Positions 1 through 44,294 of a stretch of DNA of 44,294 nucleotides are shown in pieces (positions within the stretch are counted from its first letter, which is position 1; each line of letters opens with the position of its first letter). The notes under the pieces are model-generated. The model ran no database searches. It was not told where the DNA came from and saw only the letters and a list, made by a program, of their open reading frames with translations. Source of the stretch: a virus. The translations under genes were made by a program, and so were the position numbers. The stretch lies in IMG/VR virus record IMGVR_UViG_3300044608_001275, positions 1 to 44,294 of that record; one strand, written 5' to 3'.

Positions 1-15
1 GCACCTGTCCGGGTT

Positions 16-99
16 TGTCCTGTAGCTCAATTGGCAGAGTGACCGCCCGAGGACGCTTGGGGTTAACGGTAGGTATCGGTTCGAGTCCGGTCGGGTCAG
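16..99 (+). tRNA. tRNA-Asn-like element with an enlarged anticodon loop
   Basis: The ends pair as an acceptor stem (16-22 with 92-98, one T-T mismatch). A D arm is present (25-28 with 37-40), and so is a T arm with the loop TTCGAGT (stem 75-79 with 87-91). The four pairs ACCG (42-45) and CGGT (67-70) fit the anticodon stem, but the loop between them is 21 nt instead of 7. It ends in GTTAA, as in tRNA-Asn(GTT), and its first part folds as CCCGAG-GACG-CTTGGG. Removing 14 nt would leave a normal loop. Phages of the L5 group carry tRNA-Asn at this place, upstream of the endolysin gene. It is either a decayed tRNA or one with a small insertion. The isotype is an inference. Confidence 0.55.
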
Positions 100-163
100 C
101 TATTGCAAAGCGGTAGCCGCTTTGTGGGTTGCCCTTTGCAATTTTTCTTTTTGGAGGTTTTCG

Positions 164-478
164 GTGTTTGGGTTTCCGTTGCACTCTGAGCCTTTGGTGT
201 TGACCAGGGGTAGGGATTTTAGGTGGACGTTCCAGCTTGTGAATTGTGATGACGAGCCTTTCGATTTTCCTGCCGGCAAGTTGTTTGTTGAGCTTGGTGG
301 CGATCCTGTCACTGAATGGCATTTCGATTTGTCTGGGTCGGTGGCGGTGTTGAAGGTTGAGTCGGAGGTTGCCGACGAGGTTCGTTCGGGCTGCCGGTGG
401 CAGTTGGTGTGGTTATCGGATGGTGAGGCGGCTGGTGGCGATCCAATCGCACGCGGATTTGTGAAGGTGCAGAGATGA
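164..478 (+). CDS. LtfC/p132/Gp6-like structural protein
   Basis: This 104-residue beta-rich protein has the pattern of the LtfC/p132/Gp6 family: an early [11 protein letters not shown] strand, a Pro-Ala-Gly turn, a central FVELGG strand and a final IARGFVKVQ strand. The family is known from L5-type phages next to the tRNA and lysis genes, and is thought to sit on virion fibres or to act in attachment. The GTG at 164 is chosen because GGAGG (153-157) lies six bases upstream. An in-frame TTG at 122 has no ribosome site. The stop overlaps the ATG of the collagen-like gene (ATGA), so the two are probably translated together. Confidence 0.7.
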
Positions 479-1506
479 CGTGTTCTTGCGGCAGTTGTGT
501 CGGTTTGGGTGTGGGGAGATTGGTTGCCCTGCCGGGTTTTCCTGGTTCTCCTGGGGATACTGGGCCTGCGGGTGAGCGTGGGGAGCCTGGACCTCCTGGT
601 AGGGATGGTGAACAGGGCAAAGACGGCAAAGACGGTGCTCCAGGCGAGCGCGGTGCCACAGGCGAACCCGGCAAGGACGGTCAGGACGGGGAGCCCGGCG
701 AAAAAGGCGACAAAGGCGACAAGGGTGATCCAGGCACCACGCTGTTCGCGGGGCTCGAGGATGTCACCGCTGTCGGGACTGCGTTGGCGACCGCCGCCAG
801 CGAGGCTTCGGCGCGGGCCGCTATCGACGCGGTCGCGTTTGCCGACTTCGTTGACACCGACGAGAAGAAAGTACCCGTCAATCTGGACAGGTTGATTCTG
901 TTCGACTCCCAAGTCACCGAAACGATCATTGACGCCGACGGTGATCCGGCAGTCGTCAATCTCTGGCCCGCTAAGCACATATCGTGGCAGGTGCTGCGGG
1001 ACTTTTTGATCAACTGGTTGGACTACGCGACGAGGACGTTGTACAACAAGACACTCGTCCAACCGGTGATGCGCGACATCGTTGTGGAGGGCGGCGCGTT
1101 CGGCCTGAAGCTCCTGCCGGACGGTACTGCCAGGGACTACCTGATGATCCGCCCTTCGACGGGCGTGGTGATCCTCCAGGCGCTGGGGTCTTCGGCAAAT
1201 GTGAACTTGGAGTTGCGGCCCGGTGGTGCGACTGGAAGCGTGATTTTCAAGACGTACAACAACGCTGCCAATGGTGTGCTGCCGTTGATTGTCGAGTCAT
1301 TCGCCAACAACAACGTCGATCTGGATGTGCGGCCAAAGAATACGGGCCGACTGCTGGTGAAGGGCAACCCTGTCGCGGTGTTCGTCGCCGCGCCCGCGAC
1401 GGCGACTTCTCCGGGTGTGGTGGGGCAGGTCGCAGAGGACGGCAACTTTTTCTACGTTTGCACAGACACAAACACATGGCGACGTACGCCGCTTTCGACT
1501 TGGTGA
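475..1506 (+). CDS. Collagen-like minor tail or fibre protein
   Basis: The 343-residue product has a short Cys-containing N-terminus. About 22 Gly-X-Y triplets follow (residues roughly 21-87, rich in GEPG, GKDG and GDKG), which should form a collagen-type triple helix. The C-terminal 250 residues look like a beta-rich fibre domain. They end in a motif often seen in phage fibres: [20 protein letters not shown] followed by [14 protein letters not shown]. Fibres of this design are surface-exposed virion parts that contact the host. The start overlaps the upstream LtfC-like gene by four bases. A host-recognition role is inferred from architecture and position. Confidence 0.75.
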
Positions 1507-1517
1507 GGATTTTCGCG

Positions 1518-1691
1518 ATGAATGATTATGTGTTGTCTTGGACCGAGGTTGGCGGCGATCCGGGTTCCGTTTTCCTTCGGGTGCCGGAGAGTGTCGCACG
1601 AGCCCTCGCTGACGCCTTGATGTCAAGTGACCAATTCGTGGATGTTTCGCTGGTGAGCAGGGAAGTGGTCAATCGCGGAGTCCTTCCCTGA
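1518..1691 (+). CDS. Small hypothetical protein upstream of endolysin
   Basis: This 57-residue acidic protein starts MNDYVLSW. It has no membrane segment and no recognised domain. GAGGA lies about ten bases before the ATG at 1518, and the stop overlaps the endolysin start (TGATG). Coding between a fibre gene and the endolysin in the same frame-tight operon suggests late expression. A possible short VSxxVAxxLADALxxS helix followed by a strand suggests a small folded domain. Function unknown. Confidence 0.6.
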   Translation: MNDYVLSWTEVGGDPGSVFLRVPESVARALADALMSSDQFVDVSLVSREVVNRGVLP

Positions 1692-3130
1692 TGGCTTTTG
1701 AGAAGGTTCTGCCTCTGCCGCCGCTGGACCAGATCGGCCAGCAGACGATATTCCATTGCGGCCCAGGCTCAGCGGAAAACATTCTGGTCAGCTTGGGTAT
1801 CCCGTCTGACGAGTGGGAACTGGCGATGGCCTGCCGGACCACCGAAAATGGGACCGACTGGATAGGCCAGATCCGCGACGTTCTCAACCAGCGCGCCCAT
1901 CACATCGACTGGCGACTGGTCGAGATGCCGCATGACCCCGCCACCCCGGCCGAGAAGCAGAAGCTGTGGGACGACGCGGTCACCTCCATCGTCCATGCCG
2001 GCGCGCCGATGCTGATGAACTTCGTTGCGCCCCAGTTCAACTATCCGCGAGCCTCGCGCCCGAGTCCCATCGACGGCCAGGTCCGCAACCCGTCCTACGG
2101 CGGCGGCACGGTGTATCACTACGTCACCTGTTTCGGCGCCGCCGAAGACACGGACGGTTCGCGCCATCTGCTGATCGTGGACTCCGGGTTCCAGCCGACG
2201 GTGTATTGGATCACGCACGATCAGTGCGCGACGCTGATCCCGCCCAAGGGTTACGTGTTCGGCCATGCCGACGCCGTGGGTGTCCCGACCCTGCCCGGCC
2301 CGGCCGCGGCACTGGACGAGGGCGAGGCACTGTCCATCGCGATGGGCGGCTCTCTTCCCATCGACCGCTACCGCGCGCTGGTGCCGGCCGTCAAAGACGC
2401 TCTGCGCCAGTCGGAATGCATCAACCCGCGCCGGGTGGCCGAGTGGTTCGCCCAGATCGGCCACGAGAGCGCCGGTCTGCTCTACATGGAGGAGCTGGCG
2501 GATGGATCGGCATACGAAGGCAGGCAGGACCTCGGCAACATCCAGCCGGGCGACGGCGTCAGGTTCAAAGGCCACGGCCCTATCCAGATCACGGGCCGGG
2601 AGAACCACCGGCAGGTCTCGGAGTGGGCCTACAGCCGCGGTCTGGTACCGACGCCGACCTACTTCGTGGACAACCCGACCGAACTGGGCTCGGACACCTT
2701 CGGCTTTCTCGGCGCTGCTTGGTATTGGACTGTCGCTCGCGGCGATCAGATCAACCAGGCCGCCGACCGTGAGGACCACGAGACCGTCACCCGCCTCATC
2801 AACGGTGGACTCCACGGCTACGAGGACCGGGTTCAGCGCTACCACAGAGCGATTCAGGTCGCAGACCAGTTCGTTCCTCGAGCGGAACCTGCTCCCGCCC
2901 CCGCCCCCGCTGTGGCTCCTCCCACACCTGAACAGGCTCCTGCGATGACCCATCCGAGCACCCCGTTGACGGGATTCCCGCACCACCACAGCCAGCACGA
3001 GGACGACCGCGCCCTGCTGCTGAACATCCGCGCCGAGGGCCTACTCACCCAGCGTCTCGTGTTCGAGATCGCCGCCCGTGCGGGTATCGACGCCCGGCGC
3101 ATCTACGAAGAGACCAGGGACTCGTTCTGA
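1691..3130 (+). CDS. lysA: Endolysin (lysin A): C39-like peptidase plus GH19 domain
   Basis: This 479-residue peptidoglycan hydrolase has two catalytic domains. Residues 1-200 resemble peptidase C39, with Cys23 in FHCGPGSAENIL, a His in YHYVTCF near residue 142 and an Asp in IVDSGF near 161. Residues about 220-395 resemble glycoside hydrolase family 19, with Glu in FAQIGHESAG (near 258) and a second acidic patch (MEELADGSAYEGRQDLGN). The GH19 signature GHGPIQITGRENH follows. An Ala-Pro linker (about 396-425) leads to a 50-residue C-terminal region (HEDDRALLLNIRAEG) that probably binds the cell wall. The same two-domain order is known in lysins of L5/D29-type phages. It cleaves stem peptides and glycan to release progeny. 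Confidence 0.9.
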   Translation: MAFEKVLPLPPLDQIGQQTIFHCGPGSAENILVSLGIPSDEWELAMACRTTENGTDWIGQIRDVLNQRAHHIDWRLVEMPHDPATPAEKQKLWDDAVTSIVHAGAPMLMNFVAPQFNYPRASRPSPIDGQVRNPSYGGGTVYHYVTCFGAAEDTDGSRHLLIVDSGFQPTVYWITHDQCATLIPPKGYVFGHADAVGVPTLPGPAAALDEGEALSIAMGGSLPIDRYRALVPAVKDALRQSECINPRRVAEWFAQIGHESAGLLYMEELADGSAYEGRQDLGNIQPGDGVRFKGHGPIQITGRENHRQVSEWAYSRGLVPTPTYFVDNPTELGSDTFGFLGAAWYWTVARGDQINQAADREDHETVTRLINGGLHGYEDRVQRYHRAIQVADQFVPRAEPAPAPAPAVAPPTPEQAPAMTHPSTPLTGFPHHHSQHEDDRALLLNIRAEGLLTQRLVFEIAARAGIDARRIYEETRDSF

Positions 3131-3140
3131 GGAGGTAGTC

Positions 3141-3722
3141 GTGTCCATGCCGTGGGATAACCCGCGGCCCGCCACCCCGCCGGCGCCCGGACCGGCTCCG
3201 CAGTACCCCCCAGCCCAGTACACCCCAGCACCCCCACCGCAACCCGCCTACACCCACACCCCGGCGCCCGTGCCGCCCTACCAGCCGCCCCAGCAACCAC
3301 AGATGGTGGCAGTCAACGACCAGACCGGCCAGCGCGTCCCGGTGGACATCAATTCCATTCTCCAGCAGGCGATCAACACCGCCATCGTGGAGAACAAGGA
3401 CGCGATGGTCGCCAACAGCCAGCGGGCTCTGAAGTCCGCGGTCCAGGGCAAGAAGCCGACGGTCGAGCAGTCGAACTCCGCGTTCGTCGAGGCCGCCGAG
3501 GACATCGAGGAAGCGTTCACCGGCGGCCCGGTCACGACCCGGACGTTCGTGCAGGGCGTGGTGATCGACATCGGCTTCGCGGTCTTCGCCGCGGTCGCCA
3601 CGGTCGTCGGTCCTGGCTTCGACGCCTTCGACAAGGAGGCGTGGACGGTGGTGGGTGCTCTTGTGCTGAAAACCATTGTCCAGACAGGAATGTCGTACAT
3701 GATGAAGCTGCAGGTCAAGTAG
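3141..3722 (+). CDS. Proline-rich membrane protein, probable holin
   Basis: The 193-residue protein begins with about 55 residues of Pro-rich, low-complexity sequence (PAPGPAPQYPPAQYTPAP). A helical middle follows, then two hydrophobic segments near the C-terminus (VVIDIGFAVFAAVATVVGPG and WTVVGALVLKTIVQTGMSYM). The position directly after the endolysin and this topology fit a holin of actinophage lysis cassettes. The GTG at 3141 follows GGAGG (3131-3135) at five bases; an ATG at 3147 is the alternative. The stop overlaps the next start. Confidence 0.65.
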   Translation: MSMPWDNPRPATPPAPGPAPQYPPAQYTPAPPPQPAYTHTPAPVPPYQPPQQPQMVAVNDQTGQRVPVDINSILQQAINTAIVENKDAMVANSQRALKSAVQGKKPTVEQSNSAFVEAAEDIEEAFTGGPVTTRTFVQGVVIDIGFAVFAAVATVVGPGFDAFDKEAWTVVGALVLKTIVQTGMSYMMKLQVK

Positions 3723-4414
3723 TGATCACTGTCAGAGAGTTCCTCTTCGCGGTCCCGCCCAAGGATCACGCCGAGACCCTGCCCGAGAAGCGGCAGCGGT
3801 GGTTCGAGAACGCGATGGCGATCATGCTCGCCATCGCCGCGATCTCGGCCACCTGGAGCAGCTTCCAGTCCTCGCAGTGGAGCGGCAAGGCCTCCGGCCT
3901 GGTGTCGCAGTCCTCCATCGCGCGCGCGGACTCCAACCGCTACGCCTCCAAGGCGGTCGAGGAGACCTCCATCGACGCCTCGCTGTGGATCGAGTGGCAG
4001 AAGGCGGTGCTGCGCGGAGAAGACATCCTCGCGACCTTCCTCGCGGGCCGGTTCTCGCCGGCGCTGGACAAGGCCCAGGACGTGTGGCTGGCCAAGACGC
4101 CCGTGGACGCCAACGGCATCCCGGCGAGCCTGCCCAAGGGCACCCCGCTGACCCTTGACGAGTACGTCCCGCCGGGCCAGGCGAAGGCGGAAACGCTTTC
4201 CGCGCAGGCTGAATCGCAGCTCGCCGAGGCGTCGAAGTTCAGCTCGGTCTCCGGCCGCTACATCATGCTGACGGTCCTGTTCGCGCTGGTGCTGTTCTTC
4301 GGCAACGTGGCCACAAAGTTCTCTGGCCCCAAGATCCAGCTGGCCCTCGGCGCGGTGTCGATGACGCTGCTGGCGTCGTCGGTTCTGCGGATGCTGCTGC
4401 TGCCGATCCTGTGA
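3722..4414 (+). CDS. Membrane protein of the lysis cassette
   Basis: The 230-residue protein has an N-terminal hydrophobic segment (AMAIMLAIAAISATW, near residues 28-43), a long polar helical middle, and two C-terminal hydrophobic segments (YIMLTVLFALVLFFGNVA and the last 20 residues). This resembles the DUF4337-type topology of bacterial membrane proteins. In many related phages lysin B occupies this slot, but no GxSxG lipase motif is present here. It may act as a second holin, an antiholin or a spanin-like factor; that is inference. The GTG start shares a base with the preceding TAG. Confidence 0.6.
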   Translation: MITVREFLFAVPPKDHAETLPEKRQRWFENAMAIMLAIAAISATWSSFQSSQWSGKASGLVSQSSIARADSNRYASKAVEETSIDASLWIEWQKAVLRGEDILATFLAGRFSPALDKAQDVWLAKTPVDANGIPASLPKGTPLTLDEYVPPGQAKAETLSAQAESQLAEASKFSSVSGRYIMLTVLFALVLFFGNVATKFSGPKIQLALGAVSMTLLASSVLRMLLLPIL

Positions 4415-4485
4415 TGGACGTGGCGGTCCTGGCCGTGCTGCTGGCCGCGGTGACGTTCTGGCTGGAGCGCTGGCTGTCGAGATGA
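4414..4485 (+). CDS. 23-residue single-span membrane mini-protein
   Basis: A very short frame, MDVAVLAVLLAAVTFWLERW plus three residues, starts in a TGATG overlap with the gene before it. Its stop lies just before the terminase start. It has one hydrophobic helix with a charged C-terminal end. Tight coupling at both ends and clear membrane character argue that it is translated. A role in lysis timing is a guess from position. Confidence 0.45.
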   Translation: MDVAVLAVLLAAVTFWLERWLSR

Positions 4486-4496
4486 GAGGCGGTGCG

Positions 4497-6155
4497 ATGG
4501 GCAAGGTTCTACTGCCCCAGGAGCCGCACATCGAAGGGCCGACGTGGCGGCGCTACGACGACGGCACCTTCTACCTTCCCGAGAAGTCGCTGGGCTGGGA
4601 CATCCTCAACTGGTGGGCCACCTACCTGCGCTCGCCGGACGGCTCCGGGCCGTTCCTGGCCACCCTCGAGCAGGCCCGCTGGCTGCTGTGGTGGTTCGCC
4701 GTCGACGACAACGGCAAGTTCCTCTACCGGCAAGCCACCCTGCGCCGGCTGAAGGGCTGGGGCAAGGACCCGTTCGCCGCGGCCCTCGCACTGGTAGAAC
4801 TGTGCGGGCCGGTGACGTTCTCACACTTCAACATCAAGGGCGAGCCGGTAGGCAAGCAGCGCTTCGCCGCGTGGGTCCAGTTGGCGGCGGTGAGTTACGA
4901 GCAGACCCGCAACACCAACGCGCTCTTCCCGGCGCTGATCACCGACCGGCTTAAGAAGGAGTACGGCCTGGAGGTCAACCGGACGCTGATCTACAGCGCC
5001 GCCGGCGGGCGGATCGAGTCGATCACCTCCAGCCCGTATGCGGCAGAGGGCAACCGCCCGACTTTCGCGGTGATCAACGAGGGCCAGTACTGGTTCGATT
5101 CCAACAACGGCCACGAGATGTCCGCGATGATCAAGGACAACCTCACCAAGACCGACGGGCGGCTGCTGAGCATCTGCAACGCCCATGTGCCCGGCGATGA
5201 TTCGGTCGCTGAGCAGGACTACGACGCCTACCAGAAGGTCAAGGCCGGCCGTGCGGTGGACACCGGCGTCCTCTACGACTCCATCGAGGCGCCCGCCGAC
5301 ACCCCGGTCTCGGAGATCCCGTCGAAGGAAGTCGACCCCGACGGCCACGAGCAGGGCATCAAGAAGCTGCGCGAGGGCCTGGAGGTCGCCCGCGGGGACG
5401 CCAGGTGGCTCAACATCGACGCCATCGTCGACTCGATCCTCGACATCCGCTCCAGCGTCTCGGAGTCCCGCCGGAAGTTCCTGAATCAGGTCAACGCCTC
5501 CAGCGACTCCTACCTGAGCCCCGCGGAGTGGGACGCCTGCGCCGACGTGGAAGCCTCACTGCAAGAGGGGGATCGGATCACCCTCGGCTTCGACGGCTCC
5601 CGCAGCTCGGACTGGACCGCCCTGGTGGCGTGCCGGGTTGAGGACGGGCTGATCAGCCTGATCCGCGCGTGGGATCCCTCGATTCAGCCCACCGGTGAGA
5701 TCAACCGCGAGGATGTCGACGCCACCGTGCGGGCGACGTTCGAGAAGTACGAGGTGGTCGGATTCCGCGCTGACACCCACCTGTGGGAGTCCTACGTCGA
5801 TGCGTGGTCGCGCGACTTCAAGCGGACCTTGAAGGTCAACGCCTGCCCGAACAACATCGTGGCGTTCGACATGCGCGGCGGCAACCAGAAGAAGTTCACC
5901 CTCGACTGCGAACGGTTCCTCGACTCAGTGCTCGACAAGGAGCTGACCCACACCGGCGACACCACGCTGCGCCAGCACGCCCTCAATGCGCGCCGGCATC
6001 CCACCTCGTGGGGCGGCCTGGGTGTGCGCAAGGAGAGCAAGGACTCCTCGCGAAAGATCGACGCGCTCGTCTGCGCGGTCATGGCCTACGGGCTGCGACA
6101 CGAATTCCTCATGAGCAAGCGAAACCGGTCCCGGAAGGCGGTGATGTTGCGCTGA
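4497..6155 (+). CDS. terL: Terminase large subunit
   Basis: The 552-residue ATPase-nuclease drives DNA packaging at the portal. The ATPase half shows the KGWGKDPFAAALALVEL segment (P-loop equivalent, near residues 85-100) and an acidic Walker B-like strand, TFAVINEGQYW (near 190). The C-terminal nuclease domain shows LGFDGSRSSDWTALV (near 362) and VGFRADTHLWESYVDAW, whose Asp residues fit the RNase H-like metal site. No small terminase gene is recognisable nearby. The ATG at 4497 follows GAGAGG; an ATG at 4482 overlapping the previous gene is possible. Confidence 0.92.
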   Translation: MGKVLLPQEPHIEGPTWRRYDDGTFYLPEKSLGWDILNWWATYLRSPDGSGPFLATLEQARWLLWWFAVDDNGKFLYRQATLRRLKGWGKDPFAAALALVELCGPVTFSHFNIKGEPVGKQRFAAWVQLAAVSYEQTRNTNALFPALITDRLKKEYGLEVNRTLIYSAAGGRIESITSSPYAAEGNRPTFAVINEGQYWFDSNNGHEMSAMIKDNLTKTDGRLLSICNAHVPGDDSVAEQDYDAYQKVKAGRAVDTGVLYDSIEAPADTPVSEIPSKEVDPDGHEQGIKKLREGLEVARGDARWLNIDAIVDSILDIRSSVSESRRKFLNQVNASSDSYLSPAEWDACADVEASLQEGDRITLGFDGSRSSDWTALVACRVEDGLISLIRAWDPSIQPTGEINREDVDATVRATFEKYEVVGFRADTHLWESYVDAWSRDFKRTLKVNACPNNIVAFDMRGGNQKKFTLDCERFLDSVLDKELTHTGDTTLRQHALNARRHPTSWGGLGVRKESKDSSRKIDALVCAVMAYGLRHEFLMSKRNRSRKAVMLR

Positions 6156-7573
6156 TGGCCGACTACACGCAGGCCCGCGACGATATGCTCAACGCCTTCA
6201 ACAGCGTTCAGTTGCCGATGCAGGACTCCAAGGCCTACTACGACTCCCTCAAGCGCCCGGAGGCCATCGGCATCGCCACGCCAGTGGAGATGCGCAAGTT
6301 ACTCGCGCACGTCGGCTACCCGCGGCTCTACGTCGATGCCATCGCCGAACGCCAAGAGCTGGAGGGCTTCTCCCTCGGCCGGGCCGATGAGGCCGACGCC
6401 GAACTGTGGGACTGGTGGCAGGCCAACGACCTTGACGCGGAGTCGACCCTCGGGCATACCGACGCCCTGATCTATGGGCGCTCCTACATCACCGTCTCGG
6501 CGCCGGACCCCGACATCGATCCGGGCATCGACCCGTCGGTGCCGATCATCCGCGTGGAGCCGCCGACCTCGCTGTACGCCGACATAGATCCGCGGACCCG
6601 ACTGGTCACCAAGGCCATCCGCGCGGTGTACGGCGAGGATCAGGTGTACGGCAACCGCACCACCCTGGTCGCGGCGACGCTGTACCTGCCCAACGAGACG
6701 GTCTACTGGGTCGCCAACCGCCAGGGCACCCTGGCGAAGGGCAAGACGGTCAAGCACAACCTCGGCGTGGTGCCGGTGATCCCGATGGCCAACCGCACCC
6801 GGTTGTCCGACCGCTACGGCACCTCGGAGATCTCCCCGGAGCTTCGCTCGGTCACCGACGCCGCGGCGCGGATCTTGATGAACATGCAGGCGACTGCGGA
6901 GTTGATGGCGATCCCGCAGCGGTTGATCTTCGGCGTGCGGCCCGAAGACCTCGGGGTGGACCCGGAGACCGGTAAGCAGCTCTACGACGCTTACATGAGT
7001 CGCATCCTCGCGTTTGAGGACAGCGAGGTCAAGGCCACCCAGTTCACCGCTGCGGAGCTACGCAACTTCGTCGATGCCCTAGATGCGCTGGACCGAAAAG
7101 CCGCCGCCTACACCGGACTTCCGCCGCAGTACCTGAGCTTCTCCTCAGATAACCCGGCTTCAGCCGAGGCGATCAAGTCCTCGGAGTCGAGGTTGGTGAA
7201 GAAGGTGGAACGCAAGAACCTCCTCTTCGGCGGTGCGTGGGAGCAGGCCATGCGAGTGGCGTGGCTCTGCGTCAAGAAGGAAGAGCCCCCGCAGGAGATG
7301 TACCGGCTGGAGTCCATCTGGCGCGACCCGAGCACTCCCACCTACGCGGCGAAAGCTGCTGCGGCGGCCCAGCTGTACGCCAACGGCGCCGGGGTGATCC
7401 CCCGCGAGAGAGCTCGCCAGGACATGGGCTACACCATCACCGAGCGCGAAGAGATGCGGCAGTGGGACCAGGCAGAGAACCCGCTGGGTCAACTCGCCGG
7501 CCTGTACTCGCCGGTGCCCCCTACCCCGCCGGCGCCCCCCGCCCCCCCGGCGCCTGAGCAACCGATGCCGTGA
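6155..7573 (+). CDS. Portal protein
   Basis: The 472-residue protein fits the SPP1 gp6/HK97-like portal families of actinophages in size, position and sequence features. These include the N-terminal SLKRPEAIGIATPVEMRKLL, the YVDAIAERQELEGF motif, the stem-helix region around LRSVTDAAARILMNMQATAE, and LPPQYLSFSSDNPASAEAIKSSE. The dodecameric ring is the vertex for DNA entry and neck attachment. The ATG overlaps the terminase stop. The last 30 residues are Pro-Ala-rich and probably disordered. The next gene starts four bases before the end. Confidence 0.9.
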   Translation: MADYTQARDDMLNAFNSVQLPMQDSKAYYDSLKRPEAIGIATPVEMRKLLAHVGYPRLYVDAIAERQELEGFSLGRADEADAELWDWWQANDLDAESTLGHTDALIYGRSYITVSAPDPDIDPGIDPSVPIIRVEPPTSLYADIDPRTRLVTKAIRAVYGEDQVYGNRTTLVAATLYLPNETVYWVANRQGTLAKGKTVKHNLGVVPVIPMANRTRLSDRYGTSEISPELRSVTDAAARILMNMQATAELMAIPQRLIFGVRPEDLGVDPETGKQLYDAYMSRILAFEDSEVKATQFTAAELRNFVDALDALDRKAAAYTGLPPQYLSFSSDNPASAEAIKSSESRLVKKVERKNLLFGGAWEQAMRVAWLCVKKEEPPQEMYRLESIWRDPSTPTYAAKAAAAAQLYANGAGVIPRERARQDMGYTITEREEMRQWDQAENPLGQLAGLYSPVPPTPPAPPAPPAPEQPMP

Positions 7574-8670
7574 CCAGTCCGGTCCCGCAGACACCGCAGA
7601 CCCCCCAGGAGTACGCAGCCCAGCAGGCGCTGATCTCCGCGGCGCTCGCGGTGTTCGTAGCCCAGATGGCCAAGCTGTTCGTCAACCCCGCGCTCACCGC
7701 CGCCGAATGGCTCGGGATGCTGCGCCTGATCTACCCGGAAGTCGACGCGGCGCGGGAAAAGTCGGCCCGGCTGGCGCGCAGCTTCTACGACACCCAGCGG
7801 GCCATCGCCCACCCGGATCTGCCCGTGCTCGCCCGCGATCTCGAGCCCTACCGCTTCGAGTGGTTCGCCCAGTCGATGGAGCCGATCCGGGCGCAGATGT
7901 CACTCCCACAGTCCCAGAACACCGCGGTGGGCCAACTGGCCTCCCTGGCGGTGCGCGAGGCCGAGAACGCCGGCCGCCGCCAGATCATCAAGGCCGTCGA
8001 GAACGACAAGCCCCTCGCCGAGAAGATCGCCGCGCAGGCAAAAGCACCGGAGGGCACCGGGTATCAGCGTAAGACCCCGAAGCTGACCCCGGACGAGATC
8101 GATGAGTTCCAGGCGCTGCTGAGAGGCGAAGTGCCGCAGAAGCGCACGACGTGGGGCGGCCAGACCGTCGAGTCCACCCCGAAGGCCACCCCCGAGCGCT
8201 CCACCGCGGTGCGGGGCTGGGCGCGGGTGGCCACCGGCCGCGAGACGTGCGCCTTCTGTCTGATGCTGATCTCCCGCGGGCCTGTGTACCTCGGCACCGA
8301 CACCGCGGGCCTGAATAAGCCCGAAGACGAAGTCGTGCAGATGTTCCAGCAGAGCGACCTGAACGAGTACTTCGAGGACATCTCCGACTTCATGGAGGAG
8401 TGGCACCCGAACTGCGACTGCAAGGTCGTCCCCGTCTTCAACACGAAGTCCTGGGTCGGTCGCGACGAGTCGCGCAAGGCCCTTGAGATGTGGAAAACCG
8501 CCTCTCTCAAGGCCAAAGACGCACTCGAGGCCGACCCCGGCAAGCAGTACTACTCCTTCAAGGAGAAGAGGTGGTTACCCACCACGGTGAACCGCGAAGC
8601 GATCAACCAGCTCCGGCTGATGATCGCCGACAGTTCATCGGCTGACTGGGCTGCACTCCACGCAGCCTGA
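7570..8670 (+). CDS. MuF-like minor capsid protein
   Basis: The 366-residue protein contains a phage Mu protein F-like region near residues 205-290. It has the Cys pair CAFCLMLISRGPVYLG and the signature WHPNCDCKVVPVF, a probable metal-binding or structural motif of this family. MuF proteins attach to the portal inside the procapsid and may be ejected with DNA. The GTG at 7570 overlaps the portal stop. The N-terminal 190 residues are helical (AREKSARLARSFYDTQRAIA), typical of the portal-binding part. A role as capsid maturation protease is sometimes assigned to such proteins, but no catalytic motif is seen. Confidence 0.85.
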   Translation: MTSPVPQTPQTPQEYAAQQALISAALAVFVAQMAKLFVNPALTAAEWLGMLRLIYPEVDAAREKSARLARSFYDTQRAIAHPDLPVLARDLEPYRFEWFAQSMEPIRAQMSLPQSQNTAVGQLASLAVREAENAGRRQIIKAVENDKPLAEKIAAQAKAPEGTGYQRKTPKLTPDEIDEFQALLRGEVPQKRTTWGGQTVESTPKATPERSTAVRGWARVATGRETCAFCLMLISRGPVYLGTDTAGLNKPEDEVVQMFQQSDLNEYFEDISDFMEEWHPNCDCKVVPVFNTKSWVGRDESRKALEMWKTASLKAKDALEADPGKQYYSFKEKRWLPTTVNREAINQLRLMIADSSSADWAALHAA

Positions 8671-8679
8671 TTTTCACCT

Positions 8680-8696
8680 GAGCCCTTGATGGGCTC
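8680..8696 (+). other. Short hairpin between MuF and scaffold genes
   Basis: GAGCCC (8680-8685), the loop TTGAT and GGGCTC (8691-8696) form a perfect 6-bp stem just before the scaffold ribosome site (AGGAGG near 8709). There is no U-run, so it is more likely an RNA processing, stability or partial pause site than a full terminator. Confidence 0.4.
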
Positions 8697-8718
8697 TCAA
8701 CATCGCCCAGGAGGCACT

Positions 8719-9204
8719 ATGTCCGACGCTCCCGCCACCGAAGCTCTCGACGCTCCCGAAGCCCAGGCGGCACAACCGGAGACGTTCACCCTCGATTACG
8801 TCCAGGCGCTCCGGCAGGAAGCCGCCAAGTACCGCTCCGAGAAGAAGGATGCGGTCGCGGCGGCCAAAGCCGAAGTGTTCAAGGACTACGAGGTCAAGCT
8901 GGCCGAGAAAGACACCGCCCTTGCCGAAGCTCAGGGCCAACTGTCGGCTCGCGGACTGGAGCTTCTCAAGCTGAAAGCCGTTCTCGCCGAGGGAATCCCT
9001 TCTGAGGACGTGCAGGAGGTAGCGGCCCTGGTACAGGGCAACGACGAGGAGTCGGTGTCGGAAAGCGTGAAGCGCGTCAAGGCGCTTCTGGACAAAGGTC
9101 CCGTCCGGGACCGACCCGTTGACCCATCACAGGGCTCGGGCAATGACCTTCCGCTCAACGGAGATCCGCTTCTGGAGACCGTCAAGCGGATCGTGGGCGC
9201 CTGA
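8719..9204 (+). CDS. Capsid scaffolding protein
   Basis: The 161-residue, highly charged protein is almost entirely predicted helix and coiled coil (ALRQEAAKYRSEKKDAVAAA and EVKLAEKDTALAEAQGQLSA). Its N-terminus is disordered and acidic, and its tail ends in a basic LETVKRIVGA. This is the usual composition and size for an internal scaffold, placed between MuF and the major capsid gene. It would shape the procapsid and then leave. A strong AGGAGG lies about five bases before the ATG. No protease domain is visible. Confidence 0.85.
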   Translation: MSDAPATEALDAPEAQAAQPETFTLDYVQALRQEAAKYRSEKKDAVAAAKAEVFKDYEVKLAEKDTALAEAQGQLSARGLELLKLKAVLAEGIPSEDVQEVAALVQGNDEESVSESVKRVKALLDKGPVRDRPVDPSQGSGNDLPLNGDPLLETVKRIVGA

Positions 9205-9231
9205 CCCGCATCACAGAAAGCAGACACACCA

Positions 9232-10191
9232 ATGCCAGCATTCAACACCCCGAGCATGGTGGCGCAGACCACTGATTCGATGTTCTCGGGCTTCCTCGAT
9301 CCCGTCCTGTCCGAGGACTACTTCAAGATCATGCAGAAGTCCTCGGTTGTTCAGCAGCTCGCCCGGCAGATCCCGTTGGGGCCGACTGGCGTTCGCATCC
9401 CCCACTGGAACGGCGACGTTCGCGCCAAGTGGGTCGGCGAGGGTCAGCAGAAGCCGGTCACCAAGGGCTCGCTGACCAAGCAGGACGTGGTCCCGCACAA
9501 GATCGCGACGATCTTCGCCGCCTCGTCCGAGGTTGTGCGGGTGAACCCGCAGAACTACCTCAACACCATGCGCGAGCGTGTCGCCGAGGCCATCGCGCTG
9601 GCCTTCGATGCTGCGGTCCTGCACGGCGTGGACAGCCCGTTCGGCAAGAGCGTGGCCGACACCTCCAAGAGCGTGAAGCTCGCCGGCGCCGTCGCGGGTG
9701 ACACCGCGTTCAAGGCGCTCAACGACGGCCTGGACCTTCTGCTGAAGGACAAGACCGGCGTGAACCCGCAGAAGAAGTGGAACGGCACGCTGTTCGACAA
9801 CACCGCGGAGGTCGTGCTCAACACCGCAGTGGACGCCCAGAAGCGCCCACTGTTCATCGAGCCCACCTACACCGAGATCAACTCAGCGTTCCGCGTTGGC
9901 CGCGTACTGGGCCGCCCGGCCTACCTGTCCGATCACGTCACCGACCCGCAGAAGCCCTCCAGCGACACCGGGGTGCTCGGGTTCATGGGCGACTGGACGC
10001 AGATCATCTGGGGCCAGATCGGCGGCATCAGCTACGACGTTTCCGACCAGGCCACCCTGGACCTGTCGGAGAACGGTGACGGGTCCGGTCTGGTCAGCCT
10101 GTGGCAGAACAACCTGGTTGCCGTCCGCGTTGAGGCCGAGTTCGGCGTCCTCGTGAACGACGCTGAGTCGTTCGTGAAACTCACCGCCTAG
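9232..10191 (+). CDS. Major capsid protein (HK97 fold)
   Basis: The 319-residue protein matches actinophage HK97-type capsid proteins: an N-terminal arm (SGFLDPVLSEDYFKIMQKSS), the E-loop region with KWVGEGQQKPVTKGSLTKQD, the spine helix and A-domain (VNPQNYLNTMRERVAEAIAL), and a C-terminal SDQATLDLSENGDGSGLVSL. No cleaved delta domain is seen, consistent with a separate scaffold. The gene lies alone between two spacers and is followed by a strong hairpin, as expected for a very highly expressed gene. Confidence 0.92.
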   Translation: MPAFNTPSMVAQTTDSMFSGFLDPVLSEDYFKIMQKSSVVQQLARQIPLGPTGVRIPHWNGDVRAKWVGEGQQKPVTKGSLTKQDVVPHKIATIFAASSEVVRVNPQNYLNTMRERVAEAIALAFDAAVLHGVDSPFGKSVADTSKSVKLAGAVAGDTAFKALNDGLDLLLKDKTGVNPQKKWNGTLFDNTAEVVLNTAVDAQKRPLFIEPTYTEINSAFRVGRVLGRPAYLSDHVTDPQKPSSDTGVLGFMGDWTQIIWGQIGGISYDVSDQATLDLSENGDGSGLVSLWQNNLVAVRVEAEFGVLVNDAESFVKLTA

Positions 10192-10204
10192 CAAAGGGAT
10201 TATT

Positions 10205-10236
10205 CACCCCAGGGCGGGGAAGCTCGCCCTGGGGTG
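10205..10236 (+). other. 12-bp hairpin after the capsid gene
   Basis: CACCCCAGGGCG (10205-10216) pairs perfectly with CGCCCTGGGGTG (10225-10236) over an 8-nt loop, 14 bases after the capsid stop. There is no T-tract, so full termination is doubtful. Partial termination or protection of the capsid mRNA 3' end are the likely roles. Confidence 0.65.
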
Positions 10237-10260
10237 GCCCCCAATAGAAGGGACTTCGCC

Positions 10261-10428
10261 GTGAAGGTCAAGAACAAAGCAACCGGCACCGAGGCTGACG
10301 TGCCTGAGAGCCTGGCCGCCATGCTAATCAATGCCGGCGGTTGGGAATCCGCGGAAGGCAAGCCCGCCGAGCCCGCCGAGGAGTCCAAGCCGGTTCGCAA
10401 GCGTGCCCCCAGGAAGGCAGCAGGCTAG
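10261..10428 (+). CDS. Small basic protein after capsid
   Basis: This 55-residue protein has a short structured start (MKVKNKATGTEADVPESLAA) with a MLINAGGW helix. It ends in an Ala-Pro-Glu linker and a very basic tail, KPVRKRAPRKAAG. Small proteins of this shape, with a folded head and a Lys/Arg tail, commonly sit between capsid and connector genes in actinophages. GAAGGGA lies about nine bases before the GTG. A capsid or neck accessory role is inferred from position. Confidence 0.7.
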   Translation: MKVKNKATGTEADVPESLAAMLINAGGWESAEGKPAEPAEESKPVRKRAPRKAAG

Positions 10429-10839
10429 ATGGCCTACGCCTCGACCGACGATGTCGCCGTTCGCTGGTCACGCGAACTCTCCTGCGACGAAGTCAAACTC
10501 GTGCAGGTCCGCCTTGAAGATGTCGAACGCCTGATCCGCCGCCGTATCCCCGATCTCGATGCTCTCATCGACGCGGGGAAGGTCGATGTCGAGGATGTCG
10601 TTCAGGTCGAAGCCGATGCGGTGTTGAGGCTGGCTCGTAACCCGGAGGGCTACGTCAGCGAGACCGATGGGAACTACACCTACCAGCTGTCGAAAGACCT
10701 TGCCACGGGCAGGCTTTCGATCACCGCTGATGAGTGGCAGATCCTGGGTGTACGCCGCAATCGGTTGACCACGTTGGTCCCGTCCCTGCTCCTGGGTGAC
10801 GGCAGAACAGTTCTCGGCGAGGCGGAGGTTTCCAGCTAA
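10429..10839 (+). CDS. Head-tail connector (Gp19/Gp15/Gp42-like adaptor)
   Basis: The 136-residue protein begins MAYASTDDVAVRWSRELSCD and continues with a helical bundle (VRLEDVERLIRRRIPDLDAL, then EADAVLRLARNPEG). It ends in a strand-rich segment with TYQLSKDLATGRLSITADEW. This is the pattern of the phage Gp19/Gp15/Gp42 connector family, the first neck ring below the portal. It starts directly at the stop of the small basic gene and is directly followed by the next gene. Confidence 0.85.
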   Translation: MAYASTDDVAVRWSRELSCDEVKLVQVRLEDVERLIRRRIPDLDALIDAGKVDVEDVVQVEADAVLRLARNPEGYVSETDGNYTYQLSKDLATGRLSITADEWQILGVRRNRLTTLVPSLLLGDGRTVLGEAEVSS

Positions 10840-11742
10840 ATGGCAACGGTCATCACGGTTGTGGGCGTCACTAAGCTCATCTACGAGGTGTTGGAGCGGG
10901 ACTACGGTGTCCCGCGCCCCGAGGGCACCGGGACCGGAAACCTCGGCACCGGCACCGGCACCGGCACCGGCGCCACCGCCGGCCTGACCCAGGCCCAGGT
11001 GCAGACCCTGATCGACGCCTCCATCGCGGCGATCCCGGCCGGTACCACCGATCAGGCCGCCGTCGAGGCGATCATCGAGGCCAAGCTCACCGAGTTCGCC
11101 CCGATGATCCAGGAGGCGATCCAGTCTCAGTTCAAGGCGATGCCCGAGTCGATTCGCCTGAACGTCAAGGACCCGGTCGACAGCGCGACCATCGAGGTCA
11201 TCAACCTGTCGGGGCCGAAGAAGGTCGGCAACCTCAACCTCGCGCTGCAGGAGGACGGCAAGCTCAGCGTCAACGGCAAGCGCGTCCTAACGGTCGACGA
11301 CGCACTGGAGGCCGCCGGCGGCGGGATCGACCAGGCCGCCGTCGAGGGCGCTGTCGCCGCCGCGACCGCCGCCATGAAGGACCGCATCGACGGCCTGGAG
11401 AACCAGGTTCGCCTGCTGACGCAATACATCGATCAGCAGGTCGGCACAGTCGTCCAATACGCCGACATGGAGTTGGCGAAGAAGGCTGACGAGACCGCGC
11501 TGACCGCTCTGGCCGACAAGCACGAAGTCGACCTTGGCAACCTACGCCAGGCCATCAACGACACCATCGAGCTCGTGCTGAACAACTACCTCACAAAGCG
11601 GGCATTCCAAGACCTGCTGGACGCGATCAACGGCCCCACCGCGACGATCCAGAGCGTCACCGAGATGTTCTGGCTGCTCAACGACGTAATCATGGCGCTC
11701 ATTGATGCCACCGGAATCGAGATCCCAGGAGGGGTTAAGTGA
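10840..11742 (+). CDS. Virion-region protein with Gly-Thr linker and coiled coil
   Basis: The 300-residue product has a short N-terminal domain (MATVITVVGVTKLIYEVLER) and a Gly-Thr repeat linker near residues 28-45, encoded by tandem GGCACC. The rest is a long, mostly helical region with heptad-like stretches and a TIEVINLSGPKKVGNLNLAL strand section. No family is recognised. It is inserted between two connector genes, where most related phages have none. The shape suggests a trimeric fibre or decoration protein attached to the head or neck. Its stop overlaps the start of the next gene. Confidence 0.65.
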   Translation: MATVITVVGVTKLIYEVLERDYGVPRPEGTGTGNLGTGTGTGTGATAGLTQAQVQTLIDASIAAIPAGTTDQAAVEAIIEAKLTEFAPMIQEAIQSQFKAMPESIRLNVKDPVDSATIEVINLSGPKKVGNLNLALQEDGKLSVNGKRVLTVDDALEAAGGGIDQAAVEGAVAAATAAMKDRIDGLENQVRLLTQYIDQQVGTVVQYADMELAKKADETALTALADKHEVDLGNLRQAINDTIELVLNNYLTKRAFQDLLDAINGPTATIQSVTEMFWLLNDVIMALIDATGIEIPGGVK

Positions 11743-12698
11743 CAACGCATTTCGGGCACAAGGACCGCACCAGCCCGGTGCAGACCTTCCCCAGGGTGAT
11801 CCCTCCGGGTACGGGCGATTGCGACCACACGGCCATTACGGCTGCGCTTCGCTCAATGCAAACCGATGTGGACGTGTTGAAGGCTGACAAGTCTGCGCCA
11901 GTTGATGTGACGGCCCTTAGCAGCCGTGTGCGGGCGCTTGAGGCATCTGTTCTGAACGGCGGTCGGCCTGCCCCTGACCCGGAGCTTGTGCGTATCTCAA
12001 ACACCGCTGTCGGCAACGGTGAGTATGTGGTGACCCCATCGAAAACGATGGGCGCAACGTACACGCACACCCCCGGCGAGTTCGATGACTACCTCGTGGT
12101 GTTCGTGGGCTACACAATCCCCGATGTTGTTCCAGGCGGGTCGACGTGGAACATCACGGTCAAGTACGGCACGCAGACGCTTACCCAGTTGGGTGCGGCT
12201 TTGACAGGCGGTTCACATCCCACCGATAAGACGCGGGGCGAGGTTAGAGCCTACGGTGCGGCTATCACACCGGGCAAAGGCCCGCAGGAAGTTGTGGTCA
12301 CTTGCACCACCGGCACGGATTTGGCTGGTAAAGCCAACAATCCGACTTACACGTTCGCCTCTAACTCTGTGTCGGTGAGTAACTATGCCAGCCACACCAT
12401 TACAGGTACGGCTAACTCTGGCGATACCGACGGCTACGGTGTTCGGGCACGGTATCGGCGGCTTATCGGGATGAGCCAGGTGGCGACTACCCCGGCGAAA
12501 ACGTATGTGCAGTCCGGTGCTGGCGGTCCCGCCAGGGTGTTGTGGGAATCCTCTGACAACGGTGGCAGGCGAGTGGTGGTGTTTGAGGACGCTTGCTCGC
12601 CGGATTCGATGATTATCATGTACGGCGGCAACACGGCTAACCGTTATGCGTCTGGTTCAGTCACGTTCGACGTGTTGGCCCCGCCGAAGGTTATCTGA
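11739..12698 (+). CDS. Beta-sandwich decoration or fibre protein
   Basis: The 319-residue protein has a short coiled-coil-like segment (TAITAALRSMQTDVDVLKAD). It is followed by about 220 residues dominated by Ser, Thr, Gly and Val strands (YLVVFVGYTIPDVVPGGSTW, NITVKYGTQTL, VTFDVLAPPKVI). This resembles C-terminal fibre domains of actinophage tail proteins. A strong AGGAGG precedes the GTG at 11739, which overlaps the previous stop. Base use is less GC-skewed than in neighbouring genes (more GCT, TCT and GTG-ending codons), which hints at separate acquisition. Probably a partner of the upstream coiled-coil protein. Confidence 0.6.
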   Translation: MTTHFGHKDRTSPVQTFPRVIPPGTGDCDHTAITAALRSMQTDVDVLKADKSAPVDVTALSSRVRALEASVLNGGRPAPDPELVRISNTAVGNGEYVVTPSKTMGATYTHTPGEFDDYLVVFVGYTIPDVVPGGSTWNITVKYGTQTLTQLGAALTGGSHPTDKTRGEVRAYGAAITPGKGPQEVVVTCTTGTDLAGKANNPTYTFASNSVSVSNYASHTITGTANSGDTDGYGVRARYRRLIGMSQVATTPAKTYVQSGAGGPARVLWESSDNGGRRVVVFEDACSPDSMIIMYGGNTANRYASGSVTFDVLAPPKVI

Positions 12699-13000
12699 TG
12701 TTGAAACACATCACAGCAGTAATAGTGACTGCTGTGCTGTTCGCTTCTCCTGCGGCTGCGGACGCCTCCTCGTTCATCGAGGAGGCCCGCGCCAGCGGGT
12801 TCACCGCCCCGGATGACGAGCTTCTCCGCGACGGCTACCTCGTGTGCGCTTCATCGGCGCAGGGTGGCGTCAACGACGATCTGATCGGCAGGGGTATGCG
12901 CACGGCGCAGCGGTGGCTGGGCCGGGAAAGCAACCCCGAGAAGGATCAGTCGTTCATCGATCTGGCGCAGAAGTATTTGTGCCCCACCCAGGTTCAATAG
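12698..13000 (+). CDS. Secreted DUF732-like protein
   Basis: The 100-residue protein has a signal peptide (MLKHITAVIVTAVLFASPAAADA, probable cleavage after AAA or ADA). The mature part shows the DUF732 pattern of mycobacterial exported proteins: FIEEARASGF, a central VCASSAQGG and a C-terminal IDLAQKYLCPTQ with a second Cys, so a disulphide is likely. DUF732 is typical of mycobacterial cell envelopes; its function is unknown. Exported proteins do not belong in a head-tail module, so this is probably a moron-type gene. Its ATG overlaps the previous stop. Confidence 0.75.
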   Translation: MLKHITAVIVTAVLFASPAAADASSFIEEARASGFTAPDDELLRDGYLVCASSAQGGVNDDLIGRGMRTAQRWLGRESNPEKDQSFIDLAQKYLCPTQVQ

Positions 13001-13008
13001 GCGTTCCA

Positions 13009-13362
13009 GTGAGCTTGCTGGACAGAGCCAACCAGTGCGTGATCGTCTACCCCGAAGAGGTCGTCACCGACGCCGACGGCAACACCAAGACCCAGCCGTC
13101 CAAGACCGGATTCCACGCCAGGGCAAGGATTCAGCCCATCGGGGCGTCAGGCACCTCGGCCCGGCGGCAGGAGCAGGACAACGAGGGCTTCGAGACCGAG
13201 AAGTGGTACAGCGTCCGCTTCCCGAGAGGCTTCTGCCACATCCTCGGCGCCCAGGCCCAGATCGAGTGGCAGGGAGTCCGGTGGGCGGTTCACGGTGACG
13301 CCATGTACTACACGGGATCTCGCGCCACCGCTCACCTGACCTACACGATCCGGAGGTACTGA
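13009..13362 (+). CDS. Head-tail stopper
   Basis: The 117-residue beta-rich protein (VSLLDRANQCVIVYPEEVVT; RFPRGFCHILGAQAQIEWQG; WAVHGDAMYYTGSRATAHLT) has the size and strand pattern of siphovirus head-closure proteins of the SPP1 gp16 type. These close the neck channel after packaging. It lies between the adaptor-like gene (10429) and the tail-terminator gene, in the usual order but displaced by three inserted genes. The GTG at 13009 lies nine bases after the DUF732-like stop. The next ATG overlaps its stop. Confidence 0.75.
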   Translation: MSLLDRANQCVIVYPEEVVTDADGNTKTQPSKTGFHARARIQPIGASGTSARRQEQDNEGFETEKWYSVRFPRGFCHILGAQAQIEWQGVRWAVHGDAMYYTGSRATAHLTYTIRRY

Positions 13363-13745
13363 TGGCCGAGCTGTACCCGAGGAACGAGCGCACCTTCAAC
13401 GGCATGATCGCCCACATGGACGGCATCCAGGCCGCACTGAAGGCAGAGGCCAACCGCATCGAGGGATTGGCCAACACGCGCCTTGAAGCCGCCCGCGGGT
13501 CCACCCAGTGGACCAAGATCGACGACCCCGCCGGCCAGACGAAGATCGGAGTGGACCGACCCGAGGGCGATTACTCCTCCACCACCTTCGAGGTGTGGAT
13601 GGAGGCCTACAAACAGGGCGCGATGGCCCTGGAGTTCGGCCACGCCCCATCGGGTGTATTCGGCCCAGGAGGCCGGCTTTCGCATGTCAAAACCAAAGCG
13701 CCGTATGGGCTTTACATCATGACAGGCGCCTACATCCAGGCATAG
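13362..13745 (+). CDS. Neck or tail-completion protein (DUF5403-like)
   Basis: The 127-residue protein starts with two helices (FNGMIAHMDGIQAALKAEAN, RLEAARGSTQW). Strands and a motif EFGHAPSGVFGPGGRLSHVK then lead to APYGLYIMTGAYIQA. This is the shape of HK97 gp10-like or DUF5403 proteins encoded just before the tail terminator in actinophages. It probably sits at the head-tail junction. Its ATG overlaps the stopper stop. Confidence 0.7.
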   Translation: MAELYPRNERTFNGMIAHMDGIQAALKAEANRIEGLANTRLEAARGSTQWTKIDDPAGQTKIGVDRPEGDYSSTTFEVWMEAYKQGAMALEFGHAPSGVFGPGGRLSHVKTKAPYGLYIMTGAYIQA

Positions 13746-13754
13746 GAGGTAACC

Positions 13755-14174
13755 GTGTCGAGGATGCCCCGTGTCCAGGCCGTCGTGATGCCCATCCTTC
13801 GGGAGGCCTTCCCGAATGTGAAAGTCAGCTCCTGGGTGGAGGACATCGACTACCGCGAGTTCCCGATGATTCAGGTGCGACGCATCGGCGGCTTCCGGCA
13901 CGACCGGAGGCCCACACAGTTGGCCATGCCGGTGGTTGAGCTGACCGCCTACACCACAACGGGACTGGTCGAGACTGAGCAGCTCTACGAAGAGGCGCTT
14001 GAGGCGCTTTACGCGGCTGTGAAGTCGCAGAAGCAGACCCCTGATGGGTATCTGCATTCGCTGAAAGAAACGATGGGCGCGACCCAGTTCTCATCGCTAT
14101 TCCAGGACTCCTGGCGGGTCCAAGGGCTCATCCAATTCGGGGTCAGACCCCCGATCTCATTGCAAACAAGCTAG
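13755..14174 (+). CDS. Tail terminator protein
   Basis: The 139-residue protein (MPRVQAVVMPILREAFPNVK; EFPMIQVRRIGGFRHDRRPT; VVELTAYTTTGLVETEQLYE) has the alternating helix-strand pattern of tail terminators, which cap the tail tube and join it to the neck. It lies directly before the major tail gene. AGGAGGT lies about seven bases before the GTG at 13755. Confidence 0.8.
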   Translation: MSRMPRVQAVVMPILREAFPNVKVSSWVEDIDYREFPMIQVRRIGGFRHDRRPTQLAMPVVELTAYTTTGLVETEQLYEEALEALYAAVKSQKQTPDGYLHSLKETMGATQFSSLFQDSWRVQGLIQFGVRPPISLQTS

Positions 14175-14184
14175 GAGTTCAACC

Positions 14185-15123
14185 ATGCCACAGAATGACA
14201 ACGCGGTAATCACCGCGGCGGTCGGCTACGTCTTCACCGCCCCGCCTGGGACGGCACGTCCGACACCCGCACAGTTGAAGACCCTCGACCCGGAAGCGTT
14301 CGGCGCCTACAGCATCTCGGTGAAGTCGCTGACCGCCGGCCCGTTCACCCTGACCGTGGGCGGCACCCTCACCTCGATCCCGGCCGGTTCTGCCGCCGCC
14401 GAGGTGCAGACCGCTCTAGAGGCCAATGCGAAGGTCGGCGCCGGCAACGTCAAGGTCACCGGCACCGACATCGTCTCCGGGTTCACCATCGCGTTCATCG
14501 GCGCCCTGCAGGGCACCAAGCCGACCATCGTCGGTTCGACCACCCGCGACGGCGATCCTGACGACCTTCTGGTCGACCCCGACGATGTCGACCCCGACGC
14601 GGATGTCGACCTCGATGCACCTCTCGACGCGGAGCCGCGCGTTGCGGTCACCGTCACCGACGTGACCCTGCCGAACAACTGGCGGTCCATCGGCCACACC
14701 TCCAGAGGTGACCTGCCCGAGCTGGGCTACGACGGCGGTGACACCGAGGTGCGCGGCACCTGGCAGAACGAGTCGCTGCGCGAGGTCGAGACCAAGCCCA
14801 TCGCGGACTTCCTCAAGATGGCGCTGCATCAGTTCGACGTGGACAGCTTCGAGCTGTACTACGGCAAGGACGGTGCCGCTGGCGAGGCCGGCGTGTTCGG
14901 CGTGACCGGGACCGCCGCGCCGGTGGAGAAGGCCCTGCTGATCATCATCGTCGATGGCGACGTGAAGGTCGGCTTCTACAGCCCGAAGGCCTCCTTCCGA
15001 CGCGACGACTCCATCTCGCTGAAGACCGACGAGTTCGCCGCGATCCCGGTGCGCGCGACGTTCCTCAAGTTCGGCAGCGCGAACAAGTACCAGTGGGTCA
15101 ACGCGGACCTCTTCGTCCCCTGA
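14185..15123 (+). CDS. Major tail protein with an inserted beta domain
   Basis: The 312-residue tube protein has N- and C-terminal parts typical of actinophage tail tubes (NWRSIGHTSRGDLPELGYDG; FDVDSFELYYGKDG; SLKTDEFAAIPVRATFLKFG). Between them, near residues 45-120, is an extra domain (GPFTLTVGGTLTSIPAGSAA, then VQTALEANAKVGAGNVKVTG). It repeats the domain found several times in the distal tail protein at 20541. An acidic Asp-rich linker (near residues 125-155) follows. The extra domain is probably displayed on the outside of the tube. Confidence 0.88.
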   Translation: MPQNDNAVITAAVGYVFTAPPGTARPTPAQLKTLDPEAFGAYSISVKSLTAGPFTLTVGGTLTSIPAGSAAAEVQTALEANAKVGAGNVKVTGTDIVSGFTIAFIGALQGTKPTIVGSTTRDGDPDDLLVDPDDVDPDADVDLDAPLDAEPRVAVTVTDVTLPNNWRSIGHTSRGDLPELGYDGGDTEVRGTWQNESLREVETKPIADFLKMALHQFDVDSFELYYGKDGAAGEAGVFGVTGTAAPVEKALLIIIVDGDVKVGFYSPKASFRRDDSISLKTDEFAAIPVRATFLKFGSANKYQWVNADLFVP

Positions 15124-15137
15124 TCCATGTTCGACCG

Positions 15138-15190
15138 GGGGGAGGGGTGGTCTTGGCGGGCCGTCTACCCCTCCCCCTGCCCGCCACTTT
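15138..15190 (+). promoter_or_regulatory. Two overlapping alternative hairpins after the major tail gene
   Basis: Hairpin A pairs GGGGGAGGGGT (15138-15148) with ACCCCTCCCCC (15167-15177). Hairpin B pairs GGCGGGC (15155-15161, inside the loop of A) with GCCCGCC (15179-15185) and is followed by ACTTTT. The linkers are too short for both to form at once, so they exclude each other. B with its T-run looks like a terminator and A like an antiterminator. An arrangement of this kind could lower expression of chaperone and tape-measure genes relative to the tail tube. Confidence 0.5.
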
Positions 15191-15224
15191 TACGACCCGC
15201 CAACAACTTTGAAAGGCTCGCCAC

Positions 15225-15605
15225 ATGTCGAACGTGTTCACCCTCGACAGCATGCGCTCGGAGATCGAGCGCGAGTTCGCCCCGTGCCAGATCGAACTGG
15301 CCGAGGGCAAGACGGTCACCCTACGCAACCTGCTGCGGGTGCCCAAGACCAACCGGGAGTTGATCTACGCCCTGCTCGACGAACTGTCCGAGATCCAGAA
15401 GGCCGAGGACGATAAGGGCCTGGTGTCGACCGAGAAGTCCGCTCAGATCGCACTGCAGATTTTCCCGCTGGTCGCCGACAGCGAGAAGCTCGGCCGGCAA
15501 CTGGTGGAGTCCATCGAAGACGACCTCGCGCTGACGCTGCGCGTGTTCTCTCGGTGGATGGACGGCACCCAGGTGGGGGAAGCCGAGGGCTCGCCGAACT
15601 CATAG
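15225..15605 (+). CDS. Tail assembly chaperone (upstream, G-like product)
   Basis: The 126-residue protein (MSNVFTLDSMRSEIEREFAP; PKTNRELIYALLDELSEIQK) is the short form of the tail chaperone that coats the tape measure before tube assembly. It ends in the zero frame with QVGEAEGSPNS. A portion of ribosomes shifts into the -1 frame near the end to make the long form. Position between the major tail gene and the tape measure, size and the frameshift all fit lambda G. Confidence 0.85.
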   Translation: MSNVFTLDSMRSEIEREFAPCQIELAEGKTVTLRNLLRVPKTNRELIYALLDELSEIQKAEDDKGLVSTEKSAQIALQIFPLVADSEKLGRQLVESIEDDLALTLRVFSRWMDGTQVGEAEGSPNS

Positions 15606-15988
15606 ACGAGTACGGCGAGCATCTTGCGGCCGACCTGCTGGAGCACTATCAGGTCGACCTGCGGGACCTGTTCCACCCCACCAGGCCCCTGACGCCGCTG
15701 TGGCTACTGGTGCTGATCCGCGGGCTGCCCGAGGACTGCCGGTTCAACGCCGAACGTCGCGGCGGGCAGGAGTTCCGCGGCTGGGACGCCGACCGGTGGG
15801 CTGCGGTCGCGACGGTGAATGCTGTTCGGGCGCTGACGTACACCTATGTCTCGGCGCATTCCAAGAGCCGTCCGAAGCCCCCTGAGCCGTTCCCGGTTCC
15901 CGGCGGCGCACGAAAGAACAACGGTCCCGGCTCGTTCGCGTTCATCGCAGCGCAGCAGTTGGCCGCTGCGCGAAAGGCTAAGGGGTAA
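15225..15988 (+). CDS. Tail assembly chaperone, frameshifted (GT-like) product
   Basis: A -1 ribosomal frameshift at the heptamer G GGG GAA (15575-15581) joins the 15225 frame to the frame that runs to 15988. After GAA (15579-15581), reading resumes with AGC at 15581 and gives ...SRGLAELIDEYGEHL. The added part (YGEHLAADLLEHYQVDLRDL, FRGWDADRWAAVATVNAVRA) is the T domain that contacts the tube protein. The downstream frame has no good start of its own, as in lambda G/GT. Its stop overlaps the tape-measure ATG. Confidence 0.85.
15575..15581 (+). promoter_or_regulatory. -1 frameshift slippery site GGGGGAA
   Basis: In the zero frame the heptamer reads G GGG GAA, a canonical X XXY YYZ site. Slipping back one base keeps GGG in the P site and places GGA in the A site. 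The site lies about eight codons before the zero-frame stop, and the -1 frame stays open for over 130 codons. Confidence 0.85.
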
Positions 15989-18900
15989 TGGCGAAAGAAG
16001 TCGGCAGAGTCTCTATCCGGGTGGTCCCAGACCTGGATGAGTTTCGGAACAAGCTCAAGGCCGAACTGGAGGCCCTGGAGCGCAAGGTCGCCGAGATCAA
16101 GGTCGGCGCCGACACCACGAAGCTGCGCCAGGACGTGCAGGCCGCCACCAAGGGGCTCGACGCCGCGGTCAAGGTCACCGCCGACACCGACGCCTACCGC
16201 GAGAAGGTCGCCAAGGAAACCGGCGACGTGGACGCGGTGGTCAACCTCGACGCCAAGGACACCGGCATCCGGGCCAAGGCCAGGGAACTGATCCGCAACC
16301 TGCCGGAAGCCAAGATCCCCGTCAAGCTCGACGAGCCTTCGATGGACCGCTACAAGGCCCGGATGCTGGGCAGGCTCCAGTCGATGATGTCGGACATCGA
16401 GGCCAACATCCCGCTGACGTTCAACGGCGAGCTGCTGCGCAACGAGGCAAAGGCCCTTGAGAAGGAACTCACCGGCAGGATTCGGGGACTTGATCCGAAG
16501 GACGATGAAGCGACCCTTGTTCGCCTGCGCAACGAGATCAACGACTTCTACAACGCTATCCGCCAGCGGGCGCGCGAGACCAACCTGCTGGGCAAGGATG
16601 TCAAGGCGCAGACCCGCGACGCCCTGAAGCTGGCGCAGGAGAAGATCTCCTGGCAGGTCGACCTTGACACGGCGGTAGCCGAGCTGACTTTCGACGCGAT
16701 CAAGAACAGGATCGCCCAGGAGAAGTTCTCCATAAACCCTCAGTTCGACGGCAATGCCGTTGAGCGACAGTGGCAGATCCTCAAGGGTCGGTTCCTGCGC
16801 GACAGGATCGTGGTCCCCGTCGATGTGGATCGCAACCGCTTCCAGCGAGGATTCAACCGCATCTTTGTTGAAGCTCTGAACGCGGCCAAGCTCGCCGGCG
16901 TCGGAATCAGTAGCGCTTTCAGCGTCGCCAACCAGGGCGTCAGTTCACTGACCGCCAGCTTGGGTTCAGCCGCGAGGAGCCTGGCGGGCATCGGGCAGGC
17001 CGTAGCCATCGTCGGCGCCGTATTCGCACTTGCCGCACCAGCCACCGCGCTGCTGGCGGGCTCCCTTGTGGCACTACCGGGAATCCTGGCGGGCATCGCC
17101 ACGCCCATTGCCGCTATCGCCCTGGGTATGGACGGCATCAAGAAGGCCGCCGAGGTCGTTAAGCCTGCTTTCGAGGATTTGAAGACCGCCGTCAGTGGCG
17201 CGTTTGAGCAGGGCTTCACCCCGGTGTTCCAGAACCTCGCCGACAAGCTGTTCCCCCGGCTGCAGGCCGCGCTGCCCGAGGTGGCCAAGGGACTGTCGAC
17301 GCTGTTCAAGTCCTTTGGCGACACCGTCACCGGTGGCGGGAACCTGGAGAAGATCGAGGGGACTATCCGCAACATAGCCTCGGCGATCAGCGCGGCGGCT
17401 CCGGGCATCCAGTCCTTCACCAACGCCTTCATTGGACTGGTGAACAGCTTGAGCGGCTCGTTCCTGGGCGGGCTGTCCCAGACGTTCAACAAGCTGGGCG
17501 CCGAGTTTGATGCGTGGGTATCGAAGGTCACGGCCAACGGCCAGTTGCAGGCCGCGATGGACACCCTCAAGGGCACGCTCGGCGAAATCGGCGGCACCAT
17601 CAAGGACATCGCGTCGTGGAGCTTCGACAACCTCGCAGACCCTGCCTTCGGGCAGTCCATGCGACAGTTCGCCAGTGATCTGCGGTCGATTGTCAACGAC
17701 ACCCTCCCGCTGTTCAAGAGCGGATTTGAGGCGGTCGCCGACATCGTCAACAGCATCCGGGGCGCCATCGATGGGATAAAGGCGGCCGGGGACTGGATCG
17801 GCAAGCTGACCGGAGCCCAGGAAGGCGTGTCGGCGAGCGCCAAGCAGTACAGCGGTGCGTTCAACCTCTTCGGCAAGGACGGCGTGCTGGGCGACAACGC
17901 CCCCTTCCGCAAGTTCTTCGGGCAAGCCGGCCCCGAGGCTGAGAAGGCCGGCGCGGAGGCCGCGCAGAAATTCCAGACCGGACTCAATCAGATCGCCGCG
18001 GGATCATCGGCCCCCGGCGGCGACATCACCCAGGCCATCCAGCAGCAGCTCGGGCAGATCACCTCGGCAACCGCCGAGGCCCAGAAGGCTGCACTCACAT
18101 CGGTTTTCCAGGGCACCGGCGTCGGGGATGCGGTGAGAAGCCAACTGTCCCAGCAGCTTCAGGGCGTGCTTACCGAGGCCCAAACGCTGGTCTCGACCAT
18201 TGGCCCGCAGTTGCAGACCGCGCTGGACGAGGCGATCAAGCCCGTCAGCAACCTGCCGGTGAAGATCGGCGAGTCTTTCGGCGTGGCCGCCGCCGCGATC
18301 ATCGGCGCTTTCGGGCCGGTGCTCGAGCAGGTTCGCATCGGCGCGGATGGGATCGGCGATGCGCTGTCCTCTGGCCTCGGAAACCTCTACCAGCGGGTGT
18401 ACGCCGCGTTCGCCGGGGTAGCCGGCGCGGTGGTCGCCGGGATGAGTGTGGCTGGGCAGGCGGCAGCCTCAGGTGCCACCACGATCCTCCAGGCGGTGCA
18501 GGCCGGGTTGTCGGCCCTACCCGCGGTGGTGCAGGCGATGTTCAGCGCCGTCCCCGCGACGATCCAGGGCGCGATGGGCCAGGCCGTCGGCACGGTGGCC
18601 AGCGTGTGCGGGCAGATCGTGCAGACGATGCTCGGCTACGCGGGCGCCGCGCAACAGGCCGGGGCGGCTATCGGCGCGTCGTTCGCGCAGGGTTTGGCTT
18701 CTCAGACCGACCTAGTGGCTTCCTCGGCCAGCGCGCTGATGTCGGCGGCGAAAGCCTTCTTCCCCCAATCCCCAGCGAAGGAGGGGCCGTTCTCGGGCTC
18801 GGGCTGGGTCGACCGCTCCGGCGAGGCCATCGGCATCAGCTTCGCCCAGGGCATGAAGGACTCCAGCGGCTCGGTGGTCTCGACCGCCAAGGAGTTGATG

Positions 18901-19542
18901 CAGGCCATCAAGGACGTGTTCGGGGACTCGAAGAACATCGCGTTCAACTTCAACTTCGGCGGCGGGGCGCAGTTGAGTTCGGGCCTGTCGCAACTGCAGT
19001 CGTCGTTCGACTCCATCACCCCATCAGCGTCTGGGCTTCAACAGCAGCTCGGCGGCGTCGGGGATGCACTGCAGGGCATGAGCACCGGCGATGCGAAGGC
19101 GCGCATCAAGGAGCTGACGCAGAGCCTCGCCGAGTTGGAGATCCAGCGCAAGACTGCCGAGGCAGCCAAGGATGCCGGCGCCGACCGCGCGGCCATCAAG
19201 GCGCAGCTGGAGCAGATCGCCAACCAGAAGAACCTGCTGGGCCTGGAGCGCGACAAGCTGAACTACGCCTTGAAGTACGGCGGTCAGGTTTCGGACACCA
19301 CGAACAACTACAAGGACATGGTCCGTAACGCCGGCCAGCTTCCGCTGGACTTCGGGAAAGCCGTTGGCGGGCAGTTCATGTCCGACCTGGGCATCTCCGG
19401 TCAGGGCGCGATCTCAAGCCTGGCGAGTCAGGCTCTGGATTACGGCAGCCAGTTCATTTTCAACGTGGGAAATATGGATGACGCGCTACAGGGGCAGAAG
19501 CGGCTGCAGAGCCAGCAGATGCTCGGCTACGTCGGAAGGTAA
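15988..19542 (+). CDS. Tape measure protein
   Basis: This is the longest gene, 1184 residues, and sets tail length. It begins with coiled-coil helices (RVSIRVVPDLDEFRNKLKAE). A hydrophobic block near residues 335-378 (AIVGAVFALAAPATALLAGS) is likely to insert in the host membrane on ejection, with further Ala-Gly-rich segments near 800-890. The block SPAKEGPFSGSGWVDRSGEA followed by IGISFAQGMKDSS is a motif common in actinophage tape measures. The last 200 residues are again helical. It starts in overlap with the chaperone stop. An HNH gene separates it from the distal tail gene. Confidence 0.93.
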   Translation: MAKEVGRVSIRVVPDLDEFRNKLKAELEALERKVAEIKVGADTTKLRQDVQAATKGLDAAVKVTADTDAYREKVAKETGDVDAVVNLDAKDTGIRAKARELIRNLPEAKIPVKLDEPSMDRYKARMLGRLQSMMSDIEANIPLTFNGELLRNEAKALEKELTGRIRGLDPKDDEATLVRLRNEINDFYNAIRQRARETNLLGKDVKAQTRDALKLAQEKISWQVDLDTAVAELTFDAIKNRIAQEKFSINPQFDGNAVERQWQILKGRFLRDRIVVPVDVDRNRFQRGFNRIFVEALNAAKLAGVGISSAFSVANQGVSSLTASLGSAARSLAGIGQAVAIVGAVFALAAPATALLAGSLVALPGILAGIATPIAAIALGMDGIKKAAEVVKPAFEDLKTAVSGAFEQGFTPVFQNLADKLFPRLQAALPEVAKGLSTLFKSFGDTVTGGGNLEKIEGTIRNIASAISAAAPGIQSFTNAFIGLVNSLSGSFLGGLSQTFNKLGAEFDAWVSKVTANGQLQAAMDTLKGTLGEIGGTIKDIASWSFDNLADPAFGQSMRQFASDLRSIVNDTLPLFKSGFEAVADIVNSIRGAIDGIKAAGDWIGKLTGAQEGVSASAKQYSGAFNLFGKDGVLGDNAPFRKFFGQAGPEAEKAGAEAAQKFQTGLNQIAAGSSAPGGDITQAIQQQLGQITSATAEAQKAALTSVFQGTGVGDAVRSQLSQQLQGVLTEAQTLVSTIGPQLQTALDEAIKPVSNLPVKIGESFGVAAAAIIGAFGPVLEQVRIGADGIGDALSSGLGNLYQRVYAAFAGVAGAVVAGMSVAGQAAASGATTILQAVQAGLSALPAVVQAMFSAVPATIQGAMGQAVGTVASVCGQIVQTMLGYAGAAQQAGAAIGASFAQGLASQTDLVASSASALMSAAKAFFPQSPAKEGPFSGSGWVDRSGEAIGISFAQGMKDSSGSVVSTAKELMQAIKDVFGDSKNIAFNFNFGGGAQLSSGLSQLQSSFDSITPSASGLQQQLGGVGDALQGMSTGDAKARIKELTQSLAELEIQRKTAEAAKDAGADRAAIKAQLEQIANQKNLLGLERDKLNYALKYGGQVSDTTNNYKDMVRNAGQLPLDFGKAVGGQFMSDLGISGQGAISSLASQALDYGSQFIFNVGNMDDALQGQKRLQSQQMLGYVGR

Positions 19543-19569
19543 CGGTAACATATTCGCCAGATTAGAAGC

Positions 19570-19606
19570 GGCCCAGGCGGTGTTGGTAGCACCGTGATCC
19601 TGGGCC
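19570..19606 (+). other. Nested hairpin ahead of the HNH gene
   Basis: GGCCCAGG (19570-19577) pairs with CCTGGGCC (19599-19606). Inside it CGGTG (19578-19582) pairs with CACCG (19590-19594), with the loop TTGGTAG and an unpaired TGAT. The structure lies 27 bases after the tape-measure stop and ends 23 bases before the HNH ATG. It could end or protect the tape-measure message, or reduce translation of the nuclease in late transcripts. Confidence 0.6.
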
Positions 19607-19629
19607 TAACCGACACGGAAGGTCGGCTG

Positions 19630-20544
19630 ATGGCGAAGCGTACTCCGCTGACATGTACCCCGGACAACTGCGGCGAGAACTACCCGGCCTGCGGCAAATC
19701 ATCTACCTACGTCAACCGCAAGTGCCGGTGTGATCCATGTGCGGAAGCGTGCAGGGAAAAGCATCGCAAGATGCGTGCCGCAAGGGTTTGGATCAACGCA
19801 GGAGACTGCTCGCCAGGGAATTGCGGCGAGATATTTGCCAAGTGCGGGAAAGTAAGCACTTACTCTCACTGCAAGTGCCGGTGCTCATCCTGCCTAGGCG
19901 CGATGAACGCATACAGTCGGCAGCGGTATTCGGCTGCGCAGCCGCGCAACTACGGTGAGTGCAGCCCGGACAACTGCGGCGAGCTTTTCTTGAAGTGCGG
20001 CACGCCAGGGACTTTCATCGGCAGGAAGTGTAAGTGCTCGGTCTGCAAAGCGGCGGCCAGGGCGAAGAACAAGCAGCAAATCCCATCTGGCGCCGGGCGG
20101 AACTACGGCGACTGCTCCCGTGAGAACTGTGGAGACACTTTCCGTTTGTGTGGCACTACGACCACATATCGGCGCAAGAAGTGCCGGTGCTCTGCCTGTA
20201 ATGAAGCCGTGCGGCGTTACGAGAATGACTCGTACAAAAAAGACCCATCAAAGAAGAAGCTCAAGAGCCAGATTCGGCGCGCAAGAGTCAAGGGCGTTCT
20301 TTGCATCGAATACACGGCTGAGCAGTTGGCGCGGAAGTACGAATACTGGGGCAACACCTGCCATATCCAAGGACCGAACTGCAACGGCGTAGCGGAGGAC
20401 ATTGAACACGTGATTCCGATCAGCTTGGATGGCCCAAACATTCTCGCCAATATTCGGCCATCCTGCGAGACATGCAACGGCAACAAGGGGTCTCAATGGC
20501 CATTCCCGATCAGGCTAATTCCCGGAGGGAAGGTTAAGCAGTGA
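19630..20544 (+). CDS. HNH endonuclease with four Cys-rich repeats
   Basis: This 304-residue protein has four tandem Cys-rich modules in residues 1-195. Each follows the plan (D/E/R)NCG(E/D).F..CG...TY...KCRCS.C; examples are DNCGENYPACGKSSTYVNRK and ENCGDTFRLCGTTTTYRRKK. Each has about six Cys and is likely to bind zinc and DNA. The C-terminal HNH domain shows CHIQGPNC, DIEHVIPISLDGP, NIRPSCETCNGNKGSQ. It is a free-standing homing-type nuclease inserted between the tape measure and distal tail genes. The ATG at 19630 is preferred over a GTG at 19594, which lies inside a hairpin. Its end overlaps the next GTG. Confidence 0.85.
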   Translation: MAKRTPLTCTPDNCGENYPACGKSSTYVNRKCRCDPCAEACREKHRKMRAARVWINAGDCSPGNCGEIFAKCGKVSTYSHCKCRCSSCLGAMNAYSRQRYSAAQPRNYGECSPDNCGELFLKCGTPGTFIGRKCKCSVCKAAARAKNKQQIPSGAGRNYGDCSRENCGDTFRLCGTTTTYRRKKCRCSACNEAVRRYENDSYKKDPSKKKLKSQIRRARVKGVLCIEYTAEQLARKYEYWGNTCHIQGPNCNGVAEDIEHVIPISLDGPNILANIRPSCETCNGNKGSQWPFPIRLIPGGKVKQ

Positions 20545-22487
20545 AGACAACCGTCGAACTGCTTGGCGTAAACGGCGAGTTGTTTACCTTGGCCGGTGAT
20601 AACGCGGGGGATCAGGGCGTATTCCTATCGACGGGCGTAACCGGGTTGTATGACCCTCCGGTCAAAGCGGTTTTCGAGACACCGGGCAACTACCCCGGCA
20701 GCCGCTACCTGAATCACCGTGTCCTGCAACGGGATCTGGTGTTCGGCGTGGAGATCCTTCACGAGGACACAGCGTCGTGGCTGTCTCGGGACTCCGCGTG
20801 GCGCAAGGCGTGGTCCTTCGAGGCCGACTGCACGCTGTCGGTGACCACCGAGGAGTCCGGCACCCGCAAGCTCAAGCTGCGGCTGGGCGAGTCGCCTGAG
20901 GTGGACACGTTTACTGACCCGCGGATGCGGACGATCAACCTCGTCAAGATGATCACCGTCGCCGGGGATCCGTTCTGGTACGCCGACGACGAGATCTACA
21001 CCGCCGTCACGAAGACCGACACCAGCTTCGACCCGAACACGCTGGGCCTGCCGTGGCCGTGGCCGCAGACCGAACTGCCGGTGGAGACGCTGACCATCGA
21101 CGTGCCCACGGTCAACCCCACCGACCAGATCATCTGGCCGAAATGGAGCGTGCCCGGCTCGACCTACGCCCCTGCCGAGCCGTATGTGCCGTGGCTGCCG
21201 TGGCTGGGCGCACCGAAGAGCCGCGCCACCATCTGGACGGTGCCCGACTACAGCTTCAAGGACGACGACCAGAAGGACCGCCGCCTGCGGCTGCCCGGCC
21301 TGATCGGCGGGTTGCGCACCAACGAGATCCAGCAGCTCTCCATCGAGGGCCGGCCCACCGGTGGCACGTTCAAGCTGAAGCTCGGCACCGAGACCACCGC
21401 GGCGATCCCGTACAACCCCACCCCGGCCCAGATCGAGACCGCTCTGGTGGCGCTGGCTCAAGTCGCCGCCGGGGACGTGGATGTCACCCAGGACCCGGCG
21501 ATCAACGAGCAGCAGACCGTCGAGCTGCAGGGCGGCGCCACCGGTGGAACGTGGCGGCTGAATTTCGAGGGGGAGTGGACCGACCCCATCGCCTTCAACG
21601 CCGGCGCACTTGAGGTGTACACCAAGCTCGGCGCGCTGCCGAGTGTCCCGTTCATCGGCCTGACGGTCGATCAGAAGGTGCAGAACTGCGTGCAGGAGAT
21701 CCGCATCCTCGGCGAGCCCAACGCAGGCTCCTTCACGCTGAGCCTCGACGGGCGGACCACCGACCCGATCCCGTACAACGCAAACAACCTTCAGGTGGCC
21801 ATCGCGCTGGCGAAGCTGACCAACATCGGCACCTTCGACATCGCCGTCAGCGGTGGGAGCCTCCTCGGCGGCAACCCGCCGGTATGGAAGGCCTACTTCC
21901 AGGGCCAGCTCTCCGGCGTGGACATCAACAAGCTCACCGCAGACGTGGGAGACCTCTCCGGCGGCGCGGGGATCTCGGTCCAGACCAAAATCCTCACCCG
22001 CGGCGGCCGGCGATACACCGTGACGTTCGGCGGGGATCTGAGCGGGTACAACGCTTCACCTCTGACCGCCGACGCCGCCGGGCTGACCGGCGGGGTGAAG
22101 CCCTCGGTGCTGATCCAGACCGCCCGGCAGGGCTCGCACCTGTACGTCATCAACTTCCAAGGCGCACTATCCGGCAAGAACCTTCCCCAGCTGGAGCCGA
22201 TCTCGTCGCTGACCGGTGGGCGCAACCCCAAGGTCATCACAGCCACCCGGCTGGAGGGCTACACCGCTCCCGCCGAGAACGCCTACGTCGACACCGACCC
22301 GCGGGTGGAGCAGATCGTCTCGGAGTCCGGCTCGGCACTGTGGGCTCGTATGAACGGCGTGCGCTTCAAGCACTTCGCGCCGCCCTACACCGGGCCGAAG
22401 AAATTCGAGATCAGCGTGTCCGGGTGCATTCCAGGGCAGATGGTGGCCCTGAGGCTGCCCAGACCGTATTCAAGGCCGTGGGGATGA
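20541..22487 (+). CDS. Distal tail (Dit-like) minor tail protein
   Basis: The 648-residue protein begins with the Dit fold (TGVTGLYDPPVKAVFETPGN; RYLNHRVLQRDLVFGVEILH; RTINLVKMITVAGDPFWYAD), which forms the hub at the tail end. Residues about 265-590 carry four copies of a small beta domain (TGGTFKLKLGTETTAAIPYN ... GDVDVTQDP; NAGSFTLSLDGRTTDPIPYN ... GTFDIAVSGG, and others). Related domains decorate the major tail protein. The C-terminus returns to tail-like sequence ending IPGQMVALRLPRPYSRPWG. The domain count is by eye. Confidence 0.85.
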   Translation: MKTTVELLGVNGELFTLAGDNAGDQGVFLSTGVTGLYDPPVKAVFETPGNYPGSRYLNHRVLQRDLVFGVEILHEDTASWLSRDSAWRKAWSFEADCTLSVTTEESGTRKLKLRLGESPEVDTFTDPRMRTINLVKMITVAGDPFWYADDEIYTAVTKTDTSFDPNTLGLPWPWPQTELPVETLTIDVPTVNPTDQIIWPKWSVPGSTYAPAEPYVPWLPWLGAPKSRATIWTVPDYSFKDDDQKDRRLRLPGLIGGLRTNEIQQLSIEGRPTGGTFKLKLGTETTAAIPYNPTPAQIETALVALAQVAAGDVDVTQDPAINEQQTVELQGGATGGTWRLNFEGEWTDPIAFNAGALEVYTKLGALPSVPFIGLTVDQKVQNCVQEIRILGEPNAGSFTLSLDGRTTDPIPYNANNLQVAIALAKLTNIGTFDIAVSGGSLLGGNPPVWKAYFQGQLSGVDINKLTADVGDLSGGAGISVQTKILTRGGRRYTVTFGGDLSGYNASPLTADAAGLTGGVKPSVLIQTARQGSHLYVINFQGALSGKNLPQLEPISSLTGGRNPKVITATRLEGYTAPAENAYVDTDPRVEQIVSESGSALWARMNGVRFKHFAPPYTGPKKFEISVSGCIPGQMVALRLPRPYSRPWG

Positions 22488-22497
22488 GAGGGGTGAG

Positions 22498-22986
22498 ATG
22501 ACCGAAGTGCTAGAGCGCGCCGACCTCCTCGGCGGCCTGTCGTCCCTCGCCGACCACCAGAACCTGTGGGGCAAGGTCCAGATGCGCCGCGCATGGATGG
22601 AGCAGATGCGGCTGTCCAAGCCTGTGGTGGAGCTGTACGACGGCGACTACACCCTGCGCGGCATCGTCGCAGGAGAGCGGGGCGGTGACTTCGAGGAGAT
22701 CGAGAACGAGACCGGCACAGCCTCAATCCAGTTGGGCTTGGATCACTACCTCGCCCAGTGGGTGATGAACCACCGTGGCCGCGACAAGCGCAACGTCCAC
22801 CTCGTGATTGAGAAGCAGGGCGTGCGCTGGTCGGGCCGCATGGACTCGTATCGCGTGGTCAAGACCGACTCTGGTGATGCGTACCTTGACATCCTGTTCA
22901 AGCACGACTTCGAGGAGTTGAAGCACATCCGCTGCTGGGTCTGCGCCCCCCTGGGCAACCGGGGGGGCGCAGGCCGAGCAGCCTGA
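22498..22986 (+). CDS. Minor tail protein, 5' part (stops in the hairpin element)
   Basis: The first open frame of an interrupted gene gives 162 residues. It shows the family start (LWGKVQMRRAWMEQMRLSKP; VVELYDGDYTLRGIVAGERG) and continues through DAYLDILFKHDFEELKHIRCW. Then come 15 residues encoded by the hairpin element (VCAPLGNRGGAGRAA) and a TGA at 22984-22986. In relatives of this tail-tip (Tal-like) family the chain runs on without a break. AGAGGGGTG precedes the ATG at 22498. Together with the frame from 22992 it makes one protein of about 600 residues if the gap is bypassed. Confidence 0.8.
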   Translation: MTEVLERADLLGGLSSLADHQNLWGKVQMRRAWMEQMRLSKPVVELYDGDYTLRGIVAGERGGDFEEIENETGTASIQLGLDHYLAQWVMNHRGRDKRNVHLVIEKQGVRWSGRMDSYRVVKTDSGDAYLDILFKHDFEELKHIRCWVCAPLGNRGGAGRAA

Positions 22987-22994
22987 CTTGAGCC
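22941..22994 (+). other. Interrupting hairpin element with matched GCC codons (candidate bypass site)
   Basis: CTGCGCCCCCC (22941-22951) pairs perfectly with GGGGGGCGCAG (22962-22972). The upstream frame ends at TGA 22984-22986. The downstream frame has its own TGA at 22989-22991, so no simple one-base shift can join them. GCC at 22945-22947, or GCC at 22981-22983 directly before the stop, matches GCC at 22992-22994. Re-pairing there continues with AAT CCA TTC TTA, giving the conserved Ala-Asn-Pro-Phe-Leu. The first pair skips 47 nt and the second 11 nt. T4 gene 60 is the known precedent (50 nt, matched GGA codons, hairpin, stop after take-off). Confidence 0.6.
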
Positions 22995-24365
22995 AATCCA
23001 TTCTTAAGGCCGGAATTCCAATTTCCCAAGCTGTGGATCATTTTCGGACCCGCCCGATTTTGCCTGTTGACAACACTTTTCGCGAATCTGTGCATCCGCC
23101 TGGAGGGGTCACTCTGGACCCTTCCTGATGACCCGCTGGACATCAACGAATGGATGGGGCCGAGCTTCTGGCCGGGCAACTGGCGCAACATCGTCCGGCC
23201 CTATGGCCTGTTCTTCGACAACACACCGACCACGGTGATCTTCAGCCGGTTCGCCTCCTTCTACGACTGCGCCAAGAAGGTGCTCGACGACACCGGTCTG
23301 ACGATGACCTGCCGGCGGTATCTGAAAGATCGCGACCCGCACCCGTTCGAGGATCTGATCGGGACCAACCATCTGCTGGAGGCCCTGTATACGAAACTGC
23401 CTCTGCGGCAGGGATGTTTGGTCTGGGATGTCGAGGACAACAACGAGTGGGGCAACGAGACGAGCTTCGGCGGCTCCACCCTCACCGGCCTGGTCCGGGC
23501 GGCGGTGCAACTGACCTCCGACGGCTTCCTCGAGGGTGTCGACGTTTTCACCGGCGACGCCACCTATCCGGGGCAGTACTACACGCCGCTGTTCCTGGGC
23601 ACCTCGCCGCAGGCCCCGTGGGTCGTGTTCGAGGAGGGACCGTACACCGGCATCAAGTCCAGTGAGTTCCAATACTTTGAGGCCACTGACACCTCCTTCC
23701 TCTGCGGCGGGAGGAGCGCACCGGGCATTAACGAGGCGGCGTCGGCAGCGGTGAACATCGCCGGTGACTGGCTAACGTCGTTTGTTAACAGCGCTATTGG
23801 TGCGGCGTCGATGTTCGGTGGCGCCATCGACCTTCCCCCTCTCGGGGGAATGATGGATGCTGTCGCCCGAATTATCTATCTCGATGTTCTGGCCGCGTTC
23901 ATGGAGATCCCCACCCTGCGCGCCTCGGGCATGGGCCTGCCCATCTCAGGGCTGGAGGGCAAGAAGACCTCACTGGGCGACTTCCACTACTACGAGGGTT
24001 GGGCAGAGGCCGAGCAGGCGTTCACCCTCGGGGCCGGGCTGGCCATCAAGAAGAAGATGTTCGACACGCAAGCCCACTCGACACACACCCTGGAGATCTC
24101 CGATGCCGCACCGTACCTGTTCGGCAAGAACGGTTACGGGCACCTGTGGATCGGATCGCGTGTTGGCACAACGGTTCTCGGCTACCCGATCCCCGACCAG
24201 ATCTTTGTCGAGCGCGTGAAGCGGGCAAAGTATTCTTGGGGTAAGGACGGCCCGAGTGGGTGGCAGATCGGCCTGGGCTACCGCCAGCCGAGAGACCCGA
24301 TGGAGAAGATCATGGATCAGATCAAGGACATCAACGGCGCTCTGGGAACCCTGGGGATCTTGTGA
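22992..24365 (+). CDS. Minor tail protein, 3' part
   Basis: The second open frame runs from just after TGA 22989-22991. It begins with conserved family sequence (NPFLRPEFQFPKLWIIFGPA, then RFCLLTTLFANL), continues through SLWTLPDDPLDINEWMGPSF and ends in a globular region (HYYEGWAEAEQAFTLGAGLA; HLWIGSRVGTTVLGYPIPDQ). The first plausible in-frame starts are a TTG at 23067 and an ATG near 23154. Both lie after the conserved start and lack a ribosome site, so separate initiation would lose part of the domain. This argues for continuous synthesis with the 5' part. The stop overlaps the gp29-like GTG. Confidence 0.85.
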   Translation, partial: ANPFLRPEFQFPKLWIIFGPARFCLLTTLFANLCIRLEGSLWTLPDDPLDINEWMGPSFWPGNWRNIVRPYGLFFDNTPTTVIFSRFASFYDCAKKVLDDTGLTMTCRRYLKDRDPHPFEDLIGTNHLLEALYTKLPLRQGCLVWDVEDNNEWGNETSFGGSTLTGLVRAAVQLTSDGFLEGVDVFTGDATYPGQYYTPLFLGTSPQAPWVVFEEGPYTGIKSSEFQYFEATDTSFLCGGRSAPGINEAASAAVNIAGDWLTSFVNSAIGAASMFGGAIDLPPLGGMMDAVARIIYLDVLAAFMEIPTLRASGMGLPISGLEGKKTSLGDFHYYEGWAEAEQAFTLGAGLAIKKKMFDTQAHSTHTLEISDAAPYLFGKNGYGHLWIGSRVGTTVLGYPIPDQIFVERVKRAKYSWGKDGPSGWQIGLGYRQPRDPMEKIMDQIKDINGALGTLGIL

Positions 24366-24808
24366 TCAGGACTCAGGAGCAGACCAACTGGGCCAACCCG
24401 CGCGAGCACTTTGTGTTCGCTCTGCGGAACTTGCCGATGATCGCCGGCATCGGCGGCGTCACCCATCCGGCGTTCCTGCCCGGCTGGAGTGAGCACCTGT
24501 TTAACTGCGGCTTCTTCCATCGCGACTACATCGCGTCGCTGGCCGACGAGAACGGCATGATCCACGTCGACCAGCTCCCTCGGCAGATCCTCGAGTTTGA
24601 GCCGGCCGCAAGGGGTGCCCGCACCGCCTACAACAACGCAGCGCGCTGGGTGACCGAGGGCACCCCGCCCCCCGAGCCGGTCCACATCCCCGACATCACC
24701 GAGCTGACCGCCAACGAGCGCGCGGCGATTCTCGGACAGTTCGTCGAGGCAGGGATTGTTGAGGAGCCCGACAACGGGCCGGCGTTCCTGCCCGCGGAAG
24801 TCGAATGA
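24362..24808 (+). CDS. Minor tail protein (DUF2744, L5 gp29-like)
   Basis: The 148-residue protein (TNWANPREHFVFALRNLPMI; GGVTHPAFLPGWSEHLFNCG; LPRQILEFEPAARGARTAYN) matches the phage gene 29 family described from L5, always encoded among minor tail genes. It is probably an assembly factor or tail-tip component. The GTG overlaps the previous stop, and its own stop overlaps the next ATG. Confidence 0.8.
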   Translation: MIRTQEQTNWANPREHFVFALRNLPMIAGIGGVTHPAFLPGWSEHLFNCGFFHRDYIASLADENGMIHVDQLPRQILEFEPAARGARTAYNNAARWVTEGTPPPEPVHIPDITELTANERAAILGQFVEAGIVEEPDNGPAFLPAEVE

Positions 24809-25887
24809 CCACACCGGAGTTCATCGTCGGCAACGGCGACTGGAACCAGAACATCAACGAGACGCTACTGACGCAGCTGACCGGTGCGGCCCCCACCCCG
24901 GATCAGCCGATCCGGCAGATTGAGCGCCACCTCATGCGGATGCCGCTAGAGGCCCTACAGGTGTTCCTACCGTTCATCCCCGGAGCTAGGTCTGCAGACT
25001 TCTCCACCCAGCAGGGCGCGGTCGAGACGATCATGGGCACCGTCGTCGAAAACCCGCTGAACCAGGGTGTGCAGGACGCCGTCGAGGACCTGCTCGACAG
25101 GCTCTACCAGATCATCAACAACCTGCGCAACGGCTGGTTGGGTTACGAGATCGGCAGCGAGGTCTGGGATCCCTTCGATGTCCACGTCACCGCCGACGAG
25201 ATGCGCAAGGCATTCGCCTCGCTGCAGCTGCAATTGCAGGAGCTGGCGGCGTCCGGCACGGGCACGACCGAGAACTTTGGGACCTACCCCAATGGCGCGG
25301 TTGGCCCGAAGTGGGCCACCTGGCACAAGGGGCTGGCCACAGAGACGATTGCCATCAACAACGGCAGCATGTACCTGCTGCAGTTCCCGCTGGTGTTGCT
25401 CAACCGGCAAGGCTGGGCGCGCTACAAGGAGCGCCAGGCCGGCAGCGACTACCACCGCGTCGGAGCGGTCTTCTCATCCCAGCCGGTTTCGTCCATTTTC
25501 GGCGGCACGTCCTACAACTACCTGCTGGCTCGGGTCTCCCCGAACTTCGACACCCCTGACACCTCGGCGTACACCTGGGGCAAGATCGGCGCCAACCAGT
25601 GCGTGATCGGCTGCACCACCAACGGCGGCACCGAGACCACATTCGCGACCAACGACAAGTTCAAATTCGCGCCGGGCTCCTCCTACTGGCTGGAGGCCGG
25701 GGACAAGCCCAATCTGGACCCGTATACGTTCCGGCTCTACCAGGACTCGCAGGTCATACTGACCGGAGTCGACACCAACAAGAAGTCCTTCGTGGGCAAC
25801 AACTTCCGCTACTGCGGACTGGGCTTTGACAACCCGACATTGCAGAGCGCGCGGGTGTCGTCCTTCGCGATGCTCGACAGCAAGTAA
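24805..25887 (+). CDS. Minor tail protein with C-terminal jelly-roll-like domain
   Basis: The 360-residue protein has a helical N-terminal half (FIVGNGDWNQNINETLLTQL; DAVEDLLDRLYQIINNLRNG). A beta-rich C-terminal domain follows, near residues 150-360 (NGAVGPKWATWHKGLATETI; LLARVSPNFDTPDTSAYTWG; KNFRYCGLGF-like end). This architecture is common for tail-tip proteins of actinophages that carry receptor-binding or carbohydrate-binding modules. The C-terminal domain is the best candidate for host contact in this module. Inferred from architecture. Confidence 0.75.
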   Translation: MTTPEFIVGNGDWNQNINETLLTQLTGAAPTPDQPIRQIERHLMRMPLEALQVFLPFIPGARSADFSTQQGAVETIMGTVVENPLNQGVQDAVEDLLDRLYQIINNLRNGWLGYEIGSEVWDPFDVHVTADEMRKAFASLQLQLQELAASGTGTTENFGTYPNGAVGPKWATWHKGLATETIAINNGSMYLLQFPLVLLNRQGWARYKERQAGSDYHRVGAVFSSQPVSSIFGGTSYNYLLARVSPNFDTPDTSAYTWGKIGANQCVIGCTTNGGTETTFATNDKFKFAPGSSYWLEAGDKPNLDPYTFRLYQDSQVILTGVDTNKKSFVGNNFRYCGLGFDNPTLQSARVSSFAMLDSK

Positions 25888-25896
25888 GGAGACGCA

Positions 25897-26166
25897 GTGG
25901 CTGAAGAGGGAATCGTGCGGGCTGTGGCAACACAGCTCGCCGACATCGACGAGACCGTAGTCCGCAAGGTTCTCACCGCGTGGGCGCGGGTCACCGGGGG
26001 AGACCCCGTGGGAACGGTGCTGGAGGATCCGGCCACCGGCAGCATCGCTGTCAGGGTGTCCTTGTACGGCGAGCTGCTCTGGCACATCACCGGCCTGGAG
26101 GGGTCGACCAACAACGACCAGGCGCCCACGCTGCCCGGCTGGACGGTCCTCAAGGCCGCCTCGTGA
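25897..26166 (+). CDS. Small minor tail-region protein
   Basis: The 89-residue protein has an N-terminal helical half (AVATQLADIDETVVRKVLTA) and a strand-rich half (SIAVRVSLYGELLWHITGLE). AGGAGA lies about eight bases before the GTG. It has no signal or membrane segment. It lies at the end of the tail-tip genes and probably belongs to them. No family recognised with certainty. Confidence 0.65.
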   Translation: MAEEGIVRAVATQLADIDETVVRKVLTAWARVTGGDPVGTVLEDPATGSIAVRVSLYGELLWHITGLEGSTNNDQAPTLPGWTVLKAAS

Positions 26167-26324
26167 TCACCTCGGAGCAACTCGCCGCGGCCGGGCTTCG
26201 GCTGTGCGGGTGCCGCGAGGTGATGCCCCTGGCCCTCTACACCCCGGATGGCAAGCGCGAAGATGTCCGCGAGGGCGAGTGCCGCCTGTGCCACGGCACC
26301 TTCACCCAGCGGAAGCCGAGCTGA
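26163..26324 (+). CDS. Small zinc-ribbon-like protein
   Basis: The 53-residue protein has CGC near residue 15 and CRLC near 41, enough for a small zinc ribbon (RLCGCREVMPLAL ... GECRLCHGTFTQRK). It overlaps its neighbours by four bases at one end and one base at the other. It lies at the end of the late operon. Function unknown. Confidence 0.6.
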   Translation: MITSEQLAAAGLRLCGCREVMPLALYTPDGKREDVREGECRLCHGTFTQRKPS

Positions 26325-26641
26325 TGGACGACCGGGATTTCATAGATCTGCTCTACCAGCAGTGGTGCAAGACCACCGGCGCCGAGAAGACCTTCTGGCG
26401 GCCCATGGAGACCCTCAATGGCTGGGACATCGTCGCCGTCGACTCCGACGACAACCGCACCCTGGTGGCCACTGTGCCCAACGAGGCCGACGCGGACTTC
26501 ATCTGTGGACTGCACGGCTGCATGGGAGATCTCGTGCGCCGGCTCCACGATGCCCTCGACGAGGCCGACCGGGCCGACCGCGACCGCGACGAACGTGAGG
26601 TCCGCATCGCGCAACTGGAACTGGAGCTTCAGAAGACATAG
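26324..26641 (+). CDS. Hypothetical protein with C-terminal coiled coil, last late gene
   Basis: The 105-residue acidic protein has an N-terminal globular part (FIDLLYQQWCKTTGAEKTFW; WDIVAVDSDDNRTLVATVPN). Its C-terminal helix is rich in Asp and Arg with heptad character (DALDEADRADRDRDEREVRI). It is the last gene before the strong terminator. Function unknown. Confidence 0.65.
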   Translation: MDDRDFIDLLYQQWCKTTGAEKTFWRPMETLNGWDIVAVDSDDNRTLVATVPNEADADFICGLHGCMGDLVRRLHDALDEADRADRDRDEREVRIAQLELELQKT

Positions 26642-26660
26642 GCCCGGCACACAATGCCGC

Positions 26661-26706
26661 AAGCGCCCCACCGACTCGAAACATGAGTCGGTGGGGCGCT
26701 TTTTTG
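26661..26706 (+). terminator. Strong intrinsic terminator of the late operon
   Basis: A perfect 17-bp stem (AAGCGCCCCACCGACTC at 26661-26677 with its complement at 26685-26701) has a 7-nt loop and runs into a T-tract at 26700-26705. It lies 20 bases after the last late gene. It separates the virion genes from the tRNA-Lys and integrase region. Confidence 0.93.
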
Positions 26707-26708
26707 CG

Positions 26709-26781
26709 TGCCCCCGCGGGGTTTCGATCCCCGTGCCCGCGGATTAAAAGTCCGCTGCTCTTCCGATTGAGCTACAGGGGC
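26709..26781 (-). tRNA. tRNA-Lys(TTT), probable attP core
   Basis: Read on the minus strand, this is a complete 73-nt tRNA without CCA. The acceptor stem is GCCCCTG/CGGGGGC, with a D arm, the anticodon arm GCGGA-CTTTTAA-TCCGC (anticodon TTT) and the T arm CGGGG-ATCGAAA-CCCCG. It lies just past the 3' end of the integrase gene, where the attP of tRNA-integrating phages is found. Most attP cores hold only the 3' part of a tRNA, so an entire tRNA is unusual. It may serve both as attachment site and as a working gene. If this is an integrated prophage instead, it would be one att end. Confidence 0.85.
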
Positions 26782-26794
26782 GTCGACAGCATAG

Positions 26795-27628
26795 TTACGC
26801 AGCCCGGAATGGGTCCAGCTTTCCGACAGCTTGGGTTCTCCGGGCGTCCGGGACCTGGGTGTAGCACTGCGTGGTCTGGATCGAGGTGTGCCGCAGCAGC
26901 TCCTGAACGGTGCGCAGGTCCGCGCCGTCGGAGAGAAGCGCGGTGGCATACCAGTGCCGGAGGCTGTGCGGGGTGCCGACGACCCGGCCGCGGCGCATGG
27001 CCTGGCCGATGACATCGGAGACGGACTTGCCGTGTAGATGCTCACCCGGTCTGCGACTGTTGCCGGGGAACCACCAGCCCCGCTCGGGCATGGTTGAGGC
27101 CACGTCGATGATCAGCGGGTGCAGCGGTATCCACGCCCGTTTGGCGCCCTTGCCGATGACGAAGATCCTCCCCTGTGCGAGGTCGATGTCTTCGCCTCGC
27201 ACCTTGGCGATCTCCCCTACCCGCATCCCGGCCAGCGCGGCGAGCAGCACCATGACGCGGGTGCGGTGATGCATCCGCATCGTCAGCAGTGTCTTGAGGC
27301 CGTCGTCGGCGACGGGCCGCGGTGAGCGCTCCGGCCGGCGCGGGGAGGACAGCTTCCGCATCGGGTTGTCTTCCCGGTGATCGGTGAGGCACAGCCATTT
27401 GTGCCAGGAGCAGAGGTAGGAGTGGTAGGTGCTTGCGGTGGACAGGGACCAGTCGGTGTGGCCGGCGGTCCAGCGCACAATGTCCATTGGTGTGGCGGTG
27501 AGCGGGTTGACCCGGGCCTCGTCAATGAACCGCTGGATGACTCTGGACCGCTCGGTGACGGTCTTCATGGATCGGCGGGCTGAAAGTTGCCAGAGGACCC
27601 ATTCCTCGATCAGTGGATGGAGCTGCAT
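26795..27628 (-). CDS. int: Tyrosine integrase (short form)
   Basis: The site-specific recombinase shows all catalytic residues: Arg in AGMRVGEIAKVRGED, Lys in VIGKGAKRAWIPL, HxxR in PHSLRHWYATAL, His in ELLRHTSIQTTQ and the nucleophile Tyr in CYTQVPDARR. Residues 1-100 are a core-binding SAM-like domain. The ATG at 27628 follows GGGAG and gives 277 residues, with no arm-binding domain in front. An in-frame ATG at 27706 would add 26 residues. A small upstream gene (27745-27894) looks like the missing arm-binding domain. The adjacent tRNA-Lys is the expected attachment site. Confidence 0.88.
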   Translation of the reverse strand: MQLHPLIEEWVLWQLSARRSMKTVTERSRVIQRFIDEARVNPLTATPMDIVRWTAGHTDWSLSTASTYHSYLCSWHKWLCLTDHREDNPMRKLSSPRRPERSPRPVADDGLKTLLTMRMHHRTRVMVLLAALAGMRVGEIAKVRGEDIDLAQGRIFVIGKGAKRAWIPLHPLIIDVASTMPERGWWFPGNSRRPGEHLHGKSVSDVIGQAMRRGRVVGTPHSLRHWYATALLSDGADLRTVQELLRHTSIQTTQCYTQVPDARRTQAVGKLDPFRAA

Positions 27629-27744
27629 GCTGAACTCCCGTTGTCGACGATTCCCCGTCCACGCGGATTTCAGCACGGCATTCCCCGGCTGTGCTTGCGA
27701 ACTCATTGTTTCGTAATCCCCCGGTGCAGAACTGTGACGTGCAG

Positions 27745-27894
27745 TTAGTCGGTTTTCGGCGTGACTGATTTGATCCACGCCTGCGCGGCGGTCCGGCTGT
27801 CGTGCGGGGTTTCCAGGCGGACGTATTTGCGGCCGGTTTCCCACTGCCACACCCACCACCGGGCGCCGTTTTTGCGGATCATGAACTCGCTCAT
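27745..27894 (-). CDS. Small AP2/arm-binding-like protein upstream of integrase
   Basis: This 49-residue frame reads MIRKNGARWWVWQWETGRKY followed by VRLETPHDSRTAAQAWIKS. That is the three-strand-plus-helix pattern of the AP2-like arm-type DNA-binding domain usually fused to the N-terminus of tyrosine integrases. Its ATG overlaps the repressor stop (ATGA), so the two are coupled, and the integrase follows 116 bases later. It may act in trans as the arm-binding subunit, or as an excisionase or directionality factor. The fold is an inference from pattern. Confidence 0.6.
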   Translation of the reverse strand: MSEFMIRKNGARWWVWQWETGRKYVRLETPHDSRTAAQAWIKSVTPKTD

Positions 27895-28250
27895 GCCACG
27901 GCCAATGTTCGGATCTGATAATCCATAGACCCGAGCTTCTTCCTCCGCGGGGCTATTTTCTTCACCCCACTCGGAGGGTGAGGCGGCTCCGGCAGTGGCG
28001 AAAGTTTCGGCTCGTGGCCGCCGACGAGGTAGTCGGCTCGGATCCTGACAGTGTGCTCAATGGTGTCGAGGTCGGCCACGTCGATGGGCGTCTCCCCCGA
28101 CAGTCGGCGGTACAGGTAGCCCCGGTCCCAGCCGACTCTCTCGGCGAACTCTGTCTTGGTCATGCGTATTTCTGCGAGCAGCCCCCGTAGGCGTCTCGCG
28201 ACGGCGGCTTGGAGTGTTTCCTCGGCGCCGAAATCGTGAATTGTAGCCAT
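27891..28250 (-). CDS. HTH repressor (immunity cassette next to integrase)
   Basis: The 119-residue protein has a helix-turn-helix near residues 15-65 (AVARRLRGLLAEIRMTKTEF; AERVGWDRGYLYRRLSGETP) and a basic Pro-rich C-terminus (HPPSGVKKIAPRRKK). It is transcribed away from a Cro-like gene across a 116-bp divergent region, the standard plan of the integrase-repressor-Cro cassette of many actinophages. It probably represses the rightward early promoter. The start ATG would be close to the 5' end of its transcript (leaderless). Confidence 0.8.
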   Translation of the reverse strand: MATIHDFGAEETLQAAVARRLRGLLAEIRMTKTEFAERVGWDRGYLYRRLSGETPIDVADLDTIEHTVRIRADYLVGGHEPKLSPLPEPPHPPSGVKKIAPRRKKLGSMDYQIRTLAVA

Positions 28251-28366
28251 ACGGTCCAGTTTGCACGCTAGGCGTTACAAGCGCAAGTGTGGGCAGATCA
28301 AGTGAAATGCCGACACGCCCCTAGGCGGCTTGCATGGTGTTCGCTCAGCGTGTATTTGTTGTACCC
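28251..28366. promoter_or_regulatory. Divergent repressor/Cro promoter-operator region
   Basis: Rightward, TTGCAT (28330-28335) and TATTTG (28353-28358) are 17 bases apart and eight bases before the Cro-like ATG. Leftward, TTGCGC and CAAACT, also 17 apart, end seven bases before the repressor ATG. Both would make nearly leaderless messages, common in mycobacteria. CTAGGCG occurs twice (near 28268 and 28320), with TTGC nearby in both cases, and is a candidate operator. The promoter boxes are weak matches and judged by eye. Confidence 0.5.
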
Positions 28367-28579
28367 ATGACACAAGCGTCCGTAGCAGCGAACGTTCGCG
28401 CAGAGCTAGCCCGAAAACGAATCACGCAGATGGAAGTGGCTGCCTGCCTTGGGGTTAGCCGCCAGAACGTAGCGCAACGGCTCAATGGCCGCGTCGACTT
28501 CCGGGTCAGTGAACTCGTCGCCATCGCCAGCCTCCTCGACATCCCCGCCGCGGCCCTTCTCGCCGAGGCGGCCGCATGA
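28367..28579 (+). CDS. Cro-like HTH protein
   Basis: The 70-residue protein is a single HTH_XRE domain (NVRAELARKRITQMEVAACL; GVSRQNVAQRLNGRVDFRVS; ELVAIASLLDIPAAALL). It is the first gene of the rightward early operon, divergent from the repressor, as for Cro or a lytic switch protein. The ATG at 28367 is preferred because it sits just after the predicted promoter; a GTG at 28334 would add 11 residues. The next gene overlaps its stop. Confidence 0.82.
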   Translation: MTQASVAANVRAELARKRITQMEVAACLGVSRQNVAQRLNGRVDFRVSELVAIASLLDIPAAALLAEAAA

Positions 28580-29265
28580 GCGGCGAGCTGGTCCGCGTAT
28601 CCGTTCCCGGTGCAGACGACCTCATGGCCATGCAGTCCGACGGGATCTGGGTCGCGCTCAAGCCGATGTGCGAGACGCTTGGAATCAGCTTCCCCGCCCA
28701 ACTCCGCAAGCTTCAAGGCAGGTCATGGGCGGGTGTAGCCCAGAAAGCAACACCTTCAGCGGGCGGCGTTCAAATGACCACGGTGGTCACTTCGCAGACC
28801 GTTCCACTGTGGCTCGCCACCATTGACGAGAACCGCGTGGCCCCGGAGGCCCGTGCCAAGCTGATCGCCTACCAGCGCGAAGCCGCCGATGCCCTAGACG
28901 CCTACTTCAACCAGCGGACCGTCACGGCCCCGGCGGTCAACCAGTTCGACGCCCTGCGGGCCATGATCGACCAACTTGAGGCCGCGCAACGCGACGCCGC
29001 TGAAGCCAAGTCACTGGCTCGGCTCAACGAGGCCCGCCTGGACTCCATTGAGGGCAACCACGGTTGGCTCACCGCCCTCGGTTACGCGCGGAACAACGGT
29101 CACCCCACATACGAGAAGTTCCTCGCCAGGTTTAGCCGCTGCGCCGGCATGATTGCCCGCTCGCATGACATTGAGCCGAACAAAGTTCACCACCCGCACT
29201 TCGGCACGGTCAACAGCTACCCGACGTGGGTGTGGGATCTCGCCGCCGAGGGATTCGGCGCGTGA
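28576..29265 (+). CDS. Antirepressor-like protein (P22 Ant N-terminal type)
   Basis: The 229-residue protein has an N-terminal domain like phage antirepressors (VSVPGADDLMAMQSDGIWVA; LKPMCETLGISFPAQLRKLQ; TVPLWLATIDENRVAPEARA; KLIAYQREAADALDAYF). A coiled coil follows near residues 120-155, then a C-terminal DNA-binding-like part with WLTALGYARNNGHPTYEKFL. Such proteins bind repressors or DNA to promote lytic growth. It lies second in the early operon, four bases into the Cro-like gene end. Confidence 0.8.
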   Translation: MSGELVRVSVPGADDLMAMQSDGIWVALKPMCETLGISFPAQLRKLQGRSWAGVAQKATPSAGGVQMTTVVTSQTVPLWLATIDENRVAPEARAKLIAYQREAADALDAYFNQRTVTAPAVNQFDALRAMIDQLEAAQRDAAEAKSLARLNEARLDSIEGNHGWLTALGYARNNGHPTYEKFLARFSRCAGMIARSHDIEPNKVHHPHFGTVNSYPTWVWDLAAEGFGA

Positions 29266-29546
29266 GGCTCCTGCCCGGCTGGATCAGCCAGATCCACGAC
29301 GCCGTGTTTGGCGGCGACGACTCAGACCCCTCTGACGCCGCACCCATGAGGCCCGCCACCGCGGGTGCGGCGCCGGACGGCGCGACCATCCCCCCCGTCG
29401 CGCCGTCCGGCATTCACCCACAGGAGACCACGGTCTTCGGCGTCCTCGCCGACACCCTCCACCGCATGCAGGTCTCCGACTGGGTGGTCATCGCCACCGT
29501 GCTGGAGACCGAGCTGGCCCACCACTTCGACTTCCAGCCCAAGTAA
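29262..29546 (+). CDS. Hypothetical early protein
   Basis: The 94-residue protein has a low-complexity Pro-Ala-Asp middle and a C-terminal helix (TTVFGVLADTLHRMQVSDWV; VIATVLETELAHHFDF). The C-terminal part could be a small protein-binding module. It is coupled to the antirepressor gene by a GTGA overlap and followed by a hairpin. Function unknown. Confidence 0.6.
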   Translation: MRLLPGWISQIHDAVFGGDDSDPSDAAPMRPATAGAAPDGATIPPVAPSGIHPQETTVFGVLADTLHRMQVSDWVVIATVLETELAHHFDFQPK

Positions 29547-29552
29547 GAGAAC

Positions 29553-29583
29553 GGCCCCGGCCTGCGCGAACAGGACCGGGGCC
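29553..29583 (+). other. GC-rich hairpin in the early operon
   Basis: GGCCCCGG-CCTG (29553-29564) pairs with CAGG-a-CCGGGGCC (29571-29583), with one bulged A and a CGCGAA loop. There is no T-run. It lies between two early genes and may act as a pause or processing site. Confidence 0.55.
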
Positions 29584-29606
29584 AACGACAGAAGAGAGGA
29601 ACACCC

Positions 29607-29834
29607 TTGTCAACATCCAATCATACCGCCGCCGAGGTGGTGATCGAGCTTGAACGCTTGGCCGAGGAGGCCAAGCTCGACGTGGACATCGAGACCGACC
29701 GCGAGACCCGGCTGATACTGCGCGGGGTCCAGCTCGGCCTGAGCCGCGCGGCCCGCCACGTCGCCGCGATGCGGTACAGCACCCCCCGCCACGTCTCCTC
29801 AATGGATGACACACTCCCGAGGCACTCCGCATGA
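29607..29834 (+). CDS. Small helical early protein
   Basis: The 75-residue protein (AAEVVIELERLAEEAKLDVD; TRLILRGVQLGLSRAARHVA) is mostly helical and amphipathic. The start is TTG with a good AGAGAGGA (29592-29599) about eight bases upstream. Its stop overlaps the ATG of a secreted protein gene. Function unknown. Confidence 0.62.
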   Translation: MSTSNHTAAEVVIELERLAEEAKLDVDIETDRETRLILRGVQLGLSRAARHVAAMRYSTPRHVSSMDDTLPRHSA

Positions 29835-30142
29835 GGCCCGCCGTCATCCGGGCCTACGCCCTGGGCATCATCACCGGCAGCTTCATCACCGCCGGCGCCA
29901 TCCTCGCCGCACCGGCCAAGGCAGACGTGGCCACCGACTACGCCTCCCTCTATGGCATGGCGGTCTGCAGCACCCTCGATGACTTCCCCTCGGCCGATGG
30001 GCTGACCGGGATTGGCCTGTCCATCATGGACGACGGCCTGAGCGCCCGCCAGGCGGGCAAGGTCGTTGCCCTGTCGGTCGCGGTGCTGTGCCCGCGGCAC
30101 GCCGGCCTGGTCGACGCCTACACGGCGGTGACGGTCGCGTGA
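29831..30142 (+). CDS. Second secreted DUF732-like protein
   Basis: The 103-residue protein has a signal peptide (AVIRAYALGIITGSFITAGA then ILAAPAKADV, probable cleavage after KAD). Two Cys in the mature part (GMAVCSTLDD and VAVLCPRHAG) are spaced as in DUF732. It is related in layout to the protein at 12698 but not close in sequence. Here it sits in the early or lysogeny-proximal region beside membrane protein genes, so a change to the host envelope (for example superinfection exclusion) is a reasonable guess. Confidence 0.65.
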   Translation: MRPAVIRAYALGIITGSFITAGAILAAPAKADVATDYASLYGMAVCSTLDDFPSADGLTGIGLSIMDDGLSARQAGKVVALSVAVLCPRHAGLVDAYTAVTVA

Positions 30143-30261
30143 AGCTGCTCAACGCCTTCGGCGCCGCTCTGGCGTTCCTCGCCGCGCTGGCGCTGCTGGC
30201 CGGCCTGGCCGTCACATCGGTGGCAGTCACCGTCTTCGTGATCCTGGGGATACTCCCGTGA
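30139..30261 (+). CDS. 40-residue single-span membrane protein
   Basis: The frame reads MKLLNAFGAALAFLAALALL and continues hydrophobic (AGLAVTSVAVTVFVILGILP), enough for one long or two short membrane helices. It overlaps the genes on both sides by four bases (GTGA). Likely part of an envelope-acting set with its neighbours. Confidence 0.6.
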   Translation: MKLLNAFGAALAFLAALALLAGLAVTSVAVTVFVILGILP

Positions 30262-30491
30262 CCCGCCTGCGCGTCGGCTTCTACCTCACCACGCTGATCG
30301 GCGTCATCTACACCGCGGCCAGCCTGTTCGACTCGCTGACCCAGGTCGGAATTGGCGTCGTCGTGGCGTGCATCGGCGTGATCGGTTCGGGTGCGGTCGA
30401 TTACATCGAGTCCGACCGGGATCTGCGCACCATCTACCGCGAGCAGGTCTGGGCGCGGCGGGACCTCATCAACGTCAAGGAAGAGCAATGA
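30258..30491 (+). CDS. Two-span membrane protein
   Basis: The 77-residue protein has two hydrophobic segments (VGFYLTTLIGVIYTAASLF and VGIGVVVACIGVIGSGAVDY). A charged cytoplasmic tail follows (RDLRTIYREQVWARRDLINV). It is coupled by overlaps to the membrane mini-protein before it and to the ssb relic after it. Superinfection exclusion is possible but unproven. Confidence 0.65.
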   Translation: MTRLRVGFYLTTLIGVIYTAASLFDSLTQVGIGVVVACIGVIGSGAVDYIESDRDLRTIYREQVWARRDLINVKEEQ

Positions 30492-30553
30492 ACGAGACCA
30501 CCATCACCATCATCGGCAACCTGACCGCGGCGATGGCCGGTGGTGTGGGGTGA
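30488..30553 (+). pseudogene. Relic of the ssb 5' end (or leader peptide)
   Basis: This 21-codon frame reads MNETTITIIGNLTAAMAGGV and then stops. TTITIIGNLTA matches the start of the intact SSB 550 bases downstream (MTQVTIIGNLVADPELRF). An HNH gene starts in the overlap of its stop. The simplest reading is that the nuclease gene inserted into the ssb start and left the first codons behind, while ssb was rebuilt with a second start. Confidence 0.6.
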
Positions 30554-31041
30554 CCACAGCTAAGCGGGTGGTTCATCCGGGAGTCAGCCCGAATCTTGCG
30601 CTAGCGGTGCGGATTACAGAGTTCTGGATGCTAGTCAACCGTGTTTCAGACGATGAGTGCTGGGAGTGGAAGGGCTATAGGGATGAGCACGGATATGGGA
30701 TGTTTCAGTTCGGTGGTCGAATGAGATTCGCTCACGATCTGGCGGTCTCGTTCCGTACCGGCGAAGAGCGTGACCCTGCCCTGGAAACCTGTCATTCCTG
30801 CCACAATCCCCCGTGCTGCAACCCAAGCCACCTGCGGTACGACACCCATAAAGCAAACGTTGCCGACATGGTTGCCGCTGGCCGCCACCGCCGAGGCGCA
30901 ACGAAGCTGAACGCAGAAGTGGCAGAGGTTATCCGGCAACGCATCGCAGCGGGAGCCAGGCAGCAAGACCTTGCTGATCAATACGGCGTCAACAACTCAA
31001 TGATTTCCATGATCAAGACGGGGAGAAGGTACGCGAAATGA
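30550..31041 (+). CDS. HNH endonuclease with C-terminal HTH
   Basis: The 163-residue protein is an HNH_3-type nuclease (RVSDDECWEWKGYRDEHGYG; FRTGEERDPALETCHSCHNP; PPCCNPSHLRYDTHKANVAD). A helix-turn-helix follows (EVIRQRIAAGARQQDLADQY, GVNNSMISMIKTGRRY). This is the standard layout of free-standing homing nucleases. It sits exactly between a relic and the intact ssb gene and overlaps both by four bases. Its less GC-rich codon use than that of its neighbours supports recent arrival. Confidence 0.85.
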   Translation: MTTAKRVVHPGVSPNLALAVRITEFWMLVNRVSDDECWEWKGYRDEHGYGMFQFGGRMRFAHDLAVSFRTGEERDPALETCHSCHNPPCCNPSHLRYDTHKANVADMVAAGRHRRGATKLNAEVAEVIRQRIAAGARQQDLADQYGVNNSMISMIKTGRRYAK

Positions 31042-31466
31042 CTCAGGTAACCATCATCGGCAACTTGGTCGCAGATCCCGAACTTCGGTTCACCCCACAG
31101 GGAAAGGCTGTTGCGAATTTCACCGTGGCCGTGTCGAAGCGGGTCAAAGACGGCAACGACTGGAAGGACGGCCCGTCGTCGTTTTACCGCTGCGCCCTGT
31201 GGGACCAGGCCGCCGAGAACATGGCCGAGTCGCTGTCGAAGGGCCAGCGCGTGATCGTGGTCGGTGAGATCACTCAGCGCAGCTTCGAGTCCAACGGCGA
31301 GAAGCGGTCGACGTTCGAGATCACGGCAACTGAGGTCGGCCCGAGCGTGAAGTGGGCGACGGTCAGCGTCACGAAGTCCGGCCAGGCCAAGCCGAAACCC
31401 GTTGCTGCCGAGGATGACCCGTGGGGCGCCGCGCCGGCGGTGGACCCGGACCGGCCACCTTTCTGA
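31038..31466 (+). CDS. ssb: Single-stranded DNA-binding protein
   Basis: The 142-residue protein has the full OB fold of bacterial SSB: VTIIGNLVADPELRFTPQGK, AVANFTVAVSKRVKDGNDWK, FYRCALWDQAAENMAESLSK and GQRVIVVGEITQRSFESNGE. It ends in the acidic tip DPDRPPF, close to the DDDIPF tail that recruits partners. It coats ssDNA in phage replication and recombination and is followed by an ERF gene. Confidence 0.95.
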   Translation: MTQVTIIGNLVADPELRFTPQGKAVANFTVAVSKRVKDGNDWKDGPSSFYRCALWDQAAENMAESLSKGQRVIVVGEITQRSFESNGEKRSTFEITATEVGPSVKWATVSVTKSGQAKPKPVAAEDDPWGAAPAVDPDRPPF

Positions 31467-31467
31467 G

Positions 31468-31602
31468 ATGCACGCATGCGAATGCGGCCACCAGCCCGCC
31501 GAGCACTACGCCGAGACTGGCCACTGCGAAGCCGACGAACAGACCCTCTGGGGTGTCGAAACCTGCAAATGCCCGCGCTACGAATTTGAGGGGGACCAGT
31601 GA
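31468..31602 (+). CDS. Cys/His-rich mini-protein
   Basis: This 44-residue frame (MHACECGHQPAEHYAETGHC; CKCPRYEFEGDQ) has five Cys and several His placed for zinc binding. It starts right after ssb and overlaps the next GTG. It is the first of three consecutive small zinc-ribbon genes. Function unknown. Confidence 0.6.
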   Translation: MHACECGHQPAEHYAETGHCEADEQTLWGVETCKCPRYEFEGDQ

Positions 31603-31748
31603 AGAACGCCTTTGACTGCACCTGTGGCCACGGTGTCACCAAGCACACCAAAAAGCCCTTCCCGGCGTTCATCCCGACGTGCGACGTGTGCCAGGACTGC
31701 GTCGGATACAGCCCGCTCTACAAGACGAGGGAGTACCTCGATGGCTGA
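31599..31748 (+). CDS. Small zinc-ribbon protein
   Basis: The 49-residue frame (MKNAFDCTCGHGVTKHTKKP; CDVCQDCVGYSPLYKTREYL) has two Cys clusters. It starts in overlap with the gene before it and extends eight bases into the gene after it. Function unknown; possibly a regulator of replication or transcription. Confidence 0.55.
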   Translation: MKNAFDCTCGHGVTKHTKKPFPAFIPTCDVCQDCVGYSPLYKTREYLDG

Positions 31749-31881
31749 CTGCCCCGTCTGCGGCGACATGCGCGTCGTCGAAGCCGCCCGCGTCTTCACC
31801 GACCCTCGCGCGACCTACGTCGCCTGGTCGGACTCCACCGTCCTTGATTGCCCGAAATGCATTGCAGGGGAGAAGAAGTGA
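31741..31881 (+). CDS. Small zinc-ribbon protein
   Basis: The 46-residue frame begins MADCPVCGDMRVVEAARVF and ends DCPKCIAGEKK, a two-CxxC zinc ribbon. Its stop overlaps the GTG of the ERF gene. Third of three such genes between ssb and erf. Confidence 0.6.
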   Translation: MADCPVCGDMRVVEAARVFTDPRATYVAWSDSTVLDCPKCIAGEKK

Positions 31882-32504
31882 CTGAACTCAGAAGTGTTCA
31901 CGAGGCGTTCAACGCCGTCATGGGCGATGTTCGGGCCATTGAGAAGTCCGACCGCAACCAGCAGCAGGGCTTCCGGTTCAGGGGCATCGACGCGGTGATG
32001 CAGGAGGTGGGTCCGGCGCTGCGAGCGCACGGTGTCCACATCATCCCCACCCCGGTCGAGATGCGCTCGGAGACCTACGAGACCGCCAAGGGCACCTCGA
32101 TGCGCAACGTCACCGTGACGATGCAGTACGCCGTCTACGGGCCGGCGGGAGACAGCTTCATCGGTGGCGCCATCGGCGAAGCTGCCGATTCGGGAGACAA
32201 GGCCGTCACCAAGGCCCAGAGCGTGGCCTACCGGACCTTCCTGCTCCAGTCGCTGACCGTGCCTACCGGTGACGCCGACCCGGACACCCAGACACACGAA
32301 CGGGTCTCACGCGCCGAGCCTGTCGCCGATCCCGCCTCAGTGGCCCGTGCCGCCCTGGCGAAGGTCTGCAAGTCCGGCGGGAAGGACCTCGACGACATCG
32401 CCAAGCGGTTCGAGAAGGACCACGGCTACACGCTCTCGGCGGCCGACGCCGAGACCATCGAGGCGTTCACCGCGGTGATCTCCGGGGAGGTGGCAGCCCG
32501 GTGA
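31878..32504 (+). CDS. erf: ERF-family ssDNA annealing protein
   Basis: The 208-residue protein has the ERF core: HEAFNAVMGDVRAIEKSDRN, GFRFRGIDAVMQEVGPALRA and HGVHIIPTPVEMRSETYETA, with SGDKAVTKAQSVAYRTFLLQ at the end of the domain. The C-terminal 60 residues are a separate helical module. ERF proteins anneal ssDNA in phage recombination, usually together with SSB and a nuclease; ssb is three genes upstream. The GTG is at 31878. Confidence 0.88.
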   Translation: MTELRSVHEAFNAVMGDVRAIEKSDRNQQQGFRFRGIDAVMQEVGPALRAHGVHIIPTPVEMRSETYETAKGTSMRNVTVTMQYAVYGPAGDSFIGGAIGEAADSGDKAVTKAQSVAYRTFLLQSLTVPTGDADPDTQTHERVSRAEPVADPASVARAALAKVCKSGGKDLDDIAKRFEKDHGYTLSAADAETIEAFTAVISGEVAAR

Positions 32505-32890
32505 GCGGCCCAGTGACCGGCGAGTACACGCCGGCGGTAGACGCCGAAGTGCAGGACGTTACCCCCATATCGGCGATCAAGACCCTGTCGAAGCTGTCTC
32601 GGCAACTCGACGTGGCGGGGGAGCGCCTGCACGACGCGGAGCGCCGCGCTGTGTCCACGAAGCACGCCTACACGATCGCGAAGGCCAAGGCGTATCTCAC
32701 CGCGGAGGGGTCGGTGCAGGCGCGGGAGGCTCAGGCGGTCATCGACACGGACGGTGAGCGGCTCGCGGCAGAGTTGGCCGAGGCGGAGCTGCGAATCCTG
32801 AAGTCCGACATCCGCATCCTCGAAAACAGGATCGACGTTGGCAGGTCTGTCGTTGGGGTACTCCGGGCCGAGGCTCAGGTGACCCGATGA
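32501..32890 (+). CDS. Helical protein coupled to erf
   Basis: The 129-residue protein is nearly all helix (LSKLSRQLDVAGERLHDAER; RAVSTKHAYTIAKAKAYLTA; AELAEAELRILKSDIRILEN) with a disordered N-terminus. It overlaps the erf stop and the next HNH start by four bases each. Similar helical proteins commonly follow recombinases in actinophages. It is possibly a recombination accessory factor. Confidence 0.65.
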   Translation: MSGPVTGEYTPAVDAEVQDVTPISAIKTLSKLSRQLDVAGERLHDAERRAVSTKHAYTIAKAKAYLTAEGSVQAREAQAVIDTDGERLAAELAEAELRILKSDIRILENRIDVGRSVVGVLRAEAQVTR

Positions 32891-33282
32891 GCCGCAAGGA
32901 CACCGGCTTCCCCGTCGAGGTCAAGCAGATCGTCTTCGCCCGCTCACAGGGCAACTGCGAGATCCTCGCCCCCGGCTGCCTTCTCGTGGCCAGCGAGTAC
33001 CACCACCGGCGCCCACGGGGCAGCGGTGGTACCAAGCGCGCGGAGACCAACCTCGCCTCCAACGCGCTGCACATCTGCCGCCGCTGCCATAACCGGGTCG
33101 AGTCCATGCGCCGCTGGGCTGCCGACAACGGCTTCCTGGTGTCGCAGTTCCGCGAGCCGGCCGAGGTGCCCGTGTGGTGGCGCTGCAACCGCGACGGGGA
33201 CAGCCGGGTCTGGGTGCTCCTGGACGACTTCGGCGGCATGACGCCCACCTCGCCCCTGAGCGTCGTGAGGGGTGCGCAGTGA
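32887..33282 (+). CDS. HNH-like nuclease
   Basis: The 131-residue protein carries a compact HNH motif (VFARSQGNCEILAPGCLLVA; EYHHRRPRGSGGTKRAETNL; ALHICRRCHNRVESMRRWAA). The C-terminal half (WRCNRDGDSRVWVLLDDFGG) resembles small host-like HNH proteins in phage replication modules. Such proteins are more likely to work in DNA metabolism than in homing, since no insertion signs are visible. It is coupled by overlap at both ends. Confidence 0.82.
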   Translation: MSRKDTGFPVEVKQIVFARSQGNCEILAPGCLLVASEYHHRRPRGSGGTKRAETNLASNALHICRRCHNRVESMRRWAADNGFLVSQFREPAEVPVWWRCNRDGDSRVWVLLDDFGGMTPTSPLSVVRGAQ

Positions 33283-33425
33283 CCACCTACGCCAAGCAGC
33301 AGCGGTACTGGGCCTCCATCGGCTTCCGCCCGCCCACGGGCCACGGGCGGTGCCCGGCGTGTGGATGGCACACGGCAACACAGGGTCATCCCGAGGGGTG
33401 CCCAGCAGCAGAGGAGAAGGGGTAG
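33279..33425 (+). CDS. Small zinc-finger protein
   Basis: The 48-residue frame (MTTYAKQQRYWASIGFRPPT; GRCPACGWHTATQGHPEGCP) has a CPACxxH...C pattern for one zinc. It is coupled by overlap to the HNH gene before it and abuts the next ATG. Function unknown. Confidence 0.6.
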   Translation: MTTYAKQQRYWASIGFRPPTGHGRCPACGWHTATQGHPEGCPAAEEKG

Positions 33426-34025
33426 ATGGCGATCTCAAAGCGACTCAGGTTCGAGATCCTGCGTCGCGATAACCACGCCTGCCGCTACTGCGGCCAGTCG
33501 GCGCCGGATGTGATGCTGCATGTCGATCATGTTGTGCCCGTTGCCCTCGGCGGCGCAGACGAGCCCGAGAACCTCGTCACCGCCTGTGTTGACTGCAACA
33601 CCGGGAAGTCGTCGACCCCCGTCGACGCCGCCATTGTCGCCGATGTTGCAGCCGACGCACTGCGGTGGTCGCGGGCGATGGAGATTGTGGCTACAGGCCG
33701 CGCGGTCGCGCGGCAGGAGGCCCGCGAACGGCAGAACGAGTTCCTCGCCCTCTGGTGCCGCTGGACCATTGGCGGCGAGGTTGTCGAACTTGAAGACGAC
33801 TGGGCGTCGAGTCTTGATCGGTTCGTGCTGGCCGGGCTTGACATGGAGGACATGGAAGAGCTGATCGCTGTTGCCATGCGGTCGAGGTCGAGTGAAAAGT
33901 GGCGCTACTTCTGCGGCTGCTGCTGGCGCCGAATTGCTGAATCCCAGGAGCACGCCAGGGCGATTGTGGAGATGCAAATCGCCCGCGAATCCGGCGAACT
34001 CGACGATATCGCGGCGGTGTTCTGA
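33426..34025 (+). CDS. HNH endonuclease fused to a helical domain
   Basis: The 199-residue protein starts with an HNH_5-like nuclease (RLRFEILRRDNHACRYCGQS; VMLHVDHVVPVALGGADEPE; NLVTACVDCNTGKSS). A helical region follows (ADALRWSRAMEIVATGRAVA; GLDMEDMEELIAVAMRSRSS) with a second Cys pair (FCGCCWRRI). This fusion commonly lies directly before the replication initiator in actinophages. The stop overlaps the initiator ATG, so it probably acts in replication rather than homing. Confidence 0.82.
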   Translation: MAISKRLRFEILRRDNHACRYCGQSAPDVMLHVDHVVPVALGGADEPENLVTACVDCNTGKSSTPVDAAIVADVAADALRWSRAMEIVATGRAVARQEARERQNEFLALWCRWTIGGEVVELEDDWASSLDRFVLAGLDMEDMEELIAVAMRSRSSEKWRYFCGCCWRRIAESQEHARAIVEMQIARESGELDDIAAVF

Positions 34026-34996
34026 TGGCCAAGTACGGCAAGCTCTGGTTCCGCGTCTGGTCCGACGACGACTTCACCGCGCTGTCGGGCGAAGCGCAGC
34101 GCCTCTTCTTCGTCCTGGTCTCCTACCCGACTCGCAGCAACGCCGGCGTGGTGCCGCTGCAGTTGAAGCGTTGGGCCAGAACCTCATCCAACGGCAGCGT
34201 CGAGGCGATCACAGACGCACTGAAGGAACTCGACGCGGCCCGATTCGTCGTCGTGGATTGGGACACCGAGGAGGTCCTCATTCGGACGTTCATCCGCAAC
34301 GACGAGGTGCCGAAGCAGCCCAATCTGATGAAGTCGGCGCTCGATTCAGCCGAACATCTTCAGTCCCAACGGCTTCGATGGGCTCTCTACCACGAGTTGC
34401 TGAACCAGCCCGACGATAAAAACCCAGAGCGCACACAGGCTGCCGCAAAGGCGCTGGTAGCCGGTCTACCCGAACCCTTACCGGAAGGGTTGACCGAAGG
34501 GTTCCCGGAAGGGTTGACCGAACCCTTACCGGAAGGGTTACCGGAAGGCTCCGTTGTAGTTGGTTACTTAAGTAGGGAACTACCAACTACAACCTCAACG
34601 GCAACTTCACCGGCAACAGCAACCGGATCTTTCGCGGTCGAAATCAGCGGCGAGCGAGTAGCGGTCACCGCAAGCGCACGGGAGCTGGTCCACCATTCAG
34701 TCCCCGGCCCCATCATTCGGTCCAGGTCGGTTCGCGATGGCCTGTACGGCCACACTCAACGGCTTCTGGATGACGGCGCAACACCAGATCAACTTGAGGC
34801 CACCCTCGCCGAGTGGTCCAACCGCGTCGATGTCTATCCCGGCCACCTACCGCACGTCTACAGCGAACTGGCCCGCAGGGCCGCCGGTGCGACGACGACA
34901 GACATGGCCCGCAAGGGAACCAGCCCGGCACCGGCCGACGCCCGCGTAGCGCGCGTCCAGGCGCTCAAAACCAATCGACAGGAGATCGGAGCATGA
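34025..34996 (+). CDS. Replication initiator-like protein with internal iterons
   Basis: The 323-residue protein has an N-terminal winged-helix region typical of phage initiators (AKYGKLWFRVWSDDDFTALS; GEAQRLFFVLVSYPTRSNAG; VEAITDALKELDAARFVVVD). Near residues 150-177 comes a tetrapeptide repeat (PEPL, PEGL, TEGF, PEGL, TEPL, PEGL, PEGS), encoded by exact 12-bp units. A C-terminal helical domain follows (RLLDDGATPDQLEATLAEWS). In lambda, the O initiator also has its origin iterons inside its own gene. An O-like role, with the next gene as helicase loader, is inferred. Confidence 0.75.
   Translation: MAKYGKLWFRVWSDDDFTALSGEAQRLFFVLVSYPTRSNAGVVPLQLKRWARTSSNGSVEAITDALKELDAARFVVVDWDTEEVLIRTFIRNDEVPKQPNLMKSALDSAEHLQSQRLRWALYHELLNQPDDKNPERTQAAAKALVAGLPEPLPEGLTEGFPEGLTEPLPEGLPEGSVVVGYLSRELPTTTSTATSPATATGSFAVEISGERVAVTASARELVHHSVPGPIIRSRSVRDGLYGHTQRLLDDGATPDQLEATLAEWSNRVDVYPGHLPHVYSELARRAAGATTTDMARKGTSPAPADARVARVQALKTNRQEIGA
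34473..34556 (+). repeat. Seven 12-bp iteron-like units (candidate origin)
   Basis: The heptamer AAGGGTT recurs every 12 bases at 34485, 34497, 34509 and 34533. It is inverted (AACCCTT) at 34473 and 34521 and is present as a variant (AAGGCTC) at 34545. Two 19-bp perfect inverted repeats result (AACCCTT-ACCGG-AAGGGTT at 34473-34491 and 34521-34539). The array lies in the initiator gene and is followed at once by an inverted repeat with an A/T-richer loop. This matches the plan of an iteron origin. Confidence 0.7.
34553..34593 (+). repeat. 12-bp inverted repeat beside the iterons
   Basis: GTTGTAGTTGGT (34553-34564) pairs perfectly with ACCAACTACAAC (34582-34593). The 17-nt spacer includes TACTTAAGTA and is the most A/T-rich stretch nearby. 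It may be a melting or extrusion site of an origin, or an mRNA hairpin. Confidence 0.7.
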
Positions 34997-35472
34997 ACCG
35001 CGACGACATCATCGACGTGCTCACCGCCGTGTCGGCGGGCACCGGCCGCGAGATCGGCGAGGTCGATGTGCAGCTCTGGCAAAGCGTGATCGGAGCCATC
35101 CCGAAGGACTTCGCACTGTCGGCCGTCTTTGCGCACTTCCGCGACCGCCCTGGGGTGTGGCTTGAACCCGGCCACATCTTCGAGCGATGGCGGGACTACC
35201 GCCGAGATCAGGCCGAGCGCGAGTCCGACGAGGAGCGCAACTCCCGCGAGGACGACCGCGACCGCCGGCTCGGGCTGGCCCGCGCCATCGAGGCGGCCGG
35301 GATCGGTGACATCCCGCCGCGCCCATCGCAGCGCCGGGACGGCAAGCCCAACCCGCTGTCCATCCGTTGCCCGTGGTGCCACGCCGGGGAGTTCCGCCCG
35401 TGCAAGACGCCCAACACCGACGTGACCCTGCGCAACCCGCACCCGTCCCGCATCGAGGCGGTGTCCAAGTGA
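34993..35472 (+). CDS. Probable helicase-loader-like protein
   Basis: The 159-residue protein has an N-terminal helical region (DDIIDVLTAVSAGTGREIGE; VQLWQSVIGAIPKDFALSAV; FAHFRDRPGVWLEPGHIFER) typical of G39P/DnaC-like loader proteins encoded after initiators. A charged coil follows, then a C-terminal zinc-binding tail (IRCPWCHAGEFRPCKT). It overlaps the initiator stop. The loader role is inferred from order and N-terminal pattern; no helicase gene is seen in the window. Confidence 0.6.
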   Translation: MNRDDIIDVLTAVSAGTGREIGEVDVQLWQSVIGAIPKDFALSAVFAHFRDRPGVWLEPGHIFERWRDYRRDQAERESDEERNSREDDRDRRLGLARAIEAAGIGDIPPRPSQRRDGKPNPLSIRCPWCHAGEFRPCKTPNTDVTLRNPHPSRIEAVSK

Positions 35473-35699
35473 GCCGCCACCGCTTCGACTGGGACCGCTT
35501 CACCGACGCCCTCAACGGCATCGGGGAGATGGTCGCCGCCCAGCACGAGGGATCGCGGGAGTTCATCCGCATCCACGCATCGACGCCTGTGCGCCCTTCT
35601 GGGCATTCCGGGGTGTCGGAGGTCGACCAAGCCGTGAACGTGGCTCTGCGTTGCGCTGAGGGCCAGCACGCGGCATCCGAGACCGAGGAGTGCCAGTGA
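35469..35699 (+). CDS. Small hypothetical protein
   Basis: The 76-residue protein (MSRHRFDWDRFTDALNGIGE; MVAAQHEGSREFIRIH) has an N-terminal amphipathic helix and a polar tail. It overlaps both neighbours. Function unknown. Confidence 0.6.
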   Translation: MSRHRFDWDRFTDALNGIGEMVAAQHEGSREFIRIHASTPVRPSGHSGVSEVDQAVNVALRCAEGQHAASETEECQ

Positions 35700-36064
35700 G
35701 TCGGACCCGAGCATCCGCCAAAGCCGCCGGCGCCGCAGCCGAGAGGGCCGTCGCCGACTACCTCGCCCAGGCCCTCGACGACGACCGCATCGACCGCCGG
35801 GTGAAGCGCGGCAATTTCGACTGCGGCGACATCGGCGGCGTCCGCGTCCGGGGGGAGCGCCTCGTGGTCGAGGTCAAGAACTGCGCGCGCACCGACCTCG
35901 CCGGGTGGATCGCCGAAGCTCAGATCGAAGCCGGAAACGATGACGCTCTGGCTGGCGTGGTGATCGCAAAGCGCAAGGGCACCACCGACGTGTCGCGCTG
36001 GTATGTCCACATGACCGTCGCGGAACTCGTCGCCATTCTCACCGGACAGAGACCCGAGTCATGA
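35696..36064 (+). CDS. Holliday junction resolvase-like nuclease
   Basis: The 122-residue protein has the PD-(D/E)xK arrangement of archaeal-type Hjc and phage resolvases. An N-terminal helix with Glu (AAGAAAERAVADYLAQAL) leads to DDDRIDRRVKRGNFDCGDIG with the catalytic Asp and Gly, then LVVEVKNCARTDLAGW with the ExK pair. It resolves branched DNA before packaging. The GTG at 35696 overlaps the previous stop; a GTG six bases earlier is possible. Confidence 0.82.
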   Translation: MSRTRASAKAAGAAAERAVADYLAQALDDDRIDRRVKRGNFDCGDIGGVRVRGERLVVEVKNCARTDLAGWIAEAQIEAGNDDALAGVVIAKRKGTTDVSRWYVHMTVAELVAILTGQRPES

Positions 36065-36234
36065 GCGACGAAGTCATCACCGTCATCGAGGTCTCAGTGG
36101 CCCGCGTCATCGACGAACAGGGCCGCATGGAGGTCCGCGTGAAGACCCCGGCCCGCTACAACGCTGTGGAACTCCTCGGCCTCCTGAGCTTCGCCCAGTT
36201 GTACATCGCCAACGAGTTGAAGGAGTACCCGTGA
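36061..36234 (+). CDS. Small hypothetical protein
   Basis: The 57-residue protein has a strand-rich N-terminus (EVITVIEVSVARVIDEQGRM) and a C-terminal helix (YNAVELLGLLSFAQLYIANE). It is coupled by overlap to the resolvase before it and the WhiB gene after it. Function unknown. Confidence 0.6.
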   Translation: MSDEVITVIEVSVARVIDEQGRMEVRVKTPARYNAVELLGLLSFAQLYIANELKEYP

Positions 36235-36533
36235 ACACACCGTTCGACCCCCACCTCCCGCCGGCGCCGCACTGGCACGAGATGGCTTTGTGCCGCGAGA
36301 CCGACCCGGACCTGTTCTTCCCCGAGCGTGAGCGCGGCGCGTCGACCTCCGGGGTGATCAGGCAGGCCAAGCAAGCCAAGTCGGTGTGCTCCAAGTGTCC
36401 GGTGCAGGCCCGGTGCCTACAGGACGCCCTGGATCGCAACGAGCGCAACGGGATTTGGGCGGGAGTCAACTTCGGCCAGCCACTAGAGCGAAGGAAGGCA
36501 TCGGCGCAAGAGGCGACATGGAAGGCGAGCTAG
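36231..36533 (+). CDS. whiB: WhiB-family regulator
   Basis: The 100-residue protein has the WhiB layout: a first Cys in MALCRETDPDLFFPERE, three more in SVCSKCPVQARC (CxxCxxxxxC), and the G-[VI]-W turn (RNGIWAGVNFGQP) before a basic tail. WhiB proteins hold a 4Fe-4S cluster and bind the host sigma factor. Phage copies can alter host transcription or block superinfection. WhiB is restricted to actinobacteria and their phages. The start of the next HNH gene lies inside its last codons. Confidence 0.92.
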   Translation: MNTPFDPHLPPAPHWHEMALCRETDPDLFFPERERGASTSGVIRQAKQAKSVCSKCPVQARCLQDALDRNERNGIWAGVNFGQPLERRKASAQEATWKAS

Positions 36534-37096
36534 TGGAGATCAAGTTCCTTAGCGGAGTGCTTTACCTCATCGACGGGTTCTGGTCGAAAGTCGAACGATC
36601 TGGCGACTGCTGGCTGTGGACTGGAGAAAAGAACAGCACCGGCTATGGGGTCTATGCGGTTCATCGGCATGGCGAGAGGGAACGAATTCTCGCGCACCGA
36701 TTCTCGGCGAGGCTGTCTGGAATGGAGCTGCGATCTCCGGATGATGTCGTGCTCCATGAATGCGACACCCCATTGTGCGTTCGACCCGATCATCTAAGGG
36801 TCGGTACTCAGAAGGAAAACCTGCGCGATGCTCTTGCGAAGGGCCGCCTGAACCTGGCCGGACTGACAAGCGCGCATCAGCATCAATGCAGAAGGTGTGA
36901 GCAGGAATTCTGGGGCGCACCTAAAGACAGGTTTTGCGGCGAATGCCGGAAGGAGTTGATGGAAGCCGTACTCGCCGCCGCCGAAATCGGCGAGTCGCAG
37001 TACGTCACCGCACGCCGGTTGGGGATATCGCAATCCTCAGTGCGGGCGTACCTGAAGCGAAGCCGGGAAGAACGTCACTTACAGGAGGCGATGTGA
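36518..37096 (+). CDS. HNH endonuclease with zinc ribbon and HTH
   Basis: The 192-residue protein is an HNH_3 homing-type nuclease (FWSKVERSGDCWLWTGEKNS; RILAHRFSARLSGMELRSPD; VLHECDTPLCVRPDHLRVGT). A zinc ribbon (CRRCEQEFWG ... CGECRKE) and an HTH (YVTARRLGISQSSVRAYLKR) follow. Its start overlaps the WhiB end by 16 bases and its stop overlaps the next GTG. Lower GC than that of its neighbours suggests later arrival. Confidence 0.85.
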   Translation: MEGELVEIKFLSGVLYLIDGFWSKVERSGDCWLWTGEKNSTGYGVYAVHRHGERERILAHRFSARLSGMELRSPDDVVLHECDTPLCVRPDHLRVGTQKENLRDALAKGRLNLAGLTSAHQHQCRRCEQEFWGAPKDRFCGECRKELMEAVLAAAEIGESQYVTARRLGISQSSVRAYLKRSREERHLQEAM

Positions 37097-37494
37097 GCGA
37101 CCTCCGCACCCGGATCGCCGGCGTGGTTCACAGACTTAACCCAGAGGTGGGATGCGTCGAGATCGAACCCGTTTCTGGATGGGCCTACGAGGTAGCCGAC
37201 GCGCTCATCCGCGAACTGCCCGAACTCCAATACGCCCATGTGCCCCAACGGGTCCAGCTCGGCCCGCTGAAGGCCCTCCAGCACCAGCAGGCCTCCAAGG
37301 AGCTGCGCGACCCGGACATGATCGCCGCCGACCAGGAATGGAGGGACAAGCATGCAGCCTGCCTGAATTGCAAAGTGACTCTGGATGAGTTGCAGGCATG
37401 GCAGGCGGTGGTGGATGGCGAGTTGGTGAGGCCATTGTGTCGGGGCTGCTGGACGGCAACGCCTGCCGGTGAGTGCAAGCGGGGTGACCGATGA
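37093..37494 (+). CDS. MSDLR-family protein 1
   Basis: The 133-residue protein opens MSDLRTRIAGVVHRLNPEVG and contains GWAYEVADALIRELPELQ. These features are shared with two other genes downstream (38302 and 38624). The C-terminal part adds a zinc-like motif (CLNCKVTLDEL ... LCRGCW). The shared N-terminal module is a small helical domain. The DNA of the GWAYEVADA block is also almost identical to that at 38302. Function unknown. Confidence 0.65.
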   Translation: MSDLRTRIAGVVHRLNPEVGCVEIEPVSGWAYEVADALIRELPELQYAHVPQRVQLGPLKALQHQQASKELRDPDMIAADQEWRDKHAACLNCKVTLDELQAWQAVVDGELVRPLCRGCWTATPAGECKRGDR

Positions 37495-37865
37495 GCGACG
37501 ACTTTTCAGACCCGGCGAACTGGCATCCCATCGAAGAGCACCCGTATCTGAACGATCCGCCGAAAGTGACTTACCCGCCCACGCCTGGCGGGGCACGCGA
37601 GGCAGTCGCACGGGCGCTGCATGCTCAGTTGCATGGCGATGGCGATTGGGATTCGCTGCATGGGCGACTCAAGATGGTTTACCTAGAGGATGCCTGCGAT
37701 GCGCTAAACGCCATCACTGCCGCTGGTTTCGTGGTCACCACCCCGACCGCCATCGCCGCTGAGATACGGGCATGGGCCAATGGCGAGTTTGAGGAATATG
37801 ACCGCGCCGATATGGATCGCTTCGACGCTATCGCTTCCCGTATCTGCGGAGAGGGGAAGTCGTGA
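37491..37865 (+). CDS. Hypothetical protein with shared C-terminal tail
   Basis: The 124-residue protein (DPANWHPIEEHPYLNDPPKV; AREAVARALHAQLHGDGDWD; LEDACDALNAITAAGFVVTT) ends IASRICGEGKS. It carries the first copy of a 17-bp repeat (37832-37848) found at the 3' ends of the next two genes as well. Function unknown. Confidence 0.62.
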   Translation: MSDDFSDPANWHPIEEHPYLNDPPKVTYPPTPGGAREAVARALHAQLHGDGDWDSLHGRLKMVYLEDACDALNAITAAGFVVTTPTAIAAEIRAWANGEFEEYDRADMDRFDAIASRICGEGKS

Positions 37866-38170
37866 AGTGCGATGACCCCAGCGTCGTGGGGGAGTGGTTT
37901 CGCGTCACCGGGAATTACAGCGACGGAACACAGGTAGTCGTGGCGCTCTTTCGTGACCGTGGGGACGCTGAGCGGTACGTCGAATGGCTGGCCGCTTCCC
38001 GTATCTGCGGGGGTGGTGAAGCGTGACCTTCCGACGCATGAACTTCGTTATTCCCGACAACGCCGGCCACAGGGTGATGCTGTGGCTCTGTGACGAGTGC
38101 GGCGCAATGGTGGGCGACAAAAGCAAGCATGAGGGCTGGCATAGCCGCCCTATCGCTTCCCGTATCTGCG
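37832..38170 (+). repeat. Three copies of a 17-bp direct repeat at gene 3' ends
   Basis: CGCTTCCCGTATCTGCG occurs at 37832-37848, 37993-38009 and 38154-38170, spaced 161 bases apart in both intervals. Each copy lies just before a stop codon in the same frame and encodes ASRIC near the C-terminus of three otherwise unrelated small proteins. Confidence 0.85.
37862..38026 (+). CDS. Small protein with shared ASRIC tail
   Basis: The 54-residue protein (MKCDDPSVVGEWFRVTGNYS; TQVVVALFRDRGDAERYVEW) has a strand-strand-helix pattern. It ends LAASRICGGGEA, the second copy of the repeat. It overlaps both neighbours by four bases. Function unknown. Confidence 0.6.
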   Translation: MKCDDPSVVGEWFRVTGNYSDGTQVVVALFRDRGDAERYVEWLAASRICGGGEA

Positions 38171-38184
38171 AAGGTGACCAGTGA
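38023..38184 (+). CDS. Small zinc-ribbon-like protein with shared ASRIC tail
   Basis: The 53-residue protein (MTFRRMNFVIPDNAGHRVML) has CDECGAMVGDKSKHEGWH, a likely C2H2-type zinc site. It ends IASRICEGDQ, the third repeat copy. It overlaps its neighbours by four bases. Function unknown. Confidence 0.6.
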   Translation: MTFRRMNFVIPDNAGHRVMLWLCDECGAMVGDKSKHEGWHSRPIASRICEGDQ

Positions 38185-38309
38185 CCGATCCCAAGACGTT
38201 CCCCGAGCAGCTTGACGCCGCCAAGACCGGAGCCGAGTTCGGCGCGGTGCTGGGCGGGCTGTTCTCGGGGCTGGAACGAGCGATGGACCGGGAGGCCGAC
38301 GATGAGTGA
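38181..38309 (+). CDS. Small helical protein
   Basis: The 42-residue frame (MTDPKTFPEQLDAAKTGAEF; GAVLGGLFSGLERAMDREAD) is probably helical with a Gly-rich centre. It starts in overlap with the previous stop and extends into the next ATG. Function unknown. Confidence 0.5.
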   Translation: MTDPKTFPEQLDAAKTGAEFGAVLGGLFSGLERAMDREADDE

Positions 38310-38631
38310 CCTACGCGAGCGCATCGCCACCATCGTCCACGACAAGGACACCCTGAAGTGCTGCGACGAATGCACCATCTCATCGCCGGGGCCGTGGGCC
38401 TACGAGGTAGCCGACGCGATCATCGAAGCGTTGAAAACCGATTACGTCATCGTGGATACCCGCGGATGCCAAGACCCCTGGCATCAAGCCAAAGGCGCAC
38501 CGTTCCAGTGCCCTACCTGCGGTCAATGGATGGGAGAACCCCACGCCAAGCTGCCACCGCCTCGTCTGGTCGCTGACCGGGATTGCACACCGCTGGAATG
38601 GCCAGATGACTGGAAGGCAGCCGATGAGTGA
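38302..38631 (+). CDS. MSDLR-family protein 2 with zinc ribbon
   Basis: The 109-residue protein opens MSDLRERIATIVHDKDTLKC and repeats PWAYEVADAIIEALK. A zinc ribbon follows (PFQCPTCGQWMGEPHAKLPP). It is a paralogue of the protein at 37093 through the N-terminal domain, while the C-terminal part differs. Function unknown. Confidence 0.65.
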   Translation: MSDLRERIATIVHDKDTLKCCDECTISSPGPWAYEVADAIIEALKTDYVIVDTRGCQDPWHQAKGAPFQCPTCGQWMGEPHAKLPPPRLVADRDCTPLEWPDDWKAADE

Positions 38632-38914
38632 CTTACGCTCCCGCATCATTGCCGCACTAGAAGCCAGTTTTGATCGGTTTGGGGTTGACGATTACAACCT
38701 GATGGCCGACGCGGTGATGGAACTAATCACCAAACACATACCGCCCATTGTTGCGTCAGCAATCCACGGTTACGCCGACTCTCAAATCGTCGCGCTGGAT
38801 TACCACGGTGACGGCAGCGCGATAGAAGAAATGCGGCGGCTGAACCGCGAGGCGGCGCAGATCGCCAATTACGCCACCACGCACGAGAAATGGACTGGGA
38901 GGCCGAGTGACTGA
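38624..38914 (+). CDS. MSDLR-family protein 3
   Basis: The 96-residue protein opens MSDLRSRIIAALEASFDRFG and has a helical middle (LMADAVMELITKHIPPIVAS). It is the third copy of the N-terminal module. It overlaps both neighbours. Function unknown. Confidence 0.62.
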   Translation: MSDLRSRIIAALEASFDRFGVDDYNLMADAVMELITKHIPPIVASAIHGYADSQIVALDYHGDGSAIEEMRRLNREAAQIANYATTHEKWTGRPSD

Positions 38915-39854
38915 GTGCCGACGCTGCGGAGGCCGCGCCACCGACAGCTTCCTCTGCTGGCCGTGCTGCAAGCACCTCACCCGCATGCTCCGCGAGATGC
39001 CCTGGTGGCTGGCACGTCTCACCGAGACCGCCATCGGGCAGACCCGCATGAGCGATAACGCCGGCCGCAAGTCGGCGCGGCGCAAGGACCTCGACGGTGA
39101 CATCGCCCTCGCGGCGTGCATTGAGCAGCTCCCTCCGAAGGAGGAGGACCTCGAGAAGGCTCGCAAGGCTCGCGAGCGCGCCGCCCTGGCGCACGCGCTG
39201 GCCACCGGCGGGATCAACGCCCGCGCGAGTGAATTGCTCTCCGAGATCAACGACAGCCTCGGCTACTGGTGCCGCGTGACCTGCGAGAACCGCGGACTGA
39301 CCTATGCGCCGCGGCCTAGCACCCGCGCACTCGCCGCCAACCACGCCATCTGGCTCTACCTCAACGCCACGGCCATCGCCCAGTCCGAGGACGCCGACAC
39401 GATCATCGGCGACATCGAGGGCCACCTCGAGGACATCGTGCGGATGGTCAACCGGCCCCTGCACATGATCGACCTCGGCCCCTGCCCGGCGTGGGACGAC
39501 GAAAACTATCAGGCCTGCGGGGTGAAGTTGCGCGCACCACGCGACACCGAGGAAGTGCAGTGCCGGCGCTGCAAGACCACCCACAACACCATGCGGCTCC
39601 TGCTGGATCTCATGGCAGCCGCCGAGCGCGAGGTCAAGCCGTGGGACGAGCTGGTGCGCATCAACCGCTCCCTGCCCCCAGACCGCCGCGTGGCACCCCG
39701 GACACTGCAGCACTGGCGGGCCACCGGCCTGCTCATGCCCCGTGAGGTCGACGGCGCAACGCCGATGTACTCATGGATGGACGTGAAGCGCCTGCAGATG
39801 CGTAAACCACAGAAGGCGTCGACCGGCGCCGCGGCACACGAGAGGATGGGCTGA
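38907..39854 (+). CDS. DNA-binding protein with zinc ribbon and C-terminal HTH
   Basis: The 315-residue protein starts with a zinc ribbon (CRRCGGRATDSFLCWPCCKH). It has a long helical middle and a second Cys set (LGPCPAWDDENYQACG ... VQCRRCKT). It ends in a MerR/HTH_17-like domain (APRTLQHWRATGLLMPREVD; PMYSWMDVKRLQMRK). Proteins of this design are frequent at the end of actinophage early operons and are thought to be transcription regulators. It is a candidate activator of late genes, by position only. Confidence 0.75.
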   Translation: MTECRRCGGRATDSFLCWPCCKHLTRMLREMPWWLARLTETAIGQTRMSDNAGRKSARRKDLDGDIALAACIEQLPPKEEDLEKARKARERAALAHALATGGINARASELLSEINDSLGYWCRVTCENRGLTYAPRPSTRALAANHAIWLYLNATAIAQSEDADTIIGDIEGHLEDIVRMVNRPLHMIDLGPCPAWDDENYQACGVKLRAPRDTEEVQCRRCKTTHNTMRLLLDLMAAAEREVKPWDELVRINRSLPPDRRVAPRTLQHWRATGLLMPREVDGATPMYSWMDVKRLQMRKPQKASTGAAAHERMG

Positions 39855-40126
39855 TGAGTGATCAGCCCGACGACGCCACTGGCCGGAAAGTCGTCAATCT
39901 CCCAGACGGCAAACGGATTGATATTCCCGAACCGCTAAGAAGGACGCCTCATTGCTATCGGGCAGGCCGCAATACGCCGCAAGGCTTCAGGCGCGTAGGC
40001 GGTATCGGAGCCAGGGTGGTTGATGGCCTAATGGATGACGACTCAGAATGCGGGTTGTGCTTCTCCCCTGAAGGGCACCACTCGCGTTCATGCCCCCGGC
40101 GGAAGCGTGTCGACACACCCTCCTGA
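39854..40126 (+). CDS. Last gene of the rightward early operon
   Basis: The 90-residue basic protein (GRKVVNLPDGKRIDIPEPLR) has a C-terminal knuckle-like motif (CGLCFSPEGHHSRSCPRRK) that could bind zinc. It starts in overlap with the previous stop. After it come about 80 bases and a terminator. Function unknown. Confidence 0.65.
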   Translation: MSDQPDDATGRKVVNLPDGKRIDIPEPLRRTPHCYRAGRNTPQGFRRVGGIGARVVDGLMDDDSECGLCFSPEGHHSRSCPRRKRVDTPS

Positions 40127-40129
40127 GTT

Positions 40130-40160
40130 GAATCCCATCGGTGTAATTCCGTGCTAACCT
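40130..40160 (+). promoter_or_regulatory. Possible rightward promoter
   Basis: TTGAAT near 40130 and TGCTAAC near 40152 are spaced about 17-18 bases. This is the only good match in the 143-bp gap between 40126 and 40270. It would drive transcription towards the terminator at 40212 and the small acidic protein gene. Weak evidence, by eye only. Confidence 0.35.
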
Positions 40161-40211
40161 GACCTCGCGCCCTGCGCAAGTGTTGCTTGTTCAGCGCGCC
40201 CTCAAACACCC

Positions 40212-40242
40212 ACCCGGTTCTCTCGATAGAGCCGGGTCTTTT
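40212..40242 (+). terminator. Intrinsic terminator after the early operon
   Basis: ACCCGG-TT-CTCT (40212-40223) pairs with AGAG-CCGGGT (40228-40237) over a CGAT loop with a two-base bulge. CTTTTC follows. It lies 85 bases after the last early gene. Confidence 0.75.
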
Positions 40243-40350
40243 CGTTCAAGCCTTCCCGAATGGAGTCCCATGCTCCTGCTCGGTGTGCTCATCGTGCTCT
40301 GCAGCGCCGCCCTGGCGCTGGACAACCGCTTCTTCCTTGAAAGGTTCAGC

Positions 40351-40689
40351 ATGTCGGTCCAGGACCAGATCAACGCCATCGTCGCCCAGCTCCACAAGGC
40401 CAAGGACGAGATCGTCGGCAAGCTCGAGGAGGCCACCGCGGGGATCCAGGCCCAACTGGTCGACGCGGGCGTGGCCGAGGAGGTCGACCTGTCGGCGCTG
40501 GCCGGGATCGCTCAAGCCTTGGATGACCTCGTGCCGGATGCCGCGGTGGACGAAGCCGTCGCCGAAGCCTCCGAAGAGGACGAAGCCTCTGTCGAGGACG
40601 AAACCTCCGATGTCGTCGACGCCGAGGTGGTCGAAGAGGACGAAACCTCCGCGGACGAAGACGAAACCTCCGCGGACGAAGAGGCCTAG
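40351..40689 (+). CDS. Small acidic protein with repetitive tail
   Basis: The 112-residue protein has a helical N-terminus (VQDQINAIVAQLHKAKDEIV; GKLEEATAGIQAQLVDAG) and an acidic low-complexity tail of SEEDEAS, VEDETS and ADEDETS units, encoded by repeated GACGAAACCTCCG. GAAAGG lies about six bases before the ATG at 40351. An ATG at 40270 would add a hydrophobic signal-like 27 residues (MLLLGVLIVLCSAALALDNR) but has a poorly spaced ribosome site. It is possibly a virion or DNA-mimic protein. It converges with the repressor gene. Confidence 0.6.
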   Translation: MSVQDQINAIVAQLHKAKDEIVGKLEEATAGIQAQLVDAGVAEEVDLSALAGIAQALDDLVPDAAVDEAVAEASEEDEASVEDETSDVVDAEVVEEDETSADEDETSADEEA

Positions 40690-40707
40690 AGGCTCAAGCC
40701 TTTCGGT

Positions 40708-41256
40708 TCAAGCCTTTCGGTTCATCAGCGGGTCCGGCAGCACCTTCGGCCGCACCCAGATCTTCAAGCCTTCCTCCGATAGGAAGGTGTGCTCGTTCAC
40801 CCGGATCAGCAGATCCCCGTCGGACTCAAGCCTTTCCCGATAGGCGAACCCGCCGATACCGGCGCCCTCAGACGGTGGCAGATCGGGATCAAACTCGACG
40901 ACCAAGCCTTCAAGCCTTTGGTAGAACGACCGCAGCAGCCCGAGCTTCTCAGGGCTCATGCCTTTCCCATTCGTGGCGTAGTACTCCCCGTGGTCGCGAA
41001 GCCTCTTGTACGGCACCTGGTTTGAAAGCCGAACAGGAACCATCCAGGGCCAGTGCTCCAAGGCTTTCTGGCGCGGGGTCAGCTCACCGCCGTACTTGCG
41101 AACGTAGTAGCTGATGGCCTGCCGGGTCACCCCGAACTGCCGGGCGATCTCGGACTGGCTCAAGCCTTTCCGCTTCAAGCCTTCGATGACGGCCAGGGAC
41201 AGCTCGGGGCAGGGTTGCCGGCTACCGGGCTCGCGATCGATCAAGCCTTCGGTCAT
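40708..41256 (-). CDS. L5-type immunity repressor
   Basis: The 182-residue protein closely follows, from memory, the mycobacteriophage L5 repressor gp71 (183 residues). The HTH is in GLKRKGLSQSEIARQFGVTR, QAISYYVRKYGG. The shared blocks are KRLRDHGEYYATNGKGMS, LVVEFDPDLPPSEGAGIGGF and DGDLLIRVNEHTFLSEEGL. L5-type repressors bind asymmetric 13-bp sites at early promoters and at many stoperators. The ATG at 41256 gives the family length. The frame stays open upstream to 41346 only because it runs through the repeat array. This is a second repressor besides that at 27891. Confidence 0.88.
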   Translation of the reverse strand: MTEGLIDREPGSRQPCPELSLAVIEGLKRKGLSQSEIARQFGVTRQAISYYVRKYGGELTPRQKALEHWPWMVPVRLSNQVPYKRLRDHGEYYATNGKGMSPEKLGLLRSFYQRLEGLVVEFDPDLPPSEGAGIGGFAYRERLESDGDLLIRVNEHTFLSEEGLKIWVRPKVLPDPLMNRKA

Positions 41257-41333
41257 AGCAATCAAGCCTTTCCGGGTTAAATGAATCAAGCCTCTACCAG
41301 GGCGATCAAGCCTCTGTCCAGATCGAACCTCAC

Positions 41334-41349
41334 TGTACCGTGTCAAACG
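41334..41349. promoter_or_regulatory. Operator-like site upstream of the L5-type repressor
   Basis: The core GTGTCAAACG (41340-41349) is identical to that of three sites near 43.1-43.5 kb. It directly abuts the stop of the upstream leftward gene and lies 85 bases before the repressor start. The reverse strand contains TTGACA, so a promoter -35 may be included. It could stop transcription arriving from the leftward operon. Confidence 0.6.
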
Positions 41350-41583
41350 TCAGTCGAGACGACGGGCCACGATTCCACGAGCTGTGACCGGCCGCGGGCT
41401 GACCGCTTCGACATCGGTGAGCAGGTAGCCGATCTTCCCGCTCGGGCCGGCGTCATAGGCGGATCCGGTGGCGACTCGATGCCGCGCGTAGTCGCCGGCG
41501 AATTCGATGGCGTCCCGGTAGGTGATCCGCTCGGCAATCGTGGCGTAACCGACCAGGTGAGCCTTGCCGCACCCGGTCCGCAC
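41350..41583 (-). CDS. ASCH/PUA-like protein, N-terminally short
   Basis: The 77 residues (RTGCGKAHLVGYATIAERIT; YRDAIEFAGDYARHRVATGS; GYLLTDVEAVSPRPV) resemble the second half of phage ASCH-domain proteins, RNA- or nucleotide-binding PUA-like modules. The same frame is open for 25 more codons upstream (GALQPYVGKRIGLV) but has no ATG or GTG before the TGA at its edge. Either the GTG at 41583 is used, or the 5' part has been lost or frameshifted. An overlapping frame from 41665 starts with ATG in overlap with the gene before it but looks non-protein-like. Confidence 0.6.
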   Translation of the reverse strand: MRTGCGKAHLVGYATIAERITYRDAIEFAGDYARHRVATGSAYDAGPSGKIGYLLTDVEAVSPRPVTARGIVARRLD

Positions 41584-41661
41584 TAGGCCTATACGCTTGC
41601 CGACGTAGGGCTGTAGCGCACCCGTCGGCGGGTCTCGACAGTCTTCTCACCGGACCGCGGC

Positions 41662-41829
41662 TCATCGTGTACCGCCGGCCGTGATGCGCGCGAATTCGGC
41701 CGCGGACAACGGCCGGCCGGACCGGTCATACCGCCGGCCGTCGCAGTAGTGATACCCGATGCGATGGCCGGCGCCGAACGCGCATGTGTGCCCGTCGACG
41801 ACGAACGCGCACCATTGCTGCCCGGTCAT
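41662..41829 (-). CDS. Small Cys/His protein of the leftward operon
   Basis: The 55-residue protein (MTGQQWCAFVVDGHTCAFGA; GHRIGYHYCDGRRYDRSGRP) has Cys and His spaced for a zinc site. Its ATG at 41829 overlaps the stop of the gene before it. Part of the leftward early operon. Function unknown. Confidence 0.6.
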   Translation of the reverse strand: MTGQQWCAFVVDGHTCAFGAGHRIGYHYCDGRRYDRSGRPLSAAEFARITAGGTR

Positions 41830-42089
41830 CGGGCGCCCATCGCGTCGTTGTGCGCAGCTGCGCCGATGCAATACGGCCGGCACGGTTCACCCGGTAGCGC
41901 GCTGCAGTCGTCGCATGCGATACCGAGCGGGCCCGCCGGCGTGGTCGGACCGTACTGCCCGCGCGCGCATGCCGCGTGAAACGTCGACGCGCGGCCGCCG
42001 GCCGTCACGCGCATACCGGCGCGCGCGTCGACACGGTAGCCACAGAGCGCACACTTACCGGCGCGCGGATTGCTCTGGTCAATCTTCAT
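41826..42089 (-). CDS. Zinc-ribbon protein of the leftward operon
   Basis: The 87-residue protein has CALCGYRVDARAGMRV, then FHAACARGQYG, CDDCSALPGEPCRPYC: two likely zinc ribbons. AGAGAGAGA lies directly upstream of the ATG at 42089. It follows the gp88-like gene after 83 bases. Function unknown. Confidence 0.65.
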   Translation of the reverse strand: MKIDQSNPRAGKCALCGYRVDARAGMRVTAGGRASTFHAACARGQYGPTTPAGPLGIACDDCSALPGEPCRPYCIGAAAHNDAMGAR

Positions 42090-42140
42090 GGTCTCTCTCT
42101 CTCATCGGTAGATCTGCGACTAGATGCCGCATACCGGGCC

Positions 42141-42166
42141 CTAGCGTTGCCGCTAGGACCCGATAA
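42141..42166. other. Imperfect hairpin between gp88-like and zinc-ribbon genes
   Basis: GGGCCCTAGCG and CGCTAGGACCC pair with one mismatch around a short TTGC loop, just past the end of the gp88-like gene. This is a possible partial terminator for leftward transcription. No strong T-run is present. Confidence 0.45.
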
Positions 42167-42172
42167 AGGGCC

Positions 42173-43126
42173 CTAGGCGCCCGCGTGGCGAATGAACCCG
42201 GCAGAGTTGTCCTTACGCCACCGGTATCCCTTGGCGCGTAAGCCAACGACGACGCCGGCAGGGTCTAGGCGCCTCTCATCGCTCTCATCGCCATCGATAA
42301 CCCGGTAGCCGTGCCACGTCTCAGGGAGAGCGGCGCCGCGCGGCGTGTCGAATGGCATCGCGACATTTCCACCGTTCGACAGGATGCCCGTGAGGTATTC
42401 GTCGGACGTATGCGCGGGTTCTTTCGCCGAGTACGTCAGCGAGTAGTCAGCGGACGCCATCCGATCCTTGGGCGCCCACGCGGTGTAATCGTAGAGCTGC
42501 ACGCCGGCGGCCACTAGCGCGCCGACCATCGCCGGCGCGACAATCTCCCAGCGGATATCAGACGTTGTATTGAGTCTCAGGTTGATGGCGCCATGTTTGC
42601 GGATAGCCGCGCGGATCTCGGCGCCGATGATGAGACCAGCCTCATACGGGTGAGACAGTAAGAAAGCCGTGCGGACCGCTTGCGCACGTTGCGCGGTCGG
42701 CATGCCAGATTGACCGGAGAACACGAGACACGCCGCGGCGCAACCGACGGACGCGCGCGGGCAGAGGTTCCAAGCGCCCGTGAGACCGAATACCGCGCGG
42801 ATATCCGAAAAGCCATCCGCCATGATGCCGCGCGCCGGCGTCAACATGAGACCGAACGACGTAAGGGAATTCTTCCCAAGCTTGAACTGTGCAGCGCCCG
42901 GAGTCAGGATCCTGTGCGAGTCGGACGTATACCCAACTGCAGCGCGTAGCGCGCGATAGGTCCGGCGTGCAGCTGCGACGGCCTGACGGTCGGCGCGCGT
43001 TGCTTGCGTCATGCCGGCGATAACGGCGCCCCCGAAGTCGTCGCGCCGAAGGGTGAGTTCCGCGCGCGACAATCCGCGCGGGCCGGTAGTGGCATCGGTA
43101 GTGGTGAGTGTGAGTGCGGTAGTCAT
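42173..43126 (-). CDS. L5 gp88-like protein
   Basis: The 317-residue protein contains the gp88-family core: FGLMLTPARGIMADGFSDIR, then NLCPRASVGCAAACLVFSGQ with three Cys, SGMPTAQRAQAVRTAFLLSH and INLRLNTTSDIRWE. The Cys cluster may bind metal, and its spacing recalls iron-sulphur or radical-SAM-like proteins, but no activity is established. In L5-type phages this gene lies at the right end under the major early leftward promoter, as it does here. The ATG at 43126 follows GGAG at seven bases; the longer frame to 43150 is less likely. Confidence 0.82.
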   Translation of the reverse strand: MTTALTLTTTDATTGPRGLSRAELTLRRDDFGGAVIAGMTQATRADRQAVAAARRTYRALRAAVGYTSDSHRILTPGAAQFKLGKNSLTSFGLMLTPARGIMADGFSDIRAVFGLTGAWNLCPRASVGCAAACLVFSGQSGMPTAQRAQAVRTAFLLSHPYEAGLIIGAEIRAAIRKHGAINLRLNTTSDIRWEIVAPAMVGALVAAGVQLYDYTAWAPKDRMASADYSLTYSAKEPAHTSDEYLTGILSNGGNVAMPFDTPRGAALPETWHGYRVIDGDESDERRLDPAGVVVGLRAKGYRWRKDNSAGFIRHAGA

Positions 43127-43136
43127 GCGAGATCTC

Positions 43137-43200
43137 CTATGCGGTGTCAAACGGTATGGGACCTAGTGAGTATGCGCTGTCAGCTATGCGGTGTCAAACG
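43137..43200 (-). promoter_or_regulatory. Leftward early promoter with two operator-like sites
   Basis: The 17-bp sequence CTATGCGGTGTCAAACG is perfect at 43137-43153 and 43184-43200. A partial copy (TATGCGCTGTCAGC) lies near 43171. On the minus strand, TTGACA (43197-43192), a 17-base spacer and CATACT (43174-43169) form a good promoter for the gp88-like gene, whose -35 box lies inside the upstream site. The downstream site falls in the leader. This fits repression by an L5-type repressor. Confidence 0.75.
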
Positions 43201-43238
43201 ACAGAGACCCGATACCGGTATGACATCGGGTCTCTGTC
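43200..43238. terminator. 14-bp perfect hairpin between leftward genes
   Basis: GACAGAGACCCGAT (43200-43213) pairs with ATCGGGTCTCTGTC (43225-43238) over an 11-nt loop, with GTTT after it on the plus side. It lies between the 44-residue gene (ending at 43262) and the gp88 promoter. It probably ends leftward transcription of the former. Confidence 0.65.
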
Positions 43239-43261
43239 GTTTGCGCGCGGTCGAGCTCGGC

Positions 43262-43396
43262 TTAGCTTAGTTCGCTAATCCGCCCCTCGAGATCCTCTAT
43301 ATCCCACTTCTCTTGCTCGTTCGGGTTAGGGAACGCAACCCGATACTCGGCAAGCGTGGCTTTTGCGTCCTCGAGTGACATGTCAGCTACGTACAT
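43262..43396 (-). CDS. 44-residue acidic protein, first leftward gene
   Basis: The frame reads MYVADMSLEDAKATLAEYRV, then AFPNPNEQEKWDIEDLEGRI and SELS. It is acidic and helical. GAGGAGG lies about seven bases before the ATG at 43396, and a good promoter lies 40 bases further upstream. The clear ribosome site, promoter and terminator mark it as a real gene. Function unknown. Confidence 0.7.
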   Translation of the reverse strand: MYVADMSLEDAKATLAEYRVAFPNPNEQEKWDIEDLEGRISELS

Positions 43397-43429
43397 TTTG
43401 GCGCCTCCTCGGTATGTTTGTGCTACTTA

Positions 43430-43486
43430 CAAAGTACGAAGCTACAGCACTTGCTATGCGGTGTCAAACGGGGTAGCGTTAACCGC
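43430..43486. promoter_or_regulatory. Divergent promoters overlapping a third operator-like site
   Basis: CTATGCGGTGTCAAACG recurs at 43454-43470. Leftward, TTGACA (43467-43462), 17 bases and TAGCTT (43444-43439) precede the 44-residue gene. Rightward, TTGCTA (43451-43456), 17 bases and TAGCGT (43474-43479) end eight bases before the ATG at 43487. One repressor bound here would block both. Confidence 0.72.
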
Positions 43487-43741
43487 ATGATGAACTACAC
43501 AGTTTCGATCCGCAACGAAAAGCCGCGCCACTTCGCCGAACGACGTGCCGCAATGGAGACCGCTATCGCCTACTACGGCATCGGTCGCGACGTGTTCGTT
43601 ATCGATAACACAGACCCCGCCGGCGGTACCGACCACGCGCGCGGCTGGGCAACCTACGTGAACCGCAACATCGGCAAGCTGCATTACTGCCACCCGTGCG
43701 GCGGATACACCGCGGAGCACGCGCGCGGCGGACATCGGTAG
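43487..43741 (+). CDS. Small rightward protein at the right end
   Basis: The 84-residue protein (MMNYTVSIRNEKPRHFAERR; AAMETAIAYYGIGRDVFVID) has a strand-helix-strand start and a C-terminal half with HYCHPCGG. It lies directly after the divergent promoter and would be translated from a nearly leaderless message. Two ATGs in tandem (43487, 43490) are possible starts. Function unknown. Confidence 0.65.
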   Translation: MMNYTVSIRNEKPRHFAERRAAMETAIAYYGIGRDVFVIDNTDPAGGTDHARGWATYVNRNIGKLHYCHPCGGYTAEHARGGHR

Positions 43742-43752
43742 GGCCCGCGGAT

Positions 43753-43995
43753 ATGAGACTCGCCTACACACTCGCCCCGCTCTTCGCCCTCGGCGCCATC
43801 GCCGGCGCCGCAGCTACCGAAGTCGACTACATACGCGATACCGGTACGCGCGCTACCGTCGTCATGCCGTATTGCGGCACTGAGGATGGATCCGACTACC
43901 CGAACCAGTATTGCCTGTGGGTCGACCCCGATACCGGCCGCGGATACGTGAACGACTACACCGCCGGCGCAACCGCCGGCCGCGGTGCCGAGTAG
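43753..43995 (+). CDS. Exported or membrane-anchored small protein
   Basis: The 80-residue protein has an N-terminal hydrophobic segment (MRLAYTLAPLFALGAIAGAA), a probable signal or anchor. A short extracellular domain with two Cys follows (MPYCGTEDGSDYPNQYCLWV). It follows the previous gene by 11 bases and is followed by a hairpin at 44017. Function unknown. Confidence 0.6.
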   Translation: MRLAYTLAPLFALGAIAGAAATEVDYIRDTGTRATVVMPYCGTEDGSDYPNQYCLWVDPDTGRGYVNDYTAGATAGRGAE

Positions 43996-44016
43996 CTCCG
44001 ACAACCTCAGGACCTC

Positions 44017-44049
44017 AGGACCCCGATAGCCACACGGCATCGGGGTCCT
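44017..44049 (+). terminator. 11-bp perfect hairpin after the last rightward gene
   Basis: AGGACCCCGAT (44017-44027) pairs with ATCGGGGTCCT (44039-44049) over an 11-nt loop. No T-run follows. It ends the short rightward unit. Confidence 0.6.
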
Positions 44050-44294
44050 GTCATATGCGGCATCGGGCGCCCGCGCTCGGGACTTGGCCACAATCGACCA
44101 CGCGCGCGCCACCGCCGGCCGCGGGTAACCGTGCGACATCGCCCGCCGGCCGCCCTAGAGCTCGGCTAGGCGCCCGCAATGCGCCCGCGTCGTCGTCTCG
44201 GGTCCACACCGCATCGGGGTCGTCGTCGTCGGACCCGGGTACTCGGGCCCTTCGGGGCCCGGTACCGGTCACCCCGCCCCCCCGGGCCGAAGAC
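44050..44294. other. Non-coding right end
   Basis: No convincing gene is seen in these 245 bases. They are very GC-rich (repeats of CGCGCG, GCCGGC and CGTCGTC). They hold a hairpin CGGGCCC-TTCG-GGGCCCG at 44244-44261 with a stable UUCG-type loop, followed by GGTACCGGT. This could be the non-coding genome end near cos. The true genome ends cannot be told from the window. Confidence 0.5.

Follow-up and report, generated by a model that had tools for sequence, protein, structure and literature searches.

Ribosome bypassing over a long gap is well established in phage or bacteria for one gene, T4 gene 60, where it requires matched take-off and landing codons, an adjacent stop codon, stem-loops both at the take-off site and 5' of it, and a nascent peptide (PMC11194080, PMC5009743). 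T4-type sliding is most processive at gaps of <56 nt (PMC11194080), and the gene 60 bypass is believed to have travelled with a mobile cassette (PMC5009743). The byp elements of Magnusiomyces capitatus mitochondria are likewise described as mobile, and their take-off and landing codons are not always perfectly matched; bypassing has also been proposed for the terminase of Streptomyces phage Hau3, and counterparts of T4 gene 60 have long been expected (PMC5009743). In the literature searched, mycobacteriophages and bypassing are not joined as a finding and occur together only in incidental co-mentions.

The locus described here was noticed by reading the letters of one stretch of DNA (the window), which is the whole of a 44,294-base IMG/VR virus record (the source record) with a gene layout like that of a cluster A mycobacteriophage; the original prediction was of a candidate translational bypass element in a minor tail gene. 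In phages Kristoff, Sheen, and Ollie this gene is one ORF of about 590–600 codons, and the Kristoff copy aligns end to end with Bxb1 gp25 (PDB 9d93). The product of the gene is the trimeric baseplate hub of the Bxb1 gp25 family, an essential part of the tail. In the source record the gene is divided between two ORFs, and the features of the locus are shown in Table 1.

Table 1. Features of the interrupted baseplate-hub gene and its surroundings in the window.
Feature	Coordinates	Strand	Remarks
Free-standing HNH endonuclease ORF	19594..20544	+	2.4 kb upstream of insert; candidate mobilising enzyme
ORF1, N-terminal part of baseplate hub / minor tail protein	22498..22986	+	Pfam PF14594 Sipho_Gp37, profile 2-99
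Hairpin	22931..22982	+	Arms 22931-22954 and 22959-22982, GCAA loop 22955-22958; same fold in L089
TGG (Trp), last codon before insert	22936..22938	+	Candidate take-off A; take-off role inferred
Insert, 53 nt, between TGG and GCC	22939..22991	+	From alignment to relatives; 52 nt in second species
GCC inside stem	22945..22947	+	Candidate take-off B
GCC directly before stop	22981..22983	+	Candidate take-off C
TGA closing upstream frame	22984..22986	+	Conserved in L089
TGA in downstream frame, directly before resume codon	22989..22991	+	Conserved in L089; model A landing triplet
GCC, first family codon past insert	22992..22994	+	GCT in L089; landing codon, models B and C
ORF2, C-terminal part of baseplate hub	22992..24365	+	457 aa; PF14594, profile 101-370

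Alignment to Kristoff, Sheen, and Ollie places the insertion between ...TGC TGG and GCC AAT CCA..., and ORF1 accordingly consists of 147 family residues up to Trp 22936–22938, then 15 insert codons, then TGA. Among the collected loci that hold both gene halves, 189 relative loci are contiguous at this point (gap 0). The comparison with element-less relatives thus yields an exact 53-nt insertion after TGG and no gene boundary, and the gene that is continuous in those 189 loci carries a gap of about 50 nt here (53 nt, and 52 nt in the second species described below). The frames and stops had been read correctly in the original prediction: ORF1 stops at 22984–22986, and the downstream frame is open only past TGA 22989–22991. 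Its statement that no single slip joins the frames also holds, because TGA is found in both frames at the junction in both species; with offsets of 53 versus 52 nt, neither a single +1 or -1 slip nor stop readthrough joins them, and the third reading frame across the junction offers no route between the halves. Polymerase slippage at the C6 and G7 runs was considered and rejected, as translation would run into a TGA ahead of the resume codon after any change of one base.

Two further features of the hub gene were noted. An A-T-rich block with the rare codons CCA TTC TTA AGG (22995–23030) lies amid GC-rich genes directly downstream of the insertion site, and some insertless relatives retain it nearly unchanged (97% of its 36 nt in Crispicous1). 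In another record (L105, 3001–3401) the reading frame of a homologous hub gene is broken before the junction is reached, perhaps through an error or because the record is a decaying prophage.

In the hairpin, a GCAA tetraloop closes a stem of 17 uninterrupted pairs, some of them G.U wobbles, below which the left-flank codons CGC TGC TGG take part in a 6-bp helix; the structure is larger than the 11-bp perfect hairpin first described. Its minimum free energy is -56.5 kcal/mol, against -33.6 ± 3.6 for shuffled sequences (z = -6.4; no shuffle equally good), and it ranks top among the short-range inverted repeats of the record. The corresponding hairpin in L089 has z = -4.7, so that both species have a stem-loop at the proposed take-off site. 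A stem this strong might block ribosomes, which counts against bypassing.

The 30-base hairpin core has an exact match in two other IMG/VR contigs, in the same gene and at the same codon boundary. Each was assembled from a different metagenome, and their 99.8% identity over 4.5 kb makes them one species, a diverged freshwater one (the contigs behind labels L006, L007, L088, and L089). Its hub gene is about 75% identical to that of the source record, and 120 of the 230 four-fold sites differ (52%); despite this divergence, an identical 49-nt run over the hairpin (22927–22975) is common to both species. The 3' tail of the insert carries two substitutions and one deleted base in the second species, hence its 52 nt; the core is thus constant while the tail varies, even by one base. 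Inserts of 53 and 52 nt impose different frame offsets, and therefore no common frameshift repairs both. Both species nonetheless regain ...CW followed by ANPFLRPEFQFPKLW at the same protein boundary, which points to a frame-independent joining as the only kind that would serve both.

Among the loci collected, carriers are confined to the source record and this one other species; very close insertless relatives show 92% identity in the N-terminal part. Searches of IMG/VR, 84,980 species genomes, and plasmids turned up no further copy in other genes or genomes: the hairpin core had no match in the species genomes, and in plasmids there were only weak short matches. Several candidates were set aside. 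At this position L104 differs in frame by 72 nt, but it is a distant relative and the difference is not the element. A blastn match of the insert to a 'ribonucleoside reductase class II' gene (Theia, Conspiracy, and others) is due to chance, since it falls where the next gene begins and no similar hairpin is present, and the arm/tail pattern matches L210–L213 in IMG/VR are chance hits in ordinary coding sequence.

Substitutions in the downstream half have the character of a translated protein. Over the first 25 codons past the junction, which precede any canonical start in the source record, the two species differ at 1, 0, and 10 sites in codon positions 1, 2, and 3 respectively. The two independently assembled insert-bearing contigs show four differences in ORF2 and all four are synonymous, for which the chance probability is about 0.007 at a neutral synonymous share of 0.29; ORF2 changes private to the L089 lineage number 21 synonymous and 13 nonsynonymous (21/34, against the same neutral share). 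L089 is nested among insertless relatives in a tree of the N-terminal part, and some of its conserved downstream coding, and of its lineage changes, may predate its insertion. These patterns indicate protein-level selection on the resumed frame, beginning with its first codon.

We infer that a mobile hairpin insert is probably tolerated in this gene by ribosome bypassing resembling that of T4 gene 60, because bypassing is a known mechanism that fits an exact insertion, its recurrence at another length, and selection on both flanks. One hub protein would then most likely be made across the insert. A short mobile hairpin-forming DNA element would have invaded the baseplate-hub gene; ribosomes reading ORF1 would be held up at the hairpin, their peptidyl-tRNA would release its codon while the mRNA slides, and the tRNA would re-pair at or just before GCC 22992, giving a single hub protein from two out-of-frame ORFs. 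Spread between related phages would probably be by recombination or homing, and the HNH enzyme may assist. A small mobile element tolerated by bypassing was one of two readings offered in the original prediction, and of the explanations considered it agrees best with the comparison among relatives, since the hairpin is conserved, the second species has another frame offset, the downstream half is under selection, and the flanks contain a conversion-like tract; the bypassing step itself stays at the level of probability given above.

Three take-off sites were considered, and no take-off/landing pair satisfies every T4 criterion. In model A (TGG 22936 to TGA 22989; distances 53/52 in the two species) the stem lies directly 3' of the take-off codon, as in T4, and the product has the exact family sequence CW-ANPF (...CWANPF...), with a codon match of two of three bases (TGG/TGA). 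Model B (GCC 22945 to GCC 22992; 47/46) adds two residues, and model C (GCC 22981 to GCC 22992; 11/10) adds 14, requires that the stem be translated, and would leave the hairpin free to re-form once the ribosome has passed. Both have a GCC/GCC match in the source record and GCC/GCT in L089. A stop directly past the take-off codon, as in T4, is found only for GCC 22981–TGA 22984, a hop of 10–11 nt, and for neither long hop. Given bypassing, TGG 22936 is a slightly favoured take-off site, held at less than even odds, with GCC 22981 close behind and GCC 22945 unlikely. The original prediction named GCC 22945 first, with GCC 22981 as the alternative; of the three candidates it is not the strongest, TGG 22936 giving the exact family protein. 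The GCC triplets at 22945, 22981, and 22992 are where they had been reported, although the gaps of 47 and 11 nt given for them are start-to-start distances and the bases skipped number 44 and 8. No phage tRNA-Trp or tRNA-Ala gene favouring one of these models was found. The models predict different tryptic peptides, namely CWANPFLRPEFQFPK for take-off at TGG, CWVCANPFLRPEFQFPK for GCC 22945, and CWVCAPLGNR plus AANPFLRPEFQFPK for GCC 22981.

The element appears to be mobile. Comparison of L089 with the insertless relative L010 shows 93–100% identity in windows from -360 to -60 and mostly about 87–93% from +60 to +350, but only 0.72–0.78 around the junction. Within a tract from -39 to +79 there are 32 differences in 119 positions, compared with 47 in 620 outside it (Fisher test, 2e-8, with boundaries chosen post inspection). 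The codons TGC TGG are common to the insert-bearing species, whereas most close relatives have GTG TGG. It looks as if the second species gained the element together with a short foreign tract, in the manner of the co-converted flanks acquired in homing (PMC2988022), although ordinary recombination is possible and would leave a similar tract.

The HNH ORF of the source record has four cysteine-rich (zinc-finger-like) repeats and sits between the tape measure gene and the next minor tail gene; its relatives in cultured phages are only distant, HNH-domain ones. No endonuclease gene adjoins the element in all carriers, that of the source record being 2.4 kb off, and the L089 contig having none at that place. 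A distant HNH relative containing one internal TAG lies close to the integrase of the L089 contig. A search of insertless freshwater contigs, themselves partial sequences, gave no HNH relative, and one further insertless record (G014) gives a weak HNH-domain match. A link between the HNH gene and the element is at most suggestive.

The record is otherwise rich in possible homing endonucleases, with three more HNH or His-Me endonuclease-like ORFs (33426–34025, 36386–37096, and 30391–31041). A 17-bp perfect hairpin (26661–26701) adjoins tRNA-Lys (TTT; 26708–26781) and the tyrosine integrase gene, and is a possible attachment site or terminator; a related hairpin is present in L014 (6851–6895), and in L206 an HNH gene occupies that place beside the same tRNA-Lys. 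Positions 11988–12691, which lie in a 319-aa ORF without family match, are 94.7% identical to L007, compared with about 67–78% over the remaining aligned genome, and are evidently the result of a recent exchange.

Mobility alone could be read differently: a mobile or recombination-generated hairpin might simply break the hub gene, leaving its carriers defective or helper-dependent, and since the element appears recently gained in the L089 lineage, conserved flanks alone prove no function. We nevertheless find insertional inactivation unlikely, given that both halves are intact apart from the insert in two species, that the ORF2 differences between insert-bearing contigs are uniformly synonymous, and that the 3' tail has diverged but the hairpin core has not. 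Moreover, a siphophage is not expected to build working virions without a hub.

Less probable still is that ORF1 ends at TGA 22984, ORF2 is started separately, and the halves assemble as a split hub. The junction lies just past a well-predicted N-terminal beta-rich region: the AlphaFold model of the intact relative L010 is poor (mean pLDDT 47.6) and confident only to about residue 144, with the junction at 148/149, which may mark the border of a domain, so that two separate polypeptides are structurally conceivable. There are also phage enzymes, such as Aeh1 NrdA, that are split and reassemble (PMC2988022). However, the resume frame opens at the junction without a canonical start codon in either species, TGA being followed there by GCC or GCT, and the first downstream starts are not conserved between them. 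The earliest in the source record is TTG 23067, 25 codons past the resume codon (codon 26), in keeping with the original statement that no usable start precedes the conserved block; those of L089 are GTG ATG at codons 16–17, where the source record has ATC ATT. Separate initiation would lose the conserved ANPFLRPEFQFPKLW block, yet only synonymous changes are found there.

Removal of the hairpin from the mRNA, with the ends joined as in an intron and no part for the ribosome, would explain both the frame indifference and the exact restoration of the family protein. We regard it as highly improbable. A search of 22700–23200 against Rfam 15 gave no intron family match; weak miRNA and sRNA matches fell below gathering scores and were put down to the GC-rich hairpin. 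The self-splicing introns known to us are all larger than 53 nt, and we know of no bacterial enzyme that excises such a hairpin from mRNA and religates the ends. A sequencing or assembly artefact, a concern raised at the outset and plausible on its face because runs such as C6 and G7 are prone to error within a strong hairpin, is excluded for practical purposes because the same 49-nt stretch recurs at the same site in three separately assembled contigs of two diverged species, the second from two other metagenomes and at the same codon boundary, and because small errors are unable to create a 53-nt insertion.

If bypassing is indeed what tolerates this insert, the locus would be a second independent case of long bypassing, with natural length variants (53 and 52 nt), very close insertless relatives, and a hairpin that is strikingly different. 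The rules governing take-off, sliding, and landing could then be compared between genes and not drawn from one, and the case would support the evolution of bypassing as a way to tolerate mobile inserts. There may also be a family of mobile bypass elements in actinobacterial phages, hairpin cassettes that enter essential genes, are silenced at translation by bypassing, and spread by gene conversion or homing; such a family, if real, would be a phage counterpart of the mitochondrial byp elements.

As in T4 gene 60, about 50 nt separate two out-of-frame ORFs of one phage gene, a hairpin stands in the candidate take-off region, one or more stop codons fall in the gap, and the gap is within the <56 nt range. 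In contrast to gene 60, which encodes a topoisomerase, the gene here encodes a baseplate hub in another phage group and host type, the hairpin is long and very stable with a GCAA loop, the long hop has no pair combining a perfect match with an adjacent stop, and the HNH gene lies 2.4 kb away, outside the split gene. With the M. capitatus byp elements it shares apparent mobility and, as proposed here, a short insert tolerated by bypassing, although those occupy 81 mitochondrial sites under relaxed decoding, whereas here there is one site in a GC-rich phage read by a bacterial ribosome. Like the Hau3 terminase gene it is an actinobacterial phage virion-assembly gene proposed to need bypassing, but the Hau3 gap is much shorter with a UUA codon at the site, in contrast to the 53-nt hairpin insert described here.
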